53,135 nucleotides of DNA, taken from assembly GCF_017410345.1 (NCBI RefSeq), contig NZ_JAFQQZ010000048.1, forward strand, positions 1-53,135, written 5' to 3'. The notes beneath the pieces were generated by a model. That model worked only from the letters and a program-made list of their open reading frames with translations, did no database searches and was not told where the DNA came from. Positions 1 through 53,135 of this stretch are shown in pieces. Position 1 is the first letter of the stretch. The number at the start of each line of letters is the position of its first letter. Both the position numbers and the translations under genes were made by a program. The DNA comes from Methanobrevibacter sp. (GTDB lineage: Archaea; Methanobacteriota; Methanobacteria; Methanobacteriales; Methanobacteriaceae).

Positions 1-40
1 AAAAATAATTAAAAAAAATTAGTTAAGAGTGAAATCACTC
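1..40 (-). terminator. Probable radA terminator
   Basis: Read on the minus strand, a 5-bp hairpin (GAGTG at 27-31, CACTC at 36-40) is followed by a long T-rich run covering 20-1. It lies about 60 bases past the radA stop codon. Archaeal termination needs mainly the T tract, so the hairpin may be incidental. Confidence 0.5.
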
Positions 41-64
41 CCCACTAGTGAAAAAGATTTTGGT

Positions 65-99
65 CCAGGTTTTGCGAGCCGAAGGCGAGCAAAAGCTGG
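65..99 (-). other. Stable hairpin directly after the radA stop
   Basis: The arms are CCAG (65-68) with CTGG (96-99), TTTTGC (70-75) with GCAAAA (89-94), and GCC (78-80) with GGC (84-86) around a three-base loop. On the plus strand the internal loop is a symmetric GA/GA. The element starts two bases beyond the radA stop codon and is more GC-rich than its surroundings. It may be an mRNA 3'-end stabiliser or part of a terminator, or a short dispersed repeat. Confidence 0.5.
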
Positions 100-100
100 G

Positions 101-1036
101 TTAGTCAACAATACCATCGGTAGTGACTTTAAATACAGCTTCCCCTTCTGGCAAGTGAGGGCTGTCCACCAATCTGGCGATTCTTTTTCCAGCCAATCCT
201 TTTTTCAGCCAGATTCTGTAAGTTGAAGCATGTCCTAAAACGTGTCCACCGATAGCCTTTGTCGGACTTCCGAAGAATGCGTCAGGTCTTGCCTGAACTT
301 GGTTGGTAAGGAAAACAGCCACATTATAAGTGTTAGCCACTTGCTGCAATGCATGCAAGTGTTGGTTTAATTTCTGTTGCCTTGTTGCTAAGGATTCCCT
401 TCCGACATATTCTGCTCTGAAGTGTGCCATAAGTGAGTCGACAATGACCAATCTTACATTAACACCGCTTTGAATCAATTCATTAATCTTTTCAGCCATT
501 AATATTTGGTGAGAGGAGTTGAATGCCCTTGCAATGTGAATCTTTCTTAAAACTTCCTCACGGTCAAGGCCAAATGCGTCTGCAATCTGTTCAACCCTTT
601 CAGGTCTGAAAGTGTTCTCTGTATCAATGAATACGCATTCACCATCTAAACCGCCTTTTTCCTTTGGCAATTGAACGGTGACAGCCAATTCATGGGAAAT
701 CTGACTTTTACCTGATCCGAATTCCCCGAACACTTCAGTGATTGCCTGAGTTTCGATTCCTCCTCCAATCAATTCATCGACGCCTTTGCTTCCAGTGGTT
801 ATGCGGCCAACATCACGTCTTCTTTCCATCACATCAAATGCTGTTTCAAAATCAATTTTTTCAGCTTTACGTGCTGCTTCAATAACCTTTTCTGCTACCC
901 CTTCACCGATTTCAGCCTTTACAGCCAATTCCTTAGCGGTGGCGGTAGCCAATCTCATCATATCAGCAAACCCTGCTTCCCTTAATTTTTCAGCAGTTTT
1001 TTCTCCAACATTAGGTAAGTCTTCAAGTTCTACCAT
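101..1036 (-). CDS. radA: DNA repair and recombination protein RadA
   Basis: This is the archaeal RecA/Rad51-family recombinase that forms filaments on single-stranded DNA and drives strand exchange. The 311 residues start with a helix-hairpin-helix domain (about 1-55, [18 protein letters not shown]). The ATPase core follows, with Walker A GEFGSGKS at 104-111 and a Walker B-like strand [11 protein letters not shown] near 200. The C-terminal part has the [12 protein letters not shown] segment typical of loop L2. Length and order match archaeal RadA and there is no intein. I start at MVELEDL; an in-frame ATG nine bases upstream would only add MII. It lies 55 bases behind rpa in the same direction, so the two are probably co-transcribed. 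Confidence 0.97.
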
Positions 1037-1091
1037 AATTATCAACCCATTAAATAAATTTATTAAAGTTCATCATGCAATAAAATAAAAC

Positions 1092-3557
1092 TTATAGCTC
1101 TTTCTTAACGATCTTTTTAGGCCTAAGTCTTATCTCTTCATCATAATTATTGTAAGTCACATCAGCAATCAATTCCAAGGATTGTCCTTCAATATCCATT
1201 GCTTTGGTCTCTAGGAATCCGAAGTCACCTTCGTTTTCCTCATACATTTCGACTATTTCATCATGCTTCATGCCAAGCAATTCCTCTACCAATTCATTGA
1301 AGAATGTTACTTGGATTTCACCGGTTTCATCAGTGATCTTTGCAGGAAGCATTAAAAGATATTTCGGTTTGTCTATATAGTTTCCACAATGTGGGCACTC
1401 CTCTTCATCCTCATCTTCAAGAGTACGATTGCAGATCGGACATTTAGGAATTAGGATCCTTTCAATATAAGGTTCAGAGAATGTACCTGTAATTCTCACA
1501 TTTCTATCTTCCAATTCAAGGTTTGCAATATCCTTTGAAGTGTATAGGATATTCTGCAATTCTTCAATATCCGGAAGACTGTTCAGTTCATTATAGGAAG
1601 GCTGCAATATGTTTGTTGAATTGCCTACAGACAATTCTTCACGATTGGACCTGTCATTATACCTTATGCGTGGATTTTGAATCTTGATTGCCTCATTGAG
1701 ATCAAAAGGCAAATTGGTCTTGTCATCCCATAATGTAACGGCTATGAAACCTGAATCGTCACCGATGGTCATGTTTCTAACCAAACCTTTGGAACCGTCC
1801 GGTCTTTCAAATTCACGGGTATCTTCAATTTCCATGATTCTTCCTACAACCTTGACGTTCATGTCGTCCTCTTCCAAATCATAGATTTTCTTGGTTTGAT
1901 AGATTTGCTCTTCCAAATCTTCAAATGAAGGCAAGTCAGCAGCTTCAGCATCTGTAAGTTCAATCACTCTGGTTGTCTTTCCAACATTGAGCTCAACTTC
2001 ATACATGCCTAATCTGGTTCTGGCATTTTCAATTTGATATGCCTTGCCTATTCCATATGAAGCCTCTGCCTTCTCATCCCAGAATGAGATCCTGACTTTT
2101 CCGGTTGAATCTGCAATATCTCCGGAACGAACGAATCCGGTTGAACCGTCATCCCTTTGGAAAGAATGTGAATCGTAAATTGTAACCAATCTTCCGATGA
2201 CATCCACTTCTTCACCATCTTCTTCATGATCCTGAACTTCACCAATGCTTATTGGACCTAATTTGCTTGAGATGTCATTCAATCCTTCAAGCAAGTCATC
2301 GTTGACATCAGGGTTTACCTTTAATTCAGTGTTCCAATTGGTGTTTACCCTATATCCGCTGGTAGCATAGTCATCATATTCAATGTTTCCGCCGATGACC
2401 TTAAGGATGTCCCCTTTGGAAACTTGCAATTTGGTATCGTCACCCCAAAGGGTAACTCTTATGGAACCGGTATCATCAGTGATTTCAATTGACTTCACAA
2501 ATCCTTTGGTTCCATCCTGCCTATCAAATTCGATTGTATCCTGGATTTTAGTTACAATGCCTATCAAGCTAACATCCTTGACTTCCTGAGCATTGCCGAT
2601 TTTAATGATGTTCTCTTCATATTCAGGAATGTCGAAATCCCCTTCAACCTTAAGGATTCTTCCATCCCAATGGGACAATGAGATTTCCCCGTTTCTTTCT
2701 CTGGATTGCTCATTAAGGAGCTTGACAATGTCCCCTTCTTTTAAGCCTAACCTATTAATCAGGTCTACATCCTTGTTCCATAAGGTGTAGGAAATTTTCC
2801 CGGTACTGTCTTGAATTTCAAGAGAAGTTACTTTTCCTTTCTTTCCATTGCTTTCATAAGTGTGAGGAGCAGGAACTCTGATCAATCTTCCTATGATGCT
2901 AACCTTTTCATCAGGAACAATGTCTGCAATTGAAATGAGGTTCTCTTCATAAACCGGAAATTCATCAATGTTTTTAGGGTAGTTCTCATTTGTCTCGTCG
3001 ATTGCCCTTAGCAATGATCTAGGACGTAAGGAAAATTCCTTGCCTCCTCTAAATCCATCCTTGCAGTCAATTTCTGAAATTTCAACAATGTCTCCTTCAG
3101 AGATGTGCTTAAGATGCTTGATGTTTTCGCTCCAAAGAACAAGTCTTACTTCGCCGGTATTGTCTGCAATTTGCATATTTGCAAGACTTCCCTCTTCTCC
3201 TTTCCTTGAAATGAATGATTTTGGATTGGAAATAGACATTACCCTTGCAATGACACTGAAACCTTGGCGGCCAGGTTCAACCTCGGCGATTGTCTTCGGA
3301 TTCTCAAGATCAAAATCAGTTTCAGTTTCTGTTGCGGTTTCCTTTCCGGTAAACGGATTTACAACCATGTCTATGAAATCCTTGTCACTGAAAAAAGAAG
3401 CGTCTTTGTATTCATCTTTAACTTTATTAAACTTATCTATGAATTCATCCTTTGATAATGTGTCTTGAACCTTTTCCCAACCATCCACAATGTATTGGAA
3501 ATCTTCCTCACTAATATCTTCAGCTAAATTCATTCCATTGAAAAATTCTTTATCCAT
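1092..3557 (-). CDS. rpa: Replication factor A (RPA), multi-OB-fold ssDNA-binding protein
   Basis: The protein is a single-polypeptide archaeal RPA that coats single-stranded DNA during replication and repair. Its 821 residues contain a helical N-terminal region of about 90 residues, then five repeats of one OB-fold pattern. Each has an xGR/xGI strand, a loop with a charged RxDGSxG-like stretch, and I-x-D-x-TG followed by LW or FW. A sixth OB unit near the C-terminus carries a zinc-finger insert (CPIC...CPHC). The six OB units make it long for the family. The ribosome-binding site is GAGGG upstream of the start. It is the first gene of the rpa-radA pair, which fits joint supply of ssDNA-binding protein and recombinase. 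Confidence 0.93.
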   Translation of the reverse strand: MDKEFFNGMNLAEDISEEDFQYIVDGWEKVQDTLSKDEFIDKFNKVKDEYKDASFFSDKDFIDMVVNPFTGKETATETETDFDLENPKTIAEVEPGRQGFSVIARVMSISNPKSFISRKGEEGSLANMQIADNTGEVRLVLWSENIKHLKHISEGDIVEISEIDCKDGFRGGKEFSLRPRSLLRAIDETNENYPKNIDEFPVYEENLISIADIVPDEKVSIIGRLIRVPAPHTYESNGKKGKVTSLEIQDSTGKISYTLWNKDVDLINRLGLKEGDIVKLLNEQSRERNGEISLSHWDGRILKVEGDFDIPEYEENIIKIGNAQEVKDVSLIGIVTKIQDTIEFDRQDGTKGFVKSIEITDDTGSIRVTLWGDDTKLQVSKGDILKVIGGNIEYDDYATSGYRVNTNWNTELKVNPDVNDDLLEGLNDISSKLGPISIGEVQDHEEDGEEVDVIGRLVTIYDSHSFQRDDGSTGFVRSGDIADSTGKVRISFWDEKAEASYGIGKAYQIENARTRLGMYEVELNVGKTTRVIELTDAEAADLPSFEDLEEQIYQTKKIYDLEEDDMNVKVVGRIMEIEDTREFERPDGSKGLVRNMTIGDDSGFIAVTLWDDKTNLPFDLNEAIKIQNPRIRYNDRSNREELSVGNSTNILQPSYNELNSLPDIEELQNILYTSKDIANLELEDRNVRITGTFSEPYIERILIPKCPICNRTLEDEDEEECPHCGNYIDKPKYLLMLPAKITDETGEIQVTFFNELVEELLGMKHDEIVEMYEENEGDFGFLETKAMDIEGQSLELIADVTYNNYDEEIRLRPKKIVKKEL

Positions 3558-4424
3558 ACCAAACCCTCGTTTTTTTTAAATTATAAATTTAGTAAAAATA
3601 ATCAATAAAACAACAATCACTTAATTTGAATCGTCATATGATTTTCATGCTAAAGATCGATTGAAATTAAGTCTGACCATTTGTTTTATCACAATTTTTT
3701 CAAGTTAAATTATAATTTAATTTTCTCCATATATAATAATTAAGACAGAGCATTTGAAAACTAATAGTGGAGTTTCAAGTGAAAAAACATATTGGCCCCA
3801 AATGCCTAATTAAAAATGTAACCATACAAGATATTTAATAATGAAATAAGAGCAAATATCAAATAAAAATAAACGATAATAAAAAATAAATCATAAAATA
3901 AAAAATCTTATTTTCAATATCATCAATTCTATTTTTCATCATAAATTCATTATAATAATATATTTATAATCTATATTATTTTAATATTTTTAATATCCGA
4001 ATTTTCATATGAATCCATATCAAAAAAATCATCAAATCATTTAGGTTTCTTGAAATCTCAAGGATTCGAGTATAAATATTAAAACATTGCAGCTTATAAA
4101 AGTTTAGGTTTTCATCTCATTTAATATTCAGTCAAATTTCAAAACTTAAATATCATAGGCTAATTTTTAAAAATTAAGTCTGTAATAATCAATTATATGA
4201 CCAAATATATAAAATTATGCTTTTTTTCATTATAATAATTCATAATAACATCAATTTAGCAATTTTAAGGAAATTTAATAATCTATATGAAAAATAACGA
4301 ATTTAAAATCATTTTAAAATTAGGATGAAAAAATAAGATAAGACTATAAATTTCAATTGAATTTGAAAATTGACTTGAAAATGAAAAAGTTTAAAAAAAG
4401 TGAAAAATCGAGAGTTCAAGCCAA
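3558..4424. other. 867-bp AT-rich gene-free region
   Basis: I find no convincing coding region here. It should contain the promoter for rpa (minus strand, from 3557) and the end of the polysaccharide transcript arriving from 4425. Weak structure includes a 7-bp long-range inverted repeat (GCATTTG at 3750-3756, CAAATGC at 3799-3805), downstream of a TATA-like stretch near 3727-3738, and a short CTTGA/TCAAG hairpin near 4049. A small RNA is possible but unsupported. Confidence 0.5.
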
Positions 4425-5828
4425 TCAGTAGGCATTCTCATCCCTTTTGAAGATGGTCTTCAACATGATTTGAATGTCCAGTACCAGACTCCAGTTCTCT
4501 ACATAGCGGATGTCATATTCAATACGCTTTTCAATTGAAGTGTTTCCTCTATATCCGTTTACTTGAGCAAGCCCTGTAAGGCCTGGCCTTACCTGGTGCT
4601 TGACCATATATTTTGGAATTTCCTTCTTGAATTGCTCTACGAAATATGGCCTTTCCGGACGAGGCCCGACAACGCTCATCTCCCTTTTCAGGACATTGAA
4701 GAACTGAGGCAACTCATCAATGCTCATCTTTCTGATGAATGTTCCGACCCTTGTCTTTCTTGGATCGTCTTCTGTTGTCCATTGGGATTTCTCTTCCTCC
4801 TCATCCTGAACCTTCATGCTTCTGAACTTATACATCATGAATGGCTTTCCGCCATAGCCTATCCTTTCCTGCTTGAAGATGATAGGGCCAGGGGATTCCA
4901 ATTTAATTGCAATGGCTGTCAAAATCATGATTGGAGAGGTGATGATAATAGCTACAATGGCTACAAAATAATCTTCAATGATCTTCTTGAACTTATTGAA
5001 TGCATCATCCAAAGGAACATATCGTATATTGATGATTGGCAGGTCGTCCAGCATGTCAACGGAAGGCCTTGCAGGCAAATACTTATAATAGTCTGGAATG
5101 ATTTCCGCCTTGATTCCTTCCTCTTCACATGCATCCACAATCTCATTCAAGTGATAATAGTACTGCAATGGAATGGCTATGACAACCCTGTCAAACTTAT
5201 GGGTCTTCAGGACATCAGGCAAATCCTTGAAAGTGCCTATGAACTTGATTCCCTCAAATGTTTTTCCTAAATGCTCCTTCCTTCCCAAAAATCCGCCAAT
5301 GTTATATCCCAAATAGGTTTTGGACTTGATCTTATGTGCAAAGGTAAAGGCCAACTCGTTATCCCCGATGATGAGCATATGCTTTAAGTTGCGGTTGTTC
5401 ACCCTCATGAATCTCAATACCAAGATTACAAGAGCCCTTTCAATAATTGCAAATACCATACCGAACAAGCTTAACAGGAATAGCATGATTCTTGAGAAAT
5501 CCGGCTGGTTGATGACGAAGAGAATTGCCACTAGAATAATGAAAGCCATTATGTCCGCTTTTATTATATCCTCTGCACCGGACAATATTGAAGACTTGTT
5601 CCTGAATGGCTTATACAGGCCAAAAAAGTAGTATAAAAGAAGATAGGTTGGGATAATGCATAAGACAGTGAATACCAAGTAATCAATAAAAGGCAATGAT
5701 CCTCCCAAAGGACCGAATAGAGTGGTCTTGAATCTGACGTAATAGGCCAGAACCAATGAAAACAGAATTACAAGAACATCTATTACAACAAGCAATGAGT
5801 TCAATATTCTTTGATTTTCCTTAATCAT
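4425..5828 (-). CDS. Polyprenyl-phosphate sugar-1-phosphate transferase (polysaccharide initiation)
   Basis: This membrane enzyme transfers a sugar 1-phosphate from a nucleotide sugar to a polyprenyl-phosphate carrier, the first step of building a repeat unit. Its 467 residues begin with about four or five transmembrane segments (roughly 10-140), then a Rossmann-like middle (HMLIIGDNELAF). The C-terminal bacterial sugar-transferase domain carries the KLESPGPIIFKQERIGYGG, YKFRSM, ELPQFFNVLKREMSVVGPRPE and VRPGLTGLAQV motifs. This is the WbaP/WcaJ-like architecture and length. It is the last gene of the minus-strand polysaccharide run. The precise sugar cannot be told from the sequence. Confidence 0.93.
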   Translation of the reverse strand: MIKENQRILNSLLVVIDVLVILFSLVLAYYVRFKTTLFGPLGGSLPFIDYLVFTVLCIIPTYLLLYYFFGLYKPFRNKSSILSGAEDIIKADIMAFIILVAILFVINQPDFSRIMLFLLSLFGMVFAIIERALVILVLRFMRVNNRNLKHMLIIGDNELAFTFAHKIKSKTYLGYNIGGFLGRKEHLGKTFEGIKFIGTFKDLPDVLKTHKFDRVVIAIPLQYYYHLNEIVDACEEEGIKAEIIPDYYKYLPARPSVDMLDDLPIINIRYVPLDDAFNKFKKIIEDYFVAIVAIIITSPIMILTAIAIKLESPGPIIFKQERIGYGGKPFMMYKFRSMKVQDEEEEKSQWTTEDDPRKTRVGTFIRKMSIDELPQFFNVLKREMSVVGPRPERPYFVEQFKKEIPKYMVKHQVRPGLTGLAQVNGYRGNTSIEKRIEYDIRYVENWSLVLDIQIMLKTIFKRDENAY

Positions 5829-5969
5829 CTTACCACTCTTAGTTTATTGATTTGATATTTGTTTAAAGTTGATTGATAATTGATAAAAAATTAAGCACTT
5901 ATACATTTAATACTATATTCATATCAATATTAGATTTAAAATATATTATTTATAAAATTACCTATTATT

Positions 5970-6866
5970 TTATGACCTTAAAGCATTCCTAATCAGATTA
6001 AAGACCAATAGAACCCCTATTCCAATATAAACGGCAATGTTTACAAGAACATTGTACTTTTCGGTGTAATGCTTTCTATAGAAGACATACATTGCCCTGT
6101 AGAATTCATAAATAAGCTTTGGATTTCTCTTTTTGGTCTTCTTATCCTCACTGCTTGCTCCCTTATAATGGATGATTTCAGCCTCGCCGAAGTAGACGAT
6201 TCTCCATCCTGCCTGCTTTATCCTATAGCACCAGTCAATGTCCTCGCCATACATGAAGAAGGCGTCATCCAGAAGGCCAACATCATCGATTGTGGTTCTT
6301 CGAACAAGCATGAATGCTCCGACCAGACAGTCTATCTCATAGACTCCGTCATCATCCAAGTCATCCAGATTGTAATCGTCCCTGTCGCTTGATGTCTTGA
6401 TGTTGAACAGCTTATAGAATGCATTTACAGGATTTGGAAAGCTGCGCTTGCATGCCTTGTCAAGGGTGCCGTCTGCAAGGGAAACCTTACATCCCAAAGC
6501 GCCGACGTCGGCATTTGTAGCTTTGGTCATATAATCCATGCATTTATCAATTGTAGCTTCCTTTATAAGTGTATCTGAGTTTAAAAGAAGAATGTATTCC
6601 CCAAGGGCCTCTTCAATGGCTAAGTTGTTTGCCTTTGCAAACCCATCATTGCCGGAGTTGGCTATGACCTTGATGGTCCCTCTTGATATTTCATCCTTAA
6701 AGTAGTCTTCAAGCTTTTCCAAGCTGTCATCGGTTGACTTGTTGTCCACTAAAAAGATTTCATATGTATAATGGGTAGGTTCAGCCAAACAGGAATCGAT
6801 TGTCTCCTTTGTTAATTTGAAGGTATTGTAATTGACAATGATAATGGACAAATCTAATTTTCTCAT
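5970..6866 (-). CDS. Family 2 glycosyltransferase, rhamnosyltransferase-like
   Basis: The 298-residue protein has a GT-A fold start (LSIIIVNYNTFKLTKETIDSC), an acidic metal-binding site (LLNSDTLI) and the GEDIDWCYRIKQAGWRI segment typical of WbbL-like rhamnosyltransferases. A hydrophobic helix at the C-terminus (about 273-295) suggests membrane association. It lies in a run with all four dTDP-rhamnose synthesis genes, so dTDP-L-rhamnose is a natural donor; the acceptor is unknown. The AGGTG ribosome-binding site sits just upstream of the ATG. Confidence 0.88.
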   Translation of the reverse strand: MRKLDLSIIIVNYNTFKLTKETIDSCLAEPTHYTYEIFLVDNKSTDDSLEKLEDYFKDEISRGTIKVIANSGNDGFAKANNLAIEEALGEYILLLNSDTLIKEATIDKCMDYMTKATNADVGALGCKVSLADGTLDKACKRSFPNPVNAFYKLFNIKTSSDRDDYNLDDLDDDGVYEIDCLVGAFMLVRRTTIDDVGLLDDAFFMYGEDIDWCYRIKQAGWRIVYFGEAEIIHYKGASSEDKKTKKRNPKLIYEFYRAMYVFYRKHYTEKYNVLVNIAVYIGIGVLLVFNLIRNALRS

Positions 6867-6938
6867 CTTTACACCTATAATAATGAATAAAAAACATCTA
6901 TTTCAATTTTGTACAATCTCTATATTATATTAATTTAA

Positions 6939-7922
6939 TCATTTCCTTAAATAAGCGAAAGTATTTTTTATAAGCTTCCATTCTATCTTAAAGTAGTTTT
7001 TCCAGTTTTTCCTTAAAAATGGAGTCTTATCTAATTTTTTTCTATCGTTCAGTCCTTCCTTGATTCCATCCAAATAAATGGATCCGTATCCCTTCCTAAC
7101 AAAGAAAAGATATTTTATCAGGAATCCAAAGAAGAGGAATATGAAATTAATGACCTTTTGAATGATTGGGAAGTTCTTGTAAATCAGGAATACATTGTTT
7201 CTGGCTGCCAATCTGATCTTGAATTCGTTGTATCTGCTTCCGCTTGTTCCGCTTCCATAATGGTAGACTATTGAATTCGGGCAGAAATAATTCCTGTAGC
7301 CATATATCTGAGACCTGTAGGCAAGGTCTATGTCCTCAACATAGGCAAAGAAATTATCGTCAAACAATCCTATTTCCTCAAGAACTGATTTCCTATACAA
7401 TGCCGCACCTGCACAAGAGGAGAATATCTCTCTCTTTTCATTGTATCTTTCCACAGGCTGGCCATCCCCTATCTTTTTGGTCCAGGCAAGTATGGTATAC
7501 TCATCTCCCGCATCATCCATCAGTTCTCTATTGTAATGCTGAATCATCTTTGACTGGATTGAAAATGGATTTTCACCCAATTCAATGGATTCATCCATGG
7601 CCTTGATGATCTCCTCCAAGGCATTCCATTCCAATTCGACATCATTGTTCACTGAATAGACATATTCGCACTTTGCCTTTCTGATTCCCTGGTTGACTGC
7701 AGGGGCAAATCCTAAATTTTCTTGATTTTTAATTAGAACTATGTCAATCGGATAGTTGGAGCTATTGATGAACTCCTCAATGAATCCTATGCTTCCATCA
7801 GTAGATGCATTGTCAATTATAATGATTTCCTCAATGAATCTGCTTTGAATCAGCAAGGTTTCAAAATAGCTGTTCAGGAACTTCAATCCATTATAATTTG
7901 GAGTCACTACTGATACTTTCAT
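6939..7922 (-). CDS. Family 2 glycosyltransferase, rhamnosyltransferase-like
   Basis: This is a second GT-A glycosyltransferase, 327 residues, with VSVVTPNYNGLKFL at the start, the acidic site SVNNDVELEW and the later VEDIDLAYRSQIYGYR motif, all typical of the rhamnosyltransferase branch of GT2. The last 80 residues include a hydrophobic stretch (INFIFLFFGFLIKYLFF) and a basic tail, so it is probably a peripheral or anchored membrane enzyme. It sits between rfbB and the other GT2. The two probably add successive sugars to the same lipid-linked glycan. Confidence 0.87.
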   Translation of the reverse strand: MKVSVVTPNYNGLKFLNSYFETLLIQSRFIEEIIIIDNASTDGSIGFIEEFINSSNYPIDIVLIKNQENLGFAPAVNQGIRKAKCEYVYSVNNDVELEWNALEEIIKAMDESIELGENPFSIQSKMIQHYNRELMDDAGDEYTILAWTKKIGDGQPVERYNEKREIFSSCAGAALYRKSVLEEIGLFDDNFFAYVEDIDLAYRSQIYGYRNYFCPNSIVYHYGSGTSGSRYNEFKIRLAARNNVFLIYKNFPIIQKVINFIFLFFGFLIKYLFFVRKGYGSIYLDGIKEGLNDRKKLDKTPFLRKNWKNYFKIEWKLIKNTFAYLRK

Positions 7923-7989
7923 AAAATCACTTTTTTGAATAATAAAAAAATTAAAAAACTAATAAAACATTAAAAATCATATAATTAAT

Positions 7990-8997
7990 CTATTTTTTTG
8001 AATACATTTTCTCATAATATTCCTGGTACTCGCCGGATTTTACCTTTTCCATCCAATCCGGATTGTCCAAATACCAGTTAATGGTTTCTACAATGCCTGT
8101 TTCAAATGTGTATTTTGGCTTCCAACCCAATTCTTCTGTAATTTTAGTTGAATCAATTGCATAGCGCCTATCATGGCCCAATCTATCTTTAACAAACTTG
8201 ATCAGGGATTCAGGTTTGTTTAACTCTTTTAATATGAGCTTTACGATTTCAATGTTTTCCTTTTCATTATGGCCCCCGATATTATAGACCTCTCCCAATT
8301 TACCCTTATGAAGGACTAGGTCGATTGCTGTGCAGTGGTCGTATACATGGAGCCAGTCCCTGATGTTCTTTCCATCACCGTAGACAGGCAATTCCTTATC
8401 TTCCAAGGCATTTGAAATCATGAGAGGGATTAGCTTTTCGGGAAATTGATAAGGGCCATAATTGTTTGAGCATCTTGTAATGTTGATAGGCAAACCGAAT
8501 GTTTCACCATAAGCCCTGACCATCAAATCCGCACCGGCCTTTGAAGCGGAATATGGGCTGTTTGCTTGAAGGGGACTTTCTTCTGTAAAGTAACCTTCAC
8601 TTCCAAGGCTTCCATAAACCTCATCAGTGGAGACCTGAAGAAACTTCCTGATATCATGTTTCTTAGCTGCATCCAAGAGCACTTGAGTTCCTATGATATT
8701 GGACTTTATGAATATCTGAGGGTCTTCGATGCTACGGTCCACATGGCTTTCAGCAGCAAAATGAACTATGTAATCCACATCCTTGACGATGAAATCGACC
8801 AATTCCGCATCTTGAATGTCTCCCTTTACAAAGGTGTAATTTGGATTGTCTTCAATATCCTCCAAGTTTTCAAGATTCCCGCAGTATGTTAGGGCATCCA
8901 GATTCACAATCTCATAATCCGGATACTTTTCAAGCATGTATTTTACAAAGTTGCTTCCTATGAATCCTGCTCCACCGGTTATTAAAACTTTAGTCAT
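7990..8997 (-). CDS. rfbB: dTDP-glucose 4,6-dehydratase
   Basis: It converts dTDP-glucose to dTDP-4-keto-6-deoxyglucose, the second step to dTDP-L-rhamnose. The extended short-chain dehydrogenase fold shows the NAD motif GGAGFIGSNF, the STDEVYG active-site segment, the YSASKAGAD catalytic Tyr/Lys, and RCSNNYGPYQFPEKLIP, all diagnostic of RmlB. I start at MTKVLITGG (335 residues). A GTG nine bases upstream is in frame but forms part of the AGTGAT ribosome-binding site. It follows rfbC in the transcript. Confidence 0.96.
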   Translation of the reverse strand: MTKVLITGGAGFIGSNFVKYMLEKYPDYEIVNLDALTYCGNLENLEDIEDNPNYTFVKGDIQDAELVDFIVKDVDYIVHFAAESHVDRSIEDPQIFIKSNIIGTQVLLDAAKKHDIRKFLQVSTDEVYGSLGSEGYFTEESPLQANSPYSASKAGADLMVRAYGETFGLPINITRCSNNYGPYQFPEKLIPLMISNALEDKELPVYGDGKNIRDWLHVYDHCTAIDLVLHKGKLGEVYNIGGHNEKENIEIVKLILKELNKPESLIKFVKDRLGHDRRYAIDSTKITEELGWKPKYTFETGIVETINWYLDNPDWMEKVKSGEYQEYYEKMYSKK

Positions 8998-9053
8998 ATA
9001 AATCACTTAAATCAATAAAACTTTTATCCTATCCTGAAATCATATAAATATTG

Positions 9054-9617
9054 TTAAAAGTCAGTTTCTGTCTCACTTAAGGGTTTCCATAATTTATCCT
9101 TATCAGATAAAAGAATGTTCTCTTCACCAATCTCATCCAATGGCCAGTCAATGGCTATCTCAGGATCATTCCAAATGATTCCTCCCTCATCATCGCCATT
9201 ATAGAAATCTGTGCATTTGTAGACGAATTCAGCCTCATCGGATAAAACCAAAAATCCATGAGCAAATCCCTTTGGTACAAAAAGCTGCTTTTTATTCTCT
9301 TCTGAAAGAATCTCGCCAACCCATTTTCCATAGGTCTCTGATTTTTTTCTGAGGTCAACAGCCACATCAAAAACCTCACCCTTTATTACGCGAACCAATT
9401 TGCCTTGAGGCTGGGTGTATTGGAAATGAAGTCCTCTTAAAACTCCTTTTGATGATTTAGACTGATTATCCTGAACAAAGGTCAGGTCAATTCCTTCCTC
9501 CTTGAAGTCATTTTCATTATAGGTTTCCATGAAGTATCCTCTCTCATCACCAAAAACTGTTGGCTCCACAGTGAAGACACCTTCAATTTCGCTTCTTGTA
9601 ATTTTGAATTTACCCAT
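9054..9617 (-). CDS. rfbC: dTDP-4-dehydrorhamnose 3,5-epimerase
   Basis: The 187-residue cupin-fold epimerase acts on dTDP-4-keto-6-deoxyglucose in the rhamnose pathway. Visible family motifs are VFGDERGYFMETY, QDNQSKSSKGVLRGLHFQ with the catalytic-region His, KLVRVIKGEVFDVAVDLRK, and PKGFAHGFLVLSDEAEFVYKCTD. Length and motif order are normal for RmlC. It lies between rfbA and rfbB on the same strand. Confidence 0.96.
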   Translation of the reverse strand: MGKFKITRSEIEGVFTVEPTVFGDERGYFMETYNENDFKEEGIDLTFVQDNQSKSSKGVLRGLHFQYTQPQGKLVRVIKGEVFDVAVDLRKKSETYGKWVGEILSEENKKQLFVPKGFAHGFLVLSDEAEFVYKCTDFYNGDDEGGIIWNDPEIAIDWPLDEIGEENILLSDKDKLWKPLSETETDF

Positions 9618-9683
9618 TAAAACACCTGATTGTAAAAATTCTTAATAATAATTTTAAATCATTGCTTAAATTAAAATTTTTAA

Positions 9684-10556
9684 TTATAATTTTCTCTCTG
9701 CCAATTCAAGCAAATAATCACCATACTCTGTTTTTCTAAGAGGCTTGGCCAATCTCAACAGGTCTTCTTTAGTGATATAACCTTTCAAATAAGCTATCTC
9801 TTCCAGACAGGCAATGTATAGGCTTTGCCTTCTTTGCACGGTTTCAATGAAGTTACTTGCTTCAAGGAGACCGTCATGGGTTCCGGTATCCAGCCAAGCC
9901 ATACCTCTACCAAGCAATTCTACCTTAAGCTTACCCATTTTGAGATACTCTTCATTTACAGAGGTGATTTCAAGCTCTCCTCTTTCAGATGGCTTTACCT
10001 TTTTAGCTATCTCAATGACATCATTGTCATAGAAATAAAGCCCCGGAACAATATAATTGGATTTCGGATGCTCTGGCTTCTCTTCAATGGAGAGTACATT
10101 CCACTCCTTGTCGAACTCCACAACGCCAAAGTCCTCAGGCCTGTTAGTATAGTATCCAAAGACAACTGCCCCTTCCTCAAGGTCACATGCCCTTTCCAAT
10201 ATCTCTGTGAATCTGTGTCCATGGAACACATTGTCTCCTAGAATGAGGGCAACATTGTCATCTCCGATGAAATCCTCCCCAATGATGAACGCTTCAGCCA
10301 ATCCATTTGGATTTTCCTGTTCTGCATAGGAGAAGGATATTCCCAAATCAGACCCATCTCCCAAGAGCTCCTCATACAACGGCAAGTCTCTTGGTGTTGA
10401 AATGATCAGGATTTCCTTGATGTTTGCCAACATTAAAACAGATATCGGATAATAGATCATCGGTTTGTCATATAAAGGCAATAGCTGTTTAGATATAGCT
10501 TTTGTAATCGGATACAATCTTGTTCCAGCACCGCCAGCCAATACAATTCCTTTCAT
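9684..10556 (-). CDS. rfbA: Glucose-1-phosphate thymidylyltransferase
   Basis: It makes dTDP-glucose from glucose 1-phosphate and dTTP, the first step of the rhamnose branch. The 290-residue protein has the nucleotidyltransferase signature [30 protein letters not shown] written across its N-terminus in separate motifs ([20 protein letters not shown]), then LGDNVFHG and [14 protein letters not shown]. All are typical of RmlA. It lies directly downstream of rfbD in the transcript. Confidence 0.96.
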
Positions 10557-10675
10557 GTAATCACTTCTTTTATAAAAATTATTGTTGAATTAATTGTTTT
10601 TTAAACTAAATAGATTGTTAAATTAAATTATTATGATTTTTAATTGCTTTAAATATTGAATCAAATATTTTTTTA

Positions 10676-11536
10676 TTAAATTTTCCTAAGTCTCTTGAAA
10701 AAATTATACAATGATAAGAATGCTCCTAAAGCCTCTTTATAATCTCTCATTGGAACAAATCCTGCTGCATTCCACTTCTTATTGTCTAGAACGGAATAAT
10801 GAGGTCTTGGAGCAGGTCTTGGAAACTCTTCAGTTGTGACTGGAATGACATTTACATCAATGCCAGAGAGTTCAAATATGTCACAAGCAAAGTCATACCA
10901 GGAGCATTCCCCTTCATTTGTCACATGATAGATTCCATATTTGTCACTATGCAAAAGGTTGGTGATTGCCACAGCCAAATCCAGAGAATATGTGGGAGAT
11001 CCTATCTGATCATTGACTACGGTTATCTCATCATGGCTTTCAGCCAAATCAAGCATAGTCTTTACAAAATTATTGCCATGAAGGCCATAGAGCCATGCGG
11101 TACGAAGGATGAAATACTTGTCAGTGTACTCTTGAATGAATTTCTCACCTTCAAGCTTTGTCTTTCCATAGGCACTTTGAGGACCTAATTTGTCAGCTTC
11201 CATAAGAGGGCTTATCTTGCTGCCGTCAAAGACATAATCTGTGCTGATATGGACTAAAGGAACATCAATCTTTTTGCAGGCAATGGCCAAATTTTTAGGG
11301 CCTATTGCATTTACTGCATATGCCTCATCATAATGGGTTTCACAATCATCTACGGCAGTATATGCTGCTGCATTAATGACCAAATCAGGCATATTTTCAC
11401 TGATGAAATCGATTACCTTTTCCTCATCGGTGATATCCAAATCCTTTGAACCGGTGCATATCAATTCAAAGTTCTTAAGGACTTCCCTCAAATCTGAACC
11501 CAACATTCCATAAGCGCCAGTGATTAATATTTTCAT
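10676..11536 (-). CDS. rfbD: dTDP-4-dehydrorhamnose reductase
   Basis: This enzyme carries out the last step, NAD(P)H-dependent reduction to dTDP-L-rhamnose. The 286 residues begin with the Rossmann motif ITGAYGMLGSDL. NAAAYTAVDDCE, HISTDYVFDG and the catalytic YGKTKLEGE follow, as in RmlD. A clear GAGGAG ribosome-binding site precedes the ATG. It is the first gene of the minus-strand polysaccharide run, so the promoter for the run should lie in the 11537-11729 gap shared with the divergent dehydrogenase gene. Confidence 0.95.
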   Translation of the reverse strand: MKILITGAYGMLGSDLREVLKNFELICTGSKDLDITDEEKVIDFISENMPDLVINAAAYTAVDDCETHYDEAYAVNAIGPKNLAIACKKIDVPLVHISTDYVFDGSKISPLMEADKLGPQSAYGKTKLEGEKFIQEYTDKYFILRTAWLYGLHGNNFVKTMLDLAESHDEITVVNDQIGSPTYSLDLAVAITNLLHSDKYGIYHVTNEGECSWYDFACDIFELSGIDVNVIPVTTEEFPRPAPRPHYSVLDNKKWNAAGFVPMRDYKEALGAFLSLYNFFKRLRKI

Positions 11537-11729
11537 TATTTCTCCTCAAAGTCAATTTCAAAAATTTTTATCATGATATAAGTTTATCCAACAAACATCA
11601 TAATATAATTTTTTAGTTTTATAAAATATAAATATATTCTATTAGATTTTAAATTTAATATGTATAAAATATTTATATTAAATGACAATCATATATAAAA
11701 TCGTATAAACTATTATCAGGGCGATATTT

Positions 11730-12989
11730 ATGAAGATTTGTATTGTAGGACAAGGATATATTGGATTGCCGACAGCGGCACTCTTCGCTAAAAATGGCTG
11801 TGAAGTCCTTGGAGTGGATGTTAATGAGGAGATTGTTGAAAAATTGAACCAAGGAATAGCTCATATTGAAGAGCCTGGAATAACTGAAGCGATTAGTAAT
11901 GCTGTGGAAAAAGGCCATTACAGAGCTTCCCTAAAGCCTGAAGAAGCTGATACCTTCATCATTACCGTTCCTACACCTTATGTAAGGGAAGACTTGAGCT
12001 GCGACTTAAGCTATGTAATATCCGCATGCCAATCAATTTTGCCTGTCTTGAAAAAAGGAAATGTGGTCATCATTGAATCCACAATAGCTCCTATGTCCAC
12101 CGATGAAACTATCAAGCCAATATTTGAAAATGAAGGATTTGTGATTGGAGAAGATCTGTTCCTTGCTCATTGCCCTGAAAGAGTTCTCCCTGGACAGATT
12201 ATGGAAGAATTGGTAAACAACAACAGAATCGTAGGTGGAATCACAGAAGAGTGCAGCCACAAAGCTGCAGATGTTTACAGAACCTTTGTGAAAGGGGAAA
12301 TAATCGAAACAGAGGCAAAAACTGCAGAATTGTCAAAATGCATGGAAAACACCTTTAGGGATGTGAACATCGCACTTGCCAATGAACTTGCCAAAATATG
12401 TGCGGAAATTGGAGTCAATGCCCTTGACGTCATTGAAATGGCAAACAAGCACCCAAGAGTAAATATCCATAGCCCAGGTCCTGGAGTGGGAGGACACTGC
12501 CTGGCCATCGACCCTTATTTCATATATGCAAAGGCTCCTGACGTTGCAAAGATAATCAAGTTGGCAAGGGATACAAACAACAGCATGCCTGGATTCGTAA
12601 TAGAGAATACAGGCAAGATATTGAGCAATCTCGACAAGGATGCTGAAAAGATCAGCGTATTTGGAGTTGCATATAAGGGAAATACCGATGATGCAAGGGA
12701 AAGCCCGGCATTTGAAATAATCACAGGATTGAAGGCAGCGGGATATGAAATAGCTATCCATGACCCTCACTTTGACAATCCTGATTATCTTGATTTCGAT
12801 GAGGCGACTAAGGATTCCTCAATGGTCCTGATTCTAACTGACCACAATCAATTCAAGGACTTGGATTATGACGCTTTAAGAAAGAATATGAAATCAAAAA
12901 TCATCTTCGATACAAAAAACATCATTAAAGATGTGCCTGAAGACATTACTTTAATAAATTATGGCAATTTGTATAAATACAATAAATAA
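11730..12989 (+). CDS. wecC: UDP-N-acetyl-D-mannosaminuronate dehydrogenase
   Basis: It oxidises UDP-ManNAc in two NAD-dependent steps to UDP-ManNAcA, a building block of archaeal surface glycans. The 419 residues show the N-terminal Rossmann motif GQGYIGLPTAALFA, the ELSKCMENTFRDVNIALANE helix with the catalytic Lys, and the active-site Cys in GPGVGGHCLAIDPYF. The C-terminal part carries VFGVAYKGNTDDARESPA. These features favour the ManNAc subgroup over UDP-glucose dehydrogenase, though that distinction is an inference. It is divergent from rfbD and has a weak wobble-type ribosome-binding site. Confidence 0.9.
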   Translation: MKICIVGQGYIGLPTAALFAKNGCEVLGVDVNEEIVEKLNQGIAHIEEPGITEAISNAVEKGHYRASLKPEEADTFIITVPTPYVREDLSCDLSYVISACQSILPVLKKGNVVIIESTIAPMSTDETIKPIFENEGFVIGEDLFLAHCPERVLPGQIMEELVNNNRIVGGITEECSHKAADVYRTFVKGEIIETEAKTAELSKCMENTFRDVNIALANELAKICAEIGVNALDVIEMANKHPRVNIHSPGPGVGGHCLAIDPYFIYAKAPDVAKIIKLARDTNNSMPGFVIENTGKILSNLDKDAEKISVFGVAYKGNTDDARESPAFEIITGLKAAGYEIAIHDPHFDNPDYLDFDEATKDSSMVLILTDHNQFKDLDYDALRKNMKSKIIFDTKNIIKDVPEDITLINYGNLYKYNK

Positions 12990-13104
12990 TCAATAAAAGA
13001 AATATTGTAAAAATCAAAATATTGAAAATAATCAAATAAATTATATTTAATCAAAAAATCATGCTAACTAACTATCATTAACTCTTTTTGATTGAGGTGA
13101 AAAT

Positions 13105-14388
13105 ATGTCAACAATTGCTGAAAAGATATTTGCAAGAGCTTCCGGAAAAGGAGAAGCGGAAGCTGGTGACATTGTCATGGCAGATATCGATATAGCCATG
13201 ATGCATGATTTGACTGGACCTCTTGCAGTTGAATCATTCGAAAAAATAGGAACTGAAAAGGTATGGGATTCCTCTAAAATAGTGATTCCATTTGACCATC
13301 AGGTTCCGGCAGATTCACTTGACTCTGCAAACAACCATATCCTGATGAGAAAATTCGTAAAGGAACAAGAGATTGAGAACTTCTACGATGTTAAGGAAGG
13401 GGTCTGTCATCAGGTCCTTCCTGAAAAGGGCCATGTGATACCTGGAACAGTCATTGTAGGGGCAGACTCACATACATGTACCTATGGTGCCCTTGGAGCA
13501 TTTGCAACTGGAATCGGCTCTACAGACATGGCGATGGTATTGTCCACCGGACAGTTATGGTTTAAGGTTCCTGAAACAATAAGATTCAATGTAAACGGTC
13601 AACTGAAAGAGAATACATCTGCAAAGGATGTGATCTTAAGCATCATAGGCCAGGTTGGAGCGGATGGCGCTACCTACAAATCCTGTGAATTTGCAGGAGA
13701 AACCATTTCAAGCATGAACGTTTCAGAGAGAATGGTGCTCTCAAATATGGCCATTGAAATGGGAGGAAAAACAGGACTTATAGAGCCTGACAGCAAGACA
13801 TATGAATACCTCAAGGATAGAGTTAGTGGAGAGAATAAAAATAGATTGAAAGCTTTTATGGAAAAATCCAATCTTAAGACTGACTTGGATTCCAATAGCT
13901 TGGAGATTATTGACATTGATGTAAGCGAGCTTGAACCTCAAATAGCTTGCCCTCATAATGTTGACAATGTAAGGCCTGCAAGCGAGCTTGGTGACGTTGA
14001 ACTTGACCAGGTCTTTATCGGTTCATGTACTAACGGCAGAATTGAAGATTTAAGGGATGCCGCAAGAATACTTAAAGGAAAGGAAATAGCTAATGGCCTA
14101 AGAATGCTGGTCATTCCAGCCTCTAAAGAGACTTATCTTAAGGCATTGGATGAAGGATTGATCAAGATATTCGTAGAAGCGGGAGCCCTTGTATCTGCAC
14201 CATGCTGCGGACCATGCCTTGGAGGCCATACCGGTCTCATTGGCCCTGATGAAGTAAGTCTTTCAACCTCTAACAGAAACTTCAAGGGAAGACAGGGAAG
14301 TCCGGAAGGGAAGGTTTACCTATCTTCAGCGAAAGTGGCTGCCCAGTCAGCCATTGAAGGAAGAATTGCTGTGCCAGGGGAGGAATAA
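13105..14388 (+). CDS. leuC: 3-isopropylmalate dehydratase (or homoaconitase) large subunit
   Basis: The 427-residue protein is the large, [4Fe-4S]-carrying subunit of an aconitase-family hydro-lyase. Motifs are the substrate and cluster segments [34 protein letters not shown] and [13 protein letters not shown], which hold the cluster cysteines. Methanogens have two such enzymes, one for leucine synthesis and one for 2-oxosuberate synthesis (coenzyme B). The next gene's specificity loop points to the leucine enzyme. The ribosome-binding site GAGGTGA is good. It is followed after one base by the small subunit. Confidence 0.9.
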
Positions 14389-14389
14389 T

Positions 14390-14872
14390 ATGAAAGGAAA
14401 GGTTTGGAAATTTGGAAATGACATTGATACAGACATTATTCTTCCAGGAAGATACTTGATCTACACTGATGAGGAAAAGCTGTCAGAGCATTGCATGGAA
14501 GGATTGGTGGAAGATTTCAAATCAAAAGTTGATGCTGGAGACTTCATTCTTGGAGGAAGCAATTTCGGATGCGGGTCAAGCAGGGAACATGCCCCAATAG
14601 CCATCAAGGGATGTGGAATATCTGCAGTGATAGCCGAATCCTTTGCAAGAATCTTCTATAGAAATGCGACAAATGTGGGAGTTCCGCTTTTGGAGGCCCC
14701 AGGTATAAGTGAAATCATTGAAGATGGCGAGGAAATAGAAGTTGATATGGAGAATGGATTGATCATATCTGAAAGGGGAAAGGAAATCGAATTCAAAAAA
14801 CTTCCTCCATTCATGATGGAAATTCTTGAATCCGGCGGACTGATCAATTATTTGAGAAATCAAAATGAATAA
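14390..14872 (+). CDS. leuD: 3-isopropylmalate dehydratase (or homoaconitase) small subunit
   Basis: The 160-residue swivelling subunit completes the aconitase-type enzyme. It has FGNDIDTDIILPGRYL, the GGSNFGCGSSREHAP motif and SFARIFYRNATNVGVP. At residues 22-25 it reads YLIY. From memory of work on the M. jannaschii enzymes, homoaconitase has YLRT here and the isopropylmalate enzyme a hydrophobic residue, so this supports LeuD. The start is MKGKVWKF, one base after the leuC stop with the SD (GGGGAGG) inside leuC. A longer frame from 14354 only reads back through leuC. Confidence 0.9.
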   Translation: MKGKVWKFGNDIDTDIILPGRYLIYTDEEKLSEHCMEGLVEDFKSKVDAGDFILGGSNFGCGSSREHAPIAIKGCGISAVIAESFARIFYRNATNVGVPLLEAPGISEIIEDGEEIEVDMENGLIISERGKEIEFKKLPPFMMEILESGGLINYLRNQNE

Positions 14873-14930
14873 GTAAATTTTTAACGAATATATTATTATC
14901 TAATATTATCTTAATAAAAGAGGTTAAATG

Positions 14931-15920
14931 ATGTATGATATTGCAGTGATTCCAGGAGATGGAATCGGTAGGGAAGTTATGGATGCGTGCATAAAGGTAT
15001 TGGATTCATTGGACATTGACTTTAATTTTACATACGGTGAAGCTGGAGATGAATGCCTTGAGAAAAATGGTCAGGCTTTGCCTGATGAGACAATAGCGCT
15101 TGCAAAAAATGCAGATGCATGCCTCTTTGGAGCTGCCGGTGAAACCGCAGCGGATGTTATAGTAAGGCTTAGGCAGGAACTGAACTTATTTGCCAACCTA
15201 AGGCCCGTCAAGTCCTATCCGAACACAAATGCCCTTTTTGACAATCTTGACTTCATGATTGTAAGGGAAAACACCGAAGGAATGTATATTGCAAAGGAAG
15301 AGGAATATACAGAGGAAGGTGCAATAGCTAGAAGAATCATCACCAGGGAAGCGGAAAGAAGAATCATTGACTATGCATTCCAATACGCCAAAAGCAACAA
15401 TAAAGGCAAAGTCACCGGTGTTCACAAAGCAAACGTATTGAAGGTGACTGATGGCCTGTTCAAGGAAATCTTTTATGAAGTGGCCAAGGAATATGAAGGT
15501 GAAATCGAAGCAGAGGATTTCTATGTGGATGCAACTGCAATGTATCTCATCACAAGGCCTGAAAGCTTTGAAGTGATCGTAACAACCAATCTCTTTGGAG
15601 ACATACTATCTGACGAAGGAGCAGGTCTCGTAGGAGGTCTTGGAATGATTCCATCCGGTAACATAGGAGAGAATGGAGCATTGTTTGAGCCTGTCCATGG
15701 TTCCGCACCGGACATTGCAGGTCAGGGAATAGCAAATCCAATGGCCATGCTTCTTTCAGCCTGCATGATGTTGAACTATTTGGAAGAGTACGAAGCTGAG
15801 GATAAGTTGAATGATGCAATACTTGCAGTCTTGAATGAAGGAAAAGTCTTGACTCCAGACCTTGGCGGAAATGCAAGCACTACAGAAGTGGCTGAAGCCA
15901 TCATTGATGCTTTGAATTAA
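14931..15920 (+). CDS. leuB: 3-isopropylmalate dehydrogenase (or homoisocitrate dehydrogenase)
   Basis: This is an NAD-dependent beta-decarboxylating dehydrogenase of about 329 residues. Motifs are IPGDGIGREV, LRQELNLFANLRPVK (substrate arginines), RENTEGMY, HKANVLKVTDGLF and the C-terminal NLFGDILSDEGAGLVGGLG with the metal-binding aspartates and GSAPDIAGQGIANP. It completes a leuC-leuD-leuB gene set. Sequence alone does not separate LeuB from the coenzyme B enzyme AksF. Two adjacent ATGs exist at 14928 and 14931; the AAAGAGGT site is better spaced from the second. Confidence 0.88.
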   Translation: MYDIAVIPGDGIGREVMDACIKVLDSLDIDFNFTYGEAGDECLEKNGQALPDETIALAKNADACLFGAAGETAADVIVRLRQELNLFANLRPVKSYPNTNALFDNLDFMIVRENTEGMYIAKEEEYTEEGAIARRIITREAERRIIDYAFQYAKSNNKGKVTGVHKANVLKVTDGLFKEIFYEVAKEYEGEIEAEDFYVDATAMYLITRPESFEVIVTTNLFGDILSDEGAGLVGGLGMIPSGNIGENGALFEPVHGSAPDIAGQGIANPMAMLLSACMMLNYLEEYEAEDKLNDAILAVLNEGKVLTPDLGGNASTTEVAEAIIDALN

Positions 15921-15990
15921 TAATTATAAATTTAATAATCATTTTAATAATTAATCTAAAAAAATTAAATAAAATTAATAAGGAATCGAA

Positions 15991-16986
15991 ATGACCAATC
16001 CGAAAATATCCGTTATCCTATCTGCCTATAATGAAGAGAAATTCATTGAAAATGCCATTGAAAGCGTAGTTAATCAGACCCTTGAAGACATTGAAATCAT
16101 CATAGTCAACGATGGGTCAACCGACAATACATTGAATATCATCAATGGCTATGCAAAGGAAGACTCTAGAATCATAGTGATTGACCAGGAGAACATTGGC
16201 CTTGGAGCAAGCAGAAACAAGGGAATGAAAATAGCCAGTGGGGAGTATGTAACTTTCCTTGACGGCGATGACTGGTTCACTGAAGATGCCTTTGAAATTG
16301 CTTATGGCGAAGCAAAGGCAAAGGATACAGACATTACCATGTATCAGATGATCAATTACGATGACGAAACAGGAAGAATATATGAAAACGATTGGTTTAA
16401 CCTGAACAATCTTGATGAAATCTTTGATGATATAGTCTTCTCACCTGAAAAGACAAAGGATTTTCTCTTTGACCTGTCAGTGAGCAGCTGCCAGAAGATC
16501 TATAGAAACAGCTTTTTAAAATCAATTGACGCAAGCTTTCCGGAAGGAATATACTTCGAGGACATGCCTTTCTTCTTTTATGTCTATCTTAAGGCGGAAA
16601 GGATATCAATCATCCGAAAACATTTCTATTACAGACGAAAGCACAATGCCTCAATAACCCATGTGGTCGATGCAAACTACCTGGATACAGTTGAGGCCGG
16701 CTGCGAGCTCATGAGAAGGATGATAGACAATGGCTTCTATGAAGACTACAAGTTCGACCTTTTGGCCTACAAGGTCAACGGTCCGAGAATGGCGCTTATG
16801 GACATTACTGAAGATGCGAAGGAGCCATTATTCAATCTTATCAAGGAAGATTATGAAAAGATAAAAGAGACCGAATATTTCCAGGACTACTTGGATAATC
16901 TAGGCCCAAAAAAGAAGAAATTCTTCCTGGATGTTTTGAAATATGATAGTTACAGTGAATTCAAAAAGGAAAATCCTGAATACTGA
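15991..16986 (+). CDS. Family 2 glycosyltransferase
   Basis: The 331-residue GT-A enzyme has ISVILSAYNEEKFIENAIESV, the nucleotide-binding IIIVNDGSTDNT and the acidic metal site FLDGDDWF. A downstream FEDMPFFFYVYLKAERI segment is typical of capsule and teichoic-type GT2 enzymes. There is no obvious membrane segment. It has its own AAGGA ribosome-binding site and follows leuB by 70 bases. It looks like an outlying member of the surface-glycan genes rather than part of leucine synthesis. Donor and acceptor are unknown. Confidence 0.86.
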   Translation: MTNPKISVILSAYNEEKFIENAIESVVNQTLEDIEIIIVNDGSTDNTLNIINGYAKEDSRIIVIDQENIGLGASRNKGMKIASGEYVTFLDGDDWFTEDAFEIAYGEAKAKDTDITMYQMINYDDETGRIYENDWFNLNNLDEIFDDIVFSPEKTKDFLFDLSVSSCQKIYRNSFLKSIDASFPEGIYFEDMPFFFYVYLKAERISIIRKHFYYRRKHNASITHVVDANYLDTVEAGCELMRRMIDNGFYEDYKFDLLAYKVNGPRMALMDITEDAKEPLFNLIKEDYEKIKETEYFQDYLDNLGPKKKKFFLDVLKYDSYSEFKKENPEY

Positions 16987-17076
16987 TTCATAATTCATTG
17001 AAAATGAAAATCCGGAATATTGATATGATTTTTTAAATTAAAAAAATTTTAAAAAATATTTAAATAATATAAAACA

Positions 17077-17083
17077 TTTATAA
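17077..17083 (+). promoter_or_regulatory. TATA-box candidate for the 28-residue membrane peptide
   Basis: TTTATAA lies about 80 bases before the ATG at 17158. A transcript start roughly 25 bases downstream would give a leader of about 50 bases that includes the strong AAAGGAG site. The stretch is AT-rich, so other boxes are possible. Confidence 0.35.
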
Positions 17084-17157
17084 GTAATTACAATAATATA
17101 TAAAAATATTAAAAATAAAATTTATAAATTTCAATCTATAATAAAAGGAGATTTAAA

Positions 17158-17244
17158 ATGGACGCAGTAAAAATTGCAGCATTGTTTATTATTTTCATTA
17201 TGGTTTTCAGTGCAGTAGCTACTTTCATTACATACGTGATGTAA
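17158..17244 (+). CDS. 28-residue single-pass membrane peptide
   Basis: This small gene begins MDAVKIAALF and consists of one hydrophobic helix (about residues 5-24, rich in Ile, Phe, Val and Ala) ending in TYVM. It has one of the strongest ribosome-binding sites in the window (AAAGGAG, seven bases before ATG) and a TATA-like box upstream. Together these argue for real translation. It has only two charged residues near its start, so an N-out or N-in topology cannot be called. It stands alone between a glycosyltransferase gene and ribH, 94 bases before the latter. I do not recognise a family; a small subunit of a membrane complex is one possibility. Confidence 0.65.
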   Translation: MDAVKIAALFIIFIMVFSAVATFITYVM

Positions 17245-17338
17245 ACAATTGAATCATCAAAATAATAAATGGTAAATGATAATAAAAAGTTTAAATCTAA
17301 TTGAATTACAAAAGAAATTTTATGTGGAGAGATAAAAA

Positions 17339-17770
17339 ATGGTAAAATATAATATTGGTGCAGTAGTTGCAGAATTTAATTATGACATTACTCATATGAT
17401 GTTGGAACTTGCAAAAGCTGAAGCTAAAGTTCGTGACTGTGAAATTACAAAAATTGTAATGGTTCCTGGCGTATTCGATATGCCACTTGCAATCAAGAAA
17501 TTAACTGAAGCAGACCAAGAAGGCAAAATTGACCTTGACTGCATAATCACTTTAGGTACTGTAATTGAAGGTGCAACCGATCACGACCAAATCGTAGCTC
17601 AACATGCATCCCGTAAAATTGCTGACTTGTCCTTGGAATGGGGCAAACCTATTTCCCTTGGAATCAGCGGTCCTGGAATGACCAGATTAGATGCACACAG
17701 AAGAGTTAGCTATGGTAAAAACGCTGTTGAAGCAGCTGTTAAAATGTGTGACAGATTACAAGACATTTAA
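17339..17770 (+). CDS. ribH: 6,7-dimethyl-8-ribityllumazine synthase
   Basis: Lumazine synthase condenses 5-amino-6-ribitylaminouracil with 3,4-dihydroxy-2-butanone 4-phosphate, the penultimate riboflavin step. The 143 residues carry GAVVAEFNYDIT, the VPGVFDMPLAIKKL loop, GTVIEGATDHDQIVAQ (phosphate-binding region) and the C-terminal RVSYGKNAVEAAVKM. All are typical of archaeal RibH. Its co-substrate is made by RibB, encoded 10 kb away behind the FMN riboswitch. No riboswitch-like leader is visible here. Confidence 0.95.
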   Translation: MVKYNIGAVVAEFNYDITHMMLELAKAEAKVRDCEITKIVMVPGVFDMPLAIKKLTEADQEGKIDLDCIITLGTVIEGATDHDQIVAQHASRKIADLSLEWGKPISLGISGPGMTRLDAHRRVSYGKNAVEAAVKMCDRLQDI

Positions 17771-17788
17771 TTTTAAAAATTTATTTAT

Positions 17789-17819
17789 TAAAAGAATTTG
17801 ATTCAATCAATTCTTTTAA
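17789..17819 (+). terminator. Hairpin after ribH
   Basis: The arms TTAAAAGAA (17789-17797) and TTCTTTTAA (17811-17819) continue inward as TTGATT/AATCAA with a one-base bulge. The element lies 18 bases after the ribH stop and is followed by T-rich DNA. Confidence 0.55.
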
Positions 17820-17910
17820 ACTATTTTTAACTATTTTAAAAAAATTTAATTGATTTAATCATTATTGAAAAAATTTTGATTAAACTTTTTCTAAAAGTTT
17901 AGAGGATAAT

Positions 17911-18849
17911 ATGGCAATTTTAAAACCTGATGAGTTAAAGGAAAAATTTGATGACCCATGGATTGCTCCATATGAGAAAGTCATTACAATGGCTGATGGA
18001 GATATTGTAGAACTTATTGAATACCACCCATGCCCAAGCGGTTCCAACTGGTTGCTTTATCAATACCAACACAGCAGTGAACTTATCATTGATGCTAAAA
18101 GAGATGGAAACAAGCACACCTACCTTTGTAAAGTAGGTAAAAAGCCAATAGACCTTAAGGCAAGTATCAATGCTGCTGGAATTGAAGAAGTTGCAATTGA
18201 TGAAGAGGCAAAAGAAGTTAAAGTCACTCACGGAGGTCTTGCTGGCGCTGGTGTAGGTGCTGGAATGTGCAGAGGAATGGGTGAAGGTGTCAAATATGTG
18301 GATGTCCTTGAAGTTGGTGGAGGCAGTAAGGAAGGAAAAGCTACTGTTGTAACTCCTAAATACGAGAAATTAGTCATTGGAATAGATGACACAGACGTTA
18401 AGGATGCAGGAGCAACTTGGACTATGGCTCATAACATTGGCCTTCAATTGAAAGAGGAAGGATTCGAATATCTTGACCATATTATCGTTCAGTTATTCCC
18501 ACATAATCCTCACAAAACTCAAAACTGCGTTTCAATTGCACTTACCTTTGCTGTAATGGCTGAAGATAAGGAAAGATTGATCAACAGACTTATTGAAATC
18601 TTAGAGCATGACACATTATCCGATAAGACTGCAATAGCTATTCTCGAAGGAATAGGAATCCCACCTAAACTTAGAGAATATGCAATGGCTACAAAAACCG
18701 GCATGATGGATGTTGAAACTGCTGAAAAGCTTGCAGAAGAATTAGACATTCCACTCATTGCAGTTACTGGAGACCAAGGAAAAGTAGGTGCACTTGCAGC
18801 ATTAGGTCTTCATGATGATGTTGATGAGGCAGTTAAAGTTTATTACTAG
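17911..18849 (+). CDS. Methanogenesis marker protein 11-like
   Basis: The 312-residue protein has an N-terminal domain of about 150 residues. A second domain then opens with LVIGIDDTDVKDAGATWTMAHNIG and later shows FPHNPHKTQNCVSIALTFAV. The GIDDTD block recalls the TiaS/DUF1743-type nucleotide-binding domain. I recognise this arrangement as the conserved methanogen protein known as marker 11, whose biochemical role I do not know. A glycine-rich segment (GGLAGAGVGAGMCRGMGEG) lies near residues 110-130. It follows ribH and is closed by a clear terminator. Confidence 0.75.
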   Translation: MAILKPDELKEKFDDPWIAPYEKVITMADGDIVELIEYHPCPSGSNWLLYQYQHSSELIIDAKRDGNKHTYLCKVGKKPIDLKASINAAGIEEVAIDEEAKEVKVTHGGLAGAGVGAGMCRGMGEGVKYVDVLEVGGGSKEGKATVVTPKYEKLVIGIDDTDVKDAGATWTMAHNIGLQLKEEGFEYLDHIIVQLFPHNPHKTQNCVSIALTFAVMAEDKERLINRLIEILEHDTLSDKTAIAILEGIGIPPKLREYAMATKTGMMDVETAEKLAEELDIPLIAVTGDQGKVGALAALGLHDDVDEAVKVYY

Positions 18850-18896
18850 TTCAAACTTTTAAAAAGTTTGAACAAATTTTTTCTTTTTTTTTATTT
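18849..18896 (+). terminator. Terminator of mmp11, between convergent genes
   Basis: An 11-bp perfect stem (GTTCAAACTTT at 18849-18859, AAAGTTTGAAC at 18863-18873) with a three-base loop is followed by two T runs. It starts on the last base of the mmp11 stop codon and separates it from the convergent dusB. Confidence 0.8.
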
Positions 18897-18898
18897 CA

Positions 18899-19882
18899 TT
18901 ACTCTTTTTCCATAGAATTTACATAATCATCCAATAGATTAAACAGATCTTCTTTTGTATTCATTTTAAATATTTGCTGCTTTAATTCAATTGTTCTTGG
19001 CAATTTCTTAACGTAATAGGCAGCTTGAGTTCTCATTTTTGGAATTGCAAATTCCTCTCCCTTGACTTCAATGAGCATATCTATATGTTTTTTGAGTGTT
19101 TCCATTCTCTCTTCCATTGTAACTTCATATGGAAGTGTGCCGTCTTCAAGATAGTTTACGCAATCTCGGATAAGCCATGGATTTCCAAGTGATGCCCTTC
19201 CTATCATGACTGCATCACAATTTGTTTCATCAAGCATTCCTTTTGCATCAAAACAGGACTTGATGTCACCATTTCCAATAACTGGAATATTCACATTTTC
19301 CTTGACTTTACTTATAATGGACCAATCTGCCTTTCCGGAGTAGCCTTGATCTTTTGTTCTTGGGTGAACTGTAATCGCTGATGCCCCTGCATCATCAACG
19401 ATTTGGGCAATTTCAACTGCATTTATGCTGTTTTTATCCCAACCACTTCTAATCTTTACAGTAACTGGAATCGGCACAATGTCTACAATAGATTCTAGAA
19501 TAGATTTTACCTTATCCGGTTCTTTCATCAATGCACATCCTGCCTTTGACCTATTTGTCACTTTTGTTACAGGACATCCCATGTTAATGTCAATGATATC
19601 GACATCTGTATTTTCCCAGATGTACTTTGATGCAAATGTGAGAGATTCCAAATCAGAGCCGACAATCTGCTGTGAAATTGGATGTTCATAGTCAGTCATG
19701 TACAGCATTTCCTTGGTCTTCCAATTGCCATACATAATAGCCTTGTCTGAAACCATTTCTGTTTCAATGAGCCCACATCCCATTGACTTTACAATGGTTC
19801 TAAAGCTGAAGTCACATACTCCCGCCATAGGGGCCAAAGCTATCTGATTGTCTATTTCAACATTTCCAATTTTCCACTTCAT
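18899..19882 (-). CDS. dusB: tRNA-dihydrouridine synthase
   Basis: The enzyme reduces a specific uridine in tRNA using FMN. The 327-residue TIM-barrel protein shows APMAGVCDFSFRTIVKSMG at the FMN site, the catalytic-Cys segment DINMGCPVTKVTNRSKAGCALM, VTVKIRSGWD and VIGNGDIKSCFDA. The C-terminal helical domain is present. It is convergent with mmp11. Symbol chosen by closest family; the exact modified position cannot be read from the sequence. Confidence 0.92.
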   Translation of the reverse strand: MKWKIGNVEIDNQIALAPMAGVCDFSFRTIVKSMGCGLIETEMVSDKAIMYGNWKTKEMLYMTDYEHPISQQIVGSDLESLTFASKYIWENTDVDIIDINMGCPVTKVTNRSKAGCALMKEPDKVKSILESIVDIVPIPVTVKIRSGWDKNSINAVEIAQIVDDAGASAITVHPRTKDQGYSGKADWSIISKVKENVNIPVIGNGDIKSCFDAKGMLDETNCDAVMIGRASLGNPWLIRDCVNYLEDGTLPYEVTMEERMETLKKHIDMLIEVKGEEFAIPKMRTQAAYYVKKLPRTIELKQQIFKMNTKEDLFNLLDDYVNSMEKE

Positions 19883-20054
19883 ATGAATCAGTTAAATCAT
19901 TAATTTTTCTTAAAAAATTATATTTTCATAAAAAATATTATTTGATATCTTATATTTTATTATTTTCCTAAAAATATATAATCATTCCACAAACTCAAAA
20001 TTTATTAGATTAAAAAAATAAATGAATTAGTGTAAAGTAAATTTCGGTGATATG

Positions 20055-20726
20055 ATGGATACTAAACTATTTTTTCAAGCTTTAAGCAAATTCCTAATTG
20101 GTTTTATAATCATATGCATGCTTCTTTTCATTCCTGCTGGAACCTTAGATTATCCTAATGGATGGCTGTTTATGGCATTGCTATTTATTCCTATGTTTTT
20201 TGCAGGAATAATCATGCTTTTCAAGTCTCCAGATCTTTTAAGAAGGAGATTGAATGCAAAGGAAGAGGAAGATGAACAGAAAACAGTTATATTAGTTAGT
20301 GGAATAATATTTCTCGTTGCTTTCATTTTAGCTGGCCTTAACTTTAGATTCGGATGGTTCCATCTTCCAACTGTGGTTATTATAATCTCTTCAGTCATAT
20401 TTTTGATAGCTTATATCATGTATGCTGAAGTGTTGAGAGAAAACGAATACCTTTCACGTACTGTTGAAGTGAGTGAAAATCAAAAAGTGGTTGATAGTGG
20501 CTTATATGGCCTTGTAAGGCATCCAATGTACACTTCCACAATATTCCTGTTCCTGTCAATGCCATTGGTATTGGATTCAATATTCTCATTTATTGTAATG
20601 CTAGTTTATCCAATAATCATAATATTTAGAATAAGAAATGAAGAAAAGGTATTGGAAAATGAGTTGATTGGATATAAGGAGTATAAGGAAAAGGTAAAAT
20701 ATAAACTAATTCCTTATTTATGGTAA
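20055..20726 (+). CDS. Isoprenylcysteine carboxyl methyltransferase-like membrane protein
   Basis: The roughly 223-residue protein has about five hydrophobic helices (near 10-30, 40-60, 80-98, 103-125 and 170-190). It also has the diagnostic SAM-binding stretch SGLYGLVRHPMYTS followed by ENELIGYKEYKEKVKYKLIP. Members methylate small or membrane-linked substrates, or are of unknown function. Two ATGs lie at 20052 and 20055; the GGTGA site fits the second better. It is a single gene with a convergent neighbour only six bases from its stop. The substrate is unknown. Confidence 0.82.
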   Translation: MDTKLFFQALSKFLIGFIIICMLLFIPAGTLDYPNGWLFMALLFIPMFFAGIIMLFKSPDLLRRRLNAKEEEDEQKTVILVSGIIFLVAFILAGLNFRFGWFHLPTVVIIISSVIFLIAYIMYAEVLRENEYLSRTVEVSENQKVVDSGLYGLVRHPMYTSTIFLFLSMPLVLDSIFSFIVMLVYPIIIIFRIRNEEKVLENELIGYKEYKEKVKYKLIPYLW

Positions 20727-20732
20727 TAGCTA

Positions 20733-21455
20733 TTAGATTTCAAAGCTTCCAGCGTAGAATAATCCTTTAAGCTCTTTAGGATTGTCTTTCATGTAGAATC
20801 TAAAGCTATCCTCATTCGCCACATAAAGATGTGCTAAAGCTATTCCTGTATCAATCTGATTCCACTTTTTATAGAATCTGTTTCTAAGTCTTCCAAGTTT
20901 CACTCTGTATATGTCATAGCTGCCATCATCCCTGTGAGTGAAATACCATGGTTGGGTATTGGAAGCGGAAGGTGCAAATTGTGCAGGAACTAGTTTTTCA
21001 TCTGCCTTATCTGATATATCATCAAGACTTTTTCTTCTAAACTGGTCAATTTCCCTGTATAAATTACCATTTGGCTTTCCAATTGATATGATTATAATGA
21101 ATTTTTGGTCCTTATCGGGATTTTCATAATTCTTAGGACTTCCCATTCCTATCCAGCATGTCCCAATTCCCTTGCTTTGCAAAAATAGGTCTACCTGCTG
21201 GAAGATGAATCCAATATTTTGATAGTAATTCTCCTTTTCCTCACTGAAAATAGCTATGTAATGAGGTGCTTTCCATCTCATCATTGTAGAGATATTCTCT
21301 GTTGGAAGGATTTCATAACTCCATTTTATGTTTGGATTCAATTCCTTTGCATTGTCAATGAAATCCCTTATCTCATCAAGTGTCTGATTGTCAAGGGGTG
21401 CATCATCGTAAGATCTAATAGATTGTCTTTTGTATATTGTATCCTCAAGGTTCAT
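20733..21455 (-). CDS. Nitroreductase-family flavoprotein (TM1586 type)
   Basis: The 240-residue protein begins IYKRQSIRSYDDAPL, typical of nitroreductase FMN phosphate binding. It has GIGTCWIGMGSP in the middle and AQFAPSASNTQPWYF in the second half. The duplicated half-domain arrangement matches the putative TM-type nitroreductases, which bind FMN and whose substrates are mostly unknown. It ends six bases from the convergent methyltransferase-like gene. No regulator or partner sits beside it. Confidence 0.85.
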   Translation of the reverse strand: MNLEDTIYKRQSIRSYDDAPLDNQTLDEIRDFIDNAKELNPNIKWSYEILPTENISTMMRWKAPHYIAIFSEEKENYYQNIGFIFQQVDLFLQSKGIGTCWIGMGSPKNYENPDKDQKFIIIISIGKPNGNLYREIDQFRRKSLDDISDKADEKLVPAQFAPSASNTQPWYFTHRDDGSYDIYRVKLGRLRNRFYKKWNQIDTGIALAHLYVANEDSFRFYMKDNPKELKGLFYAGSFEI

Positions 21456-21652
21456 TTTATCACAATATCATTCGTTTTTGAAAATTATTTATTTGACAAA
21501 TATAATTTTTGAATGAATATGATTTAAATCTATTGAATGCCGAAAAAACATAACATAGTTATAAAGAGTATTGATTAAAAAAGATTATAAAAATGATTTA
21601 TATTAAAAAATATATAATAATATACATCCAAAAAAATTTAATAGGTAAAACG

Positions 21653-23449
21653 ATGAGTAGAAAAGATCCTAAGATGATTGCAGAAATCATGAAGAAGAAC
21701 TTCAAGGGAGCATTCTCTAATCCTATTGTAGTGATTGTTCTCATTGGAGTTATTATACTTCCTTCACTTTATGCGCTTTTGAACATACAGGCATGTTGGG
21801 ATCCTTATGGAAACACTGGTGATGTTCCATTTGCAATAGCTAACCTCGATGAGGGAGCATCATTCAATGATAAGGACATAAATATTGGAAAGGAACTTGT
21901 AAAAGACTTAAAGAAAAATGATAAATTCAAATGGACATTCGTTTCAGAAGATGACTTGCGAAAGGGCGTGTATAACGGGACCTATTATGCGGGAATTGTC
22001 ATACCCAAAAACCTGAGTGAAAACATTGTTTCAATCACTGGCGACAATCCCCAACAGGCAAAGCTTGAATACATTGTAAATATGAAAACAAACCCTGTAG
22101 CAACAAAATTGACTGATTCAGGTGCCAATGCGGTTTACACTTCACTTAATGCAAAAATAGTTGAAATCATAGATATTGCAGCTTACCAAAAGCTTGGTGA
22201 ATTGCAGGAAGGTCTTGCTGAAGGAGCAAAAAAACTTGCAAACGGTGGAAAACAGCTTCAAGCAGGTAATGCAAAAGTTCAAGCAGGAGCAAGCCAAGTG
22301 AAAAACGGTGAAAGCCAAGTGAAAGATGGTGCGAATCAAGTTAAATCTGGAGCTTCTGCACTGAATGATGGTGCATCACAATTAAAGCAAGGCTCAGACC
22401 AATTAAGTGATGGTGCATCACAAGTGGAAAAAGGTTCAGAGGAATTGTCAGCAGCAGTTGACCCTTCATTAATACCTGATGGCCCAATAAAAGACTATGC
22501 CGAAGGAAACTCTAAGCTTGCTGATGGAAGCAGCCAAGTTGCTGAAGGTGGAAAGCAATTGGCAAACGGTGCAAATCAGTTAGCTGACGGAGGAAGCCAA
22601 CTGGCAAACGGTACAGTTCAAGTGGCTGAAGGAAGCAGTAAATTGGCAGAAGGTTCAGTGAGTCTTGCATCTGGAGCATCCCTACTTTCCAATGGTGCAA
22701 CAAATGCATTGTTTGCAGCATCCAGTTCATTAGGATCCACTGCAAACACTCTCGGTGGAATCACAGGCATAGATGAAGACACACTTGGGGATTATTTCCT
22801 TTCTCCTGTACAATTGGAAAGAAACGAGCTGTTCCCAGTGAATTCATACGGTTCTGATGTATCTCCATTTTACCTTGTATTATCCATGTGGGTAGGTGCT
22901 GTAATTACCTGTGTGATGTTAAAGCCAGGAACCAGCCAAGGAACAAAATATTCCCCATTTGAAATGTACTTCGGTAAATTGTTAACCTACATTATAATGA
23001 GCATACTTCAAGCATGCGTTACAATCGGGGGATGCTATCTTCTCGGCATTCAAATTGTAAATCCAATACTCTTTATAGCATCTTGCATACTGGTATCGAT
23101 GATATTCATGATCTTAATCTACTCAATAATTTCTGCAATCGGTACAGTAGGAAAGGCTATTGGAGTTATCCTTTTGGTTCTTCAAATATCTGCAACTGGA
23201 GGAATCTATCCAATTCAAATCATGCACCCATTCTTCAGGGCATTGTATCCATACATGCCTATGACTTATGGAATCACATTGGTCCGTGAAGCGCAGCTTG
23301 GTGTTGTTTGGTCAAACTATATCCCAGCATTGATTATACTTTTAGCCATTGGATGTTTAACAATAACCGTCGCAGTGATCATTAAGGAAAAATTAGACAA
23401 GCCTTCCCATTACTTTGAAGAGAAACTAGAGGAAAGCGGATTGTTTTAG
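21653..23449 (+). CDS. YhgE/Pip-domain membrane protein
   Basis: The 598-residue protein has an N-terminal transmembrane helix (about 22-42) and an extracytoplasmic region. A long stretch of Ala/Gly/Gln-rich seven-residue repeats (A-x-Q-L/V-x-x-G, about residues 190-360) follows. Five or six C-terminal membrane helices resembling an ABC-2 permease complete it. This is the YhgE/Pip architecture; in Gram-positive bacteria the family includes a phage receptor protein and proteins linked to secretion. I start at MSRKDPKM. An upstream in-frame ATG would add 20 residues in AT-rich DNA without a good ribosome-binding site. The adhesin-like gene follows after 47 bases. Confidence 0.88.
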   Translation: MSRKDPKMIAEIMKKNFKGAFSNPIVVIVLIGVIILPSLYALLNIQACWDPYGNTGDVPFAIANLDEGASFNDKDINIGKELVKDLKKNDKFKWTFVSEDDLRKGVYNGTYYAGIVIPKNLSENIVSITGDNPQQAKLEYIVNMKTNPVATKLTDSGANAVYTSLNAKIVEIIDIAAYQKLGELQEGLAEGAKKLANGGKQLQAGNAKVQAGASQVKNGESQVKDGANQVKSGASALNDGASQLKQGSDQLSDGASQVEKGSEELSAAVDPSLIPDGPIKDYAEGNSKLADGSSQVAEGGKQLANGANQLADGGSQLANGTVQVAEGSSKLAEGSVSLASGASLLSNGATNALFAASSSLGSTANTLGGITGIDEDTLGDYFLSPVQLERNELFPVNSYGSDVSPFYLVLSMWVGAVITCVMLKPGTSQGTKYSPFEMYFGKLLTYIIMSILQACVTIGGCYLLGIQIVNPILFIASCILVSMIFMILIYSIISAIGTVGKAIGVILLVLQISATGGIYPIQIMHPFFRALYPYMPMTYGITLVREAQLGVVWSNYIPALIILLAIGCLTITVAVIIKEKLDKPSHYFEEKLEESGLF

Positions 23450-23496
23450 GGAAATATGAAAATTATATTTGCAAATAAAAGAAATGAGGAAAATTT

Positions 23497-25005
23497 ATGA
23501 AATTCAAAAAAAGCCTTCTGATTATATGCATTTTCATTTGCCTATTCTCTATTGCAAGCGTTTCGGCAAATGAGATTGATGATGTAGCAATCACAATGGA
23601 GGACAGTGAAATTATTGCTGTTGATGACAGCAATTCAATTGAAAATCTAGAGGAAAGCCTAGCTGAATCTTCAAATGAAAACCTTATTGGAGACTCATCA
23701 GAGGATGATGGAACTTTTTCTGCATTGCAAAAGAAGATAGATGACGCAGAAGAGGGAGCTGTAATAACATTGGAAAAGGATTACGCTTATGATGAGGATT
23801 TTAGCAAAAGAGGTATCCGAATAAACAAGAACTTGACAATAAACGGTAATGGCCATACATTAGATGGTTTATCCCAGTCAAGAATATTATTAGTGAGATA
23901 CGGCCTTATTGATAACAATTATGTTGTATTGAACAACATTAAATTCGCCAACGGAAACACCGACCTTTACGGTGGAGCAATATTCAATTATGGCAATTTG
24001 ACCGTTAACAATTGCGTCTTTACAAATAACTACGCTAAATATTGTGGTGGAGCTATAAACTCTGTAGGGCACTTGAACTTAAAGAATTCAAATTTCACCA
24101 AGAACACTGCAGGAGGGGATGGTGGAGCTGTCTTGACATTTTCCATAGACAAAGCCGTTGACTTCTTCAAGAAGATTTATGTGGATAGAACTCCTGAAGG
24201 GGAAATGGAATTCGTTTTCAATGCTACATTGACCATTGATTTAAGCTATGGAACAAACTATGTATCCAAATGCATTTTCACCAACAATATTGCAAAAGGC
24301 CGTGGTGGAGGAGCAATTTACGGATTCACTCATCTAAACATCAATTCATGCACATTTAACTCAAACCAAGCTAATGAACATGGAGGAGCAGTGTTTGCAA
24401 ATAAGAATCTAGTACTCAAGAACTCAAAATTCACAAATAATAAGGCGCCTAAAAATGGTGGAGCAGTTTACTTCAGATGCCATGAGCAAAGCGGCAGCTA
24501 CGTAAACAAGACTTGGGTTCCAAAGATCAAATACTACTCTGGAAATATCACAAATTGCGCCTTCAGCAAAAACACTGCGAAAAAAGGAGGGGCAATATAC
24601 GGATTCTTAAATGTTGCATCTGACAAGAAGCGTTTGAAAGTGAATAAATGCAATTTCACTGCCAATAAGGCAAGTTCATCTGGCAGGGATGTATTAGGTG
24701 GAACCTGTTCAAACTGCATTTACAATTACATTAAATTGACTTCAAAAAACAAAACAGTGGAAAAATCTGCTAAAAAACTCACTTTAACTGTAAAGCTTAC
24801 TAAAGGAAAAGCATTGCTTAAAAACAAAAATATCAAATTCAGATTTAGAGGCAAAAATTATTATGCTAAAACCAACTCAAAAGGAATTGCAAAAGTCATA
24901 ATCAAAAAAAGCGTGCTTAAAAAGCTTAAAGTAGGTAAAAAATACACTGTAAAAATGTCTTATCTTAAATACAGCATTAAAAGAACTGTAAAAGTCAAAA
25001 GATAA
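23497..25005 (+). CDS. Secreted adhesin-like protein with beta-helix and basic C-terminal domain
   Basis: The 502 residues start with a signal peptide (MKFKKSLLIICIFICLFSIA, cleavage likely near SVSA-NE). An acidic linker follows, then a right-handed beta-helix (about 75-410) with repeated GGAI(Y/F)N...NC.FTNN motifs. The C-terminal domain of about 85 residues is very lysine-rich with an Ig-like pattern (YYAKTNSKGIAKVIIK). This is the adhesin-like architecture frequent in Methanobrevibacter. The basic tail may bind cell-wall polymer, which is an inference. It is close behind the YhgE/Pip gene, possibly co-transcribed, and ends at a clear terminator. Confidence 0.87.
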   Translation: MKFKKSLLIICIFICLFSIASVSANEIDDVAITMEDSEIIAVDDSNSIENLEESLAESSNENLIGDSSEDDGTFSALQKKIDDAEEGAVITLEKDYAYDEDFSKRGIRINKNLTINGNGHTLDGLSQSRILLVRYGLIDNNYVVLNNIKFANGNTDLYGGAIFNYGNLTVNNCVFTNNYAKYCGGAINSVGHLNLKNSNFTKNTAGGDGGAVLTFSIDKAVDFFKKIYVDRTPEGEMEFVFNATLTIDLSYGTNYVSKCIFTNNIAKGRGGGAIYGFTHLNINSCTFNSNQANEHGGAVFANKNLVLKNSKFTNNKAPKNGGAVYFRCHEQSGSYVNKTWVPKIKYYSGNITNCAFSKNTAKKGGAIYGFLNVASDKKRLKVNKCNFTANKASSSGRDVLGGTCSNCIYNYIKLTSKNKTVEKSAKKLTLTVKLTKGKALLKNKNIKFRFRGKNYYAKTNSKGIAKVIIKKSVLKKLKVGKKYTVKMSYLKYSIKRTVKVKR

Positions 25006-25036
25006 TTTAAAATTAATTTTAAAATTAAAACAAGAG

Positions 25037-25074
25037 ATGCCTTATTGAATTAAGGCATTTTAATTTCTTTTTTT
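25037..25074 (+). terminator. Terminator of the adhesin-like gene
   Basis: A perfect 8-bp stem (ATGCCTTA at 25037-25044, TAAGGCAT at 25051-25058) with a six-base loop is followed by a T-rich tract. Confidence 0.75.
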
Positions 25075-25260
25075 CAAAATTTAATTTACATATTAAAAAT
25101 AGCTATTTTTAAAAGATCAAAACTTATGAAAGGGCTTTGAAAATTAATTAAAAAAAGATTTAAAAATAAAAAATTAGTGAAAAAATTAATTGAAAAATAT
25201 TAAAAAAATAATTAAAAAATAAAAAAAGAAAAAATAGAAGAAAAATAATTTAAAAATAAA

Positions 25261-25593
25261 TTATTCTTCTGCTTCTGCTTCTTTTTCAGCTTCAATGATT
25301 TCAATTTGGTTTTCAAACCATGGAAGAATGTCTTCATCTTCAGCATGGTATTCAGCTTTAGCCTGTTCAAATTCTGCTTTAGCATCTTCAACATTGCCCT
25401 CTTGAGCCTTTACCAAAATTGAAGCCAAAATAGCAGTCTTGTCTTCTGGAGCTTCTGCTTTCCATTCTTCAATGATTTCTTTCAATTTAGCAATATCTGC
25501 TTCTAATGGCTCTTTATTAGCCTTTATCTCTTCAAAGAGTTTCATGAAGATTATTGCTTTTCCAACTTTTTTTGCTGCACTTTTAATGCCCAT
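25261..25593 (-). CDS. Small charged helical protein of unknown function
   Basis: The 110 residues begin MGIKSAAKKVGKAIIF, a basic, possibly amphipathic helix, and continue as long acidic helices with TPR-like spacing (ILASILVKAQEGNVEDAKAEFEQAKAEY). The tail is EAEKEAEAEE. A strong GGAGG-type ribosome-binding site lies eight to ten bases upstream of this ATG. A longer frame would add 11 residues but has no such site. It is on the same strand as, and 66 bases downstream of, the AarF-type kinase gene. I do not recognise a family; a peripheral membrane helper is only a guess. Confidence 0.65.
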   Translation of the reverse strand: MGIKSAAKKVGKAIIFMKLFEEIKANKEPLEADIAKLKEIIEEWKAEAPEDKTAILASILVKAQEGNVEDAKAEFEQAKAEYHAEDEDILPWFENQIEIIEAEKEAEAEE

Positions 25594-25659
25594 ATTAAAT
25601 CCTCCTTTAAAAAATTTTTTAATCAATTCTGAATAAATCTCTAAAATCTTTTTAAAAAT

Positions 25660-27285
25660 CTATTTATCAAGTAAAATATATTTGAAAACTATATAAAATC
25701 CTAAAACTGCACTTAATAGGAATCCGAATAGACCTATTGCAGAAGTGTCCCACATTTTTGGTCCGCTGTTTGATAGGATAGCCAATGATGAACCTATGAT
25801 AAGTGCAGATATTATGAGTGATGCTGAAAGCTGATTCTTAAGTTCAGTCAATCCTTTAAGTTCCAAATTGACTTTTATTTCTCCTTTTTCCACTTTTGTA
25901 AGGGTGGAATTTATCCTATCAGGCAAATCCTTCATTAAATGTTCAACATCCAATAGATAGTCATAGCTTCCTTTTGCTACCTTAACTGGATTGAACCTAT
26001 CAACCGCTAATTTTTTAGAGAATCTTTGAAGCGCCTCTCCAATATTGAAGTCCTTATCCAGATTATATCCTATATCCTCAATAAGTGCAACTCCTCTTCC
26101 AATCATGACGAACTCTCTTGGAAGTGTTACTCCATGCTTGATCATTGTGTTGATTAATTTTTCCAAAACACCATCCATTTGGTCCAAATCAGCGCCAATA
26201 TAACGATTTACCAAATCCTCGATATCCATTCTCAACTCTTCGGTATCCTGTTCAGGAGTGATGATTTTCATATAAATCAATTGCTTAACAAGGCTGTTTG
26301 CATTTCCGCCTAAAAGAAGCAATATCAATTGAGCCAAGTCACTACGGAAAGTTTCATTCAATATTCCCATCATACCTAAATCAAGGTAGCAGAGCTTTTT
26401 CTCTTCCGCATCTATAATCATGTTACCTGGGTGAGGGTCTGCATGGAAAAATCCATCAAGCATCAATTGCTTGAAATAGGATTCGACAATGTCATTTGCA
26501 ATTTGTTTTCCAGATATTCCGTCAATCTCATTGTCATACAACTCAGTGACATTATACCCTTGAACAAGTTCCATATTGATAAGCCTATTGGTACATAACT
26601 TAGGATATACCTTAGGATATTTTACATAATCATGGCCTTCAAAGTTTTTGGTAATCTTTTGAATGTTCATGACCTCTTCCATATAGTCAAGTTCCTTGAA
26701 GATAGACCTTTCAAATTCCCTTACGATTGCAGGCAAATTGAATGTTCTTGTTTTTGTAATGTACTTGTCTGCCTTTTCAGCCAAGTTGACCATTATCCTT
26801 ACATCAGCTGCGACAATCTCATATGAACCTGGCTTTTGAACCTTTACAGCTACCTTTTCACCACTTTCCTTCAATGTGGCTTTGTAAACCTGTCCGATTG
26901 ATGCAGAACCGAGTGGTTCCTCTTCAAATTCAGAGTACACTTCATCCAATGGCTGGCCAAGTTCAGTTTCAATCACTTCCTTGATTTCCTCAAATGGGGT
27001 GACAGGAGTGTTGTCCCTAAGCTTTGTAAGTTCCTCTGCAATATCATTTCCGACAAGGTCCGGTCTTGTACATAAAAGCTGACCTAACTTGACATAAGCA
27101 GGACCTAACTCTTCCAAAGCAAGTCTGATACCAGAAGCATCCAATTCATCATCATATTCCCCTTGAGAAGGGTCTTTAGGTTTTCTTGATTCTGAAATCA
27201 GCTCGGACACATTATATTTCTTAGCAACCTCATAGATTTCCTTAATCCTTTGACGGTTTTCTTTTCTTTCTTCTCTTGATGCCAT
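25660..27285 (-). CDS. AarF/UbiB/ABC1-family atypical protein kinase
   Basis: The 541 residues show the family hallmarks in order. They are the KxGQ motif in ELGPAYVKLGQLLCTRPDL, the Ala-rich nucleotide loop EPLGSASIGQVYKATL, the Lys in VAVKVQKPG, HADPHPGNMIID (catalytic loop) and CYLDLGMMG (metal-binding Asp). Two C-terminal hydrophobic helices (about 490-510 and 518-537) anchor it in the membrane. Bacterial and eukaryotic members support ubiquinone synthesis, but methanogens lack ubiquinone, so the archaeal role is open; a part in isoprenoid or lipid metabolism is a guess. Confidence 0.9.
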   Translation of the reverse strand: MASREERKENRQRIKEIYEVAKKYNVSELISESRKPKDPSQGEYDDELDASGIRLALEELGPAYVKLGQLLCTRPDLVGNDIAEELTKLRDNTPVTPFEEIKEVIETELGQPLDEVYSEFEEEPLGSASIGQVYKATLKESGEKVAVKVQKPGSYEIVAADVRIMVNLAEKADKYITKTRTFNLPAIVREFERSIFKELDYMEEVMNIQKITKNFEGHDYVKYPKVYPKLCTNRLINMELVQGYNVTELYDNEIDGISGKQIANDIVESYFKQLMLDGFFHADPHPGNMIIDAEEKKLCYLDLGMMGILNETFRSDLAQLILLLLGGNANSLVKQLIYMKIITPEQDTEELRMDIEDLVNRYIGADLDQMDGVLEKLINTMIKHGVTLPREFVMIGRGVALIEDIGYNLDKDFNIGEALQRFSKKLAVDRFNPVKVAKGSYDYLLDVEHLMKDLPDRINSTLTKVEKGEIKVNLELKGLTELKNQLSASLIISALIIGSSLAILSNSGPKMWDTSAIGLFGFLLSAVLGFYIVFKYILLDK

Positions 27286-27366
27286 ATTATCTTGACCTTA
27301 TATTATTAAACAATTGTTATTAATTATATAATATTTTAATTGAATTAATAAAAATATTTTTTGTTT

Positions 27367-27489
27367 ACTTGATTTTGTATTAAGTATATTAAGTAAATTA
27401 TTATAATAGATTGTCTAATCAATACAGTAACTTGATTTTGTATTAAGTATATTAAGTAAATTATTATAATAGATTGTCTAATCAATACA
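27367..27489. repeat. Perfect 60-bp tandem direct repeat
   Basis: Positions 27367-27426 and 27430-27489 are identical over 60 bases and separated by three bases (period 63). Each copy begins ACTTGATTTTG and ends TCTAATCAATACA. The second copy ends about 20 bases before the probable TATA box of the ribB transcript. It may be a duplicated binding site or a recent slippage duplication. Confidence 0.9.
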
Positions 27490-27508
27490 TTGCTTATTAA
27501 TTATTAAA

Positions 27509-27519
27509 TTATATATAAA
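27509..27519 (+). promoter_or_regulatory. TATA-box candidate for the riboswitch-ribB transcript
   Basis: TTATATATAAA would place transcription start near 27535, just before the first base of the FMN aptamer stem at 27558. That spacing suits a riboswitch leader. Confidence 0.5.
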
Positions 27520-27557
27520 AAAGTATTTTAATTACTTACAATATATTTTAATATACA

Positions 27558-27700
27558 ATTCTCAGGGCGGAGTGAAATTCTCCACCGGTGGTGATTCATT
27601 AGTGCAAAAATTTATTTTAAGAATGATAAGTCCACGAGCACAATTGTGTTGATTTGGTGAAAGTCCAAAACCGACGGTGACAGTCCGGATGGAAGAGAAT
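27558..27700 (+). ncRNA. FMN riboswitch aptamer (RFN element)
   Basis: The closing stem P1 is ATTCTC (27558-27563) with GAGAAT (27695-27700). Between them lie the conserved RFN blocks in the right order. These are AGGGCGGAGTGAAATTCTCC with ACCGGTGGTGA, the AGTCCACGAGC segment, GATTTGGTGAAAGTCC, CCGACGGTGACAGTCCGGAT and GGAAGAGAAT. In bacteria this RNA binds FMN and represses riboflavin genes. It stands about 170 bases before ribB, the expected target. Riboswitches are uncommon in archaea, which makes the element noteworthy. Confidence 0.93.
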
Positions 27701-27705
27701 ATGAG

Positions 27706-27860
27706 TTTAAAGTAAATAGGTCTAGATAACTCTATGTTTGATTAATAGAGAATAGCTAAAAATATAAAAAAAATCACCTTTACTTAAAAATAAATATCCT
27801 TTTTTTGCCCTGATTCTAGTAACTAGAATTAGAAAACTTTTAATTTAAACAACTAAGGAG
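27706..27860 (+). promoter_or_regulatory. Expression platform of the FMN riboswitch
   Basis: Two mutually exclusive-looking structures are visible. One is a stem joining AAGTAAA (27710-27716) to TTTACTT (27779-27785), enclosing a CTCTA/TAGAG hairpin and followed by a T run at 27800-27806. The other is GCCCTG (27807-27812), which is exactly complementary to CAGGGC (27563-27568) of the aptamer. A perfect ATTCTAG/CTAGAAT hairpin (27813-27829) precedes the AAGGAG site at 27855-27860. Transcript termination at the T run is the simplest reading. Confidence 0.5.
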
Positions 27861-27867
27861 CTTTACT

Positions 27868-28509
27868 ATGAATCATGAAGAAAGTTTAAAAGGAAGTCCT
27901 CAAGAAAGAGTGGAAATAGCATTGGATGCAATAAGATCAGGAAATGGAGTCATTGTAACTGATGATGAGACACGTGAGAATGAAGGAGACATGATTTTCT
28001 CATCAGAACACTTGACTGAAGAGCAAATGGCACTTCTCATAAGAGAAGGAAGTGGAATCGTATGCTTATGCTTAACCCCTGACAAGGCCGATGAATTGGA
28101 ACTTCCTTTAATGGTAGAAAACAATACAAGTACCTATGGTACTGGATTTACAATAACAATTGAAGCAGCAGAAGGAGTAACCACTGGTGTATCTGCAGCA
28201 GACAGAGTAAAAACCGTTAAGGCTGCATCAAATCCAGATGCAAAGCCAAGTGATTTAAACCACCCAGGTCACGTATTCCCACTTAGAGCTAAAGAGGGAG
28301 GAGTACTTGAAAGAGATGGGCACACTGAAGCAACCATCGACTTGATGAGACTTGCTGGCCTTAATCCTGCTGGCGTATTATGTGAAATCACATTGCCAAA
28401 CGGAACTATGGCAAGAATGCCAGATGTTATTGAGTTCTCAAAAGAGCATGACATGCCTGTTGTAACAATTGAAGATATTATAACATATCGTAAAGAGAAT
28501 AATGTTTAA
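27868..28509 (+). CDS. ribB: 3,4-dihydroxy-2-butanone 4-phosphate synthase
   Basis: It makes the four-carbon riboflavin precursor from ribulose 5-phosphate. The 213 residues show [13 protein letters not shown] (metal and substrate acids), [49 protein letters not shown] given here as separate blocks ([17 protein letters not shown]), and GVLCEI. This is the complete family core with no GTP cyclohydrolase II fusion. The AAGGAG site is seven bases upstream. Its FMN riboswitch predicts repression when flavin is plentiful. Confidence 0.95.
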
Positions 28510-28554
28510 GTATATTTAAAATTGATATAATAAAAAAACTAAAGAAGGGAAATT

Positions 28555-30213
28555 ATGGAAATTAAAACTATCACAACTGATGTATTGATTATAGGTTCTG
28601 GTGGTGCTGGCTGTAGAGCAGCAATTGAAGTGTCCAATCAAGGAAAGGAAGCATTGATTGTTTCAAAAGGATTGTCATTCAGATCTGGTTGTACTGGAAT
28701 GGCTGAAGGGGGATACAATGCTGCACTTGGACTTGTAGATCCAGAAGATAGTGTAGAAGCGCATATTAAAGACACCTTAAAGGGTGGAAGCTACCTTAAT
28801 GACCCTAAATTAGTTGACATTCTAATCAATGAATCACCTGACAGGCTCCATGACTTGGAAGAGTATGGCGCTCTCTTTGACAGACAGGAATCAGGTGAAT
28901 TGAATCAAAGACCATTTGGTGGTCAAACCTATAGAAGAACCTGTTTCCAAGGAGACAGAACTGGCCATGAAATCATGACTGCACTTAAGGAAGAAATACT
29001 CAAGCGTGACATCAAGACCATTGATGAAGTGATGATTACAGCACTTATCAAGGATGACTCAAACAACATCCTCTCAAAAGTGATTGGTGCAGTTGGACTT
29101 GACCTCAAGAACAATGACATCATCTATTTCCAAGCTAAGGCTGTTGTTCTTGCAACTGGAGGATCCGGCCAATTATTCCCTGTAACCTCAAACACTACCC
29201 AAAAGAATGGGGATGGATTTGCACTTGCATGGAATGTAGGGGCAGACCTGATTGATATGGAAGAGATACAGTTCCACCCAACAGGTATGGTCTATCCTGA
29301 TTCAAGGAAGGGAGTTCTTGTAACTGAAGCTGTAAGGGCTGAAGGCGGAAGACTCATCAACAGCGAAGGTGAAAGGTTCATGGGCAGATACGATGACCGT
29401 ATGGAACTTGCTACCCGTGACGTTGTTGCAAGGTCAATCTATAATGAAATCATGGAAGGAAGAGGAACCGAACATGGCGGCGTATATCTTGATGTAAGCC
29501 ACCTCGACCCCGACTTGATTGATGAAAAGCTTGAAACCATGGTGCTTCAGTTTGAAGACATTGGCGTAGACATAAAGAAAGAGCCAATGGAAGTTGCACC
29601 TACCGCACACCATCATATGGGTGGTGTGAGAATCAATGAGGATGGCCAATCCACTGTTGAAAACCTATTCGCTTGCGGTGAAGTATGTGGAGGAGTTCAC
29701 GGTGCTAACCGTCTTGGAGGTAACGCACTTGCGGACACTCAGGTATTCGGAAAAAGAGCAGGATTTGCTGCTGCCCTTGCATGTGACTTGACTGTCATGC
29801 AATACAATTTCACAGCTGTTGAAGAGGAAAAGGATAGAATCGAGTCATTGATGAAGGAAGGTTCCATAGATCCAATAGCTATGAAGAAGGAAATCCAGCA
29901 ATTGATGTGGGAAAAAGTGTCAATTGTAAGAAATGAGCAAAACCTAAAGTCCGCTCTTGAAAGACTTCTTGAAATGAAAGAGGAATTGAATGACCTCAAT
30001 GTAGATGACAGGACTCAATTCAATGAATCATTACTCACTGCTCTTGAAGTAATCAATATGGTTGAAATCTGTATCCTTATCGTAAAATCTGCAATACTCA
30101 GAAGAGAAAGTAGAGGAGCACACTTCAGAGAAGACTTCCCAGAAACAAATGATGAGCTTTGGAAAAAGAGCATTGTCATGGGACCAAATAAGATTAGATT
30201 TGCTAAACGTTAG
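28555..30213 (+). CDS. tfrA: Thiol:fumarate reductase subunit A (flavoprotein)
   Basis: TfrA is the FAD subunit of the cytosolic enzyme that reduces fumarate with coenzymes M and B, producing the heterodisulfide. The 552 residues have the N-terminal dinucleotide motif DVLIIGSGGAGCRAAIE, SGCTGMAEGGYN, HPTGMVYPDSRKGVLVTEA and GRYDDRMELATRDVVARSI. TAHHHMGGVRIN and GGVHGANRLGGNALADTQVFG complete the succinate dehydrogenase/fumarate reductase pattern. It starts 45 bases after ribB with no terminator between. Subunit B is not in the window. Confidence 0.9.
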   Translation: MEIKTITTDVLIIGSGGAGCRAAIEVSNQGKEALIVSKGLSFRSGCTGMAEGGYNAALGLVDPEDSVEAHIKDTLKGGSYLNDPKLVDILINESPDRLHDLEEYGALFDRQESGELNQRPFGGQTYRRTCFQGDRTGHEIMTALKEEILKRDIKTIDEVMITALIKDDSNNILSKVIGAVGLDLKNNDIIYFQAKAVVLATGGSGQLFPVTSNTTQKNGDGFALAWNVGADLIDMEEIQFHPTGMVYPDSRKGVLVTEAVRAEGGRLINSEGERFMGRYDDRMELATRDVVARSIYNEIMEGRGTEHGGVYLDVSHLDPDLIDEKLETMVLQFEDIGVDIKKEPMEVAPTAHHHMGGVRINEDGQSTVENLFACGEVCGGVHGANRLGGNALADTQVFGKRAGFAAALACDLTVMQYNFTAVEEEKDRIESLMKEGSIDPIAMKKEIQQLMWEKVSIVRNEQNLKSALERLLEMKEELNDLNVDDRTQFNESLLTALEVINMVEICILIVKSAILRRESRGAHFREDFPETNDELWKKSIVMGPNKIRFAKR

Positions 30214-30256
30214 TAAAATTGACTAATTTTTATCAATATATTTTATTCTAATTCTT

Positions 30257-30282
30257 GTGGAGTTTGACTCCACTTTTTTTAT
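30257..30282 (+). terminator. First terminator after tfrA
   Basis: GTGGAGT (30257-30263) pairs with ACTCCAC (30267-30273) around a three-base loop, followed by a run of seven T. Confidence 0.8.
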
Positions 30283-30347
30283 CTTGGAAAAAAGATAAAA
30301 ATATTTAAATATTTAAAAAAACTATATTCAATTAAGTGTTTGTGTAT

Positions 30348-30372
30348 CAATCTCATTATGAGATTGTTTTTT
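30348..30372 (+). terminator. Second hairpin terminator after tfrA
   Basis: CAATCTCA (30348-30355) pairs with TGAGATTG (30359-30366), three-base loop, then six T. Confidence 0.7.
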
Positions 30373-30378
30373 CCTGCT

Positions 30379-30410
30379 AGTGGAGATTTATCTCCACTTT
30401 TTTTATTTTT
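30379..30410 (+). terminator. Third hairpin terminator after tfrA
   Basis: AGTGGAGA (30379-30386) pairs with TCTCCACT (30391-30398), then a T-rich tract. Its stem is nearly the same sequence as the first terminator. Confidence 0.75.
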
Positions 30411-30477
30411 AAAAAAATAGTTCGTATAATCTAAAATTATTTATGAAAACTTGTTTTAAAAAAATAGAAAAGGAATT

Positions 30478-30933
30478 TTAAAGCTTTTGAGTGTTTAGAA
30501 CCAACTTCAATAAGGATTTTTTCAAGACTTTTCTCTCATCCTCAACGATTCCATCCATTACTGTATCTTCCCAATAATCGATGTATTTCAATATCTTATC
30601 GGTTCTTTTAATGCCCTTATCAGTTAATTTCACTAATTTTCTACGTCTATTAGATGGATCTTCAATTCTTTGGATAAGACCGGCTACTTCAAAGCGCCTT
30701 AAAAGCTTTGCAGTATATCCATCACTTACCTTAAACAGATTTACCAATTCCTTTTGAGTTCCTTCAGTAGAAAACCTTATTCTAAGTAAAAAAGGAAGTT
30801 CAACTAAACTTATGTCTTCATCTACAAATTCCTCATCAATGTAATTTTTAAAGCTTCCTACCAATTCCTCTACAAAGTGATAAATTCTAATGTCCTCAGG
30901 ATTTTCATTAATAAACTGATTAGGCAATTCCAT
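30478..30933 (-). CDS. MarR-family transcriptional regulator
   Basis: The 151-residue protein has a winged helix-turn-helix core (about 45-115). Its recognition segment is TQKELVNLFKVSDGYTAKLLRRFEVAGLIQRIEDPSNRRRKLVKLTDKG, whose key pieces are SDGYTAKLLRR and the wing EDPSNRRRKLV. Flanking helices form the dimer interface. Such proteins bind palindromes and are released by phenolic or oxidising ligands. It is divergent from the aldo/keto reductase-flavodoxin pair, whose promoter contains palindromes, so those genes are its likely targets. Confidence 0.9.
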   Translation of the reverse strand: MELPNQFINENPEDIRIYHFVEELVGSFKNYIDEEFVDEDISLVELPFLLRIRFSTEGTQKELVNLFKVSDGYTAKLLRRFEVAGLIQRIEDPSNRRRKLVKLTDKGIKRTDKILKYIDYWEDTVMDGIVEDERKVLKKSLLKLVLNTQKL

Positions 30934-31021
30934 ATTTACACCAATTCTAAAACAATAAAGCTTATTCTCTTTATATAAACTATATTTTTCAATCTATTTA
31001 AATATTTTCATTAGATAACTG

Positions 31022-31062
31022 TTTCCTTAGGAAAGATTTATATATTATATCAAATATAATAT
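31022..31062 (+). promoter_or_regulatory. Promoter of the aldo/keto reductase with two palindromes
   Basis: A BRE/TATA-like stretch (GGAAAGATTTATATA, 31030-31044) overlaps two inverted repeats. TTTCCT/AGGAAA is at 31022-31034, and ATATTATAT/ATATAATAT at 31042-31062 with a three-base spacer. Both are good candidates for MarR binding that would block the promoter. The AT-rich repeat could arise by chance. Confidence 0.5.
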
Positions 31063-31121
31063 TTTTAAAAATATATGAAAATTCAAGAGAATATTATAAT
31101 CTAAATAAATAGGTGACAATT

Positions 31122-32231
31122 ATGAGCGATGATGTTATGTTTGGATTTGGAGCTATGAGATTGGATTTGGAAGATGAAAACAATCCAAGTTCCATAAATT
31201 ACGATGATGTTACAGAAATGATTGACTATTATATGGATCAAGGTTTCAACTACTTTGACACCTCTTATGCATACCACAATGGTGCTTCTGAAGCTGCCTT
31301 AAAGATTGGGCTTGTGGAAAGATATCCAAGAGAATCATTTAAGATAGCTGACAAGATACCTACATGGGCTTTAACTAGCGAAGAGGATAACCAAAAATTT
31401 GTAGATATCATGCTTGAAAGATTGGGAACAGATTTCTTTGATGTATTGCTAATCCACAATATCAATGAATCATTCCTCCAAATAGCCGAAAACTGCAACA
31501 CCTTTGATTACATCAAAAGAATGAAAGAGGAAGGAACAGCAAAGAAAATAGGTATCAGTTACCATGACAGATCAGATCTACTTGAAGAGATCCTGGAAAA
31601 ATATGGTGATGCAATAGATGTTGTACAGCTTCAATTGAACTACCTTGACTGGGAAAGCAAACTTACCGAATCCAGAAAGAATTATGAAATCTGTGAAAAA
31701 TACGGCAAGGAAGTAATTGTAATGGAACCTATAAAAGGTGGAACATTATACAACCTTCCAGATACCATAAAAGAAAAGTTCCAAACTGAAGGAATGACCT
31801 TAGTTGAGGCTGCCTTAAGATTTGCAGGAAGCCATGAAAACGTAAAAGTGGTTTTAAGTGGTGTAGGAAACCTCGAGCAGATGAAAGAGAACTGTGAAGT
31901 ATTCAAGCCATTTGAACCTATGAGCGAAGAGGAAAATGAATTCGTGCTTGAAATGGCAAACGAAATCAAGGAACTCATTGCAATAGACTGCAGTTACTGC
32001 GGATATTGCCTAAAGGAATGTCCAGCTGGAATCCCTATACCTGATTTCTTTGAATTGTACAACAGTGAAAAGATGTATTCACTTCCTTCATTGCATGCAA
32101 TCTATGGAACAACTGCAGCTGCAAATGCGCCAGCATCCGCATGTACTGAATGTGAATCCTGCATGGCAATCTGTACTCAAAAACTAGACATTCCAACACT
32201 TCTAAAAGATGTTGTAAATACATTTGAATAA
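31122..32231 (+). CDS. Aldo/keto reductase with C-terminal ferredoxin-type iron-sulfur domain
   Basis: The roughly 369-residue enzyme opens with FGFGAMRLDLE and has NYFDTSYAYHNGASE with the catalytic-region Asp and Tyr. It continues as the TIM barrel through VVMEP-like and LSGVGNLEQMKENCE. The C-terminal domain has two cysteine clusters, CSYCGYCLKECPAG and CTECESCMAIC, enough for two [4Fe-4S] centres. It may reduce an unknown carbonyl using electrons delivered through the clusters. I start at MSDDVMFG; the AGGTGA site is five bases upstream. The flavodoxin gene 63 bases downstream is a plausible electron donor. Confidence 0.88.
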   Translation: MSDDVMFGFGAMRLDLEDENNPSSINYDDVTEMIDYYMDQGFNYFDTSYAYHNGASEAALKIGLVERYPRESFKIADKIPTWALTSEEDNQKFVDIMLERLGTDFFDVLLIHNINESFLQIAENCNTFDYIKRMKEEGTAKKIGISYHDRSDLLEEILEKYGDAIDVVQLQLNYLDWESKLTESRKNYEICEKYGKEVIVMEPIKGGTLYNLPDTIKEKFQTEGMTLVEAALRFAGSHENVKVVLSGVGNLEQMKENCEVFKPFEPMSEEENEFVLEMANEIKELIAIDCSYCGYCLKECPAGIPIPDFFELYNSEKMYSLPSLHAIYGTTAAANAPASACTECESCMAICTQKLDIPTLLKDVVNTFE

Positions 32232-32294
32232 TTCTAAATAAATAATAAATCAATATTTTGATGCGATTAAAAAAAAAAACTAAATGGTGATAAA

Positions 32295-32759
32295 ATGAAA
32301 ACTTTAGTAACTTATTTCTCAGCAAGCGGAGTAACCAAAAGAGTGGCAGAAAAAGTGGCAAATGCACTTGATGCAGACATCTTTGAGATTGCTCCTGAAA
32401 CTCCATATACCGCAGCAGACTTGGATTATATGGACAAGGCAAGCAGATCAACTATTGAAATGAACGACAAATCTTTCAGACCTCCAATCAAGGAAACAAT
32501 TGATGTCTCTGAATATGATACTATTCTCATCGGTTTTCCAGTATGGTGGTATACCGCTCCTACAATAATCAACACTTTCATTGAAAGCATTGACATTGCT
32601 GGAAAAACTGCAATAGCTTTCTGTACCTCTGGTGGAACTGGAATCAGCGGCTGTGAAAATGACTTGAAAAACGCTTATCCAGAAGCTAATTGGAAACCAG
32701 GAAAAAGATTATACGGTAGAGAAAGTGATGATGAAATCATCAATTGGGTAAATGAATAA
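32295..32759 (+). CDS. Flavodoxin
   Basis: The 154-residue protein has the FMN phosphate loop in TLVTYFSASGVTKRVAEKVANAL. It also has FPVWWYTAPTIINTFIES around the isoalloxazine ring and CTSGGTGISGCENDL at the second loop. This is the single-domain flavodoxin type seen next to reductases. A GGTGAT site precedes the ATG. It probably forms a redox unit with the iron-sulfur aldo/keto reductase under the MarR regulator. Confidence 0.9.
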   Translation: MKTLVTYFSASGVTKRVAEKVANALDADIFEIAPETPYTAADLDYMDKASRSTIEMNDKSFRPPIKETIDVSEYDTILIGFPVWWYTAPTIINTFIESIDIAGKTAIAFCTSGGTGISGCENDLKNAYPEANWKPGKRLYGRESDDEIINWVNE

Positions 32760-32770
32760 ATATTCTAAAT

Positions 32771-32806
32771 GAAAATGAATAAAAAATTATTCATTTTCTT
32801 TTTTTA
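32771..32806 (+). terminator. Terminator after the flavodoxin gene
   Basis: A perfect 12-bp stem (GAAAATGAATAA at 32771-32782, TTATTCATTTTC at 32787-32798), four-base loop, then a T run. Confidence 0.8.
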
Positions 32807-32879
32807 TAAACCCAAAAATAGTTCGTAAAATATAAAATAAATTTAGGAATTAAAAAAATAATAGGAATAGAAAAATTGC

Positions 32880-34208
32880 CTATTCCTCAGCTTCAGCTTC
32901 CCTTAACTCTTTCATTTCAGCAATAGCTCTTTTTGCCTCACTTAAGATATGGCCTTCATCCACAGTGAGAAGCTTTCTGTTTTCCATCAATATTTTACCA
33001 TTACAGATAGTGGTGTCAACATTGGATCCATTTGCTGAATATACAAGATTGGATGAAAGTGCATTGCTCATTGGAGTCATGTTAGGATGATTTGTGTCAA
33101 CGAGAATAAGATCTGCCTTTTTGCCAACTTCAATTGAACCTGCATCAATGCCTAATGCATTTGCACCATTATAAGTTGCCATGTTGATGACTTCATCAGC
33201 AGTAGCAAGTTTAGGATTGAGTGTTGAAACCTTTTGAAGAAGTGCTGCAAACTTCATCTCATCGAACATGTCAAGATTGTTGTTGCTTGATGCACCATCG
33301 GTACCTAATCCAACACATACACCTTGACTCAATAGTTCACCTATAGGTGCTGCACCTGATGCAAGTTTCATGTTACTGCATGGGTTGTGTGAAACCTTGA
33401 CATCATACTTTTTAATCAAATCTATCTCATTTTGGTCTAACCATACACAGTGAGCAGCTACAATATCACTATCCAACATACCAATACTATCTAATAGCTC
33501 GAAGGGTCTTTTATTTTGATGGTTCTCCTTACAGTCATTAATTTCCTTCATTGTCTCATTCATATGAATGTGGATGCCAACATCATACTTATTTGCCTCC
33601 TTTCTGACCCTCTCGAGAAGGTCAACTGAAGCTGTATAAATTGAGTGTGGACCGAACATTGTGGTGATTCTTCCATCAGCAGTATTGTTGTGATTCTTGA
33701 TAAGTGAAATGTTTTCCTTGAACTCATTTTCACGTTTCTCTTCGATTCCGAAATCGATCATCCCATATGACAGTACTGCCCTCATACCGATTTCCTCAAC
33801 TGCCTGTGCAACTCCATCCATATAGAAGTACATGTCTGAAAATGTTGTGGTTCCTGACTTGATCATTTCAGCTGCACCGAGAAGTGCACCTATGTAGCAA
33901 TACTCTCTGTTAAGGTGAGCTTCCATAGGCCAGATGTGGTCATTGAGCCAAGTGTCCAATTCCATATCATCAGCTATTCCCCTTAGAAGGGACATTGAAA
34001 TGTGAGTGTGAGTGTTGACAAGTCCTGGCATCAATATCTTATCGGTAGCATCAATTACCTTTTCGGCACTTGCCTCTTCTATTGTCTTGTTTATTTCTGC
34101 AATCCTATCTTCAACGATAAGCACATCTGCAGTTTTCTCTTCTGTTTTACCATTTCCCAACGGATTCAATATGGTAGCGTTCTTGATTAATATGTTTTGA
34201 CTTTCCAT
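32880..34208 (-). CDS. dadD: 5'-deoxyadenosine / methylthioadenosine / S-adenosylhomocysteine deaminase
   Basis: The 442-residue amidohydrolase deaminates adenosine-type by-products of SAM reactions, a salvage route known in methanogens. Motifs are the metal-binding HTHISMSLLRGIADDMEL, the substrate-side HIHMNETMKEI, HCVWLDQNEI, SHNPCSNMKLASG, and the second metal Asp in LGTDGASSNNNLDMFDEM. All match the MtaD/DadD branch. The AGGTG ribosome-binding site is upstream of MESQN. Symbol given by family; the preferred substrate is not readable from sequence. Confidence 0.9.
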   Translation of the reverse strand: MESQNILIKNATILNPLGNGKTEEKTADVLIVEDRIAEINKTIEEASAEKVIDATDKILMPGLVNTHTHISMSLLRGIADDMELDTWLNDHIWPMEAHLNREYCYIGALLGAAEMIKSGTTTFSDMYFYMDGVAQAVEEIGMRAVLSYGMIDFGIEEKRENEFKENISLIKNHNNTADGRITTMFGPHSIYTASVDLLERVRKEANKYDVGIHIHMNETMKEINDCKENHQNKRPFELLDSIGMLDSDIVAAHCVWLDQNEIDLIKKYDVKVSHNPCSNMKLASGAAPIGELLSQGVCVGLGTDGASSNNNLDMFDEMKFAALLQKVSTLNPKLATADEVINMATYNGANALGIDAGSIEVGKKADLILVDTNHPNMTPMSNALSSNLVYSANGSNVDTTICNGKILMENRKLLTVDEGHILSEAKRAIAEMKELREAEAEE

Positions 34209-34977
34209 TGAAACACCTGAAGTCTTTTATGATTATTTGTAATTTAAAGTTTTATTTAATCTGTATTAATCTGAATTAATCTGTTTAATATATTATATTA
34301 TTGACTAAATTAAATTTAAATATTGTCATGAAAAAAGAGAATGAATTGAAAAAAGGCTTTAGCCAAGAAAGATGATAGAAAATATATGAATAAAAAATTA
34401 GATTATTTAGACATATATTTTGGAAAAATAATACTCTCTAAATAGTTAGTTTGATAGTTTTAATAAATTTTTAATTATATAGTTTTAGGGTAATTTTTAA
34501 TTTTCATTCCTGGCTAAAGACCTATATAAAGTATAATTGAAAAAATATCCATTATACTTTATTTATATTATGTAACTAATATCATATAAATTTTTTTAAT
34601 TGTTTTTTGATAAAAAAATCAAAATCATTATAAATATTGCAAAATTCTTTAAAAATTGAAAAAAATGATGAAGGAATCTGTAAATCCCAATTAAAAAAAA
34701 GCTGCTAGAGCAATATGGCAAAATGCCATACCGCCCTTAACATGATTTGATAACTAAAGTGATATGTATTCTAACTCAGATATTAGAAAACATCACAAAA
34801 TATGATATATTGAAAGTGATTAAAATATTTTTTGATAATCTTTTGCAAATGAAAGATATTATTCACAGATATTGAAAATTAAAAAGATTAAAACTGTGAA
34901 AATCAAAAAAATTATAGAAAAGAATAAAAAGAGAATGAATGATAATATTAATTAACTAATCTATTCGGGGGGATAAT
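34209..34977. other. 769-bp gene-free region with several hairpins
   Basis: No coding region is visible. It contains three head-to-tail copies of a 10-base unit with TTAATCTG (about 34257-34286), upstream of the deaminase start. A 12-bp perfect inverted repeat, ATAAAGTATAAT (34526-34537) with ATTATACTTTAT (34551-34562), lies further along. A TATGGCA/TGCCATA hairpin is at 34714-34730, and CTTTAGCCA (34357-34365) is complementary to TGGCTAAAG (34511-34519). Together these could be a structured RNA, but no promoter is convincing. Confidence 0.5.
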
Positions 34978-35559
34978 ATGAATTCAAGAGACACAATAAT
35001 CATATGCGCTACAGTCATCATCCTTATTGCACTTGGAATATTCCTTATGGCAAATCCATTTGAGAGCGCTCAAACTTCAATACTGACCATGGAAAACAGT
35101 CCAGCCTTAAATGAGGGAGACAGCCTGGTATTGAAGCTCAATGATGAGAACGGTTCAGCAATCAAGGGACAAAGAATAGAAATCAACCTTACCCATGCAA
35201 GCAATGGAATCACTGAAAACTTCACATTGAAGACAAACGAGAATGGCCAGTGCAGGCTTGAGGATCTGATAGCGGACAACTTCACAGTAAGCGCAAAGTA
35301 TTATGGAAACAAGGAGTACAAGCCAGCCACCTTAAGCGGAAACATATATGTGAAAAAGACATCTAAAAGCAATAGCGTTCTAAACAGCGACAAGTACAAG
35401 ACAGACAATAAGGTGGATGATGTCATTGACGGCTGGGACCCATCAGAACATGAGGTTTCCCGTGAGGACCTTGGTGATGGAACATATAGAATAACCTACG
35501 ATGATGGATACTTTAGAATCGTGGATGAAGATGGAAACATATTGACTTACGGGTACTGA
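34978..35559 (+). CDS. Membrane-anchored protein with Ig-like domain
   Basis: The 193-residue protein has an N-terminal signal-anchor helix (about 8-26, IIICATVIILIALGIFLM). An Ig-like domain follows (about 35-120, SLVLKLNDENGSAIKGQRIEI...TLKTNENGQCRLEDL). Its tail resembles the C-terminal repeats of other methanogen surface proteins (YRITYDDGYFRIVDEDGNI). A strong GGGGGGAT ribosome-binding site precedes the start. The extracellular part probably lies just outside the membrane. No catalytic motif is visible, and the gene stands alone with its own terminator. Confidence 0.75.
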   Translation: MNSRDTIIICATVIILIALGIFLMANPFESAQTSILTMENSPALNEGDSLVLKLNDENGSAIKGQRIEINLTHASNGITENFTLKTNENGQCRLEDLIADNFTVSAKYYGNKEYKPATLSGNIYVKKTSKSNSVLNSDKYKTDNKVDDVIDGWDPSEHEVSREDLGDGTYRITYDDGYFRIVDEDGNILTYGY

Positions 35560-35600
35560 TGATATTATCAGTACTTGACTTTTTTTCTTTTTTTTCAATA
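35553..35600 (+). terminator. Terminator overlapping the stop of the Ig-like gene
   Basis: GTACTGAT (35553-35560) pairs with ATCAGTAC (35567-35574). The stop codon sits inside the left arm, and T runs follow from 35580. Confidence 0.75.
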
Positions 35601-36043
35601 GTGAAATAAAAACTAATAAAAATAGAATTAATCCTAATTTAGATTAATTTAATAAAAGATAACCAACCCCTACAATATCAGCATGGCTGACATTTTCTAA
35701 TCAAAGAAAATTATCCTTATTTTAAATTCACCGATTCAAACCCCTTATATGATGATTTCTGCATCAATAAGTCATTGAAGAGGAACCTATGATCAAACCC
35801 CTTTAAGATAATCAATGTTCCAATCCAAGGTTATTGATAAATCGTCATATGTTCCTATAGAATCAGTCAAATTCAGTTCAAGGACAACTGTAACCAACCC
35901 TTTTATTAATACAATAGTATACTATTATATACAATAGTTATTTTGTAAAATTTAGTATATTAAGTTTTTTATTTCAGCTTAAAATGCTGATGGAGTTAAG
36001 AATTGATTTTAATGGCTTTTATTTAATTTCAGTAAATAATCAC
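35575..36043. other. Gene-free region beside the toxin-antitoxin pair
   Basis: About 470 bases hold no convincing gene. An ATAGTATACTAT palindrome at 35914-35925 repeats the core of the antitoxin operator 670 bases away. The rest is AT-rich and unremarkable. Confidence 0.5.
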
Positions 36044-36325
36044 CTAAAATATAAAAAACCTGTAATCATTTCTGCGTGGAATGATATCGAGTATTTCGAT
36101 TTGCCTTTTGCTATCATTGATGTAGAATATTATTCTATAATTGCCAACCCTGGCACGATGGCATTTTGGACACTTGATGGATTTCAGCTGTTTAAAATCA
36201 GCTGCATGGGGATTTATTGAAATTTCCCTATATTTTCTATTGATTCTCAATAACAATTCCCTGTCATTTTTATGCTTTTTAAAGAATCTTTTAACATTAT
36301 CATGCTCAAAAAGTTCATAGCTCAT
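36044..36325 (-). CDS. RelE/ParE-family toxin
   Basis: The 93-residue basic protein has the RelE/ParE layout. Helical FEHDNVKRFFKKHKNDRELLLRINRKY is followed by a strand pair RVGNYRIIFYIND and EILDIIPRRNDYRF, where conserved Arg and aromatic residues usually sit. RelE-type members cut mRNA on ribosomes; ParE-type members attack gyrase; this one could be either. A KCPKCHRAR insert is unusual. Its start overlaps the antitoxin stop in an ATGA, and the antitoxin-first order fits a type II pair. Confidence 0.82.
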   Translation of the reverse strand: MSYELFEHDNVKRFFKKHKNDRELLLRINRKYREISINPHAADFKQLKSIKCPKCHRARVGNYRIIFYINDSKRQIEILDIIPRRNDYRFFIF

Positions 36326-36585
36326 TTTTTAATCTCATTTTCCAGTTTTCTTATTCTCTCTTCCAAGTCTTCCAAAGTCAGCTTGGTAAGATTTTCGAAA
36401 TCACCATTTTCAAATTTTTCTATCTCATTGTTATAGAATTCGGCTTCCTCATCAGTAAATTCCTCATTGGATTTGTAATAGTTTATCAAGAACATGATCA
36501 CATCATTGAATGTATCGTTTTTAGAGGCCAATTCAGATAAGGACTCATGGGTGCTTTCGGAAATTTTTATGGTTTTGGTCATCAT
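36322..36585 (-). CDS. Antitoxin of the RelE/ParE-type pair
   Basis: The 87-residue protein begins MMTKTIKISESTHESLSELASKNDTFNDVIMFLINYY, a ribbon-helix-helix-like DNA-binding start common in archaeal antitoxins. An acidic helical tail (about 45-87) would wrap the toxin. A perfect palindrome immediately upstream is its likely operator. A second ATG follows the first, so either may be used. It is translationally coupled to the toxin by a four-base overlap. Confidence 0.8.
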   Translation of the reverse strand: MMTKTIKISESTHESLSELASKNDTFNDVIMFLINYYKSNEEFTDEEAEFYNNEIEKFENGDFENLTKLTLEDLEERIRKLENEIKK

Positions 36586-36597
36586 AATATCACTAAT

Positions 36598-36620
36598 TAT
36601 AGTATACTCAGTATACTATA
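36598..36620 (-). promoter_or_regulatory. Palindromic operator of the toxin-antitoxin pair
   Basis: TATAGTATAC and GTATACTATA form a perfect 10-base inverted repeat with a three-base spacer, 13 bases upstream of the antitoxin ATG. Position and symmetry fit autoregulation by the ribbon-helix-helix antitoxin. It also contains TATA-like sequence. Confidence 0.7.
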
Positions 36621-37092
36621 AATATTTTTCCAATATCTAAAATTAAATTAGTAAAAACTGGAATATAAGTTTTTTCTCAAAAATAACATCAATATTGACT
36701 TAAAATTGAAAAATAATGATAATTTATAAACTATTTATTATAAATAGTAAAATTAACAGTTTAATTATAATTTTACAGAATTAAATCAATTTTACAATTC
36801 ATCAATATTGGATTTAAAATATCTAAAAATAATAAATGTGTTGATTGATTGAAAAAAACGTGTTTGTATACAGGAAAAACAATTGGGGATTTGTCTTTCC
36901 TGCATATATAAAATGAGGACAACTATGAAATAAAAAGAAATAGTACAATTGGATTTCAATCGTACCTACTATTATGTTTGTTATAATCGTTTATAAAGAT
37001 TTCCGAGTGTAAGCGCTTGCTTGCATGCTCAAATAAGGATTTTAAGGATGGAGAGAGAGTTTTAGTTTTGTTTGTGATGTATAGAATAATTT
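36621..37092. other. Gene-free AT-rich stretch at the edge of the defence island
   Basis: No coding region is visible. A hairpin with 11 of 12 paired bases lies at 36871-36902 (arms beginning CAGGAAA and ending TTTCCTG) around a GGGG-containing loop. A short less AT-rich patch follows near 37000-37050. The 11-bp repeat array begins at its right end. Confidence 0.5.
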
Positions 37093-37246
37093 TGATAGAT
37101 ATATGATAGATATTAGATAGATATTTAATAGCTATTTGATGGATAAGTGATAGATAAGTGATAGTTAGTTAATAGATATATTATTGATATTTAATATCTA
37201 CTTGATAGATAAGTGATAGATATATGATTACTATTAGATAGATAAC
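37093..37246. repeat. Tandem array of fourteen 11-bp units
   Basis: The block splits without gaps into 14 units of 11 bases with consensus TGATAGATATT or TGATAGATAAG. Examples are TGATAGATATA, AGATAGATATT, TGATAGATAAG and TAATAGATATA. The array ends exactly one base before the stop codon of the beta-rich protein gene at 37247. Eleven is not a multiple of three and no frame is open, so it is not coding. The period is close to one DNA helical turn. Confidence 0.85.
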
Positions 37247-37669
37247 TTAATCTTCAAAGTGGTCATCAAGCAGATTGTTTATCTCTCTAAAATACTTGAT
37301 TTTAATTTCAGCTGCAGTATTTCCGAATCTTTCAAAACCTACATCTGCATCTTTCAATTCATCTTTGGAAATAGGAGTGGTTAAAAGATTGATTGAACTT
37401 TTTTTAAATAGATAATATCCATTATACCCTTTTTCCATTGTATCTATTCTATCTTCCATTATTCCGCTTGCAACTATAGCATTATTGTACTGGAACAATA
37501 TTAAAGTACCTTCAGGATCTGCTACATTGTTTTTATAGAAATGAAATTTGGCATCTGAAGGTAGCTTTTGTGTGAAAAAGTTTTTCATGGCTTCTTCATC
37601 TTCAAAATCATAATCAGACGAAGAAGTTGGTAATATTCTGATTTGTCTTACTCTTTTTTTAGGGTACAT
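37247..37669 (-). CDS. Beta-rich protein of unknown function, last gene of the DndD-like operon
   Basis: I do not recognise this 140-residue protein with certainty. It begins MYPKKRVRQIRILP and has a core of alternating strands (FHFYKNNVADPEGTLILFQY, NAIVASGIMEDR, GYYLFKKSSINLLTTPISKDEL). The core resembles PUA/ASCH/EVE-like folds that read modified nucleic acids, but that is only a visual resemblance. I start at the second ATG, which has GGGGAT in front; the first ATG at 37681 lies inside the end of the preceding gene. Overlap or near-contact with the upstream gene shows it belongs to the operon. Confidence 0.7.
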   Translation of the reverse strand: MYPKKRVRQIRILPTSSSDYDFEDEEAMKNFFTQKLPSDAKFHFYKNNVADPEGTLILFQYNNAIVASGIMEDRIDTMEKGYNGYYLFKKSSINLLTTPISKDELKDADVGFERFGNTAAEIKIKYFREINNLLDDHFED

Positions 37670-37670
37670 T

Positions 37671-38366
37671 TTAATCCCCATATAAATTTACTATCCATTT
37701 AATCCAAGATCTAACTGACATTGCTCTTCTTTTTAAAGTAACATCTGAAGAAACATTATAAATTTTATTCTTTTTTAAAATATCAAAAATTTCATCTGAA
37801 GTAGGTATTCTCTGGTAATCTAAATAAAATCGAAATACATCATGGAAAGGTTTATGTTGCAAAATCAATTTTACAATAGCTAAATTCCTTTCTTTAATAT
37901 CTAATGAAAAGACCCCCAATCCAATTTGATTTAAACTTCTTTGCTTAGATTTTTCATGATTTATTAATCCCAAATACATTCCAGCAGAAATATAAAAACT
38001 ATATTGTCGAGGATTAATATCAAACATTTTCATTATTTGTTCTCTACTTAAAGATTTATGTTGATACAATTTTTCACAAATTTCAATAAAAATTTCAAAA
38101 ATATCTGCTTGTGGGAAAGGGATTTTTGGTTCTCTTATAATGGGAACTGATTTAAAAATAGCTAAAACTTCTTCAAAACTAAATAAAACTTTTTGATTTC
38201 TTTTTATAGAATAATATTCGCTTTTATTTAAAAAGATAGGAGTGCGATCAAAATAAATTATATTTCCTTCTGAATCAATTAATGACCCATTAAAAAAATA
38301 TTCTTCTATATCTGCTGTTTTATCAGCATCTTTAATTTCTATTAAAGAATAAGATTTTTTATCCAT
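37671..38366 (-). CDS. Winged-helix-like protein (DUF7226-like), DndD-like operon
   Basis: The 231 residues have a beta-rich N-terminal half (SYSLIEIKDADKTADIEEYF, IYFDRTPIFLNKSEYY). The second half is helical with winged-helix character (SREQIMKMFDINPRQYSFYISAGMYLGLINHEK) and ends with ERNLAIVKLIL...LKRRAMSVRSWIKWIVNLYG. The closing R-x-x-T/S-x-x-SW-x-x-W-like motif is, from memory, typical of DUF7226 modules attached to nucleases in defence operons. It is probably a DNA-binding or specificity subunit. It has its own GGAG site and is separated from the upstream gene by a 48-base gap containing a hairpin. Confidence 0.7.
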   Translation of the reverse strand: MDKKSYSLIEIKDADKTADIEEYFFNGSLIDSEGNIIYFDRTPIFLNKSEYYSIKRNQKVLFSFEEVLAIFKSVPIIREPKIPFPQADIFEIFIEICEKLYQHKSLSREQIMKMFDINPRQYSFYISAGMYLGLINHEKSKQRSLNQIGLGVFSLDIKERNLAIVKLILQHKPFHDVFRFYLDYQRIPTSDEIFDILKKNKIYNVSSDVTLKRRAMSVRSWIKWIVNLYGD

Positions 38367-38387
38367 TTTTACTCCAAAAAATAAAGA

Positions 38388-38412
38388 ATAATAGTTTATA
38401 AAAAACTATTAT
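38388..38412 (-). terminator. Intra-operon hairpin
   Basis: ATAATAGTTT (38388-38397) and AAACTATTAT (38403-38412) form a 10-bp perfect stem with a five-base loop. On the minus strand it is followed by TCTTTATTTTTT and then the ribosome-binding site of the next gene. It may partly terminate or process the operon transcript. Confidence 0.45.
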
Positions 38413-38414
38413 AC

Positions 38415-38879
38415 TTATAAATCCATTTCTTCAATTTTTTTAATGATTTTATCATCTTTATTCAACTTTAGAATATGTATCCTTAAAGTTTCGATAAAAT
38501 CATCTTCACTACCTACATATGCTGAATTTAAAAAGTCTAATCCTCCATTAGCATACTGTTCGGCAACATCAAATATTTCAGAACTATCTTCTGCCAACAC
38601 GTGTATCCCTTTCTCAGATTTAGTAATAGCTAATGCATTAATCAAAGAAGGTAAATTTTTCCCAAAGTTCTCTGCATTTAGGAAATTATCTTTAGTTTCA
38701 ATCGGAAGCTTAATGTTCTTCATATATCCATAAGCTAAAGCTAAAGTAAAAATATCCCTAGCAAAATATTTATTTTTTTTATTTAAAGGACCAGAACGTT
38801 CTAATAAATTTTTATATGTGGTATTAGTACCTTTTTCACGGTTTAACCTATTTGAAACACTTAATTCAGATTTGGCCAT
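38415..38879 (-). CDS. Helical protein of unknown function, partner of the DndD-like ATPase
   Basis: The 154-residue protein begins MAKSELSVSNRLNREKG. It is predicted mostly helical, with FARDIFTLALAYGYMKN, NLPSLINALAITKSEKG and EIFDVAEQYANGGLDFL. Genes of this size follow dndD in phosphorothioation operons (dndE), but I cannot match the DndE motif, so the likeness is positional. Its start overlaps the end of the ATPase gene by 14 bases, so the two are translated together and probably interact. A TTG nine bases upstream is a weaker start. Confidence 0.7.
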   Translation of the reverse strand: MAKSELSVSNRLNREKGTNTTYKNLLERSGPLNKKNKYFARDIFTLALAYGYMKNIKLPIETKDNFLNAENFGKNLPSLINALAITKSEKGIHVLAEDSSEIFDVAEQYANGGLDFLNSAYVGSEDDFIETLRIHILKLNKDDKIIKKIEEMDL

Positions 38880-40863
38880 GTTTAACAATCTCCGTTTTAT
38901 CCTCTGAAGGTTTTAATTCGTATTCATCTACAATATTCTTTAACATATTAGCTCTCACATCATCAGTATATTGACTATCTGTAAATAAGAAAACAATTTG
39001 TTTATCTTTAGTGAAATTATGTAAATCTTTAATAAAATCAATTCTTTTACCTTTATCCAATTTTTCTAAAGGTGCATCAATAATTAAAGGAATTTCAAAT
39101 CCGCTTAAACTATGTAATGCCATCATGAAAGATAAAGCTAACAAACTCTCTTCACCATCAGACAAATCTCCAGGATTAATATCCCTACCAGATGATTTGG
39201 TAATTTTAATTTTATAATTTTCTTCAATAGTTACATCAGTATACTTTCCATATTGCCAATCAATACCGATAAATTGGTCTCGAATCTTATCATTAACTTT
39301 TCCACGAATATGTGATTGAACATTATTTTTCAAGTCAGTGATAGTTCCCATAGCTTGCTCACAAAATTTGATTTTATTGCTTAAAACTTTTAATTCACCA
39401 TCAAGAACTTCAGATCTATCACGTTCATCTTTTAATTTTTTGATTTCATTATCCAAACTAGAAACTTTAGAACTTAACTGAATATTCTCTTGTCTAAGCC
39501 TATCTCTCTCTTGTTTATTTTTTTGAAGATGTTTTTCATATTGTTCTACTTCTTCTAAATCAAAAGAAGCTAATTCTTTTGATATTGACTCTATTTGGGT
39601 ATCTAAAGTAACTTTTCTGGCTTTAGCAGTTATAATATTCTCTCTAAGAGTTTCGATTTTTGGAAGGTCTTTTAATCTTTTAATAACATCTTTTATATCA
39701 TAATAATCCTTATAGAATGTTTCTACCTTGACTCCGCTAGTGCCTCTTAACCTTTTTTTAAGTTCTTCAACACATTCAGGATGATCTGCAAGTTTAGTAC
39801 CACAAATACAATATCCATCTTCTAAAATATCATTCAATAAGTCTCTTTCAATTTCAGGAGGGGCTGTTTTCTTCTCTCTAGCTTCATCAGCAATTTCTAT
39901 AGATTTAGTTAATTCATCAAATAAAACAGTTAAAGGGAATAATTCTAAAATAAGAGATTCATACTCTTTTGTATCATTTTTAATATTGTTTTTAACTGTT
40001 TCTAATTCATTTTCTAAAGAATTTCTATTAGCATTTAATTCCTTTGCATAATCTGAATCTACTTTTTCGAGTAGATCACTATAATGTGTAATATTATTAA
40101 CTGCAATATCAACTAAATCGTGATTATCAGAAATCTTTTTCTCTTTTTGAGCTTTTTCCTTAATTTTTTCCTCAATAAGTTTATTATAATTTTTTTGTCC
40201 TTTAGGTTTTTTATCTTTATATCGGTTATTAAGTGTAGTGTATGTTCCACTTAAATGATTAGAAACATCATTTATTAAATCTATTTGGGAAATTTCTTCA
40301 ATGGAATTTTTTAAGCTTAAATCTGAATCATCTTCAAAATAATTAGCCAATGTTGCTCCATTAAAGAAGAAATATTGGAACATATCACGAGGGATCTTAG
40401 TTTCAATTTCATAAATAGCCAAATCATCTTCTTTAATTTCTTTATCAGTTTCTTCTACAATTAGATAACTTTCATAAGGTGATTGCCAATCCGCAGTACC
40501 CCATTTTTGGAAAGGTAATTCCCTACTTACAACAAAATATTTTTTAATTAAATCCCCATATTCATCTTCTTCAAAATAGTAAAATCGTATTTTAACACTA
40601 ACTAAAACTTCAGCTACAGAACTATTTTCCTCTTCAACTTCACTAGCTGCTCTTAAATTATATAATGGTTCAGATTTATCTCTTACATCATGAAGTTCTT
40701 CACCATATAAACACCAAGTAAAAGCATTTACAAGAGAAGTTTTACCACTACCATTATTAGCCAAAATAATAGTCAAATTCTCTTCATCATTGTAGCCAAA
40801 ATTTACCTTCTGAGTACCATAAAAAGGCCTAAAATTAGTTATTTCAATAAAATCTAAAAACAT
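38866..40863 (-). CDS. DndD-like SMC-type ATPase
   Basis: The 665 residues form an SMC/Rad50-type ABC ATPase. Walker A is ANNGSGKTS at 35-43, a long coiled coil spans about 225-520, the signature LSDGEE is at 567-572 and the Walker B region PLIIDAPLEKLD starts at 592. A cysteine cluster (C352, C354, C364) midway in the coil may bind metal, like the hinge cysteines of Rad50-type proteins. Length and layout match DndD, the ATPase of DNA phosphorothioation and related defence systems. It starts one base after a 55-residue gene whose end supplies its GGAGGA ribosome-binding site. No DndC-like sulfur gene is in the window. Confidence 0.85.
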   Translation of the reverse strand: MFLDFIEITNFRPFYGTQKVNFGYNDEENLTIILANNGSGKTSLVNAFTWCLYGEELHDVRDKSEPLYNLRAASEVEEENSSVAEVLVSVKIRFYYFEEDEYGDLIKKYFVVSRELPFQKWGTADWQSPYESYLIVEETDKEIKEDDLAIYEIETKIPRDMFQYFFFNGATLANYFEDDSDLSLKNSIEEISQIDLINDVSNHLSGTYTTLNNRYKDKKPKGQKNYNKLIEEKIKEKAQKEKKISDNHDLVDIAVNNITHYSDLLEKVDSDYAKELNANRNSLENELETVKNNIKNDTKEYESLILELFPLTVLFDELTKSIEIADEAREKKTAPPEIERDLLNDILEDGYCICGTKLADHPECVEELKKRLRGTSGVKVETFYKDYYDIKDVIKRLKDLPKIETLRENIITAKARKVTLDTQIESISKELASFDLEEVEQYEKHLQKNKQERDRLRQENIQLSSKVSSLDNEIKKLKDERDRSEVLDGELKVLSNKIKFCEQAMGTITDLKNNVQSHIRGKVNDKIRDQFIGIDWQYGKYTDVTIEENYKIKITKSSGRDINPGDLSDGEESLLALSFMMALHSLSGFEIPLIIDAPLEKLDKGKRIDFIKDLHNFTKDKQIVFLFTDSQYTDDVRANMLKNIVDEYELKPSEDKTEIVKHGQI

Positions 40864-40864
40864 A

Positions 40865-41032
40865 TTAGTCCTCCATAGAAGATTCTATCATATTTTCATA
40901 TTGGGCCTTATAACGATAATTATCAGGATTTCTTAACTCATATATAATAGCTTTAATGAAAAAATTTTTCATCTTCTCATCATAATCCGAATTTTCAATA
41001 TATTCAATTATTTCTAAACTATCATTTTTCAT
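40865..41032 (-). CDS. 55-residue acidic protein between helicase and ATPase genes
   Basis: The gene encodes MKNDSLEIIEYIENSDYDEK followed by a helix (MKNFFIKAIIYELRNPDNY) and ends IESSMED. Its ATG overlaps the helicase stop as ATGA, and its stop lies one base before the ATPase ATG, so coupling on both sides argues that it is real. The small size and acidic surface suggest an adaptor or a regulator of the helicase or ATPase; this is inference. I recognise no family. Confidence 0.75.
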   Translation of the reverse strand: MKNDSLEIIEYIENSDYDEKMKNFFIKAIIYELRNPDNYRYKAQYENMIESSMED

Positions 41033-43050
41033 CTATTTTCCTCCCATTTCTTCATAAATAATTTACTACATTCTACATAATTATCAGCTAAATCTGCATA
41101 TTCATCATATCGTTTTTGTTCATTTTTAATAATTCTCTTGATATAATCTGGCTCATTTTTAATATTTGGAAATACAACTAAATCAAAAATATTTGCCTTT
41201 TCTTTTCCAGGGCTCTTTCTTAAAACACGGCCTCTTCTTTGAACATGTTGACGTGAATTTAATGTGCTTGCCATTAAAATAGCTGTTTGAGTTGAAGGTA
41301 CATCAACACCTTCATCTAAACATTTAATACCAACCAAAACCTGGAAATATCCGCTTGAAAACAATCTTAATATACGATCTCTCTCTGACTCTCCATGAAC
41401 TTTCTTTGTGCTTTCTTCACCAGTAAACTGATGATTAGAAATACCTAATTCATTTAAATATTCTAAAATTTCCCTTTTTTGTTCACCAGTGCAGTAAATA
41501 ATTAAATCTTTAATATCTTTATTATTTCTTAAGAAATCTCTTAAGAAAGCCATTTTTGCTTCAGCATTATTTATAATATTCCTACGTTTTCTTTGAAAAC
41601 TTCTAAGAGCTTTTTCTTCTTTTTGAGTTAATTTTTCTTTACCTATAAATCGAGACATTTTATGAGTATAATACATATAATCTTCTAATTCGTTTTTATC
41701 CAGATCAATAAATTGAGGATAATAATTATAATGAGTTAAAAAACCATTTTGAATAGCTTTCTCTAAGTCATAAGTATATACTATTCCCCCAAAATAATCA
41801 TAAACTAAATCAGTTCTTTCAAAATCATCTTCAATTTCAGGAGTTGCACTTAAACCTAAACGATAATCATATTTATCAGGAATGAGACCTTTTCTAAACT
41901 CAGTTGCACCAATACCATGAACTTCATCAACTATGAGTAATATTTCACCATCATATAAATTGATTTTATCCATAAATTTCTTTCTTGCAAATGTATTAAA
42001 AGTGGTAAAAATAACTAATTTTCTATTTAGTCCAGATTCTAAATCTCCAATTGAAGCTAATAACTCTGAAGTCCAATTAGGATTGTCTCCATCAACATTT
42101 AAAAAATCACCTTTATAATCAAATAATTCTAAATTTCTTTCCCATTGACTTATTAAGTGTTTTTGAGGACAAACAATTACCGTCATTAATTGACTTTTTT
42201 TACTAGATAACTCATCAAAACAAGATAATGCAGTAAATGTTTTACCAGTCCCAGTTGCCATGGCAAAAATACCCTTCATATCATTATCTAACCAAGATTT
42301 TAATGCATCATTCTGATATTCTCTTAGTTTAGGTTTATGATTCAATGGTAATTCTTCTAATTCTTTTCTGGATTTTGGTGCTATTTCAACTAATTTTTTC
42401 TTAGTGGCTTCAGGAACTTCAAAAATAGCTAATGAAGGATCTAATCCTTTCCAAAAATTTTCAAAATCTTTTTTATCATCTTCCATATATTCTGGATTTT
42501 TCCAACTGAAAAATACTTTTAAAGATTCTATATTATTTTTCCAACCATATGCAGTTTCATTAACAGATCCATTAAATAGCAACGAATCTCCCAATTCATC
42601 ATACATAATACCTATTTTAGAATGTAACATTCCATTAGAATAAGATCCATCACTTTTTTTATTTATTCCTATTTTAACTTCTAAATACCCATTAGCAACC
42701 ATCCATCCAAGGACTTTGACATGATTTCTAACTAATTCATCTTCAATAGAATTATAATCTCTTAAAAATTTCTCATCGATAATATTCTTTAAATCTTCAG
42801 AATTATTTATAGATTTTAAATCTTCTTCATCTAATTGAGCGCCACAAATTAATCTCATATGTCCATTATTTTTTATAAATTTATCAATACCACGAGCAGC
42901 CACTGCAAGACTTGTAGAACTGAAAAAACCAGAAATACGATCATATCTAATAGATTCTGATAAAACTTTATTATAAAAATCGTTAACGATATCTGAATTA
43001 GCGGAGTTATAACTAGGCTTGATTTCAGATTGAATTTCTTTAAATGACAT
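41029..43050 (-). CDS. Superfamily 2 helicase with N-terminal PLD-like nuclease domain
   Basis: The 673 residues start with a phospholipase D-like domain (about 15-205), with H143-x-K145 in MLHSKIGIM and the following NGSVNETAYGW (N160, S162, N164). The SF2 helicase core follows. It has Walker A MATGTGKT at 264-271, DEVH at 375-378, SATP at 401-404, CLDEGVDVPS and the arginine-finger motif VQRRGRVLRKS. One polypeptide thus combines DNA translocation with a possible nuclease. It leads the six-gene operon and probably acts as its effector or restriction arm. PLD helicases of this type are common in defence loci. Confidence 0.88.
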   Translation of the reverse strand: MSFKEIQSEIKPSYNSANSDIVNDFYNKVLSESIRYDRISGFFSSTSLAVAARGIDKFIKNNGHMRLICGAQLDEEDLKSINNSEDLKNIIDEKFLRDYNSIEDELVRNHVKVLGWMVANGYLEVKIGINKKSDGSYSNGMLHSKIGIMYDELGDSLLFNGSVNETAYGWKNNIESLKVFFSWKNPEYMEDDKKDFENFWKGLDPSLAIFEVPEATKKKLVEIAPKSRKELEELPLNHKPKLREYQNDALKSWLDNDMKGIFAMATGTGKTFTALSCFDELSSKKSQLMTVIVCPQKHLISQWERNLELFDYKGDFLNVDGDNPNWTSELLASIGDLESGLNRKLVIFTTFNTFARKKFMDKINLYDGEILLIVDEVHGIGATEFRKGLIPDKYDYRLGLSATPEIEDDFERTDLVYDYFGGIVYTYDLEKAIQNGFLTHYNYYPQFIDLDKNELEDYMYYTHKMSRFIGKEKLTQKEEKALRSFQRKRRNIINNAEAKMAFLRDFLRNNKDIKDLIIYCTGEQKREILEYLNELGISNHQFTGEESTKKVHGESERDRILRLFSSGYFQVLVGIKCLDEGVDVPSTQTAILMASTLNSRQHVQRRGRVLRKSPGKEKANIFDLVVFPNIKNEPDYIKRIIKNEQKRYDEYADLADNYVECSKLFMKKWEENR

Positions 43051-43579
43051 AATTTAACCTTTTTATTCGTTAATTAAAAAATTACGAAACAATTACAATT
43101 TCCCCATTTGACATCAATATTAATATTATGTTGTAAAATAATATAAATCTTACTAAAAAGTTCTTAAATTGGATATTTAGAACATAAATCAAATATTTTC
43201 AAAAATATAGAAAAATTAGAAAAAATTAAATGATTTAAAAAGATTTAAATCGTTTTTAATAAAATATAAATTCTTTTTTAGATCTAAAACAAAAAGATCA
43301 TAAAGATCAAATCGATTAAGTAATATATTGTAAACTATTTATGAATTAAAGATTAGATCTTTTAGAAAAATATTGATATGTTCAATATTAAAATTAATAT
43401 ACTAAAAATTATTTGAAAAAGATAGGAATTTTAAACAAAATATTAATAATTTAATAATTTATTTAAAATATGTTCAATTATAAAGTTTGATCCAAAAATC
43501 AACTGTTTTAAAATTCGATCGAAACTATTAAATAAGATCAAAACCTATATATTTTTGTAAAGTATAGGAGGTGATATTA
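43051..43579. other. 529-bp divergent intergenic region rich in GATC
   Basis: This stretch separates the helicase operon from the radical SAM gene and must hold both promoters. Seven GATC sites fall between 43281 and 43539 (43281, 43296, 43305, 43356, 43489, 43517, 43536), several as AAGATCA. A GATTTAAA/TTTAAATC hairpin followed by T residues lies at 43232-43257. No reading frame is convincing. Confidence 0.6.
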
Positions 43580-44875
43580 ATGTTCGAAGATTGGATAACA
43601 GATGATGTTAAATGTGTCTTACTAGTGGAACCTAATTTTCCAATTCCTGGAAAAAGTAGAAACCACTCTAATTTTTTACCTATTGGACTTTTAAAAATCG
43701 CTTCCTATTTAAGAGAAAAGGATATTAAAATCAAATTAATCCGTTTTGAAGAACCTAAATTGGATTATGCCCAAACCACTTTGGATTTTGGAGATACAAA
43801 TGAAGTAGAAGATGGATTTAAACCCGATTTAATCTGTGTAACTTCTATTTTTACTTACTGGTCCAAATATGTTAAAAATGCTGTACAATACTACAAACAT
43901 AAATTTAAGAATACTCCAATTATTGTAGGAGGTATTTATGCATCTTTAATGCCAGATCACTGTAAGGAATATACCGGCTGCGATGATGTAATTCTTGGAA
44001 CAATACCAGAAGCTGAAAAACTAATCCCTGCATATGATTTAGTTGATGTGGATTATCAGATTCTACACACTACTAGAGGTTGTATACGTAAGTGTGGGTT
44101 CTGTGGAACTTACATTATAGAACCAGAATGGCTATGTAAAAAAAGCATTAAAGATGAAATTGTTAAGAAAAAGCTAATCTTTTATGATAACAATCTTTTA
44201 GCAAATTATTATATTGAAGATATTTTAGATGAGTTAATTGAACTTAAAAAAGAGAAAAAAATAACTTATGTAGAATCACAATCCGGATTTGATGGCCGTA
44301 TAATGTTAAAAAATCCTCATTTAGCTAAAAAACTAAAAGACGCTGGATTTAAAAATCCAAAAATAGCTTGGGATCACAGTGCAAAACAAGCAAAATACAT
44401 CAAAAAACAAGTTGATTTATTAGTAGACGCAGGATTTAAGGAAAAGGAAATCAGCATTTTCATGATTTACAATTACGACCTAGACTACAATGAAATGGAA
44501 GAAAAAAGAGTAAATTGTGCAAATTGGGGAGTGCAAATAACCGATTGTCGTTATAGGCCTTTGGATCAAACATTTGATGAATACAGTCCAAGTAAACACA
44601 AAGGCCAGACTGAAGAAGATTATCATATCAACGAAAATTGGACAGATCAAGAAATAAGAAAATTCAGGAGAAACATTAGAAGACATAATATTTGTATGAG
44701 ACACGAGGTAGATTTCCACTCTACATTACTTGAAAGAAAAAAAGTTCCTCAAGAGGATGCTAAAAAGTACAGAGAAATGAATTATGAGGAAGTAAAAGAT
44801 GATTTACCAGATGCATGGACTCCTTTTAAGTTCCATGAAGCAAATGAACAAGATTATTTTGAATTAAAAAATTAG
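43580..44875 (+). CDS. B12-binding-type radical SAM protein
   Basis: The 431 residues begin with a domain resembling the cobalamin-binding fold (about 10-150, FLPIGLLKIASYLREK, PDLICVTSIFTYWSKYV, TPIIVGGIYASLMPDHC), without an obvious DxHxxG motif. The radical SAM domain follows, with the cluster cysteines C168, C172 and C175 in TTRGCIRKCGFCG. A C-terminal domain is basic and helical. I start at MFEDW, five bases after an AGGAGGTGA site; a GTG nine bases upstream lies within that site. Such enzymes make difficult methyl or sulfur-type modifications; the substrate is unknown. It is divergent from the helicase operon. Confidence 0.85.
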   Translation: MFEDWITDDVKCVLLVEPNFPIPGKSRNHSNFLPIGLLKIASYLREKDIKIKLIRFEEPKLDYAQTTLDFGDTNEVEDGFKPDLICVTSIFTYWSKYVKNAVQYYKHKFKNTPIIVGGIYASLMPDHCKEYTGCDDVILGTIPEAEKLIPAYDLVDVDYQILHTTRGCIRKCGFCGTYIIEPEWLCKKSIKDEIVKKKLIFYDNNLLANYYIEDILDELIELKKEKKITYVESQSGFDGRIMLKNPHLAKKLKDAGFKNPKIAWDHSAKQAKYIKKQVDLLVDAGFKEKEISIFMIYNYDLDYNEMEEKRVNCANWGVQITDCRYRPLDQTFDEYSPSKHKGQTEEDYHINENWTDQEIRKFRRNIRRHNICMRHEVDFHSTLLERKKVPQEDAKKYREMNYEEVKDDLPDAWTPFKFHEANEQDYFELKN

Positions 44876-44883
44876 AGGTTAAT

Positions 44884-45519
44884 ATGTGTTTTGAAATGTT
44901 TAATAACCCTATGGTTTTTGCTACAATAATTGCTGCAATCTTAGGTGCATTTATTGCATGGGTATTGGCTCTTTTTACAGAAAACTATAGATTTAATAAA
45001 AAAAAGAGAGGGGCATATGCTCTCTTAAAATCAGAAATATTTCTATATATCGACTCATTAAAAGACTATGAAGAAAACTACTTAAGAAATGATATAAACA
45101 ATGCTAATGATGAAAAATATAAAAAAGAATTAGAAAATTTTTATAAAAATCTAAAATTTTTTCCAAAGTATGAAAATAAAAAATGGGATAAGTTAACTTC
45201 ATTTATACCAAGTATCATGAATCAAAACCAAATAATACAAATTAGTAAATTTTATCAAAAATATGATAAAATATACATGGTTTCAATAAATCTTTCGAAT
45301 AAAATTGCAAAACCTAAAATATATTTAGAATACCCTGATGAAACAAAAAAAGTTATGGGGTATGAAAAAGTTAAGTACAATGAAATAAATAATGAGAGAA
45401 TATATTTCAAAAATGAAGTAAGACAATTAATTGAAGATGGAGAATCAATATTATCTTTTCTTGATAAAAATATTGAAAAAAATTTAAATAAAAAATTAAC
45501 AGTTAAAAAGCTTCAATGA
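44884..45519 (+). CDS. Small membrane-anchored helical protein
   Basis: The 211-residue protein has an N-terminal transmembrane helix (about 10-31, VFATIIAAILGAFIAWVLAL) and then a cytoplasm-facing or external helical region rich in Lys and Glu. I recognise no family. It starts eight bases after the radical SAM gene, so the two are probably co-transcribed. Beyond its stop, a different frame stays open for about 27 codons to a stop near 45588, reachable by loss of one A in the AAAAA run before the stop. The native C-terminus could therefore be longer. Confidence 0.7.
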   Translation: MCFEMFNNPMVFATIIAAILGAFIAWVLALFTENYRFNKKKRGAYALLKSEIFLYIDSLKDYEENYLRNDINNANDEKYKKELENFYKNLKFFPKYENKKWDKLTSFIPSIMNQNQIIQISKFYQKYDKIYMVSINLSNKIAKPKIYLEYPDETKKVMGYEKVKYNEINNERIYFKNEVRQLIEDGESILSFLDKNIEKNLNKKLTVKKLQ

Positions 45520-45585
45520 TAATTTGGATTCAATTGAAACAAGCTACAATATGATAAAAGAAACTATTAAAAAAGAAGATATGAC

Positions 45586-45655
45586 TTAATACCTTATCCT
45601 AATTCATTTGAAGACAAAATATTGGAAATAGGGCCTAAAGGACAGAAAAAGTGAT
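45586..45655 (+). pseudogene. Possible gene remnant between defence genes
   Basis: A short frame reads IPYPNSFEDKILEIGPKGQ with a natural-looking composition but has no start or ribosome-binding site. It may be the debris of a lost gene. Evidence is weak. Confidence 0.25.
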
Positions 45656-45759
45656 GATGCTTATAATACATTCTTTAAAAGGATGTGCTAAAACATGTTT
45701 CTTTTTGAATAAGGGGATTGTTGGGATAGAAGAAAAAAGATAAAAAATTATAAAAATAT

Positions 45760-46518
45760 TTATAATTTAAAATATTCATCGATGCTAGAAATAAAATTTA
45801 AAGTGTTAACAATATTTTTAAAAATTAATAAACTCTCTTCTTGATTTAAAACTGGATTATCATGTGCATAAGACATATTATTACGAACATGATTAAATTC
45901 TGAAAACAAAGATATGCTCTGTTTTAAAATAGATTTTGACATAGCAGAATCAAAATGATAAAATTCCTCAATGAAATTTAAATATTTTTTTAATAATTGA
46001 TCAATATTATCCTTTTTTTCAAATTCAATACCATGAAAAGTACAAATCTCTCTAAGTTTATTTTGAACTAAAGTATGTAATCTATCCAAAGCAAAAATAG
46101 GTTTGCCTTCAGAAGAACTTTTATTAATTTCTCTTATTAAATCAATTATTCTATCTTCGGAAGAATCTTCGTCAATTAAAGTATTTGAATTATACTTTTT
46201 TAAAATATCTTTTGCTCTAAGTAATAAATGTTCATCACATCCATAAAAATAACTAAATTCATAATATTCTACTAAATCATTAATTAATTTTAAAACTAAT
46301 TTTTCATCTTCATTCCTAAGAATATACCTTAAAATATTTGCTTTCGAAGAACTACCAAATTTATTCTCAACTTTATATTTATATTCATCAGAATAAATAT
46401 CAATCCCAATAGAATCGGCTACAAAAGTACTGAATGTGCCGTTTGAAAAATCTAAAACAAAACCTTCACTCATTTCCATAAGTTTTTCAAAAAATCCTAA
46501 TTCAGCTAATGAAAACAT
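45760..46518 (-). CDS. Abortive infection (Abi_C/HEPN-like) protein
   Basis: The 252-residue protein has a mixed N-terminal half (about 1-115) and a C-terminal helical domain resembling the Abi_C module. That domain carries FNHVRNNMSYAHDNP; R212 and H219 in RNNMSYAH match the R-x(4-6)-H motif of HEPN ribonucleases. Such proteins stop phage growth by cutting cellular RNA. It is a stand-alone gene, as is usual for one-gene Abi systems, and the convergent neighbour is unrelated. An RNase role is inference from the motif. Confidence 0.78.
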   Translation of the reverse strand: MFSLAELGFFEKLMEMSEGFVLDFSNGTFSTFVADSIGIDIYSDEYKYKVENKFGSSSKANILRYILRNEDEKLVLKLINDLVEYYEFSYFYGCDEHLLLRAKDILKKYNSNTLIDEDSSEDRIIDLIREINKSSSEGKPIFALDRLHTLVQNKLREICTFHGIEFEKKDNIDQLLKKYLNFIEEFYHFDSAMSKSILKQSISLFSEFNHVRNNMSYAHDNPVLNQEESLLIFKNIVNTLNFISSIDEYFKL

Positions 46519-46802
46519 AATCTTCCTCCAATATACTTATATTCAAGAGATATTTTATACATTATTCTATCTATATTTAAGATAAAAATAAATCATTAAT
46601 ATGTATGTTCATAATATTTTTAAAAATTACTCTAATAACATGTTAAAATAGTAAAAATTAATTTTTTTAAATTTTATAATTAATTACAGGTTCAAACAAT
46701 ATATTAAGAAATTTTTATATATTAACAAAATATAATATATATTGTTCAAAACAACAAAAGATAAAACCAATTTTTACCAGATCATTTGTTTTTGGTGTTA
46801 TT

Positions 46803-47564
46803 ATGAGTAAAACAAAATATCCTAAAAATTTTCTAAATGAAGTAATTTTTAAAATAGAATTCCCTCCAATCTTAGAACTGTACAATACAAAAAAAGAATC
46901 CGCGGCTAAATTTCAAGAAATAATTTTTAAAGAATTTGGTGATGCTAAATTTAATACAAACAAACATATTAATGTAAAATTAGATAATGAGGGTATTCCT
47001 ATTGGTAGTGATAGTGAAGAGAATTTGATTTGGAGTTTTTTTAATAAAGATGACAAGAGAGTTGAACTAAGTGCCACATCTCTCGCATTGATTTATAAAG
47101 GTTCTTATTATACTACTTTTGAAGATTTTTCAGAAGATGTTGATCTGATTTTAAAAGGATTGAAAAGTTATCCTATTACACAAATAAAATATATTGGACT
47201 TAGATATATTAATCAAATTGACATAAGAAATTATGAAAATTTAGACGATTATATTAATCCTAACTTACATCTGATTAACAAAGAATTTGATGAAAAATTA
47301 CTTATTCAATCTTTAAGTAGAGTTGAATTAAGTATTGAAGATTATATCTTAGCTTTCCAATTTGGTCATTTTAACCCAGAATACCCAAATATTTCATCTA
47401 ATAAAGATTTTATTTTAGATTATGACTGTTACCTTAAAGGTAATGAATCCTTTGAAAATATTAAAAGTGACTTGTTAGAAATGAATGAGATTATTTACAA
47501 CCAATTTGAAAAAAGTTTAGAACAGGAATTAAGAAAAATTATGGGGAATTCTGATGACTACTAA
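46803..47564 (+). CDS. TIGR04255-family protein
   Basis: The 253 residues show the layout of the TIGR04255 group. That is, NEVIFKIEFPP at the start, a middle RVELSATSLALIYKGSYYTTFEDF, and QIKYIGLRYINQIDI, ending in an acidic-basic helix. The family is scattered across bacteria and archaea and often lies in accessory regions; its role is unknown to me. Here it is followed by an overlapping 53-residue gene and then a 196-residue gene on the same strand, which suggests one operon. The sequence gives no catalytic motif. Confidence 0.8.
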   Translation: MSKTKYPKNFLNEVIFKIEFPPILELYNTKKESAAKFQEIIFKEFGDAKFNTNKHINVKLDNEGIPIGSDSEENLIWSFFNKDDKRVELSATSLALIYKGSYYTTFEDFSEDVDLILKGLKSYPITQIKYIGLRYINQIDIRNYENLDDYINPNLHLINKEFDEKLLIQSLSRVELSIEDYILAFQFGHFNPEYPNISSNKDFILDYDCYLKGNESFENIKSDLLEMNEIIYNQFEKSLEQELRKIMGNSDDY

Positions 47565-47715
47565 ATATTTTGCTAAAAATGTTGTGGATAAACCTATCAA
47601 AGAAAAAAATCCTAAAATTATTAAACAAAAATCCATTAAAGATATAAAATTTGATACTGGAAGATATAGGACTAATACTACTAGAATAAAAAAAAGCATT
47701 CCACTAGATATATAA
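47554..47715 (+). CDS. 53-residue basic protein overlapping the TIGR04255 gene
   Basis: The gene starts MTTKYFAKNVVDKPIKEKNP and is strongly basic (many Lys, a C-terminal TRIKKSIPLDI). Its ATG overlaps the end of the TIGR04255 gene by 11 bases, in a different frame. The 196-residue protein begins 13 bases after its stop. The coupling suggests a real product, possibly a nucleic-acid or partner-binding peptide. I recognise no family. Confidence 0.6.
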   Translation: MTTKYFAKNVVDKPIKEKNPKIIKQKSIKDIKFDTGRYRTNTTRIKKSIPLDI

Positions 47716-47728
47716 GCGTTTGATATAT

Positions 47729-48319
47729 ATGAAATCAAATATTGTTTCTCAGTTTCGAATAAACGACACAAATCGTGTTTTGCAAGGAGATTTATTAAAA
47801 AATGTTGATATGCAAATATATAATATTAACTTAAAAAAATTAGAAATTATAGAATTTCCTTATATTGTAGTATTATCTCAAGATTGTGATTTAGAACAAG
47901 ATTTCAATAAACATGAAAAATTAAAAGAGAGTGAAAACATATCTAAAGACCAGTTAAAACCTATCCATGATAAATTTTTACCATCGATTCTTGTTTCAGA
48001 ATGTTTCCCCGCAGAACAAGTTAGATTAGGCGAACATCTAGAAAATAATGGATTTTTTATGAATAATTATGGTAAAAAAAGTAGTACTTCTTGGAAAAAG
48101 ATTATGCAAAATGAAATTCCTCGTTACCATTTTTTAAAGGATTCTGAAGAATTTTCTCATGGAGATTTGGTTATTGATTTCAAAAGATATTATACTATCC
48201 CTAGAGATAATTTTTATAATATTCATAAAGAAAAATATTATTGCTCTTTGAATGAGTTACATAGAGAGAATTTATCTATTAGATTTTCACAATATATTTC
48301 TAGAATAGGTCTACCTTAG
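47729..48319 (+). CDS. Conserved-looking protein of unknown function, partner of TIGR04255
   Basis: The 196-residue protein starts MKSNIVSQFRINDTNRVLQG. It contains FPYIVVLSQDCDLEQDF, a run with Asp, Cys and Asp that looks like a functional site, and IPRYHFLKDSEEF in the second half. The pattern YIVVLSQDCDLEQ seems familiar from defence-type operons but I cannot name the family. A TTG in frame nine bases upstream is a less likely start. With the two preceding genes it forms a tight trio. Confidence 0.65.
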   Translation: MKSNIVSQFRINDTNRVLQGDLLKNVDMQIYNINLKKLEIIEFPYIVVLSQDCDLEQDFNKHEKLKESENISKDQLKPIHDKFLPSILVSECFPAEQVRLGEHLENNGFFMNNYGKKSSTSWKKIMQNEIPRYHFLKDSEEFSHGDLVIDFKRYYTIPRDNFYNIHKEKYYCSLNELHRENLSIRFSQYISRIGLP

Positions 48320-48333
48320 TTTGCTATTCTTGT

Positions 48334-49602
48334 TTAGTCCCAATTTTTTTTATTATTAAAGGTTATAATCAAATCATGAATAATACTAGGACTAACAAAC
48401 TCCTTAAAAGTTCCAATAGCTATTTTCTTCCCATTAAATTTAGCAACAAAACAACTTCTAGGTAACAAACCATCCTCATTATTTCTAAACATTTCACTTT
48501 TTCTATATTGAACTTTACTGGTTTCCCAAAACTTATATTTTTGTTTTTTAGGTTTTTGTTTCTGTTTTTTATTAAATTCTAAAGTCTTTTTAGCCTTTTC
48601 CTCATCCACTACTAACCATAACAATCCTTTATCTTTAACTAATTTTTCAAGTTTTTCAATATCTACAGAGGAAATTTGTTTTTTATTATCTTCATCATCA
48701 TAAAAAGTGTATCTGTAAATAAACCCTTGGTCAACTCCTTTTGCATTTTGTTTTGAAACATGGAAGAAACCTGTACTTGAACTTATTTTACTCATTTCTA
48801 TAACTTTTTCAATACTTTCTTTCCTACCTTTTTGAGCATCCCCTATTTTCCTTTTATGCTCTTCTGAAAGATGTTTACCTAACCAATATCTAGCATTATT
48901 TTCACTCATCTTTTTAAGTGACTCCTCTGTATGTTTTTTACCATAAAAAGGATTGTTCTCTCCACTATTTTTAATCGAAACCTTTTTTCTGACTTCTGGC
49001 CTGCTCATTGGATTATTTTTTCCTTTTGAAAGTCCTTTTTCAATTCTAGTTTTACTAATTTTGGCTCTTTCTTCTTCAGTATGTTTTCTACCTAATATTG
49101 GGCTATTTTCTCCTCTACGACCATACATCGGATTCTTTGAACCAGCCATTTTTCCTTTCAAAGCCCTACTGATTTTTTCTGAATGTTCCTTACTTCTTAT
49201 TTTACCATAATTGGGATTATTTGGACCACTCATTGAAGCATTTATTTTCCTTTTATGCTCTTCAGTATGTTTTGTACCAAAATTAGGATGATCTTCACCA
49301 GAACCTAATCCATCTCCACCTACTGTCATATTATAATGAAAATCATCTTCAAAAGCATTATAAATTTTAATATACAATTTTTCAAAACGGTTCAGATATC
49401 GTGGTTTGCAGCATTTGATGATTTTTAGTTCAAAATCATCTTCATCATATTTTAACATGGCATTGTCTATTTTAGACACTGGAGCATGCATCCCTCTTTT
49501 ATGCTCTTCGAATCTTCTTTTAATATCAATGCTTTGACCAATATAGATTTGTCCTGTACTTTTTCTAGTAATGGAATAAATTCCACATATATTATTTTTC
49601 AT
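48334..49602 (-). CDS. GIY-YIG endonuclease with NUMOD3 repeats
   Basis: The roughly 422-residue protein has an N-terminal GIY-YIG nuclease domain (GIY at residues 7-9, YIG at 20-22, R29 nearby and E in the FEKLYIKIYN helix). About ten short NUMOD3-like DNA-binding repeats follow (NPNYGK, HTEEHKRKI, NPMYGR, NNPFYGK). The C-terminal third is basic and unlike known domains. This is the make-up of homing endonucleases, but there is no intron or intein beside it, so it is free-standing. I start at MKNNICGIY; a slightly earlier ATG is possible. Confidence 0.88.
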   Translation of the reverse strand: MKNNICGIYSITRKSTGQIYIGQSIDIKRRFEEHKRGMHAPVSKIDNAMLKYDEDDFELKIIKCCKPRYLNRFEKLYIKIYNAFEDDFHYNMTVGGDGLGSGEDHPNFGTKHTEEHKRKINASMSGPNNPNYGKIRSKEHSEKISRALKGKMAGSKNPMYGRRGENSPILGRKHTEEERAKISKTRIEKGLSKGKNNPMSRPEVRKKVSIKNSGENNPFYGKKHTEESLKKMSENNARYWLGKHLSEEHKRKIGDAQKGRKESIEKVIEMSKISSSTGFFHVSKQNAKGVDQGFIYRYTFYDDEDNKKQISSVDIEKLEKLVKDKGLLWLVVDEEKAKKTLEFNKKQKQKPKKQKYKFWETSKVQYRKSEMFRNNEDGLLPRSCFVAKFNGKKIAIGTFKEFVSPSIIHDLIITFNNKKNWD

Positions 49603-49630
49603 AATAACCATTTAATTAAAAAAAAAATAG

Positions 49631-50365
49631 CTAATTTAAAGATTCATTTTCTAAAAACTCATCAAAGTTTGTACTAGGTATTATTTTATAAGAGTTTATA
49701 ATATTTCCATCTTTTAATCTGTCAAAATGCCTTTCTAACCCTGTGCTCATACTTTCTAATCTTTCTTTTTGAGGATTATACTTTCCATCTTCAGTATAAG
49801 TACTTACAAAAACAATTAATTTTTTTTCAATGGTATTTAAATAGTCTTCTATTTCTTTTTCATCAATATCTGAATCATATTCTTTATATAATTTAGGAAT
49901 AGCCACCCTTAATGATTCAATGGGTTTTAAAATTAAAGAATGTTTAACATTATCCCCATAATATTTCTTAATCTTATTTAAATCTCTTTTATATTTTGAA
50001 ACACATTTAAATTTTTTAGGAAATGCATATATTTCATCCACAAAATTATATAATAAATCTTTAGGATCAGGATCATCTAAATTATGGAATTTAAATTCAA
50101 TAATATATAAAGAAAGTTTTTCATCTTCTTCTTTAAAATAAAGGGCATCGGCGGTTTTTGGAAGATTATTATTTAAAGCACTACTACCTTTAGCAATATC
50201 ATCTAAGGAATACATCTTCTTTTCGTTTTCAATTAGAGATTTTCTTTTTCCAGAATGTTTTCTAGATATTTCGGTAATAGTATCAAGATATTTATGATTA
50301 TTGTTTTCACCATCGTCAAAACTTCTCAAAAATTTAATAAAATCTTGATTATTTAACTTAGACAT
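49631..50365 (-). CDS. Putative PD-(D/E)xK nuclease, partner of the AAA ATPase
   Basis: The 244-residue protein carries D73 in PKTADALYF and E90-x-K92 in SLYIIEFKF. This fits the D...(E)xK core of PD-(D/E)xK nucleases, with a preceding helix KRKSLIENEKK. Its start is six bases after the ATPase gene stop, so the two form one transcription unit. The nuclease reading rests on these motifs only. The rest is helical and basic; I know no named family for it. Confidence 0.68.
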   Translation of the reverse strand: MSKLNNQDFIKFLRSFDDGENNNHKYLDTITEISRKHSGKRKSLIENEKKMYSLDDIAKGSSALNNNLPKTADALYFKEEDEKLSLYIIEFKFHNLDDPDPKDLLYNFVDEIYAFPKKFKCVSKYKRDLNKIKKYYGDNVKHSLILKPIESLRVAIPKLYKEYDSDIDEKEIEDYLNTIEKKLIVFVSTYTEDGKYNPQKERLESMSTGLERHFDRLKDGNIINSYKIIPSTNFDEFLENESLN

Positions 50366-50371
50366 TTAAAA

Positions 50372-51760
50372 CTACCTCTCTAATCGTTTTTTCAATCTAA
50401 GCTGATCAACTAATTTATATGCATTACCAAGATTTTCATAAATCTTATATAATTCATTAGATTCAACTTTAATGAAATTATATTTATCTTCAATCTCTGA
50501 TTCTTCAGTTAAATAATAATTTATATCATCAGCCATGTCATAATACTCTGTAAATGCGTCAATTGATTCAATAAACATTGGACTGTGAGAATTAATATAA
50601 AGAGTGATATCTAGTTCTTTAGCTAAAAGAACCAATATTTCAGCAAATCTAAATTGCCATTCCGGATGTAAATTAACTTCTGGTTCATCTATTATTAAAA
50701 AAGAACCAGGCTTTAGTTTCTCTTTCTTAAGTAATAATTGTAAAATACCGAGTTGTTTGATTCCTGAAGAGGTATTTACTGTAAAATATGTGGAGTTTTC
50801 TGTTTCTAATTTAAAGTCCCCTTGGTAAAATTGAGGTTGAAAATAACCTTTAAAAAGACTATTGATCTTATCTATAACATGATTAAATATCGAATCATAT
50901 TCAATTGATTCCATATTTTCTCCCCCATATAAATCAGTTATCAAATGTGATACATGTTCCTTGAGACCAATATAATCATAGTCAGCATCATTAAATACTT
51001 CTGAATTCATAAAATTAAAAATATTTAAAATTGAAAATGAATCTATATAAAAAGCATTGCTTGAAACATTTAATGAACCATTTATGTCATTTAAACAAAT
51101 TTCATTTAATTCATCAAAATTAATTTTGATGTTTGAAGCATTAAACAAATCACGAAGAGGAAGAAGAGTAGTATTGATTCCAAAACTTCCTTCCGCAAAA
51201 TAAATCATGTCTTTTTTAGTTTCCAGTATTGATTCAAAAGTAGAGGAATAGATTTTTAATGTTCCTGGAAACCCTATTAATTTTTCATTATAAAGTAATT
51301 CTTTAAAAATACGAGAAAACATTGTATTTTCATCATAAAAATCAAATAATTCTAAAATAGCTCTTAATGATTCAATAAAATCAAATTTACCTCTTAAAGA
51401 TATTTCATTTGTTTTTTTTAAATAATCCAATTCCTCATCTTCTACATAATATTGTTCTTTGTATTCCTCATATTCTTCGATAATTTCAGAAAAATCATCT
51501 TCTATTATGAAGTTTTTTTTAGGATTACTAATATTGCTTACATTAATTTTTAAAACACTATTTATCTCATCAATTAATAAATTTACAACATTTTCTTTTT
51601 TACTCAAATAACTTGATTTTAAAAAACAATATAATAATCTACTTACTGTAGATTTACCACTGGAATTGATTCCACCAACAACATTAATTTTATTTATATT
51701 AATGTTGGCTTTATTAATTGCACCAATATCTTCTATTTCCAAATTTAAATCATTAGACAT
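50372..51760 (-). CDS. AAA-type ATPase (AAA_21/OLD-like)
   Basis: The 462-residue ABC-like ATPase has Walker A GGINSSGKST at 29-38 and a helical insert (about 60-260). The signature-like SSGIKQLG is at 331-338, Walker B FLIIDEPEVNLHPEW begins at 354 and the H-loop SHSP is at 391-394. This is the AAA_21 type found in OLD, Septu, PARIS and other two-gene defence modules. The probable target sensor is this subunit, with the downstream nuclease-like protein as effector; that split is inference from the gene order. Confidence 0.87.
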   Translation of the reverse strand: MSNDLNLEIEDIGAINKANININKINVVGGINSSGKSTVSRLLYCFLKSSYLSKKENVVNLLIDEINSVLKINVSNISNPKKNFIIEDDFSEIIEEYEEYKEQYYVEDEELDYLKKTNEISLRGKFDFIESLRAILELFDFYDENTMFSRIFKELLYNEKLIGFPGTLKIYSSTFESILETKKDMIYFAEGSFGINTTLLPLRDLFNASNIKINFDELNEICLNDINGSLNVSSNAFYIDSFSILNIFNFMNSEVFNDADYDYIGLKEHVSHLITDLYGGENMESIEYDSIFNHVIDKINSLFKGYFQPQFYQGDFKLETENSTYFTVNTSSGIKQLGILQLLLKKEKLKPGSFLIIDEPEVNLHPEWQFRFAEILVLLAKELDITLYINSHSPMFIESIDAFTEYYDMADDINYYLTEESEIEDKYNFIKVESNELYKIYENLGNAYKLVDQLRLKKRLER

Positions 51761-51976
51761 CTTATTCCCCTATAAAAGTTAAAAAATAGTTATATAATAA
51801 TATAAAGTTAATAATATAAAGGTTTTATTTAAAATTTTTCAAAATATTCAAGTGTATTAACGAACTACATTCCAATCTCATTTTACAATTTTTCATAAAT
51901 CCAATCACTAAGCTATGAAAATTGAAACAGTTAAGTAATATTAATCACAAAAATAATATTACTTACTGGTGATGCA

Positions 51977-52861
51977 ATGAAAGACTTCAAATATCTTGAC
52001 TATTTGATCCATAGCGGATTGGCCGAAATCATGCTCAATTCAGACATAACACTCTCTGAAGGTGAGGAATCAATATATGGGGAAGGAATCAGATTGGATG
52101 GGGAAAACCTGACCATAGACGGTAACGGCCACACAATCGATGCCAAATCATTGGCAGGGATATTCTATTCAAACTCAAAGGGCATCACCCTTAAAAACAT
52201 AACATTCAGGAACTCCTCATGCGCCATATACAATGATGAAGGTGAGATGAGCATAGAAAACTGCAGATTCATCAACAATGCATCAAGGTCAAACGGCGCA
52301 GCCATACACAACTACAAGGGCAGAATGGACATAAGCCATTGCAGATTCATCCAAAACAAAGCAAATATGGGTGGCGCAATATGCAACTACAGGGCCCAGA
52401 TGACAATAAGAAAGTCAAGGTTCAGGAAAAACCATGCCAGATTCTTTGGCGGTGCAATATACAGCGCCGGCGATGATGTGAAGCTCATATCATCCCAACT
52501 GAGTGAAAACACTGCAGAGATAGGTGGAGGAATATTCTCTGGAAACGGCAATCTCATCATCAATGAATCATTGCTGAATCAGAACACCGCAAAGGTCGGC
52601 GGAGGAATTCACAATGAGAGAATCCTAAGCATATTTAAATCCAAACTGATCGAAAACCAGGCCTTGGAGCATGGAGGGGCAATACACAGCTTTGATGGAA
52701 GAGTGAACATAAGGGAATCCGAAATCATTGAAAACACAGCCCAAAAGCATGGAGATGGAATGTTTTCAAACAATCCGGACTGCGAATTCGAGAGCTGCAT
52801 CATTGAAGATGGAATCCATGAAATAGCTAATTTCATTCAAAATGGAAATGATGCTCTTTAG
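51977..52861 (+). CDS. Right-handed beta-helix protein without signal peptide
   Basis: The 294 residues form a parallel beta-helix with repeated units such as NLTIDGNGHTID, NGAAIHNYKGRMDISHC, MGGAICNYRAQMTIRK and FGGAIYSAGDD. The repeats resemble the beta-helix of the secreted adhesin-like protein at 23.5 kb. This one begins MKDFKYLDYLIHSG with no hydrophobic signal or anchor and lacks the Ig-like tail. It is therefore either cytosolic, exported by another route, or a truncated relative. A GGTGAT site precedes the ATG. Confidence 0.82.
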   Translation: MKDFKYLDYLIHSGLAEIMLNSDITLSEGEESIYGEGIRLDGENLTIDGNGHTIDAKSLAGIFYSNSKGITLKNITFRNSSCAIYNDEGEMSIENCRFINNASRSNGAAIHNYKGRMDISHCRFIQNKANMGGAICNYRAQMTIRKSRFRKNHARFFGGAIYSAGDDVKLISSQLSENTAEIGGGIFSGNGNLIINESLLNQNTAKVGGGIHNERILSIFKSKLIENQALEHGGAIHSFDGRVNIRESEIIENTAQKHGDGMFSNNPDCEFESCIIEDGIHEIANFIQNGNDAL

Positions 52862-53135
52862 GGCGAATAGGACATTTTATAGAATATTTACTTAAACTAC
52901 TTTTACAAATTCCACCGAACCACTTTTAAAAATCTCTGAACAAAAATAGCATAAAAATCATAAAATATTTGCCTTTACAAGTTTACCATACAAAACTATA
53001 CATAACTTTTCTCATCTAATTTTGCTTCTTTTTTACCATATCATCATAATTTTTCAATATTGCATCAATATTGACCTTAAATTTAAGAAAACATTTAAAT
53101 AGAACCATATACAAAGTATTTTTAAAAATAAAGAA

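Follow-up and report, generated by a model that had tools for sequence, protein, structure and literature searches.

A probable FMN riboswitch of bacterial origin ahead of ribB in Methanobrevibacter and its likely re-use on a native archaeal gene

Can a riboswitch of bacterial origin work with the RNA polymerase and the termination system of an archaeon? The question is testable, and it is raised by a locus in a genome of the gut methanogen Methanobrevibacter sp. (contig NZ_JAFQQZ010000048.1 of assembly GCF_017410345.1), the first 53,135 nucleotides of which are referred to here as the window. The fluoride riboswitch of Thermococcus kodakarensis was, as of 2021, the only natural archaeal riboswitch determined experimentally (PMC8241225). 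The element considered here is likewise a riboswitch in an archaeon, but it belongs to another ligand class and precedes another gene. Judged from sequence comparison, it is very probably a functional FMN riboswitch that came from bacteria and represses ribB.

A search of the whole window with Infernal and Rfam gave a single match to RF00050, at 27554−27704 on the forward strand (102.1 bits, where the gathering score is 66.2; E 1.2e-22), which spans the full model (positions 1−138) and is the only copy in the 1.84 Mb genome. An earlier sequence-only reading had claimed a complete FMN riboswitch with all conserved RFN blocks, a perfect P1 helix of six base pairs and ribB as the next gene, and had proposed the covariance model as a check. 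That check was passed, every core block was found and fits the RF00050 consensus, the six P1 pairs are present, and the limits given in that reading (27558−27700) match exactly. The elements of this part of the locus are as follows:

27554−27704, forward strand: FMN riboswitch aptamer (RFN element, RF00050), 102.1 bits, full length
27558−27563, forward strand: 5' strand of P1, ATTCTC, paired with 27695−27700
27695−27700, forward strand: 3' strand of P1, GAGAAT, paired with 27558−27563
27868−28509, forward strand: ribB, bacterial-type 3,4-dihydroxy-2-butanone-4-phosphate synthase, 213 aa (PF00926 and TIGR00506, above cut-off)
28555−30213, forward strand: tfrA, FAD-containing subunit of the CoM/CoB fumarate reductase (NF004900, above cut-off), 45 nt after the ribB stop

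The end of the aptamer is separated from the start of ribB by 163 nt. By its sequence the aptamer is an ordinary member of RF00050, which it resembles in its full length, conserved core, six-pair P1 and downstream riboflavin gene; it differs in its archaeal host and in the archaeal promoter-like box and U-tract that accompany it.

The distribution of the element was surveyed in 152 Methanobacteriota genomes, which are related and are not independent samples. Genera carry arbitrary labels, where g1 is that of the window genome, g9 the M. smithii group and g12 Methanosphaera; genomes G019 and G041 are taken to be M. ruminantium M1 and M. smithii ATCC 35061, respectively. The aptamer was found in 94 of the 152 genomes, one copy in each, all of them in six of the 17 genera of one family (Methanobrevibacter-type and Methanosphaera), and in none of the genomes scanned outside those six genera. 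This spread within the phylum fits the suggestion of the sequence-only reading that the element represents an under-reported archaeal use. At all loci examined, ribB lies directly downstream. Among 88 distinct archaeal aptamers, each consensus pair is kept in 92−100% of the sequences, and two-sided changes are seen at four pairs in P2 and one other stem (in 41, 14, 7 and 4 sequences). One g9 genome, G096, carries a decayed aptamer (L178, 2867−2981; 14.4 bits) beside an intact native ribB with a Shine-Dalgarno sequence and a ATGAATCAA start; the switch is therefore dispensable in that genome. Two further genomes, G064 (95% complete) and G116 (93% complete), gave neither a RibB match nor a riboswitch in the searches, and are possibly riboflavin auxotrophs or affected by assembly gaps.

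The window RibB scores 275 and 254.2 bits with PF00926 and TIGR00506, above the curated cut-offs. Its nearest non-archaeal relatives are RibB proteins of Gammaproteobacteria and Desulfobacterota, with which it shares about 70% identity. The search for bacterial RibB favours sequences that have exact peptides in common with the query. An FMN aptamer is found 5' of ribB in all 18 bacterial relatives scanned, and in nearly all of these loci the leader shows the order GCCCTGATTCTGGTA, Shine-Dalgarno, ACCATGAATCAG; a leader of the form GCCCTGATTCTGGTA...Shine-Dalgarno...ATGAATCAG is common to nearly all of these relatives and to the archaeal copies. The proteobacterial leaders (Salmonella, Klebsiella, Halodesulfovibrio and others) thus have the same gene type, GCCCTGATTCTGGTA motif and ATGAATCA start region as the archaeal ones, while the archaeal copies add at least five T before GCCCTG, a TATA-like box and AT-rich linkers.

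Behind the archaeal switches two kinds of RibB are found, i.e., a protein 65−100% identical to the window RibB in g1, g6, g12 and g16, and a different one with about 30% identity to it in g9 and g2. Phylogenetic trees split the bacterial-type from the native archaeal RibB (100/100), place the bacterial-type proteins of g1, g6 and g12, with g16 excepted, in one clade against the bacteria (97% SH-aLRT), and make the native RibB of g9 sister to that of g3, a genus without the switch. Native RibB was not found in g1 (including the window genome), g6 or g16. In Methanosphaera, both ribB genes occur together in three genomes, and another four carry the native gene alone and no switch, which looks like a replacement in progress. 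The identity to bacterial RibB, the presence of the same aptamer and leader in those bacteria and the absence of native RibB from the window genome support lateral gain together with ribB, the other origin proposed in the sequence-only reading. The aptamer, the downstream leader and ribB would then have been acquired by the Methanobacteriaceae as a single unit of bacterial origin.

That ribB and the aptamer are bacterial in type would also be expected if the contig or the aptamer were a bacterial contaminant. This explanation is extremely unlikely, since the same arrangement recurs in independent, closed and unrelated assemblies of several genera, the gene after ribB is a tfrA of archaeal type (NF004900), and the leader has features specific to archaea. 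Slightly less remote, but still improbable, is that the aptamer persists only as a leftover of the transfer, transcribed without regulating. The decayed copy next to an intact ribB in G096 speaks for this, but the near-complete conservation and compensatory changes among the 88 distinct archaeal copies, and the retention of the aptamer on two different ribB genes, argue for a functional element.

The features around the aptamer are:

27509−27517, forward strand: TATA-like element TTATATATA, a putative promoter about 46 nt before the aptamer
27562−27568, forward strand: aptamer segment UCAGGGC, candidate anti-P1 partner and exact complement of GCCCUGA at 27807−27813
27706−27789, forward strand: variable hairpin region, an inverted repeat with arms TTTAAAGTAAA (27706−27716) and TTTACTTAAAA (27779−27789)
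27800−27806, forward strand: U7 tract, archaeal-terminator-like, immediately 5' of GCCCTGA
27807−27822, forward strand: conserved motif GCCCTGATTCTAGTAA of the leader, a bacterial inheritance (the ribB leader of bacteria has the consensus GCCCTGaTTCTGGtaA at the same place)
27810−27832, forward strand: hairpin CUGAUUCUAG-UAA-CUAGAAUUAG, an inverted repeat in the predicted MFE fold
27855−27860, forward strand: Shine-Dalgarno sequence AAGGAG, 7 nt before the ATG and kept in relatives

A TATA-like 8-mer is found at −44/−46 in most g1 relatives, and within −60 to −25 in 14 of 15, against about 0.40 expected from shuffles. Among g9 copies, 57 of 60 have such a box directly before the aptamer, in most of them at a distance of about 26 nt; in g12 the box is not above expectation. 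Its position in g9 and g1 therefore suggests that transcription starts with the aptamer or shortly before it, and the element in the window likewise implies an upstream start rather than one inside the aptamer, which the sequence-only reading had named as evidence against a riboswitch. Further downstream, most relatives in g1 have a stem comparable to that at 27706−27789, with a mean z of −1.7 and a single compensatory variant (in G025), which is only suggestive of a conserved hairpin.

The U-tract sets the archaeal leaders apart from the bacterial ones. A run of at least five T within 14 nt before GCCCTG is found in 87 of 94 archaeal leaders (58/61 in g9, 15/15 in g1, 4/4 in g6, 8/12 in g12, 1/1 in g16 and 1/1 in g2) vs 1 of 18 bacterial ones, where shuffles predict 0.05−0.11 in archaea and 0.04 in bacteria; these related genomes are not independent samples, and the runs could partly reflect AT-rich drift. 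Directly after this tract comes GCCCUGA, whose helix with UCAGGGC is predicted in the absence of ligand with a mean probability of 0.93 in g6, 0.90 in g2, 0.87 in g16, 0.81 in the 38 copies scored from g9, 0.73 in g12 (strong in most copies of this genus, not all), 0.26 in g1 and 0.27 in bacteria. In the unliganded fold of the window the value is 0.004.

We infer FMN binding, the direction of repression and the output step from these sequences. When FMN is plentiful the aptamer would close P1, and ribB, probably together with tfrA as the next gene, would be repressed; with little FMN, UCAGGGC would be free to pair with GCCCUGA, and ribB would be expressed. The bacterial-derived switch would now be transcribed from an archaeal promoter. 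The ribB gene of E. coli is controlled at translation initiation and also through termination by Rho (PMC5234074), and the archaeal output would most likely be mixed as well, with termination at the U-tract replacing the Rho step alongside control of ribosome access.

It is a real possibility, falling somewhat short of an even chance, that output is mainly transcriptional, where the FMN-bound P1 would halt RNA polymerase (with aCPSF1/FttA) at the U-tract before GCCCUGA. The tract has become fixed ahead of both RibB types, bacterial leaders lack it, it ends a median of 23 nt past P1 in g9, where the folds show no masking of the Shine-Dalgarno sequence, and tracts of at least four U are archaeal terminator elements recognized and bound by aCPSF1 (PMC8716108). 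In g1, however, the tract ends a median of 106 nt from P1, 4 of 12 Methanosphaera copies have no run of five T, and GCCCUGA is transcribed only after the U-tract and therefore has no simple antiterminator role. A mainly translational output, in which closed P1 would free GCCCUGA for a hairpin that masks the ribosome site, is an alternative that we hold tentatively. It would correspond to the initiation part of the E. coli ribB mechanism (PMC5234074), and the archaeal leaders retain from bacteria not only GCCCUGA and a hairpin but also the Shine-Dalgarno sequence and the start region, but the predicted accessibility of the Shine-Dalgarno sequence is not lowered by available GCCCUGA in either archaea or bacteria; masking by GCCCUGA is in this sense unproven by folding, not refuted.

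The native ribB genes of the M. smithii group bear on the history of the leader. Here, a bacterial-type leader that extends three or four codons into the coding sequence (ATGAATCAAGAA) is joined to the archaeal ribB, which is the native gene in its native position, and the protein that follows is native RibB. The leader lies between ribK and ribB, which in g3 touch each other, with no switch. Consensus start regions are TTACTATGAATCATGAA in g1, ACTATGAATCAAGAA in g6, ATGAATCATGAA in g12 and TTACTATGAATCAAGAA in g9, compared with TTACCATGAATCAG in bacteria; the archaeal leaders have derived letters in common, i.e., GAA as the fourth codon in all and ACTATG in g1, g6 and g9. In addition, 39 archaeal aptamers (g1, g2, g6, g9 and g12), all but one of those in the tree, form one clade (100/100) across both RibB types. 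From the shared derived letters, the single aptamer clade and the place of the leader at the g9 native locus it follows that the leader most likely passed from the acquired to the native ribB within archaea, and the presence of the same sensor ahead of distantly related ribB copies suggests that the regulatory part and the gene it controls spread independently. The acquired unit of switch and ribB in g6 is flanked by ribK and tfrA, which is the riboflavin neighborhood of the native locus in g7 and g9. A single tandem-deletion or inversion step carrying the leader to the native gene was considered and rejected; the gene orders of g6 and g9 misfit a simple inversion.

Two parts of the aptamer tree deviate from this pattern. 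The M. smithii-type aptamers of G041 (L112) and its sister G036 (L120) group with those of g1 (99/94), their RibB is native and they lack the MNQE start; this may reflect a separate leader exchange within gut methanogens, and a single clade of all native-ribB aptamers including M. smithii was not rejected (p-AU 0.32). The aptamer (134 bits) and RibB of G137 (g16; L002/L197) group with bacteria, possibly as a second independent transfer, and a single origin with the other archaeal copies was not rejected (p-AU 0.27). Genes nearby encode a type I restriction system and RNase III, and are uninformative on origin.

Taken together, these observations are consistent with a bacterial riboswitch that was adapted to archaeal machinery, through an archaeal promoter and a U-tract terminator that is gated by FMN and at which the archaeal polymerase or aCPSF1 would act, and that moved as a free-standing cassette from the foreign to the non-orthologous native ribB. 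We put this full reading forward tentatively, as less likely than not; if it is true, no FMN riboswitch would have been shown to act in archaea before this one. A worked Infernal example on M. ruminantium reportedly lists an FMN match. The bare RF00050 match is probably already in databases, and application of Infernal to M. ruminantium is noted in one review (Nawrocki 2014). No report of an FMN riboswitch in Methanobrevibacter was found in the open literature searched, where the transfer with the full leader, the archaeal refitting and the re-use on a non-orthologous gene also appear to be new. A metabolite-sensing RNA would thus have crossed from bacteria to archaea with its gene and later been re-used on a non-orthologous one.

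The known archaeal control of this pathway relies on a protein. The RbkR riboflavin kinase/regulator of other archaea belongs to the same pathway, and its kinase domain is present here as ribK, but the ribK genes examined encode a single-domain riboflavin kinase in which an RbkR-type N-terminal winged helix was not found. Of the fused model, only positions 92−216 are covered by the M. smithii ribK (124 aa), with a score below cut-off, and the ribK frame of the window genome begins at the kinase domain. Control by RbkR, considered as a candidate, is therefore not expected, i.e., the known archaeal repressor is absent in that form. The riboswitch suggests how vitamin B2 synthesis may be controlled in dominant gut and rumen methanogens, apparently without that repressor, and it is a possible RNA target in these organisms. 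The tfrA gene, which is probably co-transcribed with ribB and under the same FMN control, adjoins ribB in g1 and g6, on contigs that extend far enough, and adjoins ribK in g9 and g7; flavin-synthesis and flavoprotein genes thus stay neighbors through the replacement of ribB.

Upstream of the promoter, the window contains a perfect 60-bp direct duplication (27367−27426 and 27430−27489), which was not apparent within 95 nt 5' of the aptamer in relatives. It separates the riboswitch promoter from a gene for an ABC1/UbiB-family atypical kinase (25660−27285, reverse strand, PF03109) that is divergent from ribB.
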